NCBI GenBank assembly: GCA_037139415.1
Contig: JBAXGN010000020.1
Coordinates: 1 to 54,594, forward strand
DNA from: Verrucomicrobiota bacterium
GTDB taxonomy: Bacteria > Verrucomicrobiota > Verrucomicrobiia > Limisphaerales > Fontisphaeraceae
Reading direction: 5' to 3'
Length of the DNA: 54,594 nt
Within the stretch, counting starts at the first letter, position 1, and the number at the start of each line of letters is the position of its first letter. This document shows, piece after piece, positions 1 through 54,594 of this stretch. Made by a program: the position numbers and the translations under genes. Below the pieces are notes generated by a model that worked only from the letters and a program-made list of their open reading frames with translations, was not told the origin of the DNA and searched no databases.

Positions 1-2526
1 ACCACTCCCTGAGATTCGGAGCACGCTATTGCTGGTGATCGTCACCAATCCGTTGATTGCAATCGTGCCACTGATCCAATCCACCGCCCCAACGAACGTG
101 TTGGTCCCTGCGATGGCGGCTCCTGCCCAGACCATATTGGGGCATTGGATTAGTCCGTCGAACAGAATGGTCCCGGAAGCCATTCGATTGGTGCCAGCAC
201 CAGAAAAAACCGTGCCTTGAGCAAAGGTACTCCCATCGGCATAGGACAAAGTTCCGGCCTGAATTTCCAACGTGCCGGTGTTTTTCAACGGGATACCCGC
301 AAAATCCGTCGTCCCGATGCCTCCGGATTTACGCAAAACGCCTTCATTTACAAATAACGGAATGCCCGTTACGCGATAGAAGGTGACATCGTTCTGAATG
401 TCGAAGATCGCTCCAGCCAGGTTGGCCACCGTCCCGCCATAAAACTGCAGGGTTCCCCCTGACCAAGCTACCAGACCCGCATTCGTTAGCACTCCATATA
501 AATTCTTAGCACCACTTCCCGAGATTCGGAGCACGCTATTGCTGGCGATCGTCACCAATCCGTTGGTTGCAATTGTGCCACTGGTCCAATCCACCGTTCC
601 GACGAAGGTGTTGGTCCCTGCGATGGTTCCTGCCCACACCATATTTGGGCATTGGATCAGCCCGTCGAACAGAATCGTCCCGGAAGCCATTCGATTAGTA
701 CCTGTACCAGTAAACACCGTGCCTTGAGCAAAGGTACTCCCATCGGCATAGGACAAAGTTCCAGTCTGAATTTCCAACGTGCCGGTGTTTTTCAGCGGAA
801 TGCTTGAGAGCGACGTAGTCCCAGTGCCACCACTTTTGCGCAGGATACCCGCATTCGAAATCAATGGGCTGCCAGAGGCATAACTGACTGTCACATCGTT
901 TTGAATATCAAAGATCGCGCCGTTCTGGTTTACCACCGTCCCTCCATAGAACTGCATGGTTCCCCCGGATAAGGCCACGAGTCCCGCATTGGTCAGTATC
1001 CCATACAAATACCGATAGCCACTCCCCGGCATTCGGAGCACCCCATTGGTTGGCACCGTTACCATGCCATTGGTCGCAATCGTGCCGCTGGTCCAATCCA
1101 CCGCCCCGACGAACATGTTGGTGCCGGTGATGGTCGCACCTGACCAAACCATGTTTGGGCACTGAATGATACCGTCGAATAGAATGGTTCCAGAAGACAT
1201 CAGGTTGGTGCCCGCTCCCGAAAAAATTGTTCCGCCGGCGAACGTGCTCCCGCCAGCATACGACAACGTTCCGGACAAAATCTCCAAAGCACCGCTGTTT
1301 TTCAGCGGGATGCTTGACAAATAGGTCGTTGCAACGCCGCCGCTTTTGCGCAGAATTCCCGTATTCAAAATCAAAGGGCTGCCAGAGGCATAACTGACTG
1401 TCACATCGTTTTGAATGTCAAAGATCGCACTGCTTTGGTTTACCACCGTCCCTCCATAGAACTGCAGGGTTCCCCCGGATAAGGCCACGAGTCCCGCATT
1501 GGTCAGTATCCCATACAAATACCGATAGCCACTCCCCGGCATTCGGAGCACCCCATTGGTTGGCACCGTTACCATGCCATTGGTCGCAATCGTGCCGCTG
1601 GTCCAATCCACCGCCCCGACGAACATGTTGGTGCCGGTGATGGTCGCACCTGACCAAACCATGTTTGGGCACTGAATGATACCGTCGAATAGAATGGTTC
1701 CAGAAGACATCAGGTTGGTGCCCGCTCCCGAAAAAATTGTTCCGCCGGCGAACGTGCTCCCGCCAGCATACGACAACGTTCCGGACAAAATCTCCAAAGC
1801 ACCGCTGTTTTTCAGCGGGATGCTTGACAAATAGGTCGTTCCAACCCCGCCGCTTTTACGCAGAATTCCCGCATTCAAAATCAACGGATTGCCGGTGGCC
1901 AGGCTGATGGAGACATCGTTCTGAATGTCGAAGATACCACTGGCAAGATTCACCAAGGTGCCGCCATAGAATTGCATTCCACCATTGGTCACGGTGACCA
2001 ACCCCGCATTGGTCAGAGGCCCATTTAAGTACTTGGTGCCACTCCCTGATATGCGAAACACCCCATTAGTCGCGACGGTCACAGACCCATTGTTTGCAAT
2101 CGAACCCCCGCTCCAAATCACGGTGCCACTGAGCATGTTGGTCCCCGCCAAAGTGCCGCTGGTGAGATTGAATTGACCATGGCTGCTGACCATCAGCGGC
2201 CCATTCAGCGTGAAGATGGGACCGCTGAGGGTAAAGGTTTGGCTGCCGTTCGCGCCACCAATCTCCAATCCGCTTACGTTGGCGTTGACATCCAGGTTAA
2301 CGGTGTACGTTCCGCTGTTGGTTATGAGAACCGTATCCGCAGCTCCTGGCACCTGGTTGGGGCTCCAGTTTACGGCCGCGCTCCATGATCCGCCGCTCTG
2401 GTTGGTCCAGCAGACCGTGGTGGCGAACGCCCCTGATCCACTGAAGAAAAACTGGCTGAGGATGAATAGCGCCATCCATACCCGACACGGGGTAGTGGCA
2501 GCAACCATGTTCCGGCTTGTGAGCAT
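1..2526 (-). CDS. Secreted repeat protein with ~170-residue beta-rich repeats (3' end outside window)
   Basis: The frame is open from the start codon at 2526 to the left window edge, at least 842 codons, so the C-terminus is missing. The N-terminus has a signal peptide (hydrophobic stretch WMALFILSQFFFSGSGAFA). It is followed by a module with W-N-x-S-G-G-S-W and A-V-N-W-S-P-N-Q-V-P-G-A-A-D motifs, then YTVNLDVN. That type of module opens many exported beta-solenoid proteins of Verrucomicrobia and Planctomycetes. The rest is four or more repeats of 169-170 residues rich in G, T, N, S and I, each containing SGTI, FDG, NTFVGAVDWISGT and LRISGSG-type motifs. No catalytic motif is visible. An in-frame ATG at 2508 is an alternative start; neither has a clear ribosome site. 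A role as a surface or extracellular adhesin is inferred from the architecture only. Confidence 0.8.
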   Translation of the reverse strand, partial: MLTSRNMVAATTPCRVWMALFILSQFFFSGSGAFATTVCWTNQSGGSWSAAVNWSPNQVPGAADTVLITNSGTYTVNLDVNANVSGLEIGGANGSQTFTLSGPIFTLNGPLMVSSHGQFNLTSGTLAGTNMLSGTVIWSGGSIANNGSVTVATNGVFRISGSGTKYLNGPLTNAGLVTVTNGGMQFYGGTLVNLASGIFDIQNDVSISLATGNPLILNAGILRKSGGVGTTYLSSIPLKNSGALEILSGTLSYAGGSTFAGGTIFSGAGTNLMSSGTILFDGIIQCPNMVWSGATITGTNMFVGAVDWTSGTIATNGMVTVPTNGVLRMPGSGYRYLYGILTNAGLVALSGGTLQFYGGTVVNQSSAIFDIQNDVTVSYASGSPLILNTGILRKSGGVATTYLSSIPLKNSGALEILSGTLSYAGGSTFAGGTIFSGAGTNLMSSGTILFDGIIQCPNMVWSGATITGTNMFVGAVDWTSGTIATNGMVTVPTNGVLRMPGSGYRYLYGILTNAGLVALSGGTMQFYGGTVVNQNGAIFDIQNDVTVSYASGSPLISNAGILRKSGGTGTTSLSSIPLKNTGTLEIQTGTLSYADGSTFAQGTVFTGTGTNRMASGTILFDGLIQCPNMVWAGTIAGTNTFVGTVDWTSGTIATNGLVTIASNSVLRISGSGAKNLYGVLTNAGLVAWSGGTLQFYGGTVANLAGAIFDIQNDVTFYRVTGIPLFVNEGVLRKSGGIGTTDFAGIPLKNTGTLEIQAGTLSYADGSTFAQGTVFSGAGTNRMASGTILFDGLIQCPNMVWAGAAIAGTNTFVGAVDWISGTIAINGLVTITSNSVLRISGSG
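14..2050. repeat. Tandem 507-510-bp repeats inside the secreted repeat protein
   Basis: The landmark ATTCGGAGCA (or its variant) recurs at about 14, 524, 1031, 1541 and 2051, giving unit lengths of 510, 507, 510 and 510 bp. All lengths are multiples of three, so the reading frame is kept. The two central units are almost the same: 958-1330 matches 1468-1840 base for base. The outer units differ at many positions. The pattern points to expansion by unequal recombination within the gene. Confidence 0.9.
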
Positions 2527-2925
2527 GATGCGGAGGCTACGCGACTCGGCCAATTGTGTCAAGGAATTGCAGCTTCGAATTGCAGCTTCGAAGGCCAGTT
2601 CTTCAGGGCTGCATCAAGCTCAGTTTGGTTCAAGCTGGAAGCGGCGGTTCGGGTGTTCCCATGGCCACGGAATTACCCGAAAGCAAGTGAAGCGATTAAG
2701 CCGATTCCCTCAGCCGGATAATGAAAATCCTCTCCCCGAGGGAGAAGATACCGGTGAGACTTCCCTGAACCAAAGACTTTCGCTTTTTGAACCCATGAAC
2801 CTTTGGATAAAGTGCCTCTGCGACAACTGTTTACAGAAAATGGCGATCAAAATTCAGAGGGTGATAACGGTAACCAGTTGAGCCTGTTTAACTTATAACC
2901 GGACAGTTGTGACCTTTTATATTTT
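2527..2925. other. Intergenic stretch, no gene seen
   Basis: This is the upstream region of the minus-strand repeat protein. It holds a short direct repeat (GAATTGCAGCTTCGAA region, about 2567-2592) but no convincing coding frame. The plus frame that overlaps it from the repeat gene is a shadow. No promoter matched well enough to call. Confidence 0.5.
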
Positions 2926-3084
2926 ATGGCTGAAGCACCAAAAATCGCCGAGGAAATCAAATCCATGGAGTACGAGCCGCTGCTACCCGTGGAAAAGAAA
3001 CTGATCGCCTGAAGCCTGGGTATTGGCTTTGCGTTGCTGATCATCCTGTTCTTTGTCAGCCGCCTGATCCTCATCGCACACTGA
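2926..3084 (+). pseudogene. Small single-span membrane protein interrupted by in-frame TGA
   Basis: Reading from ATG 2926 gives a 28-residue charged N-terminus (MAEAPKIAEEIKSMEYEPLL, then PVEKKLIA). A TGA follows at 3010-3012, and the frame continues to a TGA at 3082-3084 with a strongly hydrophobic helix (SLGIGFALLIILFFVSRLIL). The two halves make a sensible tail-anchored small protein of 52 residues if the TGA stood for one residue, most simply Trp (TGG). A G-to-A mutation or sequence error is the plainest reading. A 28-residue product or readthrough cannot be excluded. A short inverted repeat (AAGCC/GGCTT) directly follows the TGA but is too close to it to fit a bacterial SECIS element. 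I do not recognise the family. Confidence 0.5.
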
Positions 3085-3340
3085 TTGGACGCGCTTCGAA
3101 CGGTTAACCTCGTAACTGTTTCAGGCTCTCGGATTACGTAACACGATCAACCACGCCACGCCACGTCGCACAGGAATGCGTTCTTGCGGCTTGATTTTGG
3201 CAGATCGCATAATAGGGGAAATTGCAGGGGAAAGAAACCTTGCTGCTCAAACAATCGCACGACGCCTTTCTAGCGTTGCTCCGCAACCGCTTCTGGAAAA
3301 ACAAACCCCGCAATTTCAAGGGCCTGAACTAAGCGCCATT

Positions 3341-3883
3341 CTAGTCCGTCCCTTTGCCATGATAATCATCCAGGTTCTTGGAGAGATAAACGTGTTTAAT
3401 TTCCTGGCCGAACCCGCTTTTACGGAAAAAGAGCAGCGCGTCGCTGTTGTCTTCATCGGTATCCACCAGCATGATGCGCGCTTCCTTCTGCACGAATAAA
3501 TCGGTCAGTTGGGTCACCAGCCGCTTGGCCACACCCCGCCCCTTCTGGGACGGTTCGACGCCCAGCCAGAGCAACCATCCGTAGCGCCACGCGCTCTGCG
3601 GTTTTTCCATCACGCGCCCGAGCGCAAACCCGAGAATGCGCCCGGCTTTTTCCGCTACGAGACACAGATCGCCCTCGGCACTGAAAAGCTGGGCCAGTTC
3701 ATGGTCATCCCAGGAACGGTAGAGCGTGGGCAGTTTCTCCGCGGTGAAAATCTTCTGCCCCAGCTCAAACACGGCGGGGATATCTTCCAGCCTCATCTCG
3801 CGGATCACGACGGGCGAGGCGCTGGCGCGGGGGCGGCGTCTCCGGGGTTTCTCAGGTTCGTTGGCAACGGCGACTTCGGACAT
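3341..3883 (-). CDS. GNAT-family N-acetyltransferase
   Basis: 180 residues from the ATG at 3883, chosen because GGAG lies about 8 bases upstream (ctGGAGattttatATG); an upstream in-frame ATG at 3937 has no such site. A basic, proline-rich leader (KPRRRRPRASA) precedes a GNAT fold. The acetyl-CoA loop is V-E-P-S-Q-K-G-R-G-V-A-K-R-L (the Q/R-x-x-G-x-G/A motif), and the C-terminal part has the usual ALLFFRKSGF motif. GNAT enzymes move an acetyl group from acetyl-CoA to an amine; the substrate is not predictable here. It lies 75 bp downstream of alaS on the same strand and may be co-transcribed with it. A RimI-like or small-molecule acetyltransferase are both possible. Confidence 0.85.
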   Translation of the reverse strand: MSEVAVANEPEKPRRRRPRASASPVVIREMRLEDIPAVFELGQKIFTAEKLPTLYRSWDDHELAQLFSAEGDLCLVAEKAGRILGFALGRVMEKPQSAWRYGWLLWLGVEPSQKGRGVAKRLVTQLTDLFVQKEARIMLVDTDEDNSDALLFFRKSGFGQEIKHVYLSKNLDDYHGKGTD

Positions 3884-3958
3884 ATAAAATCTCCAGATGA
3901 AGAATGCTCGCCAGGGCGGCACGGGCCGCCCTGACAAATTTTCTCTCGCGTTGGGAGG

Positions 3959-6900
3959 TTAGATCAGCGAAGCCGCCTTTTGCAGCGCCTCGTCCACCTT
4001 GCTGGCATCCTTGCCGCCGCCCCGGGCGCCATCCGGCTTGCCGCCGCCCTTGCCGCCGACGATGGGGGCAATCGTTTGAACGATCTTGCCCGCTTGAATT
4101 TTGGCCGTAAAAGCCGGGGACACGGAAGCCACGATGGTCACCGCATTATTCGCCGCCCCCGCAAAGACAATGACGCCCTGGAACTGGCCCTTCAGCTCGT
4201 TGACCATGCTCTGCAGCGTGTCGCCATCGGCATCCACCCGCTCGATCAAAGCTGGCACGCCATTGAGCGTGCGCGCCTTGGCGAGCAAACTGCGGGCCTG
4301 CTCCGCCGCCTGCTTCTGCTGCATCGCCTTGAGCTGTTTTTCCAAATCCCGTGATTGCGCGAGCACGGCCTCGATCTTCTTTTCCAGTTCGCCGAGGGGT
4401 GAATTGACCTTGCCGGCCACACTCTTGATCAGTTGCAGCTCCTCGTTGGCCTGGCGATACGCCTCCAGCCCGGCCACCGCTTCAATGCGCCGCACGCCGG
4501 CGGCAATGGCGGATTCCGCCACGATGCGGAACAGCCCGATCTCGCCGGTGGCGCGGGTGTGCGTGCCGCCGCAGAGTTCCATGGAGTAGCCGTCCAGCGA
4601 ACCGGCCTTGCCGCCGATCTGCACGACGCGGACGACGTCGCCATATTTGTCGCCGAAAAATTGCATCACGTCTTTGCGGCCCTTGACGTCGCCGTAGGGT
4701 ACCTCGCTCCAGCTTACGCCGGCATTTACGAGGATGCGCTCATTGACCAGCGCCTCGACATCCGCCACCTGTTGCGGGGTGAGTGGCGCGCAGTTAAAGT
4801 CGAACGTCAGCTTCTCCGGTCCGACAAACGAACCTTTCTGCGAGGCCTCGCGGCTGACGACTTCGTGGATGGCCCAGTGCAGCAAGTGTGTGACTGTATG
4901 ATGGCGTTGGATGGCGTTGCGGCGCGCCTGATCCACAGTCAACGCGATTTCCTGCCCCACGGTGGGAGCGTCCTTGTCCGCCAATAAGTGCAGCCAGGTA
5001 TTCCCGGACTTCTGAGTGTTGGCGACGCGCCAAAGCTGGCCGCCTGCGGTGATCTCTCCCGTATCACCGACCTGGCCGCCCATTTCCGCGTAGCAGGCCG
5101 AGGTGTCCAGAATGACTGCCGTCTTATCCTTAATGTTGACCACTTCCAACACTTTGGCCACCGTTTGCAAATTCTCGTAACCCACATAACGCGTGGGAGC
5201 GGTGGTTTCGATCTGGGAAAGTTCGATGACTTCCTTCTTCTGCGAGGCGCGCGCCCGGGCGCGCTGCTCTTCCATGAGCTTGTTGAAACCGGCGACGTCC
5301 ACCGTCAGTCCGCGCTCGCGGGCCATGAGTTCCGTGAGGTCGAGCGGGAAGCCGTAGGTGTCGTAGAGAACAAAAGCGGCCCGGCCTGGAAACAGGCTGT
5401 TCCGAGCAATTTGGTTCTTCGCTGAAGTCAATAAATCTGCCGCATTACTTCTGAAATTCGTCCATGCGGATTGATCTGAACCTGTAATAATCTGGCCAAG
5501 TGTTTGGTCGCCGTATCGGAATAGGTTTAAGTGCCTCGCGAGTGTTTCAATTTGGCTAGGCTCTCTCCCAAAGAACTTGAAAAAGTCTAAATGAACGATA
5601 CTTCTGGTTTCATCAAAAATCGTCTGCAATTCATTCTCTTCTGATTTGACAAAGTCCCTCAATGGAGTCTCTGAAGCGAATCCAGAGCTGGCGCGTTTGT
5701 TTAGTGACTCTATTCGAGGAAAACCGGTGTCGCAAACCTCAGTCAGTTCATTTAGACGAGCTAAAACTAACTCAAAGACCTCGATTCCCTCGCTCAACGT
5801 CTTGTTAAACGCCTCTTCCTCGATGCGGATCACATCCCGGACGTGCTTCTGCTTGGCGCGAATTTCGGGGAACACTTCGCCCATTGTCTCCGCCAGCACA
5901 TCCACCAGCTTGTAAAAGAATGGTTCATGGAAGCCCAGTGTGCGGCCGTACCGCACGGCCCGGCGCAGAATGCGGCGCAGGACGTAATTACGGTCGTTGT
6001 TGCCGGGCTGGATGCCGTCGGCAATGGCAAAACTCAGCGTGCGGATATGATCGGCCACCACGCGGAACGCCACATCAATACGCTCCTGCTCAGTATCGCC
6101 CGTGGAACCCGCCTTAGGCAGCGTGGAGCCATAGCGTTTGCCGGACTGCTTTTCGATCGCGGCAAAGATCGGATGGAAAATGTCGGTCTCGTAATTGGAA
6201 ATGATCCGGCTGAAGTCGGAGAACCCTTTGGTATTCTGCATGATGCCGGTCACCCGTTCAAAACCCATGCCGGTATCCACGCTCTTGGCGGGGAGCGGGG
6301 AGTAGGTGCCGTCCGGATTGGCGTTAAACTGCATGAACACCAGGTTCCAGATTTCAATGCAGGAGGCGCTGCCTTGGTTGACGAGCGAACCCCGGGTGTC
6401 GCCGTTGGGCGTCAGGTCCACGTGGAGTTCCGAGCAGGGGCCGCACGGGCCGGTCTCGCCCATCATCCAAAAATTATCCTTTTTGTTGCCGTAGCAGATA
6501 TGAACCTTGGGGTCCATTCCGGCCGCTTCGAAGATCTTCGCCCAGATATCATAGGCTTCCTGATCGAACTCGCTGGGATCGCCGGGCCCCGGCTTGTAAA
6601 CCGTCGCGTACAGGCGGTTGGCAGGGAACTTCCAAACGCCATGCACCAGCTCCCAGGCCCATTCAATGGCCTCTTTCTTGAAATAATCGCCGAAGCTCCA
6701 GTTCCCGAGCATTTCGAAGAACGTATGGTGATAGGTATCCAACCCCACGTCCTCCAGATCGTTATGCTTGCCACCGGCGCGAATGCACTTCTGGGTGTCG
6801 GCCGCCCGGCCTGGAGTGTAAGGGCACTTCACCTGACCGAGGAAAATGGGAACAAACTGGTTCATGCCGGCATTCGTGAACAACAGGTTCGGCGAATCCG

Positions 6901-6985
6901 GCATCAGGCTGGACGAAGGCACAATGGTGTGCAGCTTCGACTTGAAAAAGTCGAGGTACGACTGGCGAATTTCTCTGCTTGTCAT
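3959..6985 (-). CDS. alaS: Alanyl-tRNA synthetase with a ~120-residue insertion
   Basis: 1008 residues from the ATG at 6985 (MTSREIRQSYLDFFKSK), the typical AlaRS start. An in-frame upstream ATG at 7039 adds an unlikely leader. It charges tRNA-Ala in the cytoplasm. The order is catalytic class II core (LFTNAGMNQFVPIF, GNWSFGDYF), tRNA-recognition domain, editing domain with the zinc motif HTVTH (H696, H700) and C-G-G-T-H (C805, H809), a coiled coil and a glycine-rich C-terminal DHHA1 domain ending KGGGKPDGARGGGK. Typical bacterial AlaRS is about 875 residues. The excess is mainly residues ~410-532 (about 5390-5760), between the EEEAFNKTL helix and GRAAFVLYDTYGFP. That insert is A+T-richer and uses different codons from the rest of the gene. 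Confidence 0.97.
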   Translation of the reverse strand: MTSREIRQSYLDFFKSKLHTIVPSSSLMPDSPNLLFTNAGMNQFVPIFLGQVKCPYTPGRAADTQKCIRAGGKHNDLEDVGLDTYHHTFFEMLGNWSFGDYFKKEAIEWAWELVHGVWKFPANRLYATVYKPGPGDPSEFDQEAYDIWAKIFEAAGMDPKVHICYGNKKDNFWMMGETGPCGPCSELHVDLTPNGDTRGSLVNQGSASCIEIWNLVFMQFNANPDGTYSPLPAKSVDTGMGFERVTGIMQNTKGFSDFSRIISNYETDIFHPIFAAIEKQSGKRYGSTLPKAGSTGDTEQERIDVAFRVVADHIRTLSFAIADGIQPGNNDRNYVLRRILRRAVRYGRTLGFHEPFFYKLVDVLAETMGEVFPEIRAKQKHVRDVIRIEEEAFNKTLSEGIEVFELVLARLNELTEVCDTGFPRIESLNKRASSGFASETPLRDFVKSEENELQTIFDETRSIVHLDFFKFFGREPSQIETLARHLNLFRYGDQTLGQIITGSDQSAWTNFRSNAADLLTSAKNQIARNSLFPGRAAFVLYDTYGFPLDLTELMARERGLTVDVAGFNKLMEEQRARARASQKKEVIELSQIETTAPTRYVGYENLQTVAKVLEVVNIKDKTAVILDTSACYAEMGGQVGDTGEITAGGQLWRVANTQKSGNTWLHLLADKDAPTVGQEIALTVDQARRNAIQRHHTVTHLLHWAIHEVVSREASQKGSFVGPEKLTFDFNCAPLTPQQVADVEALVNERILVNAGVSWSEVPYGDVKGRKDVMQFFGDKYGDVVRVVQIGGKAGSLDGYSMELCGGTHTRATGEIGLFRIVAESAIAAGVRRIEAVAGLEAYRQANEELQLIKSVAGKVNSPLGELEKKIEAVLAQSRDLEKQLKAMQQKQAAEQARSLLAKARTLNGVPALIERVDADGDTLQSMVNELKGQFQGVIVFAGAANNAVTIVASVSPAFTAKIQAGKIVQTIAPIVGGKGGGKPDGARGGGKDASKVDEALQKAASLI

Positions 6986-7212
6986 ATAAAAATCTTTGAG
7001 ACGGCCCAATTGGTTTGTATCGGGCGGCCGATAAATCAAAGCGGGAAAGATAGAGAAAAGGCCATGGTTAGGAAAGCGGAGATTTTAAACGAATGCAACC
7101 GGCTTATGAACAATCAGTTAGGAGTCCGGAACGAAGAATCGAAATCCCCGGTCTTGCTCGGATCGGGCTTTTGAGAAATGATGGGCACCCAGCAGCAATG
7201 CAACACATGCGC

Positions 7213-8358
7213 ATGACCGAAAACACGTTTAAAGGCCCCTCAACCGGATTCGTCGTCCGATGGGCAAGCTTGGTTTGGCTATGCCTATTCGGCGCAGCCG
7301 CCCAGACTGCCGAACCACCGTTTATTCACCCAGGCTTGCTTCATACCCAAGCTGAATTCGAGTTTATCAAAACCAAGATCAAGGCGGCTGAAGAACCATG
7401 GAAATCCGCTTGGGAAAAATTTCGTACCTCACGCTACACCGCACTAAACTGGCGGTCGCGTACTGAACCCAATGTGGTGCGCGATTTGAAAGGGGGCTGG
7501 ACTGGAGCCAAAGAACTTGGTGACGACGCCTTGGCGTCCTATGCCCATGCGTTGTATTGGAGTCTCACTGGCGAACGCCCCCACGCCCAGAAGGCGGCGG
7601 AAATCCTTAATGCGCGATCCGCCACTTTGAAAACCATCACCGGTCACGACGCCAAACTGTTGGCGGGCATTACGGGATATAAATACTGCAATGCCGCCGA
7701 ACTGCTGCGGCACTCAAGCGATTGGAGCGCGGAGAATCATGCCCGGTTTGCCTCCATGCTGACGAATGTCTATTACCCGATGATTCGCGATTTCTTTCCG
7801 AAAGCCAACGGCAACTGGGACGCCTCCATGATTGTCACCATGATGTCCATTGGTATCTACTGTGACGATCGAACCATCTATAACCGGGCTACGGATTACT
7901 TCCTGCACGGCAGCGGTAACGGTGCCATCACCAACTATGTATTCGCCACTGGCCAGTGCCAGGAGAGCACCCGCGACCAAAGCCATACGCAGCTTGGGTT
8001 GGCCTTCCTGGCGGACGCTTGCGAGACGGCGTGGAATCAAGGGCTGGATTTATGGGGCGCCAACGGCAACCGGCTGGCGATCGGTTTTGAGTACACCGCC
8101 CGCTACAATCTCGGTCTGGACGTGCCGGTGATGGGCAAGAAACCGATTTCCAAAGAGGGACGTGGCAACTTTCGGCCTGTGTACGAAAAGGTGTATCATC
8201 ATTACCACGATCGCGCCGGTCTGGAAATGCCATTCACCCGTCAGGTGATCGCAAAAATTCGACCGGAAGGCGAACACTGGGATCATGTCTCCTGGGGAAC
8301 CTTGTTCTTTGCCAACCTGCCAGGAAAGCCCGGTTTGCCAACACCGGATCGAAAGTAG
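7213..8358 (+). CDS. Secreted alginate-lyase-family polysaccharide lyase-like protein
   Basis: About 381 residues from the ATG at 7213; ATGs at 7198 and 7207 are in frame and the start is uncertain because no ribosome site stands out. A signal peptide is clear (VVRWASLVWLCLFGAAAQTA). The mature part resembles the alpha/alpha-toroid fold of the alginate lyase Pfam family (PF05426). Its motifs are FIHPGLLHTQAEFEFIK at the N-terminus, then ALYWSLTGERPHAQKAAEIL, NWDASMIVTMMSIGIYCDD and ESTRDQSHTQLGLAFLADA. The N-W-D, R-D-Q-S-H and Y segments are where these enzymes keep catalytic residues. It likely cleaves an anionic polysaccharide by beta-elimination in the periplasm or outside; the substrate is inferred only from family. 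The next gene faces it with 5 bp between the stops. Confidence 0.8.
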   Translation: MTENTFKGPSTGFVVRWASLVWLCLFGAAAQTAEPPFIHPGLLHTQAEFEFIKTKIKAAEEPWKSAWEKFRTSRYTALNWRSRTEPNVVRDLKGGWTGAKELGDDALASYAHALYWSLTGERPHAQKAAEILNARSATLKTITGHDAKLLAGITGYKYCNAAELLRHSSDWSAENHARFASMLTNVYYPMIRDFFPKANGNWDASMIVTMMSIGIYCDDRTIYNRATDYFLHGSGNGAITNYVFATGQCQESTRDQSHTQLGLAFLADACETAWNQGLDLWGANGNRLAIGFEYTARYNLGLDVPVMGKKPISKEGRGNFRPVYEKVYHHYHDRAGLEMPFTRQVIAKIRPEGEHWDHVSWGTLFFANLPGKPGLPTPDRK

Positions 8359-8363
8359 CGCGA

Positions 8364-9869
8364 TCAAATCCTGGGCACGACAAATGGCTCACGGTATTCG
8401 CGCCGGGAGAGTTCATTGGCGCGGTCGGCGAATTCATTGACGAACTGCTCCTGTTGCGCGTCAAACGTCACCCACGGTCCAAGTACGGCGGGCGTGGCGT
8501 TCAAATCCACACCGTTTCCTCGCAAGTATTCCTGGCAACGGGTGAACGCCTCAAGCGCTGTCTGATCCGCCCGAATGGCTTCCTGAATGGCCCCGGGCGT
8601 ACTCTGTTTGCCAATCCGATGCGAAATATTTCCCATGTGACAACAGGCAGCGGAGATATGACCTTCCATCGCTTCCGCGTTGAGGCTCGCCTGTTTGCGG
8701 GTGCGCACAGCCTCGATGAAATTCGCCATCAGCGCCGTTTCCACTTCCCCGGATTTGCGGCCATCCTGAAAGTCCTTGATTTTCCGGTCCTGCCGGTCAT
8801 ACACCGCCCCGCTGGTGAAATCGCCGGCAAAATAGCCGCCCTCGCACTCAATGATAATGCCCTTGTCGCTATTGCGATATTTACCCAAACCGATAGCCGT
8901 ACCGGCTTTCCGGTAATTGCGGATTTCGCAGATGATCGGGGCCGGTTGGTAATCAAGAATTGTCAGATGCGTATTGGGCGTTTCGCCATCATCATTAAAC
9001 CCGAACCGTCCACCGATGCTCATTGCGCGGCGCGGCGGGGTGGCATACCCCAATCCCCACCGGCAAATATCAAGGACATGCAGCCCATTGTTGCCGAGTT
9101 CCGCATTGCCAGTCGGCCAACCCCAATGCCAATCGTAGTGTAATTGCCTGCGCGTCAAGAGCCCCTTGGGGGCCGGCCCACACCACAAATCGTAATCCAC
9201 CGACTCCGGCACCACCGTTGGCGCGCTGACTTTGCCAATGCCATCGCGGGGACGAAAGACCAGCGCATGGGCGTAGCGAATGTGCCCGATCTGTCCGCTG
9301 CGTAAAAAGTCGAATACTTGCGGCAGCACTGAGCTGGCGCGCCGTTGCGTGCCCACTTGCACCATCCGACCATATTTCCGCGCCGCAGCCACCATTTGCC
9401 GGCCTTCCCAGATGTTATACGAAAATGGTTTTTCGACATAGACATCCTTGCCAGCCTGACAGCCCCATACCGTGCCCAACGCGTGCCAATGATTCGGCGT
9501 CGCCAGCACGACGGCATCCACCGTCTGGTCATCCAAAATCCGGCGATAATCGGTATGTGCGGCCACCGTTTCGCCACGCTCCTTGAACTGCTGCACGCCA
9601 TGCTCCAACACGGTTTTATCCACATCGCACAACGCGACAATCTTCGCGGCAGGAACCTTTTGCAGCAGGCCGATCAATTGGCGTCCCCGCCCACCCACAC
9701 CGCCGACAACATCAATGCCGCCGAGTCCCACCACCGCCACCCGAACTTGGGAATTGGCGCCAACTGCCTTAACGGTTGTTTCAACGCCCATCGCCAAACC
9801 AGGCAGGCCAAGCATTGCTCCGGCCCCCACGAAACTCTTCACAAATTTTCTGCGTGTTATATGCTGCAT
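8364..9869 (-). CDS. TAT-exported Gfo/Idh/MocA family oxidoreductase
   Basis: 501 residues from the ATG at 9869; an in-frame ATG at 9881 is an alternative. The N-terminus is a twin-arginine signal (TRRKFVKSFVGAGAMLGLPG), so the folded, cofactor-loaded protein should be exported. A Rossmann NAD(P) motif follows (VRVAVVGLGGID). The Gfo/Idh/MocA markers D-A-V-V-L-A-T-P-N-H-W-H and the lysine motif E-K-P-F (VYVEKPFSYN) are present. The C-terminal half holds the alpha/beta substrate domain (HYDWHWGWPTGNAELGNNG). These secreted members are abundant in Verrucomicrobia and Planctomycetes and are thought to oxidise or rearrange sugars. The exact substrate is unknown. It converges on the alginate-lyase-like gene, which fits a role in polysaccharide use, but the two are not one operon. 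Confidence 0.93.
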   Translation of the reverse strand: MQHITRRKFVKSFVGAGAMLGLPGLAMGVETTVKAVGANSQVRVAVVGLGGIDVVGGVGGRGRQLIGLLQKVPAAKIVALCDVDKTVLEHGVQQFKERGETVAAHTDYRRILDDQTVDAVVLATPNHWHALGTVWGCQAGKDVYVEKPFSYNIWEGRQMVAAARKYGRMVQVGTQRRASSVLPQVFDFLRSGQIGHIRYAHALVFRPRDGIGKVSAPTVVPESVDYDLWCGPAPKGLLTRRQLHYDWHWGWPTGNAELGNNGLHVLDICRWGLGYATPPRRAMSIGGRFGFNDDGETPNTHLTILDYQPAPIICEIRNYRKAGTAIGLGKYRNSDKGIIIECEGGYFAGDFTSGAVYDRQDRKIKDFQDGRKSGEVETALMANFIEAVRTRKQASLNAEAMEGHISAACCHMGNISHRIGKQSTPGAIQEAIRADQTALEAFTRCQEYLRGNGVDLNATPAVLGPWVTFDAQQEQFVNEFADRANELSRREYREPFVVPRI

Positions 9870-10031
9870 CGCTTTATCCATGGACTATGGCGTAGCGACA
9901 AAGCGGTGTCAATTTTGAAGCCTGCAAAAACTTGCCAAAGGCCGAAACCGGGTTACCCCATAAAAACATCCAGCGTCCTCCCTGACCACACCCATCCGAT
10001 TCAAGGAGGACACTGAATCCACAGAAACAAC

Positions 10032-10307
10032 TCACATCCCCTGATGGTACTGCATTAGCTGTTTGTTCACGTACACCCAATATTTTGCGCCAAGGAGCGG
10101 GTTGCGGCGCTTCTGAATCGTCACCTCAATTCGTTCCCGTTCACACACCGTAAAATCATGTCGTTCCACCACCGGCTCGGAAATCCACCGGACGTTGCGC
10201 TTAACCTCCTGGCCATTGACAAAAATCAGCGTCTGTCCCAGAAGCTGATTGAACGCGAAATCAATTCGCCGTTTCGCCACCTCGCCAACTTCAATTGTAA
10301 ATCTCAT
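10032..10307 (-). CDS. Small beta-domain protein, conserved hypothetical
   Basis: 91 residues, no signal peptide or membrane span. It reads as two similar beta-strand blocks: an N-terminal FTIEVGEVAKRRIDFAFNQ with TLIFVNGQEV, then FTVCERERIEVTIQKRR with YWVYVNKQLMQ. The internal symmetry (strand - charged turn - V-N/K-G-strand) resembles small FAIM-like or immunoglobulin-like beta domains. I do not recognise a named family. No start-site ribosome motif is visible. It stands alone between the oxidoreductase and the ClC channel, both on the same strand, with gaps of 160-300 bp on each side. Confidence 0.7.
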   Translation of the reverse strand: MRFTIEVGEVAKRRIDFAFNQLLGQTLIFVNGQEVKRNVRWISEPVVERHDFTVCERERIEVTIQKRRNPLLGAKYWVYVNKQLMQYHQGM

Positions 10308-10604
10308 AACACTTTATTTGTCCATCCAGGTTTGCGGGCGCTTTCCACAGGGTTCCATTCCCATGCCTTTGACCTGCACCCAACCATGGAATTAAGATAA
10401 GCAGGAACCTTGCCAAAGTCGGATTTGCCCGTTTTTGCGCTGCCAATCCATCAGAATGCGCGGATTTCAGTGCGCTGGCGCATTTTTGAAGTGTGGAATG
10501 GAATCCAAGGCTGGATAGGCTGCCAGTGGCAATCCAACTTTTAGGCAATGCGTGTCTGAAATCAAACCACTTCGCCGGGGCATAATCGCAAACCCATCTC
10601 CACC
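10308..10604. other. Intergenic stretch, nothing recognised
   Basis: Lies between the ClC gene and the small beta-domain gene, both minus strand. A minus frame of about 105 codons crosses it but has no recognisable domain, low-complexity Trp/Leu content and overlaps the next gene, so it was not called. No hairpin terminator was found. Confidence 0.4.
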
Positions 10605-12431
10605 TCACCCGGAAGATGGACTCGTCGAGATCGCATCCGAGAACATGGTTAAAACCTCGTGGCGCGACAGGGCGCCGATTAACTTCTGTTCCTGCTGATT
10701 ATTCACCACCGGCACGTTGCGCGCCTCGCTCACCAGCAGTACTGGCAGGACTTCGGATAGTCTTTGGTTGGGCGTCAGGCTGGCTGGCGGCGGCCGCATG
10801 ACGTCCATGGCGATCACTCCGTCAAGTTCCGGCCCGGCGTTCAAATATTCCTTGAGATCGTGCAGCGACACCATGCCGGTGAAGCGCCCCTCCGCGTTGA
10901 CGACTGGTAAAAAGTTGAATCCACTGGCGAGAAACCGGTCGGCGATTTCACGAAATGGGGTATTTTCGCGCAACGGCGGCACCGGTGCCTGCATCATGTC
11001 CCCCACGGTGAGTTCCAAGGAAGAGCCGGGCTTGGCATTATCGCGTTCCCAATAGAGCCCCTTGGCGCGCAATGGCAGGGTATAAACAGATTCGAGATGC
11101 AATCCGCGCGAAACCAAGGTGGCCACCACACAGGCCAACATTAACGGCGGCATGATGGAATAATTGAGCGAAAGTTCAAAGATCATGATAATGGCGAGTA
11201 GCGGCGATTGCGTGGTGGCCGCCAGGACGCTGCCCATGCCGACGAGGCCAAAAGCGCCCACTGGCAGCGCGCCGCCCAAACCAATGGCGTGGAGACTCGC
11301 CCCCATCAGGCAACCCAGCGCGGCCCCCAGAAATAACGTCGGTGTGAATACCCCACCGGCCATGCCGGCCCCAATGCATACCACCGTGGCCAGCACTTTG
11401 CCCAGGAACAGGATGATCAATTGCTCGGGTGCCATGCTCTGGTTAAGCATTTCGCTGGTGCCTTCGTAGCCGTTGCCCAGCACTTCCGGAAACAGGATCG
11501 CAATATCGCCGACCACCAAGCCGGCCAGCACGATTTTGACATAGACAGGCAGGGATAACTTGCCGAACCATTTCTCGCTCTGCTCCATCAGCTTCAGGAA
11601 AAGCGCACCCGCCGCGCCGGAAAGCACCCCGAGCGCCACGAACCATGGCAACTGACTCAGCCGCGTGAAATCAAAGTTAGGCACCACGTACCATTGCTCG
11701 ATGCCGAAAAAGCGCCGGGACATCATAGCGGCAATCACCGAGGAAAATACCAGCGGGGCAAACAGGCGCATGGAAAAGTTACCCAATACAATTTGCGCGG
11801 CAAACACCGCCCCGGCGATGGGCGCATCAAAGGCGGCCGCCATGCCCGCCGCCGCACCGCAGGCCACCAGCAGACGCAGCCGGTAAGGCGGCCATTTCGC
11901 CAGCCGCCCCAGCGCGGAACTGATGGCGGCCACCAGTTGAATGATCAACCCCTCGCGGCCCACGGAGGCACCCGTGCTGATACCGGCGGCAGAGGATAGC
12001 GCCTTGACCAACGCCGGACGAAACGGCAGGCGGCCATCACCGGCAATGACGACTTCCAGCAGATTGCCGCGCCCCGGATTGCGCAGCAACCGCAGACCGA
12101 AATGAAGGATGAGCCCGGCAGCCAGCGTGCCACCGGCTACCACTAGAAAACGGTGCAGTGGCCCCACCGCTCTGGCCAGCGTCAGGATATCGCCAGTTTT
12201 GCCAAACGTGATCCACTGAACCAGATGGCTGAGCCAATGGTACAAAAGATGGACCAAACCTCCAATTATCCCCACGCCGCCGGCCAGCAGCAGGTGCAAC
12301 GTTTCCTCGGATAGGCGTAGGCGGTCGCGCAATACCAGCACCCCGCGCCAGTGCTTCTGCGTGAAGCCGCGCAGACGTGCCACGATCAGTTGCAATGGTG
12401 ACGTATCGCCCGCCATGTTCCGAGCTAGCAT
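10605..12431 (-). CDS. ClC-family chloride channel/transporter with CBS pair
   Basis: 608 residues. The membrane part (about 45-440) has the ClC motifs G-R-E-G (E160, the gating glutamate) and G-G-V-F-T-P-T-L-F-L-G-A-A-L-G. The usual GSGIP-type anion loop is replaced by GRGNLLEV. The cytoplasmic C-terminus (about 475-600) is a pair of CBS domains (VGDMMQAPVPPLRENTPFREI, then AMDVMRPPPASLTPNQRLSEV) that in relatives bind adenine nucleotides and regulate transport. ClC proteins carry Cl- or exchange Cl-/H+ across the inner membrane; which of the two cannot be told here. The start could also be the ATG at 12416. The sequence AAAGAGG sits one base from the 12431 ATG, closer than usual. Confidence 0.95.
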   Translation of the reverse strand: MLARNMAGDTSPLQLIVARLRGFTQKHWRGVLVLRDRLRLSEETLHLLLAGGVGIIGGLVHLLYHWLSHLVQWITFGKTGDILTLARAVGPLHRFLVVAGGTLAAGLILHFGLRLLRNPGRGNLLEVVIAGDGRLPFRPALVKALSSAAGISTGASVGREGLIIQLVAAISSALGRLAKWPPYRLRLLVACGAAAGMAAAFDAPIAGAVFAAQIVLGNFSMRLFAPLVFSSVIAAMMSRRFFGIEQWYVVPNFDFTRLSQLPWFVALGVLSGAAGALFLKLMEQSEKWFGKLSLPVYVKIVLAGLVVGDIAILFPEVLGNGYEGTSEMLNQSMAPEQLIILFLGKVLATVVCIGAGMAGGVFTPTLFLGAALGCLMGASLHAIGLGGALPVGAFGLVGMGSVLAATTQSPLLAIIMIFELSLNYSIMPPLMLACVVATLVSRGLHLESVYTLPLRAKGLYWERDNAKPGSSLELTVGDMMQAPVPPLRENTPFREIADRFLASGFNFLPVVNAEGRFTGMVSLHDLKEYLNAGPELDGVIAMDVMRPPPASLTPNQRLSEVLPVLLVSEARNVPVVNNQQEQKLIGALSRHEVLTMFSDAISTSPSSG

Positions 12432-12631
12432 ACCTCTTTCTCTGGCGCTCTGCCAGCGCGTAGATTACAGGATATTTTGCGGATTGCGGTTTTGCCGGGA
12501 ATCGTCTCTACTAGCCACGGTTGCCGGAGTGGCGAATGGCTGGACGGATATTACGGCGTGGGCGCGGACCAGGAAGCCCGAGTATCCCCTTGCCCGTCCG
12601 TTCAATGAAACTCCCGACTGACCAATGTATT

Positions 12632-13816
12632 ATGTCGTCATTTGAAGCACAGAATGTGATCGCGTCGAATGTCCGGAATATTCCCCGTTCCGGCATTCGC
12701 GATTTTTTTGACATTGTCCAAGGGATGAAGGATGTCATCTCCCTCGGCGTGGGTGAACCGGATTTTGTCACCCCCTGGCATATTCGCGAAGCGGCGATTT
12801 ACGCGCTTGAACGGGGACGCACCAGTTACACCTCCAATCTTGGCCTGCCCAAGCTGCGCGAGGCCATAGCCGCCCACCTGCAAAAACATTTTCACGTGGC
12901 CTACGATCCCAAGAACCAGATCATCATCACCGTGGGGGTCAGTGAAGCCATGGATATCGCCTTGCGCGCCATCATCAATCCAAGCGACGAAATCATTTAC
13001 CATGAGCCATGCTATGTCAGTTACTCGCCAAGCATCTCGATGGCGCACGGCATTCCAGTGGCCGTCTCCTGCCGGGCCGAGGATGGTTTTGCCGTGAGCG
13101 CGGCACAGATCGAGCGCGTCATCACGCCCAAATGCAAAGCGCTCGTCCTAAACTTTCCCACTAATCCCACCGGCGGCACCATGACCCGCGCGGAACTGGA
13201 AAAGATCGCCGCCATCGTGGTGCGTCACAATCTCGTGTTGCTAACGGATGAAATTTATTCCGAACTCACCTTCGAGGGCGAGCACGTCAGTATTGCCGCG
13301 CTGCCGGGAATGCTGGAGCGCACGATTTTTTTGCATGGCTTTTCCAAGGCGTATGCCATGACCGGTTTTCGCATTGGTTACGCGTGCGGACCCGCGGCGA
13401 TCATCGAAGCGATGATGAAGATTCATCAATACTCGATGTTATGCGCCAGCATCATCAGCCAGGAGGCCGCCATCGAGGCCATCAACCATGGGTTGCCGGA
13501 TACCGCACACATGCGCGACCAGTATCGCCTGCGCCGCAATTTCATTGTCAAGGCGCTGAACGACATGGGACTCACCTGCCATCTACCGCGCGGTTCCTTT
13601 TACGCGTTCCCCTGCATTCGCAGCACCGGACTAAACTCCAAGGAGTTCGCCGTGAAACTGCTGGAGCAGGAAAAAGTGGCCTGCGTGCCTGGCAGCGCCT
13701 TCGGTCCGTCCGGTGAAGGTTATCTGCGCTGTTGTTTCGCCACCGCCCTGGATCAAATCCAGATCGCCACGGAACGCATGGCGCGGTTTGTGGAACGAAC
13801 CCGCAAGGCTGGATAA
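12632..13816 (+). CDS. PLP-dependent class I/II aminotransferase
   Basis: 394 residues from the ATG at 12632. That start was chosen because MSSFEAQNVIASNVRNIPRSG matches the family N-terminus; ATGs at 12521 and 12605 are in frame but add sequence without family resemblance. The AspC/AlaT-like fold-type I signature is complete: GEPDF substrate loop, NFPTNPTGG, LTDEIYSEL, and HGFSKAYAMTGFRIGY with the PLP-binding Lys at about residue 239. R in RCCFATALD is the substrate carboxylate arginine. It transfers an amino group between an amino acid and a 2-oxo acid in the cytoplasm. Aspartate, alanine or aromatic substrates are all possible. It is divergent from the ClC gene and convergent with the NDK gene. 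Confidence 0.93.
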   Translation: MSSFEAQNVIASNVRNIPRSGIRDFFDIVQGMKDVISLGVGEPDFVTPWHIREAAIYALERGRTSYTSNLGLPKLREAIAAHLQKHFHVAYDPKNQIIITVGVSEAMDIALRAIINPSDEIIYHEPCYVSYSPSISMAHGIPVAVSCRAEDGFAVSAAQIERVITPKCKALVLNFPTNPTGGTMTRAELEKIAAIVVRHNLVLLTDEIYSELTFEGEHVSIAALPGMLERTIFLHGFSKAYAMTGFRIGYACGPAAIIEAMMKIHQYSMLCASIISQEAAIEAINHGLPDTAHMRDQYRLRRNFIVKALNDMGLTCHLPRGSFYAFPCIRSTGLNSKEFAVKLLEQEKVACVPGSAFGPSGEGYLRCCFATALDQIQIATERMARFVERTRKAG

Positions 13817-13831
13817 AATGGCAGCCAGTTT

Positions 13832-13882
13832 CCAAACAAGAAAAGATCAAACCCCGAATCAACGGTTTTCGATCTTGTTTGG
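13832..13882. terminator. Inverted repeat between convergent genes, likely bidirectional terminator
   Basis: CCAAACAAGA (13832-13841) pairs with TCTTGTTTGG (13873-13882), ten base pairs with a 31-base loop that contains a further AAGATC/GATCTT match. The arms are T/A rich on their outer sides (TTTGGTTTTC to the right). The site lies 15 bp after the aminotransferase stop and 76 bp after the NDK stop. Confidence 0.5.
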
Positions 13883-13958
13883 TTTTCACGGGACACCGCA
13901 AAAAACCTGTCTGCCCTGCATGTTTTCTGGCCATCGCCAGCCAGCGGCTGACAATTCT

Positions 13959-15131
13959 TCAGGCTTTGCCGTAAAACTCTTCCACCACCGCCCGGAACGT
14001 ATTCTCAGCGGGCTGAACGATCCCAAACTCGCGCGTGGCACTCTCCACCGAGTCGCTCGCATGTCCCGCGTTGACCATGATGGTGGAACCGAATTCGCGG
14101 CGAATGGAACCAGGCGGTGCCTTTGAAGGGTCCGTGGGCCCCAGAACATCCCGAATTTTAGCCACCGCATTCGGCCCTTCGTAAACAATCGCAATGCATT
14201 TCTCCGTGCCCGGCTGGCTACGCATTTCCGGCGTGCATTCACTCGGCGCCCGGCCGGACATAAACCGTACGATATTCTCGAACTGGTTGTCGCCATAAAT
14301 TGGCCCCAACGTCTCGCCCAGTTCGCGCTCGACCAAGTCAGGCAGCTTGATGCCGGTTTCCTTTTCAATCGCCGCCCGCGCCTTGGGTCCGACCACATCC
14401 TTCATTTTGGTCCGCAGTATCTCCCGCACGGGCCCATAGAACTCCATGGCCTGCGCCACACTCATCCGGTGTACTTTGATGCCCACGATGTAGAGCCCTG
14501 TGCGGCTGAAAAAATCAATCATGTTACCCGGGCGCCCGCTCGGAAAACGGAAGTTGTCCGGCTTGATCAGCACCAGCGTGCGTTCGGGTTTTTCATCGGG
14601 CTGATAGGCGATCGTGTCGTTCAACACGCCGCCATCGGTATCCGAATACCGGGCCCACAACTTCAATTTGACGATGCCCTCTTCCGCGTTGGGCGCGGCC
14701 AGCACCGCCGGCTCGAAGTACTGCACCTGGTCATGCTCATCCAGGATGATGTCCCCATAGGTATCCCGGATGGTTTCTCCGCCATGGGAACTCCATAAGA
14801 AATTGCCCACCACCTTGCGCACCTTGCGCACGGCGTCATCACCCCGAAACAGCAGCATCATGACCCGGCGGCCGCGTTTGGTCTTGGAATCGGGCGATAA
14901 ATTTTTCAAAATATAATCCCGAATCAATTCCTGCACTTTTTGCTCCTGGGGATTCTGCCCCGAAAGGATGGTCTGAGAATATTCCCTGGCCAATTCCACG
15001 CTGGGAGAAAACATGCGTGCCCCCGCCAATTCCAAACCGGTGCGGGTCAAGAGCCGTGCGAGAATGCCGCCCGTTCTGGACTTGCGGAGGGAATAAGGCG
15101 TAATGATTACGTATGCGAGTTGTTCAGCCAT
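13959..15131 (-). CDS. Double nucleoside-diphosphate-kinase-domain protein, N-domain degenerate
   Basis: 390 residues, against about 140 for a single NDK. The C-terminal module (about 184-390) keeps the active-site set: LVLIKPDNF, YGPVREIL, R-x-x-F-G and the catalytic histidine in N-A-G-H-A-S-D-S (H357), with an extra ~60-residue segment before the C-I-A-I-V-Y-E-G strand. The N-terminal module (about 1-160) has the same order of elements (YVIITPYSLRKSRTGGI, GDDAVRKVRKVVG, ETIRDTYGD). Its histidine segment is replaced by YFEPAVLAAPNAEEG, so it should be inactive for phosphotransfer. NDK makes NTPs from NDPs and ATP through phospho-His. The N-domain may be regulatory or structural. The C-domain role as the cell's NDK is likely. 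Confidence 0.9.
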   Translation of the reverse strand: MAEQLAYVIITPYSLRKSRTGGILARLLTRTGLELAGARMFSPSVELAREYSQTILSGQNPQEQKVQELIRDYILKNLSPDSKTKRGRRVMMLLFRGDDAVRKVRKVVGNFLWSSHGGETIRDTYGDIILDEHDQVQYFEPAVLAAPNAEEGIVKLKLWARYSDTDGGVLNDTIAYQPDEKPERTLVLIKPDNFRFPSGRPGNMIDFFSRTGLYIVGIKVHRMSVAQAMEFYGPVREILRTKMKDVVGPKARAAIEKETGIKLPDLVERELGETLGPIYGDNQFENIVRFMSGRAPSECTPEMRSQPGTEKCIAIVYEGPNAVAKIRDVLGPTDPSKAPPGSIRREFGSTIMVNAGHASDSVESATREFGIVQPAENTFRAVVEEFYGKA

Positions 15132-15158
15132 AAATATCTGTGTTAAACGGATTTTTGC

Positions 15159-15362
15159 TTATGCCGCTGGGGGATTCTGCGGCGGGAGAGCACTGACTGG
15201 TGCGGCGCTATTGGCGGCTTTGCCACCCAAAATTTTAAACATCACCACCCCGCAGGTCGGGCACTTGCCTTTGATGGCTTTGCGCCCGTTTTTCATCGTT
15301 TCTTCGACGACATTTGTTATTTCTTTCTTCGCCTTGCACTTTACGCAATATCCTTCTGGCAT
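15159..15362 (-). CDS. DUF5679-type zinc-ribbon small protein
   Basis: 67 residues from the ATG at 15362, which has a strong ribosome site (AGGAAGGA about 6 bases upstream); a longer upstream frame is therefore rejected. Two cysteine pairs, C-V-K-C near the start (GYCVKCKAK) and C-P-T-C (KGKCPTCGV), make a zinc ribbon, and the middle R-K-A-I-K-G matches the DUF5679 family. The tail is Ala/Pro rich. The function is not known. It lies 27 bp upstream of the NDK gene on the same strand, so the two probably form one transcript with this gene first. Confidence 0.88.
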   Translation of the reverse strand: MPEGYCVKCKAKKEITNVVEETMKNGRKAIKGKCPTCGVVMFKILGGKAANSAAPVSALPPQNPPAA

Positions 15363-15544
15363 AAAATCCTTCCTAGCGCTTTTTGGGCGCTGATCAAATT
15401 CAATTCCTGAGCATAGTATCCGGCGGCCAGAGCCGTCAATTGTAAAACAAACGCCTTCCGCCCGTTTGCGGGCAGGCAGAAACTGGCAAACCACAAGCAA
15501 AAAACTAAAGCAAAACCGGGCAAAAGACAAATAAAATATCAAGG

Positions 15545-15561
15545 GAGCCATTTTTAGGCTC
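15545..15561 (-). terminator. Weak hairpin at the eboE stop codon
   Basis: On the minus strand GAGCC-TAAAAAT-GGCTC forms a 5-bp stem that overlaps the eboE stop and is followed by a T/A-rich run (CCTTGATATTTTATTTG). The stem is short, so termination is only possible, not shown. Confidence 0.3.
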
Positions 15562-16747
15562 AGATCGCCAGCACACCCCGTTTGGCAAATTCACCCAGGG
15601 TCCACTGGTACTCCGCCGCCAATTGATCCACGACCGCGACCGCTCTCATAGACGCGGGCATCACTTCCCACGTGTACGTTTCCATCTCGAAATGTCGGCA
15701 TACGCCCGGCTGGGTTGCCATCCGGTCCAACACCTCGCACACATGGCCGACCGTGTTGCCGCCCCAGGTCTGTGGCGGGCTGTGCAGTGGAATGTGGAAA
15801 TGCACCCGCCATTCCGACAGTTGCTCCCGCGCGACAGGATGATCCACCGGCGCGCATGCCGCCAAGGCCACATCCAAATCCCGATGGCGCGTCAAGGTCC
15901 CGTCCTGGCCCCGGACCACCACTTGATGCAGGTACACCTGATCCTGAAATTGGCGCAAGACGTTGCACGCCTCCACGGTGGGGAACACCGCGAGCGCGTT
16001 GCTCAGGTGTACCTTGCTGATTTTGATTCCATGCCCGATCAAGCGATCCAGTGCGGCGGTTGCCGACTCGAATTCAATGGCCAGATGACAGCAGTCGTAA
16101 TTCACCCCCAGAAATTGGCCAAGCCGCGCATCCCCCGGGCGGTGACGGCGCATGGTCTCAAAAAAACGCACCGTTTCCTCACTGGTTTCCAGATAACACA
16201 ACGGCTCCGGCTCCAACCCCAAATGCAGTATCTTGCCGGTACGGGCTTGCAGGCGTTCCAGATAATCAATGCAGTGCCACAGGTTATCCCGCGCCGCCAC
16301 GAGTTGGGCCTCCTCCATGATGAAGGATTTGAAGGAAACCGGCACGGTGCTGACGCTGCCCTCAACCCCGGTTGGCAGCAAACCTGCCAGCAATTTAAAC
16401 AGGGCGCAGGTATATTCCAGCCGTTCCCGGGTGGTCCAATCGGGCGAATACACCTGCTCTTTGACCCGGGTTCCATGGAAACGCCCATATGGGAACCCGT
16501 TGATGGTAAAAACGTAACAGTTATTGTGCTCCAACCATCGTCGAAAGGCGTTGACGGTTTGCGGTTCGCTTAGTTCCCGCGCGGCGTCACATCCCAAGCG
16601 CAACCCGATGGCATACGGCCCGGGCGGGCAAACCCGATCCCGCACCGCCAAGGTGTGGCGTTGCAATGCCGCAAACGTCTCACCCCAACTCTCGCCCCGA
16701 TGGATATTGGTGCAATACGCCAGATGCCGGTCATCACTCAGTCGCAT
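15560..16747 (-). CDS. eboE: EboE-like metabolite traffic protein (TIM-barrel)
   Basis: 395 residues, no signal peptide. The N-terminus YCTNIHRGESWGETFAALQR is the hallmark of EboE, a xylose-isomerase-like TIM-barrel protein. Other conserved pieces are NGFPYGRFHG, LGLEPEPLCYLETSEE (metal-ligand glutamates) and GVNYDCCHLA. In cyanobacteria, Bacteroidetes and algae EboE sits with EboA, B, C, D and F in a cluster proposed to move a precursor metabolite to the periplasm. None of the partners is visible here, so the gene is an orphan in this window. The start at 16747 is the family start (MRLSDDRHLAYC). The biochemical reaction is not established; sugar phosphate isomerase or epimerase chemistry is an inference from fold. 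Confidence 0.85.
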   Translation of the reverse strand: MRLSDDRHLAYCTNIHRGESWGETFAALQRHTLAVRDRVCPPGPYAIGLRLGCDAARELSEPQTVNAFRRWLEHNNCYVFTINGFPYGRFHGTRVKEQVYSPDWTTRERLEYTCALFKLLAGLLPTGVEGSVSTVPVSFKSFIMEEAQLVAARDNLWHCIDYLERLQARTGKILHLGLEPEPLCYLETSEETVRFFETMRRHRPGDARLGQFLGVNYDCCHLAIEFESATAALDRLIGHGIKISKVHLSNALAVFPTVEACNVLRQFQDQVYLHQVVVRGQDGTLTRHRDLDVALAACAPVDHPVAREQLSEWRVHFHIPLHSPPQTWGGNTVGHVCEVLDRMATQPGVCRHFEMETYTWEVMPASMRAVAVVDQLAAEYQWTLGEFAKRGVLAI

Positions 16748-16812
16748 GAGTCACATTAGACCTTGTTTTCACACGTTGCCCAAGCGGCTTTGGTCATGGC
16801 TGGCAAGGTGGC

Positions 16813-16846
16813 AAAACAAAAGCCCGCCGACCGGGTGGGTGGCGGG
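16813..16846 (-). terminator. Rho-independent terminator after the ferredoxin gene
   Basis: On the minus strand CCCGCC pairs with GGCGGG around an inner ACC/GGT, followed directly by CTTTTGTTTT. It lies about 28 bp after the ferredoxin stop and before eboE, which suggests the two are separate transcripts. Confidence 0.7.
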
Positions 16847-16873
16847 GTGTAAAAGGCGCTAACGGATGCCAGA

Positions 16874-17107
16874 CTAGGCGCCGTCGTTGCCAATGGCTTC
16901 GACCGGGCAGCCTTCTTTGGCTTCATTGCACTGAGCTTCTTCTTCAGGATTCTCAGGTTGCTTGAAGATGTACGAGAAACCGCCTTCTTCGTTGCGTTTG
17001 AAGTTATTGGGAGCCGTTTCGCGGCAGAGATCGCAGTCAATGCATTGATTGTCCACGTAAAACTTGCCAGCGGCATTAATCGGATATTTATTTGATTTGT
17101 CTGCCAT
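16874..17107 (-). CDS. Single-cluster ferredoxin
   Basis: 77 residues from the ATG at 17107 (MADKSNKYPINAAGKFYVD). Cysteines C22, C25 and C28 (C-I-D-C-D-L-C) plus C67 in G-C-P-V-E-A-I match a single [4Fe-4S] (or [3Fe-4S]) ferredoxin; C60 is an extra cysteine that could form a disulfide or a swap ligand. The acidic surface (NEEGG, PEEEAQ) is typical of an electron carrier. It would act in the cytoplasm, with partners not evident from context. A hairpin terminator follows the stop. Upstream, the A/T-rich tract near 17160-17190 could hold its promoter but no good -35/-10 pair was found. Confidence 0.93.
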   Translation of the reverse strand: MADKSNKYPINAAGKFYVDNQCIDCDLCRETAPNNFKRNEEGGFSYIFKQPENPEEEAQCNEAKEGCPVEAIGNDGA

Positions 17108-17222
17108 ATTCGTTACAAATGTTGGGCGAATCATGGCGAGCTTGCGATAAATAGCAAGTCCCTTTTGGAATAATTTTTATTTTTTTGCCAAGGCCAGCGC
17201 CCGACCGGTTTCACGAATTTTA

Positions 17223-17435
17223 TTACCGCCCGGTTTCCACCGCCTGGGTGACCGTTTGCAACGGACTCAGATTATATCTGAACTTGACGGTGACCTGCTT
17301 GCCGATTTCTTATAACTGCACCTCGATGGGTTTGCTGACCGTCTGGACGGGAGCCAGATTGAAATCAACTTTAATGGTTACTTTTTTGCCGGTTAGATTT
17401 TGAGGTACTCGCCATGAGTACGAGCAGGTGCCACT
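17223..17435 (-). pseudogene. Decayed and duplicated C-terminal tail of the upstream secreted protein
   Basis: Directly after the TGA (17436-17438) that ends the secreted protein, the same frame goes on with S-G-T-C-S-Y-S-W-R and then GKKVTIKVDFNLAPVQTVSK up to a TAA at 17310-17312. Past that stop the frame continues again with a second, similar copy (GKQVTVKFRYNLSPLQTVTQ) to a TAA at 17223-17225. The two copies are an in-frame tandem duplication of about 85 bp. This looks like a once longer protein cut short by stop mutations. The first stop would need one change (TGG to TGA). Confidence 0.5.
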
Positions 17436-18803
17436 TCAACCATATTCCAGATTCCCTGAAGCTATTACCTTCCCGCCGTCCATCACCGCGAAGGTGGGTT
17501 TAGGCGGGCGATCCACGGTCTTGTCCTTCATTTTGTAAAAGCTGGAGTAAACTTCGCCGGCATTGCCTTCCACGCTAGCGCCAATGCGCAAAATGGGCTC
17601 GGCTTTTTGGACGGTCCGCTCCCCATCAGTGCTGGTCGGAATACCAATGGTTTTGGCTGCCGTCACTTTTACCTCCAAGGGGCCACCACAATTCAGGACC
17701 GCAGGTTTGCCTGCTTCAACCGCCAGCGCTGGTTTGACGCTCCGAAGATAGGCGCTCACCATGATCTCTCCATCTGCCGCTTTTCCAGTCAAAGTCGTCT
17801 GGTACACCCGGTAATTGCCGGGCGGCAATTGCAGACGCCCATTGGCGGCATTGGCCTGCATCAGTTCCCATTGGCCCGGCGTGCTTTCACGCGCCAGCGT
17901 GACGCTGCGCACCTGATCGCCTTGCGGCTGCATTTGCACCTCCGTCAACGGGCTGTTCCACAGCTCAACCAACAGAGTTTTGCTATCAGCCGTCAAGGCG
18001 GCCCGATACGGCTGGGTGCCAAGGTAAAGGACTTGGTTAAACGGCATGCTTGAGTCATTCAGGATCGAGCGGCTAAAACTCCCGGAGCCGTCCTTTTCCT
18101 GCAGGAAACAGTCGGCCATGCTGAAGTACCAGCTTTCACCAGATATGGTCTTCGTCATGCGTGGTTTCCAGGTATCCCCGAGTTGGCCATTGGCATCCCC
18201 GTCCACCAAACCCACCCGTTGTTGCACCCCATTCAGGCTTACCGTGGTCTCCATATACCAACCGGCTTTCAGCCGCAGATACCCCAGATACGTGGAGGTG
18301 GAGGATAGCGTCCGGTCATTCGCCAACGCCGTCCGGTACACAAACATTTCCGCGTAATACACGAGCTTGTTTCCGCCGACTTGCGAGAGGGACGGCACTG
18401 TAAAAGAACCTTGATCATACGAGGGTGACGAGACCCGTCCCGTCGTGGGCGCAGCGCGTTTAATCGCCGCGTCATCGGTCAAATCGCCATTATTATTACT
18501 GTCCACGATCAGGGTATCGTACCCCTGCCCGGTGCCACCGGATTCATCCAGACGGAAGGCCACGGCACGGTCACTGGAAACGGCGCGCAATTCGCCATAA
18601 AGCGGCCGGGAAGAGGTGGCGCGAGGCTCTTTACTCACGGAGGATGGCTTGGCAAGTTGCAGTTGCCCGTACGCGCCATAGCCGGGAAACATCATGGCCT
18701 CTTGCGCGTTCAGGGTTTTGAATTGCAATGGAAAATCCTTGGATTCAGCAGGACCTGTTCCCACAAGGAGCGCGGTGACCAACGTCAATGTCGCTTTTTT
18801 CAT
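17436..18803 (-). CDS. Secreted protein of unknown function (probably C-terminally truncated)
   Basis: 455 residues from the ATG at 18803, which has GGAAAGGGA about 6 bases upstream; an in-frame ATG at 18845 lacks this. The signal peptide is plain (MKKATLTLVTALLVGTGPAES). The mature protein contains a D-S-N-N-N-G-D-L-T-D-D segment and a second DGDANGQLGD, both like EF-hand or calcium-loop stretches found in Verrucomicrobia and Planctomycetes secreted proteins. A beta-rich carboxypeptidase-regulatory-like part follows (LQLPPGNYRVYQTTLTGKAA). I do not recognise the family. The coding frame resumes after the TGA with a duplicated tail, so the present stop may be secondary. It stands alone, divergent from the DUF1802 gene. 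Confidence 0.75.
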   Translation of the reverse strand: MKKATLTLVTALLVGTGPAESKDFPLQFKTLNAQEAMMFPGYGAYGQLQLAKPSSVSKEPRATSSRPLYGELRAVSSDRAVAFRLDESGGTGQGYDTLIVDSNNNGDLTDDAAIKRAAPTTGRVSSPSYDQGSFTVPSLSQVGGNKLVYYAEMFVYRTALANDRTLSSTSTYLGYLRLKAGWYMETTVSLNGVQQRVGLVDGDANGQLGDTWKPRMTKTISGESWYFSMADCFLQEKDGSGSFSRSILNDSSMPFNQVLYLGTQPYRAALTADSKTLLVELWNSPLTEVQMQPQGDQVRSVTLARESTPGQWELMQANAANGRLQLPPGNYRVYQTTLTGKAADGEIMVSAYLRSVKPALAVEAGKPAVLNCGGPLEVKVTAAKTIGIPTSTDGERTVQKAEPILRIGASVEGNAGEVYSSFYKMKDKTVDRPPKPTFAVMDGGKVIASGNLEYG

Positions 18804-18976
18804 AATTTCCCTTTCCGAAGTTTGACTTGAGGTACACTCCGCCAAAACAATGCGTTTGTCAAATTCAATAATGCCAAAAAATCAGATCGCCGGGAGGTGT
18901 AAATCCTTTCCGGCCCGTATCCGCCCTTTCCGTCTCCGCACTCGACAAACCGGCTTTTCCGTTGTTTATTAATACC

Positions 18977-19534
18977 ATGCGAATTGCATTCAAAGAATGG
19001 GCCATCGTGGTGGATGCCCTGGGACACGGGGAACAAATCATCATCCTGCGCAAAGGCGGCATCGCCGAGAGCCAAGGCGGGTTCAAGCCCGAGCACCCGC
19101 AATTCCTGCTGTTCCCCACCCTCTTCCATCAACAACGGGATAACGTCCTCCTCGCTGCCCAACGGCGCTACGATGAAATCGCCCCCACGCTGCCCGGGCC
19201 CGACCGTTTGCATCTCGAATATCACGGGGAAATCGTGTATTGGGAACGTCTCGATTCCCTGGCCATGGCCGAACGCCTGCGCGGCCAGCACATCTGGCGC
19301 GATGAAGTGATCGCTGAACGCTTCGACTGGGGCAAACAAAAGAACATCTTTGCCATGGCCGTGCGGGTCTATCGCCTGCCCCAACCCGTGGACCTGCCCA
19401 TGCTGCCTGCCTACGGCGGTTGCAAATCCTGGGTGGAACTGGACCAAGACATTCCTCTTAGCCAGGCGCATCCGGTTCTTTCCGACTCCGCCTTTGCCGC
19501 ACACCTGCAACGCCTGTCCTTCACCCACAAGTAA
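18977..19534 (+). CDS. DUF1802 family protein
   Basis: 185 residues from the ATG at 18977 (MRIAFKEWAIVVDALGHGEQ). The opening FKEWAIVV and ILRKGGIAE are the DUF1802 signature, with HPQFLLFPT and the C-terminal LPAYGGCKSWVEL also typical. The family is cytoplasmic and of unknown function; its members are found in cyanobacteria, Planctomycetes and Verrucomicrobia. No ribosome site is clear. It is 9 bp upstream of maf and very likely co-transcribed with it, which hints at a nucleotide or housekeeping connection but does not prove one. Confidence 0.9.
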   Translation: MRIAFKEWAIVVDALGHGEQIIILRKGGIAESQGGFKPEHPQFLLFPTLFHQQRDNVLLAAQRRYDEIAPTLPGPDRLHLEYHGEIVYWERLDSLAMAERLRGQHIWRDEVIAERFDWGKQKNIFAMAVRVYRLPQPVDLPMLPAYGGCKSWVELDQDIPLSQAHPVLSDSAFAAHLQRLSFTHK

Positions 19535-19543
19535 GCGCCTGCC

Positions 19544-20119
19544 ATGAAACTGCCATCCCTGATCCTGGCTTCAGCCTCTCCACGTCGCGCGCAACTCCTG
19601 CGGGAATTGGAGCTGGAATTCCAAGTCGTGCCCGGCAACGCCCCGGAGGCCGACTACCAGCACATGACCCCGCGCGAACTCTGCCAACTGAACGCCTATC
19701 GCAAAGCGCGGGTCGTTGCCAAACGGTTTCCCGACGCGCTCGTGCTCGGGGCGGATACCGAAGTCGCCCTGGGTGCCCGCATCTTCGGCAAACCGGCCAA
19801 TCTGGCGGAGGCCCAACGGTTCCTGACCGAATTGCAGGGTAAAACCCATGAAGTCGTCACCGGCGTTTGCCTGGCACATCTGCGGTGGCATCGCGTCCAA
19901 CTCTTCGCGGTGGGCACCAAGGTCACCTTCCGCAAACTTACGCTGGCGGAAATTGACGCCTACCTCCAGCACATCCAACCGTTGGACAAAGCTGGCGCTT
20001 ATGCCATCCAGGAACACGGCGAATTGATTATCAAAAAAATCACCGGTTCATACAGCAACGTCGTCGGCTTGCCGGTCGAACGCTTGATCCAGGAACTGCG
20101 GAAATTCGCGCGGCGTTAA
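19544..20119 (+). CDS. maf: Maf-family nucleoside-triphosphate pyrophosphatase
   Basis: 191 residues, the usual Maf length. The N-terminal S-A-S-P-R-R motif binds the nucleotide; the lysine in N-A-Y-R-K-A and the acidic G-A-D-T motif (normally A-D-T-V-V, here A-D-T-E-V) are the active-site elements. AYAIQEHGELIIKKITGSYSNVVGLPV is the standard C-terminal signature. Maf proteins hydrolyse dTTP, UTP or modified nucleotides to the monophosphate, and are linked to septum control. The D/E change beside the catalytic Asp is a mild variation. It follows the DUF1802 gene with a 9-bp gap. Confidence 0.95.
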   Translation: MKLPSLILASASPRRAQLLRELELEFQVVPGNAPEADYQHMTPRELCQLNAYRKARVVAKRFPDALVLGADTEVALGARIFGKPANLAEAQRFLTELQGKTHEVVTGVCLAHLRWHRVQLFAVGTKVTFRKLTLAEIDAYLQHIQPLDKAGAYAIQEHGELIIKKITGSYSNVVGLPVERLIQELRKFARR

Positions 20120-20237
20120 CGACTGTCAGTCCTCGGGGAAGTTGGCACAGGGAATAACCCTGAAATGATTTTGGCGGGGACGGAAACCAGACGTACCTTA
20201 CCAGAGGATTGGCAGCCTGATGCAATTTGATAAGATC

Positions 20238-22295
20238 ATGACCAAAAGCTTGCGACCGCCCAACCACCTGGCACGGGAGAAATCGCCGTATTTGCTGCAA
20301 CACCAATACAATCCGGTGGATTGGCATCCCTGGGGCAACGAAGCGTTCGAAAAGGCGCGCACGGAAAACAAACCCATCTTCCTGAGCATCGGTTATGCAA
20401 CCTGCCATTGGTGCCATGTGATGGAACGGGAATCGTTTGAGAACCCGGAGGTCGCTGCTTTCCTGAACGTGCATTTCGTCAGCATCAAGGTGGACCGCGA
20501 GGAACGGCCCGACGTGGATAAGATTTACATGACCGCCATCCAGGCCCTGACGGGCCAGGGCGGCTGGCCCTTGAGCGCGTTTCTGACGCCCGATCTGCAA
20601 CCGTTTTTCGGCGGCACCTATTTTCCCCCGGAAAACCGATATCACCGGCCGTCGTTCATGAGCGTGTTGAAACAACTGCATCAGGTATGGGAAGAGCGGC
20701 GCGGCGACGTGCTGCAGACCGGACGGGAGATACAGGGGCAGTTGACCACCTACCTGCGCCAGCGCGCCCCCGAAAGCGCGCAACCATCCCCCGCCCTGCT
20801 GCAACAGGCCGGTACAATCTTCAAGCAGGACTATGATTCCACCCATGGTGGCTTCGGGCGCGCACCCAAGTTCCCCCAGCCGAGTATTCCGGCGTTTTTG
20901 CTGCGTTACGGCGTGCGTTTCAACGATCTGGAAGCCGTGCGGATGGTGCTGTACACGTGCGAGCGCATGGCCGCCGGCGGCATTCACGATCAGTTGGGCG
21001 GAGGGTTTGCCCGCTATTCAGTGGATCAGGAATGGCTGGTGCCGCACTTCGAGAAAATGCTGTATGACAACGCCCAACTGCTGGACCTTTACCTGGACGC
21101 GTATCTCATCAGCAACGAACCCAAGTTTGCGACGGTGGCGCGCGGCATTGTGGCGTATCTGCTGCGTGACATGACGCATCCTGACGGCGGCTTTTTCTCC
21201 GCCGAGGACGCGGACAGCGAGGGCAAGGAAGGAAAATTCTATTGCTGGACACACGCGGAAATAGCGACGCTGCTATCCCCCGAGGAGTTCAATGTGGCGG
21301 TAAAATATTACGGCGTCACGGAGGAAGGTAATTTCGTGGATCACAGCGATCCGCAGCCGCTGCCAAACCAGAATGTGCTGAGTGTGGCGGATGCCAATGT
21401 GGACACCGCCGATCACCCCCTGCTGGCCTCCGCCAAGGAAAAGTTATTTACGGCGCGCAGCCGACGCGTGCGCCCGTTTCTGGATGACAAGGTGCTGGCG
21501 TCGTGGAACGGGCTGATGCTGGGCGCGCTGGCCCGCGCCGCAATCGTGCTGCACGAGCCGACCTGGCTGGCCGCCGCGGAAAAGAATGCGGCGTTCATCC
21601 GCAAGTATCTTTGGGATGAACCCAACCGCACGTTGCATCATCGCTGGCGCGACGGCGAGCGGGACGAGGTGCAGTTGCTCAGCGCGTACGCTTCCCAGTT
21701 ATCAGGCCACCTTGGCTTGTACGAAGCCACGTTGCAGCCCCGTCATCTGGAGTTTGCCATCCAGCTTGCCGATGGCCTGTTGAAACGGTTTCACGATGCC
21801 GAAGCTGGTGGTTTCTGGCAAAGCACCGGGGCTGGAGAACTCATTGTGCGCGTGAAAGAAGATTACGATGGTGCCGAGCCCTCCGGGAACAGTGTGGCGG
21901 CGCTTGCGCTGTTGAAGCTGGGCGAGATTACCGGAAACCCGACGTACACGCAGGCAGCAGAAGGCACCCTGCGCCTGTTTGCAGAGCGCCTGCAACGGTT
22001 GCCACAGGCTGTGCCTCACCTCTTATTGGCTTTGGATTACTCGCTGGAGGAACCACGCCGGATCGTATTCGCGGGAATCGGCGGAGAAGTGCTGGCGGAA
22101 CCATTATTCCTGGCCGCACACAAGGTATATCAGCCCAACAAAGTTATCCTGGGCACAGGAAAACCCGTGGAAACGTTTGCGCAAGGTTTGAAATCGCTCG
22201 ATGGGAAACCAACCGCGTATGTATGCACCGGCACGGCGTGTCAACCGCCAACCCACGTCCCTGAGCAACTGGTGAAACTGTTGCGCCAAGCCTGA
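20238..22295 (+). CDS. Thioredoxin-domain (DUF255/YyaL-type) protein
   Basis: 685 residues from the ATG at 20238 ([22 protein letters not shown]); an ATG at 20220 is also in frame. The N-terminal thioredoxin-like domain (about 1-160) carries C-H-W-C-H (C56, C59) and [20 protein letters not shown], which define the DUF255 family (bacterial YyaL, human SPATA20). The rest is an (alpha/alpha)6-barrel like a six-hairpin glycosidase ([40 protein letters not shown]). Its biological substrate is not known; a cytoplasmic redox or carbohydrate role is suggested by fold only. It ends 9 bp before the convergent next gene. Confidence 0.95.
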
Positions 22296-22304
22296 TCAGA
22301 ACCG

Positions 22305-23597
22305 TCAACCCCGGGCGATAATCGCCTCGATATCTACAAGGTACACCTGGCGTCCGCCTTCGTGGGTGGAATCCAGACAGACCCGTTTGCCGTCGCGGCT
22401 GGCACACGGATGCGTGTCGCAGCGCCACTCCCCTTGGAACTCTTTGGGCGAGAGCAAATGCCCCAATGGCACGCGGCGTTCCGTGGGAATGTGGAACAGG
22501 TAGGGATGCTGCAACCGCTGTTTATCGGGATAGGTATCATTCAGCACCCACTGATCATTGGTCCCCGGCACATAGGTGTTATGTCCATTGACCGTCATCA
22601 CGTCTTTGCCGACGACTTCCACCTGATCGGTATGATCCCGATACAGGTAAAACCGCTCGCCATTCGAAGGATGCCAGGCCCATGCCATCACGTGTTTGGC
22701 ATCGCGCCAGACAAAGTGGGAGGTCTTGCCATGCGGATCGAGAATGTACCAGTCCGAACCATCCGGGTTCATGGTGAACATGCGGGTGGACCAACTCTTG
22801 CCCTCCTTGTCCCCACGCCAACGATGCAGGAACAGGAAGCGGCAGCCATCCGTATTGAACAGCAAATGATTGAACCAATGCTTGGCATTGTTGGAGAAAC
22901 CGCCGGGGTACGGAATCTTGGCGGCGTGCGCAAAGGAGAACAAAAGCTCATGCTTGCCGGTTTGCATGTCCATGCGCCAAATGCCGGCGCTTTCGGGCGC
23001 CAGATCGCTGGCGTTCGGGTCGGGCAAGCCGGCATAGCCGTAACCGGGCCGGGTATCATTCAAGCGGCGGAAATCCGGAGCCACCCCCCAGCGGCCATCC
23101 GGACTGAGACAATAGACCGGATGCGGCAGCGTGCGTTTTTTGCCCGACTTGACATTCAGCACATGACAAACAAATTGGTTATCCACGAGATCATTCCAGA
23201 TCAATTCGCTGGTCGAACCCGGCAGCCACTGCAACATGCAGCCCTGCTGCCAATTCCAGGCGCGGCTCTCACCCAGCTCGATCCAGCGATCCTGATCCTG
23301 CGTATCAATCATGCCCACTTGGATCACATCGCCCGCCACCGGCGAACGCCCGGCAAAATCCACCTGATTGGCCAACACGAAACGGTTGGTTGGATCAAAC
23401 AGTTGCTTGTCGTAGTAACCGCGCCAATGGAATTTCGGCCCCCGAGTTATGGCACGAATGGGTGGGAGTTTCTCGCCGGGCTCCGCAGCGCGCAGCGACG
23501 GGCGCAGGATTGGCATCGCCGGCAAAGTGAGGGCGATCGTCTTCAGAAAGGCGCGTCGTTTCCATCCACCGCTGGCATGAACCGGAATTGTTTTCAT
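22305..23597 (-). CDS. TAT-exported beta-propeller protein, oligogalacturonate-lyase-like
   Basis: About 430 residues from the ATG at 23597. A twin-arginine signal (WKRRAFLKTIALTLPAMP) predicts export. The body is a seven-bladed-type beta-propeller with TolB/WD40-like blades (LSPDGRWGVAPDF, LLFNTDGCRFLFLHRW, FTMNPDGSDWYILDP, HTHP-like CDTHPCASRDGKRV). The spacing and the histidine-rich ends of blades (GKTSHFVW, NGHNTY) resemble oligogalacturonate lyase (PL22, PF14583). A lyase for oligo-uronides is plausible. A non-catalytic beta-propeller is the alternative, because the catalytic His/metal set cannot be confirmed by eye. It faces the DUF255 gene. Confidence 0.7.
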   Translation of the reverse strand: MKTIPVHASGGWKRRAFLKTIALTLPAMPILRPSLRAAEPGEKLPPIRAITRGPKFHWRGYYDKQLFDPTNRFVLANQVDFAGRSPVAGDVIQVGMIDTQDQDRWIELGESRAWNWQQGCMLQWLPGSTSELIWNDLVDNQFVCHVLNVKSGKKRTLPHPVYCLSPDGRWGVAPDFRRLNDTRPGYGYAGLPDPNASDLAPESAGIWRMDMQTGKHELLFSFAHAAKIPYPGGFSNNAKHWFNHLLFNTDGCRFLFLHRWRGDKEGKSWSTRMFTMNPDGSDWYILDPHGKTSHFVWRDAKHVMAWAWHPSNGERFYLYRDHTDQVEVVGKDVMTVNGHNTYVPGTNDQWVLNDTYPDKQRLQHPYLFHIPTERRVPLGHLLSPKEFQGEWRCDTHPCASRDGKRVCLDSTHEGGRQVYLVDIEAIIARG

Positions 23598-23672
23598 AGT
23601 GTGGTGGACACAATTACCCCCGAAAGGCATCCGGGTGCAACCTCGAAATAGGGCAGACTGCGCCTGCCGATG

Positions 23673-24833
23673 CTATGCCGTTTGAACGCGGCGCAAGTCC
23701 ACGACGCATTCGACGTGCTGGGTCTGGGGGAACATATCCAGCGGATAAACCCCATTCAGCGTGTAGCGGCCGTCTTCGCAGAGAAGCTTGACGTCGCGGG
23801 CCAGAGTCGCCGGGTGGCAGGATACGTAGATGATCTGATGCAAACCGGTCGTGCGCAGTAGGGCCAGGCTTTCCGGGGGACAGCCGGTACGCGGCGGGTC
23901 CAGAATGATGGCGGTCTCGTCGGGCGGGAAGCGTTTGAGCAAATCCGGCAGCAGATCCTCGGTACGCGCGGTGATGAATTCGCCGTTGGTGATGCCGCGT
24001 TTGGCCATGTTATTGCGCGCGGCCCGCACAGCCATGAGATCCACTTCCACCCCAATGAACGCAGTAACAAGGTCCGCCAGTTCAATACCGAAGAAACCCA
24101 CGCCGCAATAGGCGTCCACCAGATTCTTCGCGCCACCGTCATGCAGACGGTCGCGGACGGTCTTCACAAGACCGGGAAGCAGGCGGAAATTGTTCTGAAA
24201 GAAAGAATCCTGGGGCAGTTCCCAGCCTTCGGGCATCATGCGGAGCACGACCTTGATGCCGCCGCGCGGCGGCGGATTGGCACGCACCTGCCTGATTTGC
24301 GCGCTGATTTCCGGCTCGGCGATAGGGCATTCCTCGATGTCCACCACCAGTTGGCTGTCGCAGCAGACATAGCCGATATCCAGCTTTTGCAGCGGCTTAT
24401 TCCAGCCGCTGCGAATCATGATGCGATTACGATAGCCATACGGGCTCGGACATCCCTGCACCGGATGGACGAGCGTCCCGGCAAAGCCGCCAATACGCTG
24501 GAACAAATCGGTGATTTGTTTACGCTTCAATTCAAGTTGGGCGGCATAGTCCAGATGTTGGTACTGGCAACCGCCGCACACTCCAAAATAGCGGCACTGC
24601 GGTTGGACGCGGGCCGGAGAAGCGGTCACCACGCGCAGCAATTTGGCGCGCGCGAACCGTTTCTTGACCTCCACCACCTCGACCTCGACCTGTTCGCCCA
24701 GCGCCACGAAAGGCACAAACACGACGAAGTCGGCCACGCGCCCGACACCCTCGCCGCCAAAGGCGATATCATCAATCGTGATGGTGAGGCGGGTACCGGG
24801 AGAGACGGCAGGTGTGGCTGGGGTATTTTCCAT
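23673..24833 (-). CDS. TrmA/RlmD-type rRNA m5U methyltransferase
   Basis: 386 residues. An N-terminal TRAM domain (about 10-70) for RNA binding is followed by an Fe-S set, C80, C86, C89 (C-R-Y-F-G-V-C-G-G-C-Q) and a fourth cysteine at ~169. Then come the SAM-binding Rossmann part (DAYCGVGFFGIELA), D-P-P-R-T-G and the catalytic nucleophile in VSCHPATLARD (about C339). The product makes 5-methyluridine in 23S rRNA (position 1939 or 747 in E. coli numbering; the choice is not determinable). The length is short by the E. coli RlmD standard (about 430) but all motifs are present. The start at 24833 is supported by family length. Confidence 0.92.
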   Translation of the reverse strand: MENTPATPAVSPGTRLTITIDDIAFGGEGVGRVADFVVFVPFVALGEQVEVEVVEVKKRFARAKLLRVVTASPARVQPQCRYFGVCGGCQYQHLDYAAQLELKRKQITDLFQRIGGFAGTLVHPVQGCPSPYGYRNRIMIRSGWNKPLQKLDIGYVCCDSQLVVDIEECPIAEPEISAQIRQVRANPPPRGGIKVVLRMMPEGWELPQDSFFQNNFRLLPGLVKTVRDRLHDGGAKNLVDAYCGVGFFGIELADLVTAFIGVEVDLMAVRAARNNMAKRGITNGEFITARTEDLLPDLLKRFPPDETAIILDPPRTGCPPESLALLRTTGLHQIIYVSCHPATLARDVKLLCEDGRYTLNGVYPLDMFPQTQHVECVVDLRRVQTA

Positions 24834-24847
24834 GCTAGGATCCTAAG

Positions 24848-24881
24848 CAAAACCGGCGGTCGGACTGAATCCGGCCGCCAG
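24848..24881 (-). terminator. Rho-independent terminator of the Gld-type operon
   Basis: On the minus strand a near-perfect 12-bp stem (CTGGCGGCCGGA / TCCGACCGCCGG, one mismatch and one G-U pair) with a 5-base loop TTCAG is followed by TTTTGC. It lies about 25 bp after the DUF4340 stop, at the end of the four-gene operon and before the methyltransferase gene. Confidence 0.85.
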
Positions 24882-24905
24882 TTCAGCACAGGGGTGGGAG
24901 TAAAA

Positions 24906-26084
24906 TTACTTTTTATCGTCCTTCTTTTCTTCCGGCTTGGGCTCCTCTTTCTTGGGGGCCAGCATTTCAGGACGCGGCTTGAACAGGGATTCCACTGTCC
25001 ATTTGGCGACCACGTAGTTCCATTTTTCGAGGCTCTTTTCCTTCTGCAGTTTCTCCTCGGACTTCTTCAGGTTGTCCTTGAATTCCTTGTCCAGCCTGTC
25101 TTTATCCTCTTTCTTCTCGTCCTTGCCGGGGGTGCGCTCCTTCGGCAGGTTGGCGGCGACAGTAAAGCTGGTGTAATAGCCATTGTCGTCACTGGTCTTG
25201 TTACCGAACTTGAGGACATAGGTGAAACCGTCAAACGTTTCCAAGGTAATCACGGTGGGCTTATCCAAACCGGTGGTCTCGGCTTTGGTGGTGGCAGCGA
25301 CGACATCCGTAAGGCTGGCACTGCTCAGCGCCGTCGAAGCACTGGAGACCTTGACCGAATCAATCTGCTCATCCTTGCCGGCATCCGCCAATTTCCATTC
25401 GCCCGCCTCAGTTTCGCGCGTGACCTTCCAACTATTGGTGGCGTTGGTGGAAACCAAAGTGATGGCTTTGACCTTCTCCACTTTGATCAGGTCCTTGGAC
25501 AGCCATTGCTCGGGCTTCGGTTCAAGGTTGCTGAAAGCTTCCGTAAGCAACGATACCGAAGCGGTCTCGCCGTTCACCATCACATACCGGCCATCGGGCC
25601 ATTCGCCACCACCCATCCCACCCATGCCGCCGGGAGATTTCTTCATGTGTTTCTTGCCCAGCAACAGCGTGTGCAGCAGCTTGCCCGACTTATCCTTGAA
25701 CTCGACCTGCGTGCCGGCGCTCGCGCCCTTGCCCGGCGGCAGCAATTCCAGCCGGCTCAACTGGCTCTGGCTGACTTCCACCGGCTGGCCACCCTTGAGT
25801 TCCCACATCTTCTGGAGGAACTCCTTGATGTCGCTGTAATTGGCGGCGAACCCCTCGCGCTCCTGAACGCACCAAAGGTCATCCTGCTTGACGAGATTCA
25901 ATTCGCCCGAGCCGCCCTTAACAGTGATCTTCGCCACGTCATTCAGCGGAAAGTCCGTAATGAGCTTCTCCCGCGGACGCGCGGTCTGATTCCAGGAGTT
26001 CTGCTCCTTTTTGTACATGACGAGTCCCGCAGCGCCGAGAATAGCGCCGGCCAGTATGATTAAGAGGAGTTGTTTTTTGTTCAT
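24906..26084 (-). CDS. DUF4340 domain-containing protein of the ABC operon
   Basis: 392 residues. One membrane-anchor helix at the N-terminus (LLLIILAGAILGAAGLVMY) leaves the rest outside the cytoplasm. Two DUF4340 repeats follow: DFPLNDVAKITVKGGSGELNL, and a later VEKVKAITLV with matching K-V-T-R-E-T. A Gly/Met patch (KKSPGGMGGMGGG) and a Lys/Glu-rich tail (EKKEDKDRLDKE, PEEKKDDKK) are unusual in composition. Its ATG overlaps the stop of the preceding GldG-like gene by ATGA, a translational-coupling arrangement. DUF4340 proteins almost always accompany GldG/GldF-type ABC permeases, so it is probably a periplasmic part of the same complex; the role is not established. Confidence 0.92.
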   Translation of the reverse strand: MNKKQLLLIILAGAILGAAGLVMYKKEQNSWNQTARPREKLITDFPLNDVAKITVKGGSGELNLVKQDDLWCVQEREGFAANYSDIKEFLQKMWELKGGQPVEVSQSQLSRLELLPPGKGASAGTQVEFKDKSGKLLHTLLLGKKHMKKSPGGMGGMGGGEWPDGRYVMVNGETASVSLLTEAFSNLEPKPEQWLSKDLIKVEKVKAITLVSTNATNSWKVTRETEAGEWKLADAGKDEQIDSVKVSSASTALSSASLTDVVAATTKAETTGLDKPTVITLETFDGFTYVLKFGNKTSDDNGYYTSFTVAANLPKERTPGKDEKKEDKDRLDKEFKDNLKKSEEKLQKEKSLEKWNYVVAKWTVESLFKPRPEMLAPKKEEPKPEEKKDDKK

Positions 26085-27976
26085 TTGGCGGCAGTACGTT
26101 TACGGTTATAGACGGCCAGTCCGAGTCCAAAGATCGTCACCAGCGCCGGCATCCCGGCGATGTTGACCCACTTGAGCTTGTTGGACATTGCTTCTTCCTC
26201 GCTGCGCAATTCCTTGCGCACCTGCTTGAGGCGCTTGCTGGTTTCCACTTCGCTCTTGCGATATTTTTCAATTTCGGCCTTTGCTTCCGGCGGCAGCACG
26301 AAGCGCTGTTTGGCGTCAGGCTTGGCTTGCAGCTCGCTGATCTTGCGGCGCAATTCATTCTTGTCGGTTTCCAGCTTGGCCAGCTCCGTCTGGAAGCGCT
26401 CGGCAGCCTTGGCCTGCATATCGCGGATCAAGGTGAAATAACGGGCCTTGGTGGCGCGGCTGCGGGCATTCACCAGGTTGCTGTCGCCGCTGTAGAGTTC
26501 CACGGTGTTTTGCAGCAGGCTCAGATTCCCCGCGTTGGGGATCATCACGCGCTGGCCGAAGAAGTTACCCTGCTCAGCGTAAAACTGCTCGTGCAGCATA
26601 TCCACGTCGCCAAACAGGATCACCTGATTGTCCGCCTTGCAGACTTTCAGCGAGTCATCCTTCTTGGCCTCGGGCTTTTTCTCGTCCTTCTTGTCGCCCT
26701 CGGGTTTGTCCTCGGGTTTGCCATCGGGAAAAGCGGTCTTGAACTTGCCGGAGAGGCGCACCGCGACGTTATATTCCTTACCCGACGACTTGAAGTCTTT
26801 GGCCACCTGCTCACCCGACATTTCCGCCATGAACCGATCCACCAATTGCGAATTGGGCGAACTCTTCATCAGCACATCCTGCTTCAGGCCCTCCACCGGA
26901 GTGCCGGTGAAAGCGCCCGCAAAGGCCATGACCACGTTATCAATCTGGCTGGTGATAATCTCATCCTGTTTGAGATGCTGGGCGTCGAACGCAGGTAACA
27001 GATGCGCCACGCGGGGATGGAAACGCGGATTGCGCAGCCCCATATCCACCAGCACCTTGCTGGAATCGAACTCCATTCCCCACGTCTTGAGCAATTTCTC
27101 CAGGTTGGAGCCGCTGGATTGCTGCCCGCGCATCGGGTCAGAGCGGCCTTCCATCGCGCAGAACGGATCGAGGAAACAGACCAGCTTGCCGCCGCGCATG
27201 ATGTACTGGTCAATGGCGAACAGGGTTTTATCGGAGAGGTTCTTCGGATGAATCAGCAACAGGACCTTGATGTCGTTGTCCAAAGAGTCGAGGTCCGAAT
27301 TGAGCTGTTTCACCGTGAAATCGCGCTCCAATTCGCTGATGAACATCCACGGCGGCTGTTGCTGCGGCTGCTGCCCCATCTGCATCATCATGGGGTTCAT
27401 CGGCGTGCCGAAAATCGGCGCACCGCTGATAATGCCGATCGTGGGCCGCTGCGGATTCATCACGCGAGAGATGGCCCGGGAGAGATCGTACTCCAGGTAC
27501 TTATCGCGCTCCGGTGTCAGGAAAGGCAGCGCCACCTTCTCGTCGAGGTAAGCGATGGAGACACCCAAGTAGATGGCTTCCCCGCCCATGCTGAGGCTCT
27601 TGCCCTCGACGCCGTCCATGTTCGCGAAGTCTTCCGCGTCCGTGTCCGGTTGCGGATCGAGCTTTTCCACCTGGAGTTTGCCGCCGGAAAGCTTCTTGTA
27701 CTCCGCAAGCACGTCGTCAATGCGCTGCGCGTAATTGCGCAGCGGCACCGGCATGTTGTTGTCGTTCTGCGTGCAGTAGAACCGGACTTTGACGGGGCCG
27801 TCGAGCTTGCCCAGGATGGCTTTGGTGCCGGCGGAAAGCGTGTACGCCTTCTCCTCGGTCAAATCCATCCGGAACCGCCACAGGCCCACCATGAAGTTAA
27901 TGGCGACCACGATCAGCAGCATGATCGCCACGCCAACCGTCGAATACAGTACCGTCTCAAATGATTTATGTTTCAT
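26081..27976 (-). CDS. gldG: GldG-like ABC transporter auxiliary protein
   Basis: 631 residues. An N-terminal membrane helix (TVGVAIMLLIVVAINFMVG) leads into a large extracytoplasmic domain (IGIISGAPIFGTP, VLLLIHPKNLSDKTLFAIDQ, RGGKLVCFLDPF) that matches the ABC_transp_aux domain. A coiled coil near 520-600 is rich in Lys/Glu and precedes a C-terminal membrane helix (GMPALVTIFGLGLAVYN). In Bacteroidetes the GldA-GldF-GldG exporter takes part in gliding. Verrucomicrobia use the name for homologues with no known gliding function, so the symbol describes homology only. It is 18 bp downstream of the permease gene and overlaps the next gene by 4 bp. Confidence 0.9.
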   Translation of the reverse strand: MKHKSFETVLYSTVGVAIMLLIVVAINFMVGLWRFRMDLTEEKAYTLSAGTKAILGKLDGPVKVRFYCTQNDNNMPVPLRNYAQRIDDVLAEYKKLSGGKLQVEKLDPQPDTDAEDFANMDGVEGKSLSMGGEAIYLGVSIAYLDEKVALPFLTPERDKYLEYDLSRAISRVMNPQRPTIGIISGAPIFGTPMNPMMMQMGQQPQQQPPWMFISELERDFTVKQLNSDLDSLDNDIKVLLLIHPKNLSDKTLFAIDQYIMRGGKLVCFLDPFCAMEGRSDPMRGQQSSGSNLEKLLKTWGMEFDSSKVLVDMGLRNPRFHPRVAHLLPAFDAQHLKQDEIITSQIDNVVMAFAGAFTGTPVEGLKQDVLMKSSPNSQLVDRFMAEMSGEQVAKDFKSSGKEYNVAVRLSGKFKTAFPDGKPEDKPEGDKKDEKKPEAKKDDSLKVCKADNQVILFGDVDMLHEQFYAEQGNFFGQRVMIPNAGNLSLLQNTVELYSGDSNLVNARSRATKARYFTLIRDMQAKAAERFQTELAKLETDKNELRRKISELQAKPDAKQRFVLPPEAKAEIEKYRKSEVETSKRLKQVRKELRSEEEAMSNKLKWVNIAGMPALVTIFGLGLAVYNRKRTAAK

Positions 27977-27994
27977 TGCTCGTGGAAAGTTAAA

Positions 27995-28741
27995 TTAATG
28001 ACCAGAACGCAAATTGCGAATCACGACGCCCGTCGTAAACAGGGAGAAGCCGATGATGGACAGGAAAAACACGATATCCCGAATATCCAGCACGCCTTTC
28101 TGGAAGCCTTCAAAAGGCGGCATGACGCTCATGCCCGCAATGGCTTGCACCAGGGCCGGATTCGCCCACTTGACCAGCATGTTCGTCACCGGCGGCCAAC
28201 CCGCCAGGATGAGGAACAGGCAGATGACCACCGACAGGATGAAGCTCACCACCTGGTTGCGGCTCATCGCCGAGGTCATTGAGCTGACGGCCAGATAAGC
28301 GCCGGCCAGCATCAGGCTGCCGACATAGCCGCAGAAGATGATGCCGTTATCCGGGGTTCCCAAACGATTCACCGTGAGGATCACCGGGAAGGTCAGGACC
28401 AGGGCGAGCGCCAGAAACGCCCACGCCGCGAGGAATTTACCCACGATGGCCTGCCAGGGAGTGATTGGCATCGTCAAGAGCAACTCCATCGTGCCCATGC
28501 GGCGCTCCTCAGCCCATAGCCCCATGCCCACCGCCGGCACCAGGAACAAATACAACCACGGATGCCACATGAAGAAAGCGGTCAATGATGCCTGATCGCG
28601 TTCAAAAAAACCACCCACCATAAAGGTGAAAAATCCCGACAACAGCAGGAAGATGACGATAAACACATAGGCCACCGGGGAGTTGAAGTAACTCGCCAAC
28701 TGCCGCTTGGCCACGCATTTGATATTATTGAGGGCGTTCAT
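27995..28741 (-). CDS. gldF: ABC-2-type permease (GldF-like)
   Basis: 248 residues with six hydrophobic segments (VAYVFIVIFLLLSGFFTFMVG, LYLFLVPAVGMGLW, FLALALVLTFPVIL, FCGYVGSLMLAGAYLAV, FILSVVICLFLILAGW, FFLSIIGFSLFTTG) and the ABC-2 loop RMGTMELLLTMPIT. It forms the inner-membrane channel with the ATPase encoded just upstream. Its ATG overlaps the ATPase stop by one base (TAATG), so the two are translationally coupled. The family exports polysaccharides, lipids or proteins; the cargo here is unknown. Confidence 0.93.
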   Translation of the reverse strand: MNALNNIKCVAKRQLASYFNSPVAYVFIVIFLLLSGFFTFMVGGFFERDQASLTAFFMWHPWLYLFLVPAVGMGLWAEERRMGTMELLLTMPITPWQAIVGKFLAAWAFLALALVLTFPVILTVNRLGTPDNGIIFCGYVGSLMLAGAYLAVSSMTSAMSRNQVVSFILSVVICLFLILAGWPPVTNMLVKWANPALVQAIAGMSVMPPFEGFQKGVLDIRDIVFFLSIIGFSLFTTGVVIRNLRSGH

Positions 28742-29700
28742 TATTTGGTCTCCTTGGCCGTATCCGGCATGGTGATATTGCGGAAGACCTCATCCAGGCG
28801 GCCTTCCTCGGTGTGTAATTCTTCGACTTTCCAGTTTTCCCGGGCGATGACTTCTGCCACGGCCCGCGCCAGCTCACCGTTGGCGTCCGGCTTGGGATAG
28901 ACGCGCGCGATCACGAGACCGCCGTCTTCCTTGACGATGGTCGCCTTGCGGGCCGACCGGGCTTCGTTCAATTTCTGCACCACCACGTTGGCGGCCACTC
29001 CCTGCAAGCGCACGGTCACCGCCCCGGCGATTTCCGATTTGCGTTTCAACTCATCCGGCGTGCCATTGGCGACCACTTGGCCGCGGTCAATAATCATGGC
29101 GCGCGAGCAGGCGGCTTCCACTTCCTCCAGGATGTGCGTGGAGAACACAATCGCCTTGGTCTGCCCCATGCGCTTGATCAGGCTGCGCACTTCGTGCTTT
29201 TGGTTCGGGTCCAGGCCGTCGGTGGGTTCGTCCAGGATCAGCACCGGCGGATCGTGGATGATGGACTGCGCAAAGCAGGTGCGGTGCCGGTACCCCTTGG
29301 AAAGGGTATCCACGCTCTGCTGGAGGACATTCTCCAGGAAACACATCTCGACCGCCCGGCCGATCGCCTTCTTCTTCTCGTCGCCGCGCAATCCGCGAAT
29401 TTCGGCGGCGAAATTCAGGAAGCTATAGACGGTCATGTCATTATAGGACGGCGCATTTTCCGGCAGATACCCGATCAACGCCTTGGCCTGAAGCGGCTCC
29501 TGCGTAATATCGTGCCCGCCCACCGTCACGGTTCCTTCCGTCGGCGGAATGAACCCGGTGATCATGCGCATGGTGGTGGATTTACCGGCCCCGTTCGGCC
29601 CCAGGAAACCCAGCACTTCGCCTTTCTCCACGGTGAAGGAAATGCCGTTCACGGCCCGTTTCGCGCCGAACGACTTCGCTAAATTTTGTACTTTTATCAT
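28741..29700 (-). CDS. gldA: ABC transporter ATP-binding protein (GldA-like)
   Basis: 319 residues from the ATG at 29700 (MIKVQNLAKSFGAKRAV), with an upstream in-frame ATG at 29748 rejected as too long for the family. Walker A is G-P-N-G-A-G-K-S-T, the Q-loop and Walker B (VLILDEPTDGLDP) are present, and the signature loop is L-S-K-G-Y, an uncommon but known variant. The C-terminal ~90 residues (GAVTVRLQGVAANVVVQKL) are the extra regulatory domain seen in GldA-type ATPases. It heads the four-gene operon. An 8-bp hairpin lies about 70 bp upstream in its leader, where regulation could act. Confidence 0.93.
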   Translation of the reverse strand: MIKVQNLAKSFGAKRAVNGISFTVEKGEVLGFLGPNGAGKSTTMRMITGFIPPTEGTVTVGGHDITQEPLQAKALIGYLPENAPSYNDMTVYSFLNFAAEIRGLRGDEKKKAIGRAVEMCFLENVLQQSVDTLSKGYRHRTCFAQSIIHDPPVLILDEPTDGLDPNQKHEVRSLIKRMGQTKAIVFSTHILEEVEAACSRAMIIDRGQVVANGTPDELKRKSEIAGAVTVRLQGVAANVVVQKLNEARSARKATIVKEDGGLVIARVYPKPDANGELARAVAEVIARENWKVEELHTEEGRLDEVFRNITMPDTAKETK

Positions 29701-29769
29701 GTTTGTCTCACAATCACACCGGCTTCCCGGTGTTGTTTGCCATACCATCCCGCCACTCTACCCTTTTCA

Positions 29770-29790
29770 GGCGAGCCACACAGGCTCGCC
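29770..29790. promoter_or_regulatory. Perfect 8-bp inverted repeat in the gldA leader
   Basis: GGCGAGCC (29770-29777), loop ACACA, GGCTCGCC (29783-29790). It lies in the divergent spacer, 70 bp upstream of the gldA start and 170 bp upstream of the TonB-like gene. It is not followed by a T-run in either direction that would make a good terminator. A protein-binding site or mRNA hairpin is possible. Confidence 0.45.
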
Positions 29791-29959
29791 ATTTTCACCC
29801 TTCTGTCAAGAACTTACGTGCAATTTGACACTCTCCACAAGAAACGTTCAAAAAAAGTTCAAAAAAATATCCCGGGTATTTTCGGCAGGACATCCCGCCC
29901 CGGAACTGCTAGATTACATTGCCAGACGGCGTTAATCGGGCCATGATATTCCTTTAGTT

Positions 29960-31102
29960 GTGACCGTTGCACCACACATGGAGACCTTGCGACAGTGGGC
30001 CAAAAGCCCGCTGGGCTTGGCCTTTATCCTTTCGATCCTGTTCCATTTGGTTTCGTTTGGCATCTATCGGGCAGGCAAAAAAATCCATTGGGACGGGCAG
30101 GATAAACTGCTGGCCATGCTCGTCCCCAAGCCGAGCAATACGGAAATGCCTTTGCTGAAACTATATCAGTCGCTGCTGTTTCCCCAGCCCGATCCCCGGC
30201 TGGCGCAACAGCGGCCCCCGCCACAGACGCCGCAGATGTTCATCTCCGTGGACCCCTTGCAGGCGACAGCGGAGGCTCCGAAAAACCCCAAATACTACTC
30301 CGCCCTGAACTCCCAGGCCGCCAACCCGGTGAAAAAAGCCAATTCCGACGAGGTGAATATAGACGGTCGCCAAAAAAACATGATGCAGGCGATTGATATT
30401 CCCGTGCCCGTCGTTTCCCCGGAATTGCGTCGCGCCGAGCCGCCGACCAAAGCCAGCCCCCAGAATCCCGAGCCACCCCAACCAAAGCCGGTTGAGAAAA
30501 CCGAACCCGAACAATTGCGGCCCGAATTGAAGCCCAAGCCCAAGGGTGGCGAAACGCCCGGGCAATTGGCGTTGGCCAAACCGGTGGATGTCGCCCGCCC
30601 GAACGACGGCCAGGCCCACACCGAGGATGGCAAGGATGACCGCGCCCAAAAGGCCACCCCGGACCGCAAACCCGTCCGTCCGCGCACCGTGGCGGAAGCC
30701 AAAGCGCATCTGGCGAACAACCAGATTGCCGGCGAACGCATTCAACAACCCGGCGGTGTGCCCAACTTTGGCATCGTCTCCTCGCTCGACGCCAAGGCCA
30801 CCCCGTTTGGAGCGTATGACGCCATCATCATTGCCGCCGTGCAACAGCGCTGGTGGAATTTGCTTGAGGACGCCCATTACTCCTTGGACCGCCATGGGCA
30901 TGTATCCGTTGACTTCACGCTGCATGCCGATGGCACGGTGCGCGCGGTCACGGAAGCGGAGAATACCACCGGCGTGCTCTGGGGTGCCATCTGCCAGCGG
31001 GCCATCAGCGAAGTCTCCCCGTTCAAGCCTTGGACGCAAGAGATGCTGCAATTCTACGGCACCAACCAGCGCCACGTCCGCTTTACTTTCTATTACTATT
31101 AG
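29960..31102 (+). CDS. TonB-like energy transducer
   Basis: 380 residues counted from a GTG at 29960; an ATG at 29978 (METLRQWAKSPLG) is an equally good start and no ribosome site decides. One membrane span (LAFILSILFHLVSFGIY) is followed by a long Pro/Lys/Glu-rich spacer (about 60-250: PQPDPRLAQQRPPPQTPQ, EPPQPKPVEKTEPEQ). The C-terminal ~90-residue domain (AAVQQRWWNLLEDAHYSLDRHG, VDFTLHADGTVRAV, VRFTFYYY) has the TonB C-terminal fold. It would link the inner-membrane proton force to outer-membrane receptors; no ExbB/ExbD or receptor gene is nearby. TolA is an alternative reading. It is divergent from gldA. Confidence 0.85.
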   Translation: MTVAPHMETLRQWAKSPLGLAFILSILFHLVSFGIYRAGKKIHWDGQDKLLAMLVPKPSNTEMPLLKLYQSLLFPQPDPRLAQQRPPPQTPQMFISVDPLQATAEAPKNPKYYSALNSQAANPVKKANSDEVNIDGRQKNMMQAIDIPVPVVSPELRRAEPPTKASPQNPEPPQPKPVEKTEPEQLRPELKPKPKGGETPGQLALAKPVDVARPNDGQAHTEDGKDDRAQKATPDRKPVRPRTVAEAKAHLANNQIAGERIQQPGGVPNFGIVSSLDAKATPFGAYDAIIIAAVQQRWWNLLEDAHYSLDRHGHVSVDFTLHADGTVRAVTEAENTTGVLWGAICQRAISEVSPFKPWTQEMLQFYGTNQRHVRFTFYYY

Positions 31103-31247
31103 CAGGTCCCGGTTCCTGACTGAGTCTCTCTTGCCCCCGCTGCCCGGCGAGAAAAACACTACGCATCGCCGTGTATCAACCAACCCGCAACTATGTAACG
31201 CGCTTTTTTCATCGCCAACCGCGCGGTTTCGGGGCAGAATCCCGCGC

Positions 31248-32207
31248 ATGAAAACCACGACGAAAGTATGGCTGGGCGCAGGCGCGGTGCTCGCTCTCGT
31301 CGTGGCGTTGATCGGCTACAAAATCAAGACTGCCGAACCCAGTTATCAGGGGAAGAGCTTGAGTGAGTGGTTGGGGGAATGTAACCCATACGAAGTTCCT
31401 TCGGTAGATGGTTCTTACCCCTCAACAAACAACGCATTTGCTTCAGCCATGCGAGCCATGGGCACCAATTCCTTGCCAATATTGATTGAATGGCTGCCCC
31501 CGAGGAATCCAACGGTGCAGAATTGGCTTATAAAAGCAAATAACAAACAAGATTTCATTCGCTTGCCAACTGGCTCCGACCCACGCACAAGCAGTTATCA
31601 AGCAGTTGCGGCAATAGCTGCCCTGGGACCATCCGCCAAACCAGCGATCCCGCAACTCGTCGAGTTGTTAAATCACACCAATGTCACAGTATATGCCACT
31701 GCTGCCTTGGTAGCCATTGGACCAGAGGCGCACCCAGTGATTTTGCAGGCATTGCGTCATACGAATAGCGCAGTCCGGGTGGCGGTCATTTGGGGGCTTG
31801 GGCAAATGCCGGGTGATAAAGAATTCGCTGTGCCCTCCCTGATCTCCCTGCTTAATGACAATGATACAGGGGTTCGTCGCCGTGCTGCTTTCCTGATAGG
31901 ATGCATCCAAAGGAAGCCGGAAATAACCATTCCTGCGCTGCTTAAAGCTTTTCCGGATCCTGATCCCCATGTAAGCAGCCATTTGGCATTTGCACTTAGC
32001 CGATTCGGCACCAACGCCGTCGCAGCCTTGCCAGCATTACGGCAACTCCAGGCGCAAACCAATCTGGATTTTATAGAACAATTTTATATAAAGAATGCTC
32101 TCAGAAAAATCTCCCCCTCCGAATATCCACCCGCCACCAATATCGTTCGGACTCGACGCGGTCGGACGGCGCAGCCAGCCCCAAAGACGGAACCGGCCCC
32201 GCAATAA
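31248..32207 (+). CDS. Membrane-anchored HEAT-repeat protein
   Basis: 319 residues from the ATG at 31248 (MKTTTKVWLGAGAVLALVVA). An N-terminal hydrophobic anchor (VWLGAGAVLALVVALIGY) puts the rest outside the cytoplasm. From about residue 110 the protein is HEAT-like helical repeats with conserved A-x-x-A-L-x-x-I-G/L-G and N/D-x-x-V-R-x-x-A spacing: AVAAIAALGPSAKPAIP, ATAALVAIGPEAHPVI, VRVAVIWGLGQMPGD, RRRAAFLIGCIQR and LAFALSRFGTNAVAALP. Repeats of this type bind partner proteins. The tail is Arg/Pro-rich. I do not recognise a named family. It lies 145 bp downstream of the TonB-like gene on the same strand. Confidence 0.8.
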   Translation: MKTTTKVWLGAGAVLALVVALIGYKIKTAEPSYQGKSLSEWLGECNPYEVPSVDGSYPSTNNAFASAMRAMGTNSLPILIEWLPPRNPTVQNWLIKANNKQDFIRLPTGSDPRTSSYQAVAAIAALGPSAKPAIPQLVELLNHTNVTVYATAALVAIGPEAHPVILQALRHTNSAVRVAVIWGLGQMPGDKEFAVPSLISLLNDNDTGVRRRAAFLIGCIQRKPEITIPALLKAFPDPDPHVSSHLAFALSRFGTNAVAALPALRQLQAQTNLDFIEQFYIKNALRKISPSEYPPATNIVRTRRGRTAQPAPKTEPAPQ

Positions 32208-32353
32208 ACTTCTCGGGTAACCACCCCGGCGACAGCCGATGGAAGCCATCCGCAGATCATCCTGCCCAGGGTGCCCTTCCCAACCCGCGGAACACCCGAA
32301 AGACCCACGACACCCCCGTTTTTGATGTTTTTTGCGGTTTTTTGAGGGTTGGG
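32208..32353. other. Intergenic sequence resembling a degenerate interspersed repeat
   Basis: This stretch (AACCCGCGGAACACCCGAAA, CACGACACCC) reads on the plus strand as N-P-R-N-T-R-K-T-H-D-T-P and on the minus strand as V-F-R-V-F-R-G. Such simple, two-way-open A/C-rich tracts recur across many bacteria of this group as non-coding interspersed repeats. No gene is supported here. Confidence 0.35.
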
Positions 32354-32878
32354 GACGGGTCATTTTCAAAAAGGGCCGTCACGGAAACATTTCTTGACGC
32401 AAAAATTTCTTTCCGTGGCGGAAAAATTTCCTTTCCCGACGGAAATCTTTCGTTTCTCGACGCAGAAATTTGGTTTCTTGACGTAGAAAAATGATTCCTC
32501 GGCGGAAATATTTGGTTTCCCGACGTAGAAATTCCGTTCCTTGACGGAAGTTTTTGGTTTCCCGACGGAGAAATTTGGTTTTCCGACGTCAAGAAATGTT
32601 TCCGTGGCGTCAAGAAACCATTTCGTGACGCCATGAAAATCTCCAATGCCGTCACGGGGGTTTTCCTTGATGGAAGGGAAAGTCTCCGTGACGTCAGGGA
32701 ACGTTCCGTTGACGCCGGGGAGCGGCATTTTTGTGGCAGCGGCAGGTTCCGTGACGCCACGGCGGACCCTTTGGATGCCACGAGATTAAGCTTAGGCGGT
32801 CATCCGGGGTTCCCGGATCGCCACAAGCGTAAACCCGATCTCGGGCACTGAGGCAAGGGTGCCGAAGCACCCGCCCCA
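32354..32878. repeat. Phase-locked array of about 25 degenerate 21-bp units
   Basis: A start motif G-A/G/T-C/T-G or close variant falls at 32354 and every 21 bp after it (32375, 32396, 32417 and so on to 32858). The one shifted position, at 32735, is corrected at 32753, so the overall phase is kept. Units in the middle carry an A-tract and a T-tract (AAATTT, then TTTCC) and are most alike between 32396 and 32605; the rest drift to G/C-rich versions. 21 bp is two helical turns and also seven codons. The plus frame starting at the unit reads D-[AGV]-x-[IK]-x-F-[PLR] with one TGA (32492-32494), and two minus frames are open for 120 and 174 codons, so no frame is clearly coding. A 6-bp hairpin GGGTGC-CGAA-GCACCC overlaps the right end (32857-32872). 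No spacers as in CRISPR. Confidence 0.85.
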
Positions 32879-33064
32879 CGCGCTACTCCCTGCCGGGTCG
32901 CTCTCGACCAAGGCGGCTACGGGAGGGGAGTTTCTGCCTTCGCAGATGGCTGAAGTATGAAAGGAGGTTTCCGGGACGAATTCCGGGCTGCGTACCGCTT
33001 CGTTGCTTTCGTAAAACAATTTTCCCGGCTGGACTCGCCTGGTGTTCCAATGTTACATTGAGGC

Positions 33065-36000
33065 ATGTCCCGTTGTTTGCGGCAAATTGTCTATTTCATG
33101 CTGATCTGGATCGGATGTTCCGTCCAGGCGGATAACTTTTTCCCCACCAATTCGACTTGGCGATATTTCATTGGCACCACCGAGGCTTCCTCCCCCGTGG
33201 ATGCCTGGCGGCAGAACACGTACAACGACGCGAGTTGGAGCGAAGGCCAGGCGCCGATCGGGTATGGAGACCCGGGGATCGTCACAGGCGTGCCCACGAG
33301 CGAGAACGGCGGCTACGTGAGCATGTTTTTCCGAAAAAGTTTCAACGTACCCAACCCCACGGCGGTCAGCCGGCTGGATCTGGCAGTGCGGGTGGACGAC
33401 GGTTATGTGGCGTGGATCAACGGGGTGGAAGTGGGGCGCTACAACTTTTCCACAAACGCACCGGTGTACAACGCTACGGCCACAAATAACATTGAGCCGA
33501 CCTGGATTACGAATTCCATTACCACGAATGTGGCGGCGTATCTGGTCCCAGGCAATAATGTGATCGCCATCCAGGTGTTCAATTACAGTCAGCCAAGCGT
33601 GGATTTGTTATTTGATGCGCAGTTATCCACGCCGGGCAATGCGGCCTCCCCAGTGATCACGGATATTGCCCCGCCAGCCGATGCCATCCTCAACCAGTTG
33701 AGTCAGATCACGGTGACGTTCAGCGAGGGTGTGACGAATATTTTTCCGGCCAGTTTGCTGATCAACCAGGCCCCTGCCACAAATATGCTGCGCGTGGCCA
33801 GCAATCAGTTCACTTTTCAGTTTACCACGCCCGCCGCTGGGAACGTGGATATGACTTGGAACTTGACGACGAATATCACCGACCTAGCCAGCAATGCCTT
33901 CGCCGGTCTGACTTGGTCTTACTTGCTAGATTTCTCCGCGAGCTCGAATCAGCTCTATATCAATGAATTTCTAGCCGCGAACAAGAATTCCATCCGCGAC
34001 GAAGACGGGGATGCCTCGGATTGGATCGAGATTTTCAACGGCGGGGCGCTGACCGCCAACCTCACGGGCTGGGCGCTAACGGATGAGGCCACGAATCTGG
34101 TAAAGTGGCGCTTCCCAAATATCACACTCGCACCGCGCGCGTACCTAGTGGTGTACGCATCGGGGAAGAATCGCACGAATGCGAGCGCGAAATTGCACGC
34201 GAATTTCCAGTTGGATAAGGGGGGGGAATATCTGGCGTTGGTGGACCCGCAGACAAATGTGGTTTCGGATTTCGGGGGCGTGTATCCGCCGCAGAGCACC
34301 GACGTTTCGTATGGGCGCGTGCGCGGGGACTTGGCGCACTTCGGGTATTTTTCCATGCCGTCCCCCGGCGGGCCGAATATGTCCTCGGGCGGCGGGTTTA
34401 CGACGGACATTGTGTTTTCGCGCGGTAGCGGAACGTTTACGAACACCTTCCAGTTGACGCTGAACACGGCTGATACGAACGCGCAGATCCGCTTTGTGGT
34501 CGGCTCAACCTTGCCGACGGAGAGTTCGCCGCTGTATGCGGGGCCGATCACCGTCTCGAACACCACCGTGGTGCGGGCGCGCGCGTTCGCCGCCGGGTTG
34601 CTGCCCGGTGAAGTCAAGAGCCGCAGCTATATTCAGATGGAAACCGCCACGAATACCGCCGCGTTTAATACGGATGTGCCGATTGTGCTGCTGCACAGCT
34701 ACGGCGCGGGCGTGCTGCCCACCAACGGGGATTCTTTTGTCATCGTGCAGGTGTACGAACCGAAGAATGGCGTGGCGATGTTCACGAATGCGCCCGATCT
34801 AGCCATGCTCGGGATTTACCATGTGCGCGGGAAAAGCAGCTACTCGTTCCCGAAGCGGAACTTTTTCGTCGAGCTGCAGGATGAATACGGGGATGACAAA
34901 CATGTGTCATTTGCGGGGTTGCCGGATCAGTCCGATTGGGTGCTGTATTCCATTTATCAATTTGATCCCTCCATGATGCACAATCCCATGGCGCACGCTC
35001 TGTTCCGACAGATGGGACATTATTCCGCGAACACCAGCTTTGCGGAGCTATTTTTGCACATCGGTACCAACAACCCCGCGATTGCACCACTGACCTTCTC
35101 CAGCAACTATAACGGACTGTACGTCATCGAGGAGAAAATCAAAATTGGGAAAAATCGGGTGGAAATTGACAAGCTGCTGCCCGAGCAAACCAACGCGACG
35201 ACCATCACCGGCGGGTATTTATTCGACGTGGACGATCCGCCCACCACGTTTTCAGTCGCCGGGGTCAGCAATGTGCGATCCGTGGACCCCTCGCACATTG
35301 AGATGAACAGTGCCGAACGCACCGCCCAGAAGAATTACTTGAATAGTTACTGGACGGCCTTCAACACCGCCCTGAATGGGACCAACTGGCTCAACCCCAC
35401 CAACGGCTACCGCGCGTTTGTCGATACACCTTCCTGGATTGATTTTCATTTAAACAATTTTATCGTCTTCAATGTGGACGGACTGCGGCTGAGTTCGTAT
35501 TTTTACAAGCCGCGCGGCGACAAATTATACCAAGGGCCAATGTGGGACTTCGACCGCACCCAGGGTTCGACCGATCTGCGCGCCTATAATCCCCGGCTCT
35601 GGCGCAGCGGGTATTCGGATTGCGGCACGGATTTTTTCAGCAGCGGCAACACCTTTGGTAATGCGTGGTACAAGCGATTGTTTTTGGACCTCGACTTTTT
35701 CCAAGCGTGGATTGACCGCTACCATGACCTCCGCCGCGGCGCGTATTCCACCACAAATGTCTGGGCCATGATTGACAGCTTCGCCAATCAGGCCCGTAAC
35801 GGCCAGTCCCGCGACGTTGTCAAATGGACCATCAATAAACCGCGCTATGGAACCGTGAATCAGGTCGGGCTTTCCTATACTTTCCCCAATCCCGGCATGT
35901 ATCAGGGCGAGGTGGACTTCCTGAAATACTGGTACGCCAACCGCTTTGACTTCCTCGACAGTCAACTGGCGCGCCCCCCAGCCCTGAGCCGCGCGGGCGG

Positions 36001-39000
36001 ACCGATTACCAATTTGACTCTGACCGTGACAACGCAGGTTGGGCAGATTTATTACACGCTCAACGGCACGGACCCCCGCGCCTCCGGCGGCGCGATCAGC
36101 ACCAACGCCATCCTTTACACAAATGCCATCGTACTCACGAATAATGCTCGCGTTGTGGCCCGTACATACGACACCAATTACTATTACGTGTATCTCGGCA
36201 GTAACGCTCCCCCCACCAACAGCCCATGGTCCGGCACCGTGGAAGCGACCTACGTTGCACAAACCCCGCAATTCGTGGTAACGGAAATCATGTTTAATCC
36301 GGCAGCGCCGACGAATGGCAGCACAAATGACGCCAGCGCGTATGAATACATTGAGCTGAAAAATGTCGGCACGAACATGTTAACCCTGGCGGGCTTCCAC
36401 TTCACGAACGGGATTTACTTTGATTTCTCCACGGGCACCGTCAGCCAATTGGCCCCCGGCGGCTATGTGCTGCTGGTGCGCAATCGCAACGCGTTTCTCA
36501 GCCGTTATCCGGGCGTGACGAACATTGCCGGGGAATATTCCGGGAGTTTGAATAATAGCGGCGAACGGCTGTTCCTGGAAGGGCCGCTGAAAGAGCCGAT
36601 TCTGAATTTTAGCTATGATAATTCCTGGCAGGCGATGGCGGATGGCAACGGTTTTTCACTGGTGCTCAGCAATGAATATGCTCCGTTTTATTCCTTAACC
36701 AATCGCGCCAGTTGGCGCTTGAGCAGCACGGAGGGAGGTTCGCCCGGACAGGTGGACGCGGTCGTGCCGAGCATTAGCCCCATCCTAGTTAATGAACTGC
36801 TGTCCGCACCCCTGACCGGCGGGGTGGATACCGTGGAATTATATAACCCTAACGCCTCGGCGGTGGACATCAGCGGCTGGTATCTCTCGGATGCGTTTAA
36901 TAATCCCCGCAAGTACTGTTTTCCTGCCAGCAGCATTCTGCCAGCCAACGGCTACCTGGTGGTGAATGAGACCGCATTTAATGTGGGCAGCAACTCCTTT
37001 GCCTTTTCATCCAATGGCGACGATGTCTGGCTCTATGCCGGCAACACCAACCATTTGCTGGGCTATTATCACGGGTTTTCCTTTGGTAACTCCGAGCCCG
37101 GTGTGACCTTCGGGCGATATGTGACCAGCACGGGCGAAGAACAATTTGTGCCCCAAGCCACCGCGACACTGGGTACAAACAATACGGGCCCGCGTGTCGG
37201 CCCACTGGTGTTCACCGAGATCCATTATAATCCCACATTGCCGGGAGATGCCTACGTGGAAATCATGAATATCACGACCAATGTGGTCCCATTGTACGAC
37301 CCCGCTGCCCCTACCAACACCTGGAACGTGCATGGCCTGGATTTTTACTTCCCCACCAATGTTTCGCTAAATCCCGGCCAGACACTGCTGGTCACGGGAA
37401 CTAATGCCGCCACGTTTCAGACTGTGTATGGCGTGAACAGCAACACCCTGGTGTTCGGACCATTCGCTGGCGGTCTGCAAACCAACGGCGAAACCTTGAA
37501 GTTGGAACGTCCCGGAACACCCACGACTAACGATGTTCCCCATTACACGGTGGATGAGATCAACTACGATGTGGTCGCACCTTGGCCGGCCTACGCCACT
37601 AATGGGAGCAGTTCATTGCAACGAGTGAAGCCGGAAGCCTACGGCAATGATCCAATAGCCTGGAAACTGGCGACGATCTCTCCGGGGATGGCCCCGCCCG
37701 TATTGGTGCAATCCCCAATATCGCAAACCAGCAACGCAGCAAGCAATGTGAGTTTGAATGCCGTCGTGTTGGCACCGTTAGCCCCGCGTTATCAATGGTA
37801 TTTCAATTCCGCTCCGCTGACCAATGCCACTAACGCCACATTGAGCCTCGCCAACATTAGCTGCACCAACGACGGCCAGTATCTGGTGATCGCCACAAAC
37901 CCGGTTGGGGCCGTGACCAGTACCGTAGCCACATTGACCATTCCAGGTACCGCGCTGCCCAGCATTGTCACCTCCCCTCAATCACAAACGAATGACATGG
38001 GAAATACGGTCACACTCGCCATGGTGCCCTCTCTGTCTTGCAATCCACTTCGCTTCCAATGGCTCTTCAATAACAATCCCCTGGCTGGCGCCACCAATGC
38101 CTCGCTGGTGATAACGAATGTCCAACTGACCAACAGCGGCTCTTACTCCGTTATCATGAGTAATGTGGCGGGGAAAGCGACCAGCGCAATCGCGACGCTG
38201 ACCATTCTGTCGTTACCGGTTATCACGGGGCCTCCGGCCAATCAATCCGTTTACCCGGGCCAAAGCGCGAGTTTTGGTGTGACTGTCACAGGCTCACCCC
38301 CCTTGATGTATCAATGGTATGGCAAGGGCATCCTGCTGGCTGGAGAAACCAACACAACACTGCTTTTAAGTGATGTTCAGTGGGAGCAAAGTGGAAACTA
38401 TCAGGTGGTCGTGAGTAATACCTATGGCAGTGTCACCAGTGCGCCGGCAACGTTGACCGTTTGGATCGCCCCGGTAATTACCAGCCAACCGCAGAGCCGG
38501 ACCAATCTGGTGGGAACCACCGCCAGCTTTGCCGTAACTGCCAATGGTGCGCCTGATCAATGGTATCAGTGGTACAAATCCGTGACCAGTAACCAGTGGT
38601 CAGGCATCAATGGCGCGACCAATTCTCAATTATCAATTTCCAATTGCCAATTGAGTGACGCCGGTAGCTACTCAATGGTGGTCTCCAATGTCCTCGGTTC
38701 AGTAACCAGTGCAGTGGCGGTATTGACAGTGTGGCAGGCACCAGTGATCACCACCCAACCCCAGAACCAATCGAATCTCCTGAGCGCAACCGCCAGCTTT
38801 TCGGTTTCCGCATACGGTTCGCCCGAGCCATGGTATCAATGGCGGTTCAATGCCACCAATGTGCTGGCCAACCAAACCAACTCTACCTTGACCCAGACCA
38901 ACATCCAGACAACGAACGCCGGTAATTATTCGGTGGTGATCACCAACACGGCAGGCGTGGTAACCAGCGCCGTGGCGACACTGACAGTCCTGACTCCCCC

Positions 39001-40843
39001 AACCATCACCCAACAACCGGTGGGCACATCCGTCTATGCGGGACAAAGTGCCACCTTCACGGTAACCGCCATCAACCCGGCTCCGATTACCTACCAGTGG
39101 TTCGGCTTGGGCGCAGGGCTATCCGGACAAACCAACGCCATCCTGACCCTTACCAATGTGCAGGCCGCACAGGAAGGCGAATACTTTGCCCTGGCGGCCA
39201 ATGCGTATGGATCAGCCACCAGCAGCGTGGCCCTGTTGGCGTTGCGCATCCTGCCGCCTAGTTCGGCTCCCGGATATTTTTACTTTGCAAACAGCTCTGG
39301 TAGCCGCATCTTTCACCCCACCGACACGGCGGGCGGGGCGACAACAAACACTTCGTCACTTAAGAGTAATACCGTCCCCTTTGGCAATCTGCGAATATCG
39401 GTCTATTACGGTGTGGGTGGCGGACCGTTGCAAACCAACCTGAACGATGTGCGCGCCTGGAACTGGAACGGCTCGAATAGCGGCAATGCGGGGATTTCCG
39501 GCAACGCATTGCTGGCGGAAACGGGCAAGGGAATCATCGGGTTTGGCACTTTGTTTGGCGGGCAGTTTTCCGCTGGAAACACAACTCTTACCGCCTATCG
39601 CACAGATGCCGCCGCCACCTACCCGATGCAGGTGCGCGGCTGGGATTGCAACGCGGGCGGGGGAAGTCCGACTTGGGAATCGTTCCAGCAAAAGCTGACG
39701 GCGGGAACCTTGCCCATCGGCACGCTCTACGGACTTTCTCCGATCTTTAACCAGACGGCAAATGCGTCCACGTCATTGTCAATGCCGTATTGGCAATTGA
39801 CGACGGTGATGGCACGTTCACCCGTAATTGCCATCCAACCGCTGAGCCAGACTAACCTGATGGGAACGACGGCAAACTTTAGTGTGTCGGCGACCGGCAA
39901 TCCGGCACCCTGGTATCAGTGGTACAAATCAGTGGTCAGTAACCAGTGGTCCGTCATCAGTGGCGCGACCAATTATCAATGGTCCATTTCCAATTGTCAG
40001 TTGAGTGACGCTGGCAGTTACACGGTTGTCATTACCAATGTAGCCGGCTCCGTGACCAGTGCTGTGACGGCCTTGACTGTCCTGGGTTCGCCACAGATTA
40101 CCGCCTTAACCTCAACCAACCAGACCGTGCTCTGGGGCAGCAACGCGGTGTTCACGGTTTCCGCCTCCGGTTCCACGCCACTCTATTATTACTGGTATCT
40201 TAACTCGAACTTTGCTTCGGTGGTCAGCGCGCAAGTGAGCGTGACCAATCCGGCGGTGAGTTGCGGCAACCAAGGGGATTACTATAATGTCGTGGTCAGC
40301 AATGCGTATGGCACCGCCATCGCTGGGCCCGCCTATCTCGGCGTCATGGACAGCCGGTTGCCGGCCTTCACCCCGGCCTTGGTGCATGTCACCAACACCG
40401 TGGACAAAGGTTCCAATGCGACCCTGACTGTGGGGGTATTGCACACCTGCAATGAGGCGTATCGCTGGTATTTCGGCCCCGATTTGTTGCCGACGCAGAC
40501 AACCCCGACCTTATCCCTGACCAATGTGGGGCTGAGTCAGGCGGGCACCTACTCGCTGGCGCTGTCCAATGCCAACGGAACTGCTTTGGGTACCGCCATG
40601 ACGCTGGTCGTGCATTACACCGTGACGAAGCCCACCATCAAGGTGGAGGAGAACAAGTTCACGCTGGCGGTGGAGGCCGAGCCGGGCCGGGCCTATTGGC
40701 TGGAGGTGCGCGATTCGTTGTCTTCCGGTACTTGGACCGTCATTCGCGGGGTAACCAATACCAGTGGTTCCACGCAGCTTTTGGATACCAATGCGGCCGC
40801 CCAGCATCGCTTCTACCGAATCGGTAGCGCTTTGCTTCCATAA
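33065..40843 (+). CDS. Giant secreted CotH/lamin-tail/Ig-repeat protein
   Basis: 2592 residues. A signal peptide (QIVYFMLIWIGCSVQADNFF) opens it. Domains in order, by eye: a sugar-binding-like N-terminal part (about 30-190); an Ig-like part (195-290); lamin-tail domain 1 (297-430); a chitobiase-like domain (450-540); a CotH kinase-like domain (about 536-930, with GKSSYSFPKRNFFVEL and PRGDKLYQGPMWDFDRTQGS); a second chitobiase-like domain (970-1060); lamin-tail domains 2-4 (about 1070-1540); six Ig-like repeats (about 1543-2060); an unclassified insert (about 2062-2249); two or three more Ig-like repeats; and a C-terminal domain (about 2520-2592) ending QHRFYRIGSALLP. CotH kinases phosphorylate secreted or spore proteins in other bacteria; activity here is inference. 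No PEP-CTERM or sortase tail. It stands alone downstream of the 21-bp array. Confidence 0.9.
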   Translation: MSRCLRQIVYFMLIWIGCSVQADNFFPTNSTWRYFIGTTEASSPVDAWRQNTYNDASWSEGQAPIGYGDPGIVTGVPTSENGGYVSMFFRKSFNVPNPTAVSRLDLAVRVDDGYVAWINGVEVGRYNFSTNAPVYNATATNNIEPTWITNSITTNVAAYLVPGNNVIAIQVFNYSQPSVDLLFDAQLSTPGNAASPVITDIAPPADAILNQLSQITVTFSEGVTNIFPASLLINQAPATNMLRVASNQFTFQFTTPAAGNVDMTWNLTTNITDLASNAFAGLTWSYLLDFSASSNQLYINEFLAANKNSIRDEDGDASDWIEIFNGGALTANLTGWALTDEATNLVKWRFPNITLAPRAYLVVYASGKNRTNASAKLHANFQLDKGGEYLALVDPQTNVVSDFGGVYPPQSTDVSYGRVRGDLAHFGYFSMPSPGGPNMSSGGGFTTDIVFSRGSGTFTNTFQLTLNTADTNAQIRFVVGSTLPTESSPLYAGPITVSNTTVVRARAFAAGLLPGEVKSRSYIQMETATNTAAFNTDVPIVLLHSYGAGVLPTNGDSFVIVQVYEPKNGVAMFTNAPDLAMLGIYHVRGKSSYSFPKRNFFVELQDEYGDDKHVSFAGLPDQSDWVLYSIYQFDPSMMHNPMAHALFRQMGHYSANTSFAELFLHIGTNNPAIAPLTFSSNYNGLYVIEEKIKIGKNRVEIDKLLPEQTNATTITGGYLFDVDDPPTTFSVAGVSNVRSVDPSHIEMNSAERTAQKNYLNSYWTAFNTALNGTNWLNPTNGYRAFVDTPSWIDFHLNNFIVFNVDGLRLSSYFYKPRGDKLYQGPMWDFDRTQGSTDLRAYNPRLWRSGYSDCGTDFFSSGNTFGNAWYKRLFLDLDFFQAWIDRYHDLRRGAYSTTNVWAMIDSFANQARNGQSRDVVKWTINKPRYGTVNQVGLSYTFPNPGMYQGEVDFLKYWYANRFDFLDSQLARPPALSRAGGPITNLTLTVTTQVGQIYYTLNGTDPRASGGAISTNAILYTNAIVLTNNARVVARTYDTNYYYVYLGSNAPPTNSPWSGTVEATYVAQTPQFVVTEIMFNPAAPTNGSTNDASAYEYIELKNVGTNMLTLAGFHFTNGIYFDFSTGTVSQLAPGGYVLLVRNRNAFLSRYPGVTNIAGEYSGSLNNSGERLFLEGPLKEPILNFSYDNSWQAMADGNGFSLVLSNEYAPFYSLTNRASWRLSSTEGGSPGQVDAVVPSISPILVNELLSAPLTGGVDTVELYNPNASAVDISGWYLSDAFNNPRKYCFPASSILPANGYLVVNETAFNVGSNSFAFSSNGDDVWLYAGNTNHLLGYYHGFSFGNSEPGVTFGRYVTSTGEEQFVPQATATLGTNNTGPRVGPLVFTEIHYNPTLPGDAYVEIMNITTNVVPLYDPAAPTNTWNVHGLDFYFPTNVSLNPGQTLLVTGTNAATFQTVYGVNSNTLVFGPFAGGLQTNGETLKLERPGTPTTNDVPHYTVDEINYDVVAPWPAYATNGSSSLQRVKPEAYGNDPIAWKLATISPGMAPPVLVQSPISQTSNAASNVSLNAVVLAPLAPRYQWYFNSAPLTNATNATLSLANISCTNDGQYLVIATNPVGAVTSTVATLTIPGTALPSIVTSPQSQTNDMGNTVTLAMVPSLSCNPLRFQWLFNNNPLAGATNASLVITNVQLTNSGSYSVIMSNVAGKATSAIATLTILSLPVITGPPANQSVYPGQSASFGVTVTGSPPLMYQWYGKGILLAGETNTTLLLSDVQWEQSGNYQVVVSNTYGSVTSAPATLTVWIAPVITSQPQSRTNLVGTTASFAVTANGAPDQWYQWYKSVTSNQWSGINGATNSQLSISNCQLSDAGSYSMVVSNVLGSVTSAVAVLTVWQAPVITTQPQNQSNLLSATASFSVSAYGSPEPWYQWRFNATNVLANQTNSTLTQTNIQTTNAGNYSVVITNTAGVVTSAVATLTVLTPPTITQQPVGTSVYAGQSATFTVTAINPAPITYQWFGLGAGLSGQTNAILTLTNVQAAQEGEYFALAANAYGSATSSVALLALRILPPSSAPGYFYFANSSGSRIFHPTDTAGGATTNTSSLKSNTVPFGNLRISVYYGVGGGPLQTNLNDVRAWNWNGSNSGNAGISGNALLAETGKGIIGFGTLFGGQFSAGNTTLTAYRTDAAATYPMQVRGWDCNAGGGSPTWESFQQKLTAGTLPIGTLYGLSPIFNQTANASTSLSMPYWQLTTVMARSPVIAIQPLSQTNLMGTTANFSVSATGNPAPWYQWYKSVVSNQWSVISGATNYQWSISNCQLSDAGSYTVVITNVAGSVTSAVTALTVLGSPQITALTSTNQTVLWGSNAVFTVSASGSTPLYYYWYLNSNFASVVSAQVSVTNPAVSCGNQGDYYNVVVSNAYGTAIAGPAYLGVMDSRLPAFTPALVHVTNTVDKGSNATLTVGVLHTCNEAYRWYFGPDLLPTQTTPTLSLTNVGLSQAGTYSLALSNANGTALGTAMTLVVHYTVTKPTIKVEENKFTLAVEAEPGRAYWLEVRDSLSSGTWTVIRGVTNTSGSTQLLDTNAAAQHRFYRIGSALLP

Positions 40844-40927
40844 GATCCGGATGTACTCACGTTGCCACCAGCTATGGTTGGCTCGACACCCTTGGCGATC
40901 CACCCTCTGGCTTTGAAACTGGCGCGT

Positions 40928-41929
40928 TCACTTCAGCCATTTGGCCGCATCCACGGCTGCGTAGGTGATGATGATGTCCGCGCCGGCGCGACGCATCGCC
41001 AGCAGACTTTCGAGCATCAGGTTTTTCTCGTCCACCCAACCATTGGCTGCCGCCGCCTTCACCATGGAATACTCGGCACTGACGGCATACGCCGCGGTGG
41101 GCAGGCCAAACGTGGCTTTGACGCGATATAAAATATCCAGATACGCCAGGGCGGGTTTGACCATGACCATGTCCGCCCCTTCGGCAATATCCATGGCCAC
41201 CTCGCGCAAGGCCTCCTCGGCATTGGCGGGGTCCATCTGATAACTGCGGCGATCTCCAAAATGAGGCGTGGATTCCGCCGCGTCGCGGAACGGCCCATAA
41301 AACGCGGAGGCAAACTTGGCGGCATAGGAGAGAATGGGTGTATCGGTCAACCCACCAGCATCCAGCGCCTCGCGAATGGCTTTGACCCGGCCATCCATCA
41401 TGTCGCTCGGGGCCACGATGTCCGCCCCGGCTTCCGCATGGCTCACGGCGGTGCGGGCCAGCAATTTCAGGGTGGGATCGTTGACTACCCGCCCGGTGCG
41501 ATCATTGGCGCGAATGACGCCACAATGCCCGTGGCTGGTGTATTCGCACAGACAGACATCGGTGATGACCAGTAATTCCGGCAGCTCCTTTTTCAACCGA
41601 CGTATTGCCTGTTGCACAATGCCGTCGGCCGCATAAGCGCCCGACGCTTTCTCATCCTTCTGATCCGGCAAGCCGAACAATAACACCGCCGGTACACCGT
41701 GCTCCATGGCATGAGCGGCTTCTTTGACCAGTTCATCCGGTGACAGTTGGAACACACCGGGCATGGATTTGACCGGGATGCGCAGGCCGCGCCCGCTGCG
41801 CACAAACAGCGGCAACACCAGTTGTTCAGGACTTATGCGTGTTTCACGCACCAGACGCCGCAGGGCTGGCGACTGGCGCAACCGGCGCGGACGTTGCACG
41901 GGAAACTGACCGATGATCGGCGATTTCAT
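40928..41929 (-). CDS. hemB: Porphobilinogen synthase
   Basis: 333 residues from the ATG at 41929; the frame also opens at a TTG 6 bases upstream. It joins two 5-aminolevulinate molecules to porphobilinogen in haem and corrin synthesis. The zinc-type cysteine set is present in [14 protein letters not shown]. The two active-site lysines are in [12 protein letters not shown] and [24 protein letters not shown]-type and [14 protein letters not shown] motifs complete the family. It is not in an operon with other haem genes and lies convergent with the giant protein gene, 84 bp from its stop. Confidence 0.97.
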
Positions 41930-41988
41930 GACCAAAGTGTACCCGACTTTGGACGGGGCGCAACGTTAGAAAAGTCAACCACCACTGA

Positions 41989-42870
41989 TCATCCGCCAGC
42001 CCGCCCCCCATTTTTCCACAGGCCACCGACCAGACCGGCGACAATGGCGACGCTGCCCCACAGTTGCCCCCAGTGCAGCGTTTCTCCCAGCCACAGCATG
42101 GCGATGATCACTCCGGCAACCGGTTGCGCGAAGATCGTCAGTGCCGTGATATTAACCGGGGTTTCACGAATCACGACAAACCACAGCGCGTATCCAAACA
42201 CCGTGCAGACCAGGGACAGATAGAGGAGCATCGCCCACGCTGAAAGCGGCAGTTGAACTGCCAGCGGAATGACCGACATCCCGTCCCGGGCCAGATTCAG
42301 CAGCGTGCCCGCAAACAAGGCGGTGGCCAATAATTTATAGGGACTCGCCCGCTCCAGGATCGGCTTGCCGATGACCGAGTATGCCGCCTCCGCCAGAAAC
42401 GAGGTCAGCACCAGCCCATTGGCGGTCAGTTGGTGCCATTGAAAACCGGATTCCCAGACTTTGGAAATGAGCAGGACGCCCACCATGCCGCAGAGGAACC
42501 CGAACCAGCGGCGCGGGGCAATGTGCTCCCGCAACAGCAGCGCCGCCGCCAGCGCGCACAACAACGGTTCCAGCGCCATGAGCACCGCCGCATCGCTCGC
42601 CTGCCCCATTTGTACGCCCATGGTTTGCAGGCGCGGCCCGAGGCTGAAAACCAGCACCCCAATGCCGCCCGCCTTCAGGAGATCGAGTCCGCGCGGGGCT
42701 TTGCCAGGGAGCCACGGCCACAGCAACGCGCAGGCAACCGCAGCGAGCCCGTAACGAAACAGCACGATGCCTCCCGCATCAAGCCATGGCGAGAGGGCTT
42801 TGAACATGGTCAACGTGGCTGCCCACAGGCAGTTCATGCCGACCAGCAGAATAAGATAAACCGGTTTCAA
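41989..42870 (-). CDS. EamA/DMT-family membrane transporter
   Basis: 293 residues with ten hydrophobic segments in two halves of five, the drug/metabolite transporter layout: N-half with YLILLVGMNCLWAATLTMFK and GVQMGQASDAAVLMALEPLL, C-half with the matching ETPVNITALTIFAQPVAGVI. Both halves carry the EamA signature around the fourth and fifth helices. Such proteins export amino acids, nucleotide sugars or small drugs; the cargo is unknown. It is 60 bp upstream of hemB on the same strand and may share a transcript, though no functional link is known. Confidence 0.92.
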   Translation of the reverse strand: MKPVYLILLVGMNCLWAATLTMFKALSPWLDAGGIVLFRYGLAAVACALLWPWLPGKAPRGLDLLKAGGIGVLVFSLGPRLQTMGVQMGQASDAAVLMALEPLLCALAAALLLREHIAPRRWFGFLCGMVGVLLISKVWESGFQWHQLTANGLVLTSFLAEAAYSVIGKPILERASPYKLLATALFAGTLLNLARDGMSVIPLAVQLPLSAWAMLLYLSLVCTVFGYALWFVVIRETPVNITALTIFAQPVAGVIIAMLWLGETLHWGQLWGSVAIVAGLVGGLWKNGGRAGG

Positions 42871-43416
42871 ACCGGACCGAGAGTAGGGAGTGAGTGCGTG
42901 GACTGCAAGTGTTGTCGAATGCTCATCAGTTATCAGGGGGATTTCAAATCTCAGATTTCAAATTCCATAGGAGGAAGGGGACGGATGGGAGCGAGCAAAA
43001 AGCCAAAGCATTACAAATTGATGCGTGGATTTGGGAATTACGTAGCCGCTCGACGTTATTCGGCGCTAATATTCTACTCGCAAATACCGTGAGAAGCTCT
43101 GGCTTTCAGCGGCTATTCTATCTCCTTGCTCCAAGCGCCTATTTTCTTGTCCTGTTCGGCCTCTCATTTTTATGCCGGTTCATTTTTCTGCAAAAAATTT
43201 CAGGCTTCGGATTTGCTCGTTGTTCGCTTCAATTGGCTTCGCGGGCTGCAGTCTTCGGCCTTATTCCATCCAGTTAATCCTGTCTTCATTTCTCTGCAAA
43301 AGTTTGGTTTCGGCTTTCGGCGTCTTCGGATTTATTATGGCGTACTAGTTTTGTCCTAGTTTTATTCCCGCAAAAATCCCTTGAACAATACCAGCCAGTT
43401 GGCGTCCGCAAGCGCC
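42871..43416. other. Intergenic stretch with degenerate interspersed repeats
   Basis: No gene recognised. A direct repeat TTCATTTTTCTGCAAAA / TTCATTTCTCTGCAAAAG appears near 43181 and 43285. The text ATCCAGTTAATCCTGTCTTC near 43268-43287 is the reverse of the AGGATTAACTGGAT type of interspersed sequence often seen in this group of bacteria. TTTCAAAT is directly repeated near 42944 and 42957. Plus frames across the region look like shadows. Confidence 0.4.
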
Positions 43417-45582
43417 CTATTTGTTCCTGACCGGCTTATTCGACTGCTGGAGATCGGTGTTGGAATCAAAAACACCTCCGCGCTTGCCGTCCTCACTCTG
43501 GCCGCTGGTGCGGGGCGGGATGCTGGTGCGGTATTCGTCGCGTTGCAGGCCGATCTGCTCAAAGGGAACCGGCTTGAAGGACCCCAGCTTTTTATAGATG
43601 AGTGAATCGCTCTTGAGTTGAAAGTTGAGCCTGGCGGCATCCACAAAGCTCGGATCTTCGGTCCCCAAGTCCAGGTTATCGCGAACCGTGCTGTACTGAA
43701 GTTCCTCCTTTTTCCCGCTCAAGTGCAGGGTCTGTTTGCAGCGCACGGTCACGTTGTTGGTGATAAAATTTTCGAGCGGCAGATCGCGGCGGGCGGTGAG
43801 CAGCTTTGGCAACAGCGGGTAGCGGGTACTCCAAGGCGGTTCCTGGACTTTGGCGGCCAGCAAGCGGGTGGTGAGATTCTTATTGGTGGCATAGCCACGG
43901 GAGACGCCGCGCGAATCAAAGTGAATGGCGCGCTCGGTTTCGATGATCAGGTTGTTCATAATCATGTTCTCATGGCCGCCGCCAATGAACGGCCCATAAA
44001 ACAACCGATAGACCACGTTGCCATAAATGGTGTCACCGCTATCCCCGTCATCCATGTAAAAGGCGTTCGCGCGCGGGCTGTCATGGACGAAATTATAACG
44101 CACCAGGTTGCCCTGACTGGTCCAGTCGTTGTAGGTATAGAACGCGCCCATATCGCCCGAGGTGAGCACGACGCGATACACTTCATTATATTCGAGCAGG
44201 TGATCATTCCCGCCGTACAGCACTCCGGCGTGCGGCAGGTCATGAATCAGATTATGCGCCGCGCGGCAGCCCACCGCATCGGTGCCGCCGTAGGCCCCGA
44301 TGTGAATCCCGGCCGCATAGGTTTTCTTGCGCAGCCCCAAGTGATGCAGGTGGTTATTTTCCGCAACGTGGCCTGCGGGAGTCAGCGTCTTGCGGTCGCC
44401 GCCACTCAGGTAAATACCGCCGTGCCCGAGCATGTAGAAATCTGAGCTGCGCACCGCGTGCCCAAGGCCGCCACGCACCGTCACTCCGGAACCGGCGAGA
44501 TTGCGGAACGTGCAACCAGCCACCAGGTTGCTGGCGCCGCCGCTGATCTCCACCCCGTTATTCATCCCGCCTTCCACCACAAACCCGCGCAAGGTCACGT
44601 GTGAGACCTCCTTCAGAATGATCAGCGGCTGATCAAGATCGCTCACATAAATATTGGCGCGACTCAAGTCGCCCGGCGGCCAGAAGAACAGGGTCTTGGA
44701 ATTGAAGTCAATGCACCATTCCCCAGGCTGATCAATTTCCTCCAAGAGGTTCACTGCGCACCATGGTTCCTTGCCGTCGCCTTTCTCCCCGGCCTTGGCG
44801 TATTTGCTGCCAATGCCGGCGTTGACCGGTTCGGCGAAGGTGATCTCACGATTGGCCGCATTGATGGATTTCACGAGCACGGTCTGGGGTTCCCAAGGGA
44901 CGCGCCAGTACCCTTCCAGCCACACACCCTTGTCCACCGGCCAGCGCGCCAACCGATCCTCGCGCGCGATGAACACCCCGCCATGCCGAGTCGGCCCGTT
45001 GGACCAGTCACCCTTGTCGAGTACCTTTTCCATGGTGGTGGAATCCTGATTAGGCCAGCGCGAGAGCGGCATGTTCTGATCGTTGAAGTACAACTCGATA
45101 ATCCCGCCACCGTTGTTGAACACTTTCGGGTAAGGGCCGCAGTGAGCGACGCCCAGCGCGGCCAAGTTGAGTTGCACCAACTTTCCCCGGGCCGCCGGAT
45201 CGAGACGCTTGACCAACGCGGGATTCACCACCGCAGTAAAGTCAGTTGGCTTGACCTGGCGTCCGGCGTGCAGTCGCACTTCGCTGCCGACCGCTGCCCG
45301 ATAGACGATGGGAGCAGTGGCTGTGCCGGAGTCTCCGGCGTTCAGTTCAAAGGCTTGCGAGCGCACATGGATTCCCGGTTGCAGCCAAACCGTCACGCCC
45401 CCCACAGGCAAGGCCCCCGCTGATTTCAGCGCCCGAATGGCGTCGCGGGACTGCTCCAGTGTCGCAAACGGCCTGCCCCGGGAACCGTCCCCTGCCCCCT
45501 GCCCGCCGGGCGCGACATAAAAATCGGCAGCCATGACCGCTGACGAAATTGCCATAAGCACGAGTACGATTAAGGTTTGCAT
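43417..45582 (-). CDS. Secreted right-handed beta-helix (pectin-lyase-fold) protein
   Basis: 721 residues from the ATG at 45582 (MQTLIVLVLMAISSAVMAAD), chosen because it starts a clean signal peptide; the long upstream frame is rejected. DFYVAPGGQGAGDGSRGRPF is the classic opening of Verrucomicrobia/Bacteroidetes beta-helix enzymes. After an Ig/jelly-roll-like segment, repeated coils appear from about residue 300: HVTLRGFVVEGGMNNGVEIS, SGVTVRGGLGHAVRSSDFYM, HVAENNHLHHLG, RAAHNLIHDLPHAGVLYGGN, YNFVHDSPRANAFYMDDGDS. The fold covers polysaccharide lyases and glycosidases; no specific activity can be assigned. The Lys/Ser-rich C-terminus is low in complexity. It would act outside the inner membrane. 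Confidence 0.88.
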   Translation of the reverse strand: MQTLIVLVLMAISSAVMAADFYVAPGGQGAGDGSRGRPFATLEQSRDAIRALKSAGALPVGGVTVWLQPGIHVRSQAFELNAGDSGTATAPIVYRAAVGSEVRLHAGRQVKPTDFTAVVNPALVKRLDPAARGKLVQLNLAALGVAHCGPYPKVFNNGGGIIELYFNDQNMPLSRWPNQDSTTMEKVLDKGDWSNGPTRHGGVFIAREDRLARWPVDKGVWLEGYWRVPWEPQTVLVKSINAANREITFAEPVNAGIGSKYAKAGEKGDGKEPWCAVNLLEEIDQPGEWCIDFNSKTLFFWPPGDLSRANIYVSDLDQPLIILKEVSHVTLRGFVVEGGMNNGVEISGGASNLVAGCTFRNLAGSGVTVRGGLGHAVRSSDFYMLGHGGIYLSGGDRKTLTPAGHVAENNHLHHLGLRKKTYAAGIHIGAYGGTDAVGCRAAHNLIHDLPHAGVLYGGNDHLLEYNEVYRVVLTSGDMGAFYTYNDWTSQGNLVRYNFVHDSPRANAFYMDDGDSGDTIYGNVVYRLFYGPFIGGGHENMIMNNLIIETERAIHFDSRGVSRGYATNKNLTTRLLAAKVQEPPWSTRYPLLPKLLTARRDLPLENFITNNVTVRCKQTLHLSGKKEELQYSTVRDNLDLGTEDPSFVDAARLNFQLKSDSLIYKKLGSFKPVPFEQIGLQRDEYRTSIPPRTSGQSEDGKRGGVFDSNTDLQQSNKPVRNK

Positions 45583-45864
45583 AGGTGTATTTATTGTATG
45601 GGGAAACGCGGAGAATTCATAGTCAAAACAGGACATATCCACTCGATCAAAATTCCAACCCATGCCGCTTCGTTTTACAGCAACCATTATTGCCATTCGA
45701 CCACAGTCTTTGCTGGCATGAGTCGAAAAATGGTTAAAATTGAGAACCCCAGCATGGTAAACTAATCGGGAAGAGATGCGGCTGAATTTAACCGTAAAGA
45801 ACTGGGGAAGCAGAATCGAAAATTCCATCGGCTGAAAAAATGATGAATGACAAAATTTGACAGT

Positions 45865-45890
45865 CCCATGGTTCTATGATACCCCATGGG
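45865..45890. promoter_or_regulatory. Palindromic site upstream of the DUF4160/DUF2442 pair
   Basis: CCCATGG (45865-45871) and CCATGGG (45884-45890) form a 7-bp inverted repeat with a 12-bp spacer, and the right arm is itself the 8-bp palindrome CCCATGGG. It ends 9 bp before the DUF4160 start. Position and symmetry fit a repressor operator or an mRNA hairpin at the start of translation. The remaining 282 bp back to 45582 shows no other feature. Confidence 0.5.
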
Positions 45891-45899
45891 CGCTGAGAA

Positions 45900-46136
45900 A
45901 TGCCGCCCGTGTTGCTAATCGGGCCGTACCGGTTCTTTTTCTACGCCGGAGATCGGGAGGAACCGCCCCATATTCACGTGGAGCGGGACCAGCAAATTGC
46001 CAAATTTTGGCTCGCCCCAGTCCGGCTTCAACGCAGTGGCGGTTTCAGTAGCGCTGAATTGAATCGTATTCAACGGCTGATCGCGCAAAACCAGGAATTG
46101 ATGATGAGAAGTTGGCATGAGTACTTTGATCGCTGA
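45900..46136 (+). CDS. DUF4160 protein, likely one half of a two-gene module
   Basis: 78 residues. MPPVLLIGPYRFFFYAGDREEPPHIHVERD is the DUF4160 signature, with H-I-H-V following the D-R-E-E-P. LIAQNQELMMRSWHEYF is the standard C-terminus. Genes of this family are nearly always paired with a DUF2442 gene, and such pairs have been proposed to be toxin-antitoxin or defence-related modules; activity is not proven. Here the pair overlaps by 20 bp (46117-46136), which couples translation. A palindromic site lies directly upstream. Confidence 0.9.
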   Translation: MPPVLLIGPYRFFFYAGDREEPPHIHVERDQQIAKFWLAPVRLQRSGGFSSAELNRIQRLIAQNQELMMRSWHEYFDR

Positions 46137-46413
46137 ACTACGCCCGGTAACCGCCGAAAAGGTGCGGATAACCAATGAATCGCTCACAGTAGAGTTGACG
46201 GATGGGAGAATCCTCTCCGTGCCGCTGGCGTGGTTTCCGCGCTTGCAGCACGCCCGTGCCAAAGAACGAGCGAATTGGCGTTGGATTAGCAAAGGGGAAG
46301 GCATTCACTGGCCAGACTTGGACGAGGATATCAGCATGGAGAACCTGGTTTTGGGTCAAGCCTCCGGAGAAAGCCAAGCCTCGTTCAAACGGTGGCTGCA
46401 ACAACGAAAGTGA
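46117..46413 (+). CDS. DUF2442 protein, partner of DUF4160
   Basis: 98 residues. VRITNESLTVELTDGRILSVPLAWFPRL is the DUF2442 core (DGR-x-I-x-V-P-x-x-W-F-P-R-L). IHWPDLDEDISMENLVLG is the conserved C-terminal part. The overlap with the upstream gene and the shared palindromic site support a single two-gene unit. If the pair is a toxin-antitoxin module, which is which cannot be told from sequence. The tail (FKRWLQQRK) is basic. Confidence 0.92.
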   Translation: MSTLIAELRPVTAEKVRITNESLTVELTDGRILSVPLAWFPRLQHARAKERANWRWISKGEGIHWPDLDEDISMENLVLGQASGESQASFKRWLQQRK

Positions 46414-46623
46414 TCCGCCAAGGGACGCGGCAACCAATGGGGATACCGAGTCTGACGATTCAGGTTTTGCGTTCTTTAGCGGCTCATACCCTAATGCCAA
46501 CATCGGTTTTAGGGTTGAAGCGCAGATTATGCGGAGGGGGATAGGGACAGGGAGCGCCCCGTGATTCGGCGAGCTGTCTCTCGTTGTCCCCCCCACATTT
46601 CCCTGCTCCTGCAGACCGATGGT

Positions 46624-48585
46624 TCAATTGGCCTTGGTCAACTTAACGAAGCGCAGATTCATTGCTTTCCAGGCATCCGCGTTTTTTGGACGCACGCTGA
46701 CCACCTGTTCGCCGGTCTGCTTGATTTCCAACTGGCCAAGTGTAACTTCCTTGAATTGTTCCCAAGCCTCGGTCTTTTCCGGTTTGCCGCTGACCTGTTG
46801 GCCAGCAACGGCCACTACAAATTCCGCACCGCCGGTGGTGGTGGCGCAACTGGCGCTCACGGTGAATTTGCCGGACTGGGGAAATTGCACCTTCCAGGAA
46901 GCCCATTCATCGCCTTTATCCCAGAACCCAATGTTGGGCTTGCCGCCCTTGTTTTCCGTTTTGATCTGGCTCCCGTGCATTTCGGCGTCGTCAGCACCCA
47001 ACATATAGGCGCCTTTGGCATCCGGACCGAGCGGCGCAACGGCCACCACAAACGGCACGTTCTTGAGTTCAGTTCCGGTAATTTTCAGGGCGGTGGTGAA
47101 CTCGGAAATCTTTTGCGCTGGGAGCGTCACAACCAGTCCTTCCGCCGTCTGTTTCCATTCCACCTTGCCATCAAAACCGAGTAGGCTGACACTGGTAAGG
47201 TTATTGATATTTTCACCGGCCGGTTTGGCGAGCGAGCGCACCAGCAATTGCCCATCCTCAGGCCAGCCCAGGGCAATCGCGTAGAGCGTCGCTCCTTTGG
47301 TGGTGAAACGAATTTCGCGGGCGTTGTACTTGAAGTCTTCCTTGAAATTACCGCCTTTGACCCTAACCACGCTTTCGCCAAAGACCAGCCAGGGACGCGA
47401 GCCATAAATAGCCTCGCCGTGAATGGCGGTCCAAGCAGCTAATTGTTCCAGCATCTGCTCGACTTCTGGATCGAGCGAACCATCCGGGCGCTGCACAACA
47501 TTCAGCAACAGGTTGCCGTTTTTACTGACGTTATCCACCAGCATGTGAATCACCCAACTCACCGGACGGAATTTCCAATTGCGGTTGTAATACCAGTCGC
47601 CAATGGAAGTGTCCGTCTGCCACGGATACGGGTCAATTTTCGGCATGATACCGCGCTCGAGATCCTCAATCCAGCGGCCCTCCGACTTCTGCTTGCAGTT
47701 GTAAATCGCTTCGCTCTTGCCGCCATGGCGAGCGGCATCCTGGTTGTAAAGATGGGCGATCATGCTGAGCCCGACCACGTGGTCCTTGCCGAACGCGACG
47801 CCACCGTCGCTGTAGAGCAGGTCGGGATGATAATTATCCACCAACTCCTTGATTTCGTTGTACCACTGCTGGTGCCAACGCGGATTTGTACTGTACCAAC
47901 TTTTGTCGCCCGGTTCCGCCGGGAAATGATACAGCTCCTCGTATTTCGGATTCGCGCCATCGTACGGCACGCCAGCCTTGGGGCCGGTCTTGTCCGCCCG
48001 ATGGCTGCTCTGAAACCAGGTGAAGCTGGCACCCAAATGTTCCGAGACGCCAAAACGCAGACCGAGTTTCTGGGCCGCTTTCTGCCAGTCGCCGACCACG
48101 TCGCGCTTCGGCCCCATGTTGACGGCGTTCCATGAATGCAGCTTGGAATTCCACAGGAAGAAATTATCGTGGTGCGTTCCCATGCTGACGAAGTACCTGG
48201 CCCCGGCCTTTTTGTACAGTGCCATCAGCCGATCCGGATCCCATTTCTCAGCCTTCCACAACGGGATGATGTCCTTGTAGCCAAATTCGGAAGGATGCCC
48301 GTAGTGCTCCAGATGATACTTGTAATGCTTGTTGCCCTCCTCGTACATGCCGCGCGCGTACCAATCGCCATCCATCGGCACGGCTTGTGGTCCCCAATGG
48401 GCCCAGATGCCGAACTTGGCGTCCCGAAACCACTCCGGGCAGGAGTAATTGATCAACGATTCCAGCGAGGGCTGGAACGGTCCCGGTGCCACCGGCAAAT
48501 TAAGTTTTTCCTCCGCCGCAACGGTTGTTAATGCGCTAAGGGCGGCCACCACCACTCCGCTGAACATCCAAAGATTTCGTTTCAT
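46624..48585 (-). CDS. Secreted alpha-L-fucosidase (GH29)
   Basis: 653 residues from the ATG at 48585 (MKRNLWMFSGVVVAALSALT), a signal peptide start; an ATG at 48606 is also in frame. The GH29 set is clear: CPEWFRDAKFGIWAHWG, ARYFVSMGTHHDNFFLWNSK, and the nucleophile Asp in L-Y-S-D-G-G (D260). WVIHMLVDNVSKNGNLLLNV is the family C-terminal marker of the catalytic domain. After about residue 410 comes a Greek-key region, and the last ~110 residues form a beta-sandwich (ASWKVQFPQSGKFTVSAS) like a carbohydrate-binding module. It removes terminal alpha-fucose from glycans outside the cytoplasm. It is convergent with the DUF4160/DUF2442 pair. Confidence 0.95.
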   Translation of the reverse strand: MKRNLWMFSGVVVAALSALTTVAAEEKLNLPVAPGPFQPSLESLINYSCPEWFRDAKFGIWAHWGPQAVPMDGDWYARGMYEEGNKHYKYHLEHYGHPSEFGYKDIIPLWKAEKWDPDRLMALYKKAGARYFVSMGTHHDNFFLWNSKLHSWNAVNMGPKRDVVGDWQKAAQKLGLRFGVSEHLGASFTWFQSSHRADKTGPKAGVPYDGANPKYEELYHFPAEPGDKSWYSTNPRWHQQWYNEIKELVDNYHPDLLYSDGGVAFGKDHVVGLSMIAHLYNQDAARHGGKSEAIYNCKQKSEGRWIEDLERGIMPKIDPYPWQTDTSIGDWYYNRNWKFRPVSWVIHMLVDNVSKNGNLLLNVVQRPDGSLDPEVEQMLEQLAAWTAIHGEAIYGSRPWLVFGESVVRVKGGNFKEDFKYNAREIRFTTKGATLYAIALGWPEDGQLLVRSLAKPAGENINNLTSVSLLGFDGKVEWKQTAEGLVVTLPAQKISEFTTALKITGTELKNVPFVVAVAPLGPDAKGAYMLGADDAEMHGSQIKTENKGGKPNIGFWDKGDEWASWKVQFPQSGKFTVSASCATTTGGAEFVVAVAGQQVSGKPEKTEAWEQFKEVTLGQLEIKQTGEQVVSVRPKNADAWKAMNLRFVKLTKAN

Positions 48586-48676
48586 ACGCTGGTATTTTTG
48601 TTTCACGTTATTTAATGGACGATGAACATGCCAAAAAAGTGGAATGATTCAAATAGCTATTCTTGACCACCTGATG

Positions 48677-49444
48677 TCAATTTTTGATTTCCGCAACCTG
48701 CCCATTTAGCCGGGATGCCGATGAATCCGCAATAGCCCCATCCACGAGATGAATGGTGCGCATGGCCCGGGCGGCGACGGCGGCGTCATGGGTGGCAATC
48801 AAAAGGGTGGCATTACGCTCGGCGCGCAACTGGCAAAGCAGTTCGATGATTTCCGCGCCCGTATGGGAATCCAGGTTGCCAGTCGGCTCATCCGCCAAGA
48901 GCAGGTCCGGCTCGTTCATCAAGGCCCGGGCGATGGCCACCCGCTGTTGCTCGCCACCGGAGAGCTGCCGGGGCCGGTGATTCATCCGCTCCGCCAGCCC
49001 AACCCGGGCCAGCCAGTCGCGAGCATTCTTTTCAGCCTTGGCAACGCTCATGCGGGCCAAGCGGGCCGCCAGGCAAACATTTTCCAGCGCATCCAAGTCG
49101 GGCAGCAGATGATACGCCTGAAACACGAGACCGATCCGGCGATTCCGGAAATCCGCCAAGGCGGCTCCCGGCAGGGAGTTCAGCAGGGTACCGTTGAATA
49201 AAATGGTACCCGTGGTGGGGAGATCCAGCCCGCCCAACAAATGCAGCAGCGTACTTTTTCCCGCACCGGAAGAACCGCGCACCGCCAAAAAGTCGCCACG
49301 CGACACCGTCAGGTTGACGCCGCACAGCACGGCCACACGCTTGCCGTCAATGTCGTAATCCTTGTGCAGGTCGCGGACTTCCAAGAGCGGCTGGGCAGGC
49401 GAAATATTGGCAGTAGCGGGCATGGAGAGAGAGGAATTATTCAT
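48677..49444 (-). CDS. lolD: ABC ATP-binding protein, LolD-like
   Basis: 255 residues from the ATG at 49444 ([14 protein letters not shown]), with a leader before the ATPase domain. Walker A is G-S-S-G-A-G-K-S-T, the signature is [15 protein letters not shown], and Walker B is [13 protein letters not shown]. The LolD/MacB family loop ([19 protein letters not shown]) fits. Its ATG overlaps the 3' end of the LolC/E-like permease by 8 bp, so the two are one unit. Lol systems extract lipoproteins from the inner membrane. A MacB- or FtsE-type partner is less likely, given the neighbour. Confidence 0.9.
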
Positions 49445-50708
49445 AACGCAACGCCTCCACCGGATGCAGCGCCGCCGCGCGAAGCGCCGGCAACACACCC
49501 GCCAGCACACACAGAACCATGGCACTGCCGCAGATGGCCGCCACATCCCCTGGCATCGTGAGCGCGGGTAACTCCTGGAAGGTATAGATGGAGGCTGGGA
49601 ACAGGTCGAACCCAGTGGCTTGGTTCATGAATCGCAGAAACTCATTGCGCCAGCTCAGCAGCGTCAAACCAAAACCCAACCCCGCCGAAACCCCAATCAC
49701 GCCAACCATCACACTCTGACTGAGGAACACCCAGGCAATCTGGCGGTTGGTGCTGCCCAATGCCTTCAAAATGCCAATTTCCCGGGTTTTTTGAAACACA
49801 AACGCAATCTGCGTACCCATGATGCCGAACGCCGCCACGATCATCACCACAAACAGCACCACGAACATCGCGTTTTTCTCCACCGCCAGCGCGGTGAGAA
49901 TACCCGAGTTTTCCTCAAACCAGGTGGTGATGCGGTAGTTCCGCCCCAAAATCGGCTGCAATTGCTGGCGCACCACATCCGCCTGAAATGGGTCGTTCAA
50001 CATCACCAACACTCCATGAACCGAATTATCCAGATCATAAAGGTCCTGCGCGTTTTCCAGCGAAGTGGCGATGACCGAAACATTGTACTCGTAATGTCCC
50101 ACATCGAAAATGCCGGTAATCGTATAATCATCGGGCAGCACCGCCTGCTGATTCTCCTTGCCCCGGCTCGCCTTCATCTTCTGCAAATTGCGCGGCGAAT
50201 AAATGGCCAACCGATCCCCGACGTACAACCCGAGTTGGGACGCCAGTTCGCGGCCAATCACCACGCTGCGCCCTTCCAGATTGAACTTCCCGAACTTCAC
50301 TGAGCGCGGCAGCACGGACACCGTGGCCTCGCTCACCGGGTCCACCCCGCGCACCCACGGCGCGGCCACCAGCGGGTTCCCCTTCCCCGGCTGGGTTTCC
50401 ACCAACACTTGGCCCATCACAAACGGCGTCACCCCCTTGATGCGTGGATTCGCCGTCAGATTGGTCATGACCCGCCCATAATTCTTCATGGGGCCATCGG
50501 CTTGGAATACTTTCAAATGCGCGTTGAACCCGAGGATTTTATTGCGCAACTCAAGGTCGAAACCGCTCATCACGCTGATGACGACAATGAGCGTGCCCAC
50601 GGCAAACATCACGCCAATCACAGCAATCAGCGTGATGACGGATACGTAGGTTCCTTTCGGGCGGAAATACCGCAGCGCCAGGAATAATTCATACGGCAGT
50701 TTCGACAT
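49437..50708 (-). CDS. Lipoprotein-releasing permease, LolC/LolE-like
   Basis: 423 residues from the ATG at 50708 (MSKLPYELFLALRYFRPKGT). One N-terminal helix (VSVITLIAVIGVMFAVGTLI) with MSGFDLELRNKILGFNAH, the LolC/E opening, precedes a large periplasmic domain (PFVMGQVLVETQPGKGNPLV and GRELASQLGLYVGDRLAIYS). Three C-terminal helices are then built around TREIGILKALGSTNRQI, the FtsX coupling motif. It forms the membrane part of the LolCDE-type complex with the next gene. Only one permease is present, as in bacteria where a single LolF-like protein replaces LolC and LolE. That reading is an inference. Confidence 0.9.
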   Translation of the reverse strand: MSKLPYELFLALRYFRPKGTYVSVITLIAVIGVMFAVGTLIVVISVMSGFDLELRNKILGFNAHLKVFQADGPMKNYGRVMTNLTANPRIKGVTPFVMGQVLVETQPGKGNPLVAAPWVRGVDPVSEATVSVLPRSVKFGKFNLEGRSVVIGRELASQLGLYVGDRLAIYSPRNLQKMKASRGKENQQAVLPDDYTITGIFDVGHYEYNVSVIATSLENAQDLYDLDNSVHGVLVMLNDPFQADVVRQQLQPILGRNYRITTWFEENSGILTALAVEKNAMFVVLFVVMIVAAFGIMGTQIAFVFQKTREIGILKALGSTNRQIAWVFLSQSVMVGVIGVSAGLGFGLTLLSWRNEFLRFMNQATGFDLFPASIYTFQELPALTMPGDVAAICGSAMVLCVLAGVLPALRAAALHPVEALRYE

Positions 50709-50842
50709 CACCCAGAGAGTCCGGTTCCCCCCGCCAACTTGCAAGCTGAAATTCAGGCACAGAATAGTTTCCGCTTTAAGGGCCTCGCTATGTGAGAACT
50801 GCGAGGTGAGGTTGTTTCAGCAGGCAGGCTGTCTGCAGCCGC

Positions 50843-53044
50843 TTATATAAGGTTCATCCGGCGGCGCATGATCCACTCGGCCAATAGGATGAGAATGAAA
50901 ATAAAGGCGAACCAGGGGCCGGCCTGCGCCAGACTGGCCTCGACGGAGATCTTTTTGCGACCAAAACCGGTGGAGACGCGCTTGACGAATTGATCCGTCT
51001 CGGTTTCGCGGTAGAACGCGCCGGAGCCCCGTTCGGTTAGTTTTTTGAGGAAGGCTTCATCCATATCCAGATGAGCGCCTTCATCCACCAACGGGGCGAT
51101 GCGCAACACTTTCTCATAGGTTTCCAATACATTTTCGCCGCGCATGGCGGTGAGTTTGAAGAAGTAATTGCCGCGCTCTTTGAGCCGGACTTTGGCGGTC
51201 CAGGTGTTGACTTGGCCTTGAAGCGGTTCAACGGAGACCGGGGTACCAAAGGTTTTCGCCGTTAGGCTGGCGGTAAAACGAATCCCTTCGCTGGCCGTCT
51301 GACCGGCGACACGAATCTCGGGCGAAGCCTGTTCCCCGGGGCGATACGCATCTTTGTCCCACTTGACCGAGAAGAAGCGCCCGCCCTCTTCCTTGCCGGT
51401 GAGGTTACGCACCGCTTGCCGCCAGAACATGCCATGGGCGGCTTTTAACATTTCAGAACGCACCATCCACTTCCATAACGTATTGGAGGCCAGAGCCAGA
51501 ATACGGCCTTTGCCAAAGTTTTGCATGGCCACCACCGGGACGGAGCGATTACCAAGGCGGGTTTCCAGCAGGACCGTTGCGCCAGGTTTCAGGTCGCCCA
51601 ACTGGTGGAGGCTTTCAATCACGGCCCCTTCACGCACCACTGTTTCTTCGACGCTGCCCAGCATCGGATGCCCCATGGCGGATGGTGGCACCTTGATGGG
51701 ATACATGCCGGTCAGCATGTCGGGCTCGTTATCGGCGACTTGCCAAGGGAAGAGCGCGGCCATCTCGGTCTTGGCGTAACCGCCCAAACCATACGACTTG
51801 TTCCCTCCCATGAAAATAACCACGCCGCCTTCTTCCACGTATTTAACCAGAGTTTTGATTTGCTCGGGCGTCCAATCTTCCGCAGGGAAAGAACCGAGCA
51901 CGATGCAATCATAAAGCTGGAGCGTCTTGAGATTAGCGGGAAAGCCTGCCTCCAGATCTTCATCGCCGGGAAAACGCTCGCCTTGCAGGGTGAACTTCTC
52001 GCTCATGGTACGAAAGAGCGCAGTGAAGGCAATGCCGGGATCACGCGCCAGCTCGGAACGCAACATCTTGAAGTCCATGCCGAGTTCGCGGGAGAAATAC
52101 AGCAGATGCAGCGATTTCTTTTGGGCTTCCACGGCAAAGTGCCGGACGTTGTTCAACTCGGTCACTTCACCGCGCACCGGCTGGACTTTGACGCGAAAAT
52201 TACGCAGGCCAAGGTCGCGGTTAGTGGCATTAAACCGGGCGCGCGCCCGACGATTCTCCAAGTTCAGGTTCTTGGTATCCAAGACCCGCCAATTGCCATC
52301 CACTTGTTCCTCAAGGGTGACGGGCACACTCCGCAATTCACGCACAAATGTCTTCGAGGTCCCCATCCGCGCCTCAATGTCCACGTTCACCTCAAACTCG
52401 ATGCCTTTCTCGACCGATGGCGGATGCGATACATCCACGATGGCAACGTCACTCCATGTTTCCGGCGGGGCGGATATTCCGATGGCAAACAATGGAATGG
52501 GAGGAAGCAGATTGCCTTCGACTTTTTCATCGCCGCCATCCGTCAACAGCACCGCGCCCAAATACGCATTGATATCCTTGCGCTCCGCCAGGGCAACCAG
52601 CACCCCGCCGATGTCGGTCCCGCGCGGGGCTGGTCCCTTGGTGCCATCCCCTGCCTTGACCGGTTCGGTGTTGAAATCCAGTTCGTCAATCTGGATATCC
52701 GAGGGGAAATCCTTTTTGAGTTTTTGAACCAGACTTCGGGCGCGAGTCAGCCGGGATAGTTTGCCGTCATCCACCACCTCCATGGAAGACGAGGCATCCA
52801 CCAGGGCGAGAATTTTGCCGCGGGCATTCTCCTGCTTTTCAACCATCCAGACCGGCTCGAACAGCGCCGTCAGCAGCAGCAGGGTGAGCAGGATTTTGGG
52901 CAGCAGCAACCACCGCGCGCGACGCTCATCCACGCGGGTCAACATGCGACGATGGATGTACCAAAGCCACACCGCAACCGCCGCAATCAGCAAACCGCAC
53001 CAGAGTGGACTCAGGTGCGGTCGCCATTGTAAGGTTGCGAACAA
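50843..53044 (-). CDS. VWA/glutamine-amidotransferase-like membrane protein
   Basis: 733 residues from a TTG at 53044, chosen because a full AGGAGG lies 4 bases upstream (overlapping the fabD stop TAG). Two helices open it (LWCGLLIAAVAVWLWYI, ILLTLLLLTALFEPVW). A von Willebrand A domain follows with a MIDAS-type D-A-S-S-S (D83-S87) and LLTDGGDE. A glutamine-amidotransferase-like fold comes next (YDCIVLGSFPAEDWTPEQI, GGVVIFMGGNKSYGLGGY), then a beta-rich domain and a last helix (AFIFILILLAEWIM). Such proteins are common in Planctomycetes and Verrucomicrobia; the function is not known. It is 8 bp downstream of fabD and shares its transcript. Confidence 0.85.
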   Translation of the reverse strand: MFATLQWRPHLSPLWCGLLIAAVAVWLWYIHRRMLTRVDERRARWLLLPKILLTLLLLTALFEPVWMVEKQENARGKILALVDASSSMEVVDDGKLSRLTRARSLVQKLKKDFPSDIQIDELDFNTEPVKAGDGTKGPAPRGTDIGGVLVALAERKDINAYLGAVLLTDGGDEKVEGNLLPPIPLFAIGISAPPETWSDVAIVDVSHPPSVEKGIEFEVNVDIEARMGTSKTFVRELRSVPVTLEEQVDGNWRVLDTKNLNLENRRARARFNATNRDLGLRNFRVKVQPVRGEVTELNNVRHFAVEAQKKSLHLLYFSRELGMDFKMLRSELARDPGIAFTALFRTMSEKFTLQGERFPGDEDLEAGFPANLKTLQLYDCIVLGSFPAEDWTPEQIKTLVKYVEEGGVVIFMGGNKSYGLGGYAKTEMAALFPWQVADNEPDMLTGMYPIKVPPSAMGHPMLGSVEETVVREGAVIESLHQLGDLKPGATVLLETRLGNRSVPVVAMQNFGKGRILALASNTLWKWMVRSEMLKAAHGMFWRQAVRNLTGKEEGGRFFSVKWDKDAYRPGEQASPEIRVAGQTASEGIRFTASLTAKTFGTPVSVEPLQGQVNTWTAKVRLKERGNYFFKLTAMRGENVLETYEKVLRIAPLVDEGAHLDMDEAFLKKLTERGSGAFYRETETDQFVKRVSTGFGRKKISVEASLAQAGPWFAFIFILILLAEWIMRRRMNLI

Positions 53045-53052
53045 ATGGCCTC

Positions 53053-53982
53053 CTATGCGCCCAGGGCCTTGACCGTGGCTTCCAGGCTGGCGACATCCGA
53101 CACATTCAGCATCTGGGCGGTTTTATCAATGCGTTTCATGAAGCCACTGAGCGCGGCCCCCGGGCCGAACTCAATAAAACGCGTGTAACCCTGCGCCAAC
53201 AAGCAACGCATGGATTCCTCCCACCGGACGGATGAAGTAACCTGCGCGACCAGCAATTCCGCAATCTGCGCCGGGGCGCCATGCGGCTGGGCGGTGACGT
53301 TGGAAATGACGGGGACGAGCGGGGCAACCAACCGAATGGCGGCCAATTCCGCTTGCAACTTGGGTTGGGCGCTTGCCATGAGCGGTGAATGATACGCGCC
53401 AGCCACGACCAGCGGCAACGCGCGCTTGGCGCCTTTGGCTTTGGCCAGTTCGCACGCCTTGGTGATATTGCCCGCTTCGCCGGAGATGACGAGTTGCCCC
53501 GGACAATTCAAGTTTGCGAGAGTAACCCCAGCCGCCTCGCACACCTCGCGCGTGGCCGCCACTTCCAGACCAATGATGGCCGCCATGCCGCCTTTGGTCA
53601 CATCACAGGCTTCCTGCATGAAACGGCCACGCTGCCGGACCACGCGCAGCCCCTCCTCAAAACTCATGTCGCCCGCCGCCGTCAAGGCGGTGAACTCCCC
53701 CAGCGACAACCCGGCGGTGGCCTCAAAGGCCAGCGAAGGCACGCGCTCCTTGAGCAATTGGTACGCCACCCAACTGACCAGGAAGATCCCCGGTTGGGCA
53801 TGTTCGGTCTTGGTCAGTTCCGCTTCCGGTCCGCTGAAGCAAATGGATGCCAGATCGTAGCCCACCGCGGTATTAGCGCGGTCAAACCATTGCTTGGCTG
53901 AAGGGAATGCTTCCGCCAAATCCTTGCCCATGCCCACCACCTGGGCACCTTGTCCTGCAAATAGTAATGCTGTTTTGTTCAT
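53053..53982 (-). CDS. fabD: Malonyl-CoA:ACP transacylase
   Basis: 309 residues. It moves malonate from CoA to acyl carrier protein for fatty-acid synthesis. G-Q-G-A-Q near the start, the catalytic Ser in G-L-S-L-G-E (S93; the usual His is Leu), the R of RQRGRFMQ (about R118) and H198 in G-A-Y-H-S-P-L-M are present. ANLNCPGQLVISGE is also typical. Length and start (MNKTALLFAGQGAQ) fit the family. The neighbouring fab genes usual elsewhere are not seen. The next gene (VWA protein) follows after 8 bp. Confidence 0.96.
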   Translation of the reverse strand: MNKTALLFAGQGAQVVGMGKDLAEAFPSAKQWFDRANTAVGYDLASICFSGPEAELTKTEHAQPGIFLVSWVAYQLLKERVPSLAFEATAGLSLGEFTALTAAGDMSFEEGLRVVRQRGRFMQEACDVTKGGMAAIIGLEVAATREVCEAAGVTLANLNCPGQLVISGEAGNITKACELAKAKGAKRALPLVVAGAYHSPLMASAQPKLQAELAAIRLVAPLVPVISNVTAQPHGAPAQIAELLVAQVTSSVRWEESMRCLLAQGYTRFIEFGPGAALSGFMKRIDKTAQMLNVSDVASLEATVKALGA

Positions 53983-54344
53983 ACGTTGCGGTCAGTAAAC
54001 CACAACCGCCAATCGAATGAGAATAAAAAAAACACGGGATTCAGCTTGAAAGCCGAAGTCGGAACAGGCGGTCCGCGAATGGGAAAAGGAACAACGTTTG
54101 CAGAAATATACACCAGCAGAAACAGATAACCGAAGCAGATCGGAACTTGGATTCGGGAGTTGGAATGGCAGGTCCAAAAGCAGTCCAAAATTTCACCGCC
54201 GGGGTGCGCTGGGCTATCGGACGCCTTTCCGGAGGTCCTGCCCCGTTCCCCTCATGACCACTCCGGCGAAATTCTGCCAATCCCGTTCGGGATTGGAACC
54301 CCAAACCCAGCAATCCTGAAAATCGTTGCGGCAAGGGGAGTGGC
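53983..54344. other. Upstream region of fabD, no gene recognised
   Basis: No convincing coding frame. The stretch contains the long palindrome at 54277-54296 described separately. A promoter for fabD is expected near 53990-54050 (A-rich tract AATAAAAAAAAC at about 54020-54031), but no clear -35/-10 pair was identified. Confidence 0.4.
54277..54296. repeat. Perfect 20-bp palindrome
   Basis: CCAATCCCG, TT, CGGGATTGG: nine-base arms with a two-base centre. It sits between the fabD upstream region and the 42-bp array. No flanking T-run follows, so it does not look like a terminator; a REP-like unit or operator is possible. Confidence 0.6.
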
Positions 54345-54546
54345 GGAACGTTTGGAAGGCCACTGCTGATTTTTACAGTGCCTTTCGGAACCTTTGGAAG
54401 GCCACTGCCGATTTTTACAGTGCCTTTCGGAACCTTTGGAAGGCCACTGCTGATTTTGACAGTGCCTTTCGGAACCTTTGGAAGGCCACTGCTGATTTTA
54501 ACAGTGCCATTCGGAACCTTTGGAAAGCCACCTGGGATTTTCCTAG
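54345..54546. repeat. Tandem array of 42-bp units
   Basis: Units start at 54345, 54387, 54429, 54471 and 54513 (the last is partial), each 42 bp. The unit opens GGAACCTTTGGAAGGCCACT, then contains a CACTG ... CAGTG inverted repeat with a T-rich loop, and ends CCTTTC. Units differ by a few substitutions. 42 is twice 21, the unit length of the other array in this window. The plus frame is open with a 14-residue repeat (G-T-F-G-R-P-L-L-I-L-T-V-P-F), but it has no other coding sign. Confidence 0.85.
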
Positions 54547-54594
54547 CAGCCTGTCGGACTTAACAATGCGGATTTTTTGCAGGTTTTTGAATAA
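54538..54594. mobile_element. Possible insertion-sequence end (tentative)
   Basis: CTAGCAGCCTGTCGGACTTA followed by a T-rich stretch looks like the terminal repeat (AGTCCGACAGGCTGCTAG on the other strand) seen at ends of transposable elements in this kind of genome. It immediately follows the last partial 42-bp unit, and the window ends before any transposase could appear. Recognition is from memory of the motif only. Confidence 0.2.

Follow-up and report, generated by a model that had tools for sequence, protein, structure and literature searches.

The DNA studied here, in the following referred to as the window, is a stretch of 54,594 nucleotides that corresponds to the entire contig C20 from a verrucomicrobial genome of 7.9 Mb in 378 contigs. 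It contains an array of phased 21-bp repeats, termed array A, that is preceded by a gene for a HEAT-repeat protein ending 168 bp before it and followed, 292 bp downstream, by the start of a gene for a giant protein of the CotH/LTD/Ig type. The latter distance is comparable to the one usually found between such arrays and their genes. The following features are relevant:

30546..32207, plus strand: gene for a HEAT-repeat protein (ORF list; Pfam HEAT_2, E 5e-20).
32354..32374, unstranded: diverged edge unit, in phase (GACG start) and of weak similarity.
32375..32773, unstranded: core of the phased 21-bp array, 19 dyad-symmetric units of approximately GACGTCAAGAAATGTTTCCGT (lag-21 autocorrelation, Tandem Repeats Finder, unit table and column counts).
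32774..32878, unstranded: non-periodic spacer, counted as units in a first-pass annotation of the sequence (lag-21 identity at chance in 32760-32878).
33065..40843, plus strand: gene for a giant secreted-type protein of 2592 aa with LTD, CotH kinase, Fn3_assoc and Ig domains (ORF list, Pfam).
54344..54531, unstranded: second array of two-turn multiples, 4.5 copies of a 42-bp unit (Tandem Repeats Finder).

Over positions 32354-32878, identity at lag 21 amounted to 0.506 as compared to 0.250 (sd 0.019) in dinucleotide shuffles (z 13.6), with z values of 12.5 and 13.2 at lags 42 and 63 and of only about 3 at lags 20 and 22. Tandem Repeats Finder reported periods of 21, 42 and 63 bp for 32396-32589. 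The 21-bp periodicity described for this span in the first-pass annotation was therefore borne out, and indels are absent. The same annotation had counted about 25 units, of which the last four or five do not exist: the signal ends near 32773, lag-21 identity in 32760-32878 is at background (0.286 vs. 0.261, z 0.6), and the periodic part, from about 32354/32375 to about 32773, comprises some 400 bp or 19-20 units. These are arranged head to tail and resemble each other above chance. The units of array A are not free in sequence. Column counts revealed that positions 1, 3 and 4 (G-C-G) are almost invariant and that positions 16-19 (TTTC/TTCC) are well conserved, with a variable middle part, and column permutation indicated dyad symmetry (p 0.012).

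Array A is predicted to bend by 65 degrees per 105 bp as compared to 36 degrees in shuffles (z 3.6; wedge-model parameters for comparative use only), in agreement with the intrinsic curvature proposed earlier and with the possibility that curved DNA organizes a promoter or the nucleoid without any sequence-specific partner. However, measured against period-preserving controls with permuted columns, array A is no more bent than expected from its period (z about 1; mean z of all arrays 0.5), and eight out of 48 arrays, including the sister arrays with a similar unit on C264 and C104/C40, are predicted to lie more than 1 sd below their shuffles. The proposed curvature did not withstand this comparison, and we regard a role based on bending as very improbable.

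A sequence-only model of three units, run on the contigs of the genome, retrieved no more than a few loci in 7.9 Mb; further arrays of this unit class were present on C41 and at the ends of C264 and C104. The C104 array continues at the start of C40 (55-bp overlap) and thus represents a single array split by the assembly. The other side of the C264 array was looked for and not located; just as array A, it has no known family gene beside it. Located 120 bp downstream of the C41 array is a gene whose 248-aa product carries an fn3 domain at its C-terminus; 13 additional paralogues of this protein are encoded in the genome, where a profile gave 26 matches. Most of these paralogues adjoin a period-21 array with a unit sequence of its own, e.g., CAGACAAGACCTTGTCCGTTG (C90), CCATTCCTGTCAAGTTTACCC (C31) and CAGAACACAGGATAGATATTC (C139). 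Numerous copies of such arrays exist in one genome, each linked to one member of a protein family. In several cases the contig breaks off within a few hundred bases of the family gene, the array forming its very end, and arrays account for some of the assembly breaks in these genomes. With regard to array A, the first-pass annotation was correct in placing a giant secreted protein downstream (33065-40843), but this is not the typical linkage, as the usual neighbor is a small fn3-domain protein. The window contains no fn3-family gene, and no remnant of one was found beside array A. The best reading is that array A constitutes an orphan copy now located upstream of the giant CotH/Ig gene; it may act as a regulator of this gene or may be a relic.

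The linked proteins comprise about 205-250 aa and combine a new helical domain with an fn3 domain. AlphaFold2 modeled a 246-aa member with a pLDDT of 89 as an N-terminal part of about 40 aa, mostly of low confidence and containing a W-rich motif, a helical domain (residues 46-138) and a beta domain, for which all PDB matches are fn3. The helical domain alone (pLDDT 87) yielded no significant fold match in the PDB (best E 0.85), no helix-turn-helix was recognized in the linked protein, and Pfam and NCBIfam assigned no family beyond fn3. Profile matches are present in 28 of 58 relatives, many of them only fn3 domains of large proteins (including those in two genomes of the same family), and the stand-alone gene is distributed patchily across the relatives. 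An origin from phages or plasmids was rejected: no phage in the collection searched carries the linked protein, plasmid matches are restricted to generic fn3, and viral contigs contain neither a relative nor a match to the consensus array unit.

A direct DNA search for the array unit in 96 relatives gave no matches as the units diverge too fast, and the fn3-family gene was therefore used as an anchor for finding further loci. At 22 loci, the sequence preceding the family genes (17.3 kb in total) contained 20 lag-21 arrays as compared to none in the remaining 271 kb, and a single weak array turned up in 400 kb drawn from different regions of the genome containing the window. A subfamily profile retrieved 59 loci from a separate collection, almost all of them in metagenome-assembled genomes of Verrucomicrobiota; three are titled gp5 Acidobacteria and single loci carry other names (one a Klebsiella-labeled bin), which may reflect misbinning. 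Among the 54 named loci with more than 300 bp of upstream sequence, 36 exhibited their best upstream periodicity at 20, 21, 41, 42, 62 or 63 bp, as compared to lags of 21, 42 or 63 bp in three out of 53 downstream controls. Twelve of the 54 are devoid of periodicity and six feature repeats of the 7-, 8- or 14-bp type, some of them in loci that also have a 21-bp array. About a third of the tested loci have no detectable array; the data mostly consist of metagenome-assembled drafts, with arrays cut off at contig ends. In a sample of the phylum, the gene was encoded in six of 289 genomes (E<=1e-15), and 21-bp-type arrays occurred at seven out of 13 usable loci, one of these 13 being apparently identical to L148, with a 22/44-bp array at one locus. 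The median distance from array end to gene match is 172 bp. No papers on 21-bp arrays together with fn3 genes in Verrucomicrobiota were found in the open-access literature (most subscription papers lie outside it), and this widespread set of arrays is apparently undescribed.

Step lengths between units were determined with leave-one-out unit profiles. Exactly 21 bp separate the units in 479 of 536 cases, followed by 20 bp (25 cases), 22 bp (12), 18 bp (2) and 24 bp (1); selection of the arrays by lag-21 identity favors 21 in this histogram and does not penalize 18 and 24 relative to 20 and 22. Frequent phase-breaking indels in homologous loci, an eventuality considered in the first-pass annotation, were accordingly not found. 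Given that 21 bp equal seven codons, the arrays might encode heptad-repeat peptides, all the more so as several are open in at least one frame, KTLSVTD-like heptads are found at C41 and one array is fused in frame at L159. In array A itself, a single TGA interrupts the plus frame, and two of the minus frames are open, exactly as described earlier. Nevertheless, the whole-codon steps of 18 and 24 bp are rarer than those of 20 and 22 bp. In addition, a period of 41 bp, i.e., about four helical turns and not a multiple of three, prevails in L173 and L175 and is present more weakly in G026, C151 and C60. All six frames are interrupted by stops in nine of the 56 arrays, and the dN/dS signature of coding that had been envisaged for one frame is absent: pooled pN/pS is 0.91-0.96 in all six frames and no array falls below 0.5 in any frame. 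The coding explanation is thus largely refuted and we grant it hardly any chance.

A dyad-symmetric unit is present in 40 of the 56 arrays at p<0.05 and in 31 at p<0.01 (column permutation), a significant dyad being missing from the other 16. In a 21-bp unit, two dyad axes necessarily alternate 10.5 bp apart, which amounts to half-sites of alternating orientation once per turn. Palindromic units upstream of a gene may be transcribed, and the arrays could then act as RNA, with the leader forming a row of small hairpins that controls the downstream message; single arrays do look compensatory. However, the two halves of a unit covary scarcely more than halves taken from different units do (112 axes: mean z 0.23, 13 above 2 and nine below -2), pairing of stem positions extends to the second axis, at a distance of 10.5 bp, which is the behavior expected of DNA half-sites, and the window is devoid of Rfam matches at the gathering threshold. 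As compensation within units is weak, a consensus dyad read as DNA fits better than conserved hairpins, and we deem the RNA explanation improbable.

The sequence of the unit differs between gene subfamilies and is conserved within them. The more alike the linked proteins, the more alike are the units (Mantel r 0.60; p 0.001, the minimum for 1000 permutations), and the share of unit pairs with z above 3 rises from 7% below 25% protein identity to 89% at 65-80%. For one subfamily the consensus unit is TTGTCCGtcaCGGACAA plus 4 bp (also given as TTGTCCGTCACGGACAA plus 4 bp and as AACCTTGTCCGTCACGGACAA), and the consensus TTGTCCG-N3-CGGACAA is retained at 50-65% protein identity, a degree of divergence at which intergenic DNA free of constraint should presumably have become random. 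Hence, either the sequence of the unit is also constrained or it has been inherited via homogenization. The earlier proposal that selection acts on spacing rather than on sequence consequently stands in its first half, as distant verrucomicrobial arrays with unrelated units hold 21 bp, and is too strong in its second, as a palindromic unit is kept across species within a gene subfamily.

Array length varies from five to 23 units between paralogues, and homogeneous cores are bordered by diverged edges. In the close paralogues L152 and L155, the gene-proximal edge of the array is common to both and the core units are different, a pattern expected from the spread of a new unit within the core. 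The loci on C90 and C58 were copied recently: homology spans array and gene, and the main alignment stops at the stop codon. All of this would also suit a self-perpetuating, functionless satellite, in which entire 21-bp units are duplicated through slippage or unequal exchange, cores are swapped between close paralogues with flanks still alike, and the link with fn3 genes is hitch-hiking in a two-part mobile module. The patchy occurrence in the phylum, with large expansions in a few genomes, points in the same direction. On the other hand, periods should drift to 19, 20, 22 or 23 bp without selection, whereas 21 (or 41/42) bp are kept even between arrays without detectable sequence similarity, and the neutral case predicts neither dyad symmetry nor a subfamily consensus kept across families. 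We therefore view the satellite explanation as rather unlikely, albeit worth serious consideration.

Taken together, spacing and symmetry suggest that the arrays are tandem operators for a putative homodimer, in which a dimer would occupy the same face of the DNA every two helical turns and which evolve in concert; we assign this reading a probability of roughly one half. A homodimeric DNA-binding protein would bind cooperatively along the array just upstream of the promoter, the bound dimers would set the expression of the following gene, and the number of units might tune the response. The usual two-part module consists of the array, a leader of about 100-260 bp and the gene for the small helical plus fn3 protein. 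New unit variants would spread through the array by unequal exchange or slippage, such that the unit sequence turns over and selection keeps spacing and symmetry. More tentatively, and on balance doubtfully, each array might be recognized by a factor that is inherited together with its gene, possibly the helical plus fn3 protein itself. Such an autoregulatory pair would diversify, by co-evolution of protein and DNA sites, into many private specificities under fixed helical spacing. If the operator reading is true, the arrays provide a series of natural experiments on what a regulatory array needs, with the same spacing and symmetry in different sequences, and would allow a direct test of spacing vs. 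sequence in cooperative DNA binding as well as of the co-evolution of a protein family with its sites.

Plasmid iterons likewise are direct repeats in tandem, about two helical turns in length and bound cooperatively by a protein. Unlike them, the module described here lacks a replication initiator gene, containing the helical plus fn3 gene instead, and is present in many copies per chromosome with units that vary by locus. In partition centromeres of the parC/parS type, phased repeats nucleate a protein filament; par genes were not recognized beside the arrays studied here, which in addition occupy a dozen or more loci per genome. CRISPR arrays were rejected since the units follow each other directly head to tail without unique spacers, and REP/BIME palindromes since units are array-specific, form long tandem rows and occur at a handful of loci in 7.9 Mb. 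The closest parallel to predicted binding of this kind is offered by promoters of Bordetella, where phosphorylated BvgA binds weak, degenerate sites as head-to-head dimers every 22 bp, i.e., every two turns, on one face (PMC7250471). Dimer sites two turns apart upstream of a promoter, with strict spacing and tolerance for degenerate sequence, are the shared traits (PMC7250471): the two-turn spacing is found here, and inverted half-sites are found in 40 of the 56 arrays. The BvgA system differs by its 22-bp spacing, by six sites at the described promoter as compared to six to 23 units, and by one regulator with one consensus and no coupling to fn3 genes; its sites are not known to be homogenizing repeats. 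With prokaryotic satellites and VNTRs, the arrays share tandem units, variable copy number and concerted evolution (PMC6749651), both VNTR hallmarks being present; they are set apart by the fixed 21-bp period, by dyads across unrelated sequences and by a fixed site upstream of one gene family. The intergenic heptamer repeats of Beggiatoaceae are likewise short tandem repeats between genes at many loci per genome with a proposed regulatory role; they consist, however, of a single 7-bp sequence in all loci and have neither a dyad nor a two-turn period (PMC4679880).

A number of individual loci deviate from the general pattern. L208, one of the G331 loci, features a palindrome array of 22/44 bp (CTCGAGTATCGCGTTACTCGAC) and not of 21/42 bp. 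Perfect repeats of 7 bp (CGCGGTT, ACCGCTC) or of the 8-bp type are situated upstream or in place of the 21-bp array in L141, L149, L135, L136, L159 and L190. The in-frame fusion in L159 (2390-2923) joins the array to a truncated fn3 gene (MTDKPLSGAEKTFSVIDKPLSVANKPF...) and possibly arose by array-gene recombination. At C58 (L116, 9953-10730), about 690 bp with an ORF for 223 aa, whose C-terminus resembles a PEP-CTERM signal, are inserted after the fn3 gene, and the last 45 bp of this gene are duplicated on the far side of the insertion. Neighboring genes are unrelated between loci, save a collagen-like gene at several loci of the genome containing the window; in L027, L120, L121, L134 and L059, a small collagen-like (GPP-repeat) gene or homologous DNA is located near the fn3-type gene.

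The 42-bp array at 54344..54531 may belong to the same class as the 21-bp arrays, the evidence being weaker than for array A; in this genome, related 42-bp repeats are also found on C104 and C176. Within window 54344-54594, the roughly 53 bp that follow this array at the contig end recur at or near the ends of many other contigs of the genome and are probably the terminus of a mobile element. At the opposite end of the window, positions 1-900 contain long diverged direct repeats of roughly 520 bp each, which apparently encode a repetitive protein on the minus strand.
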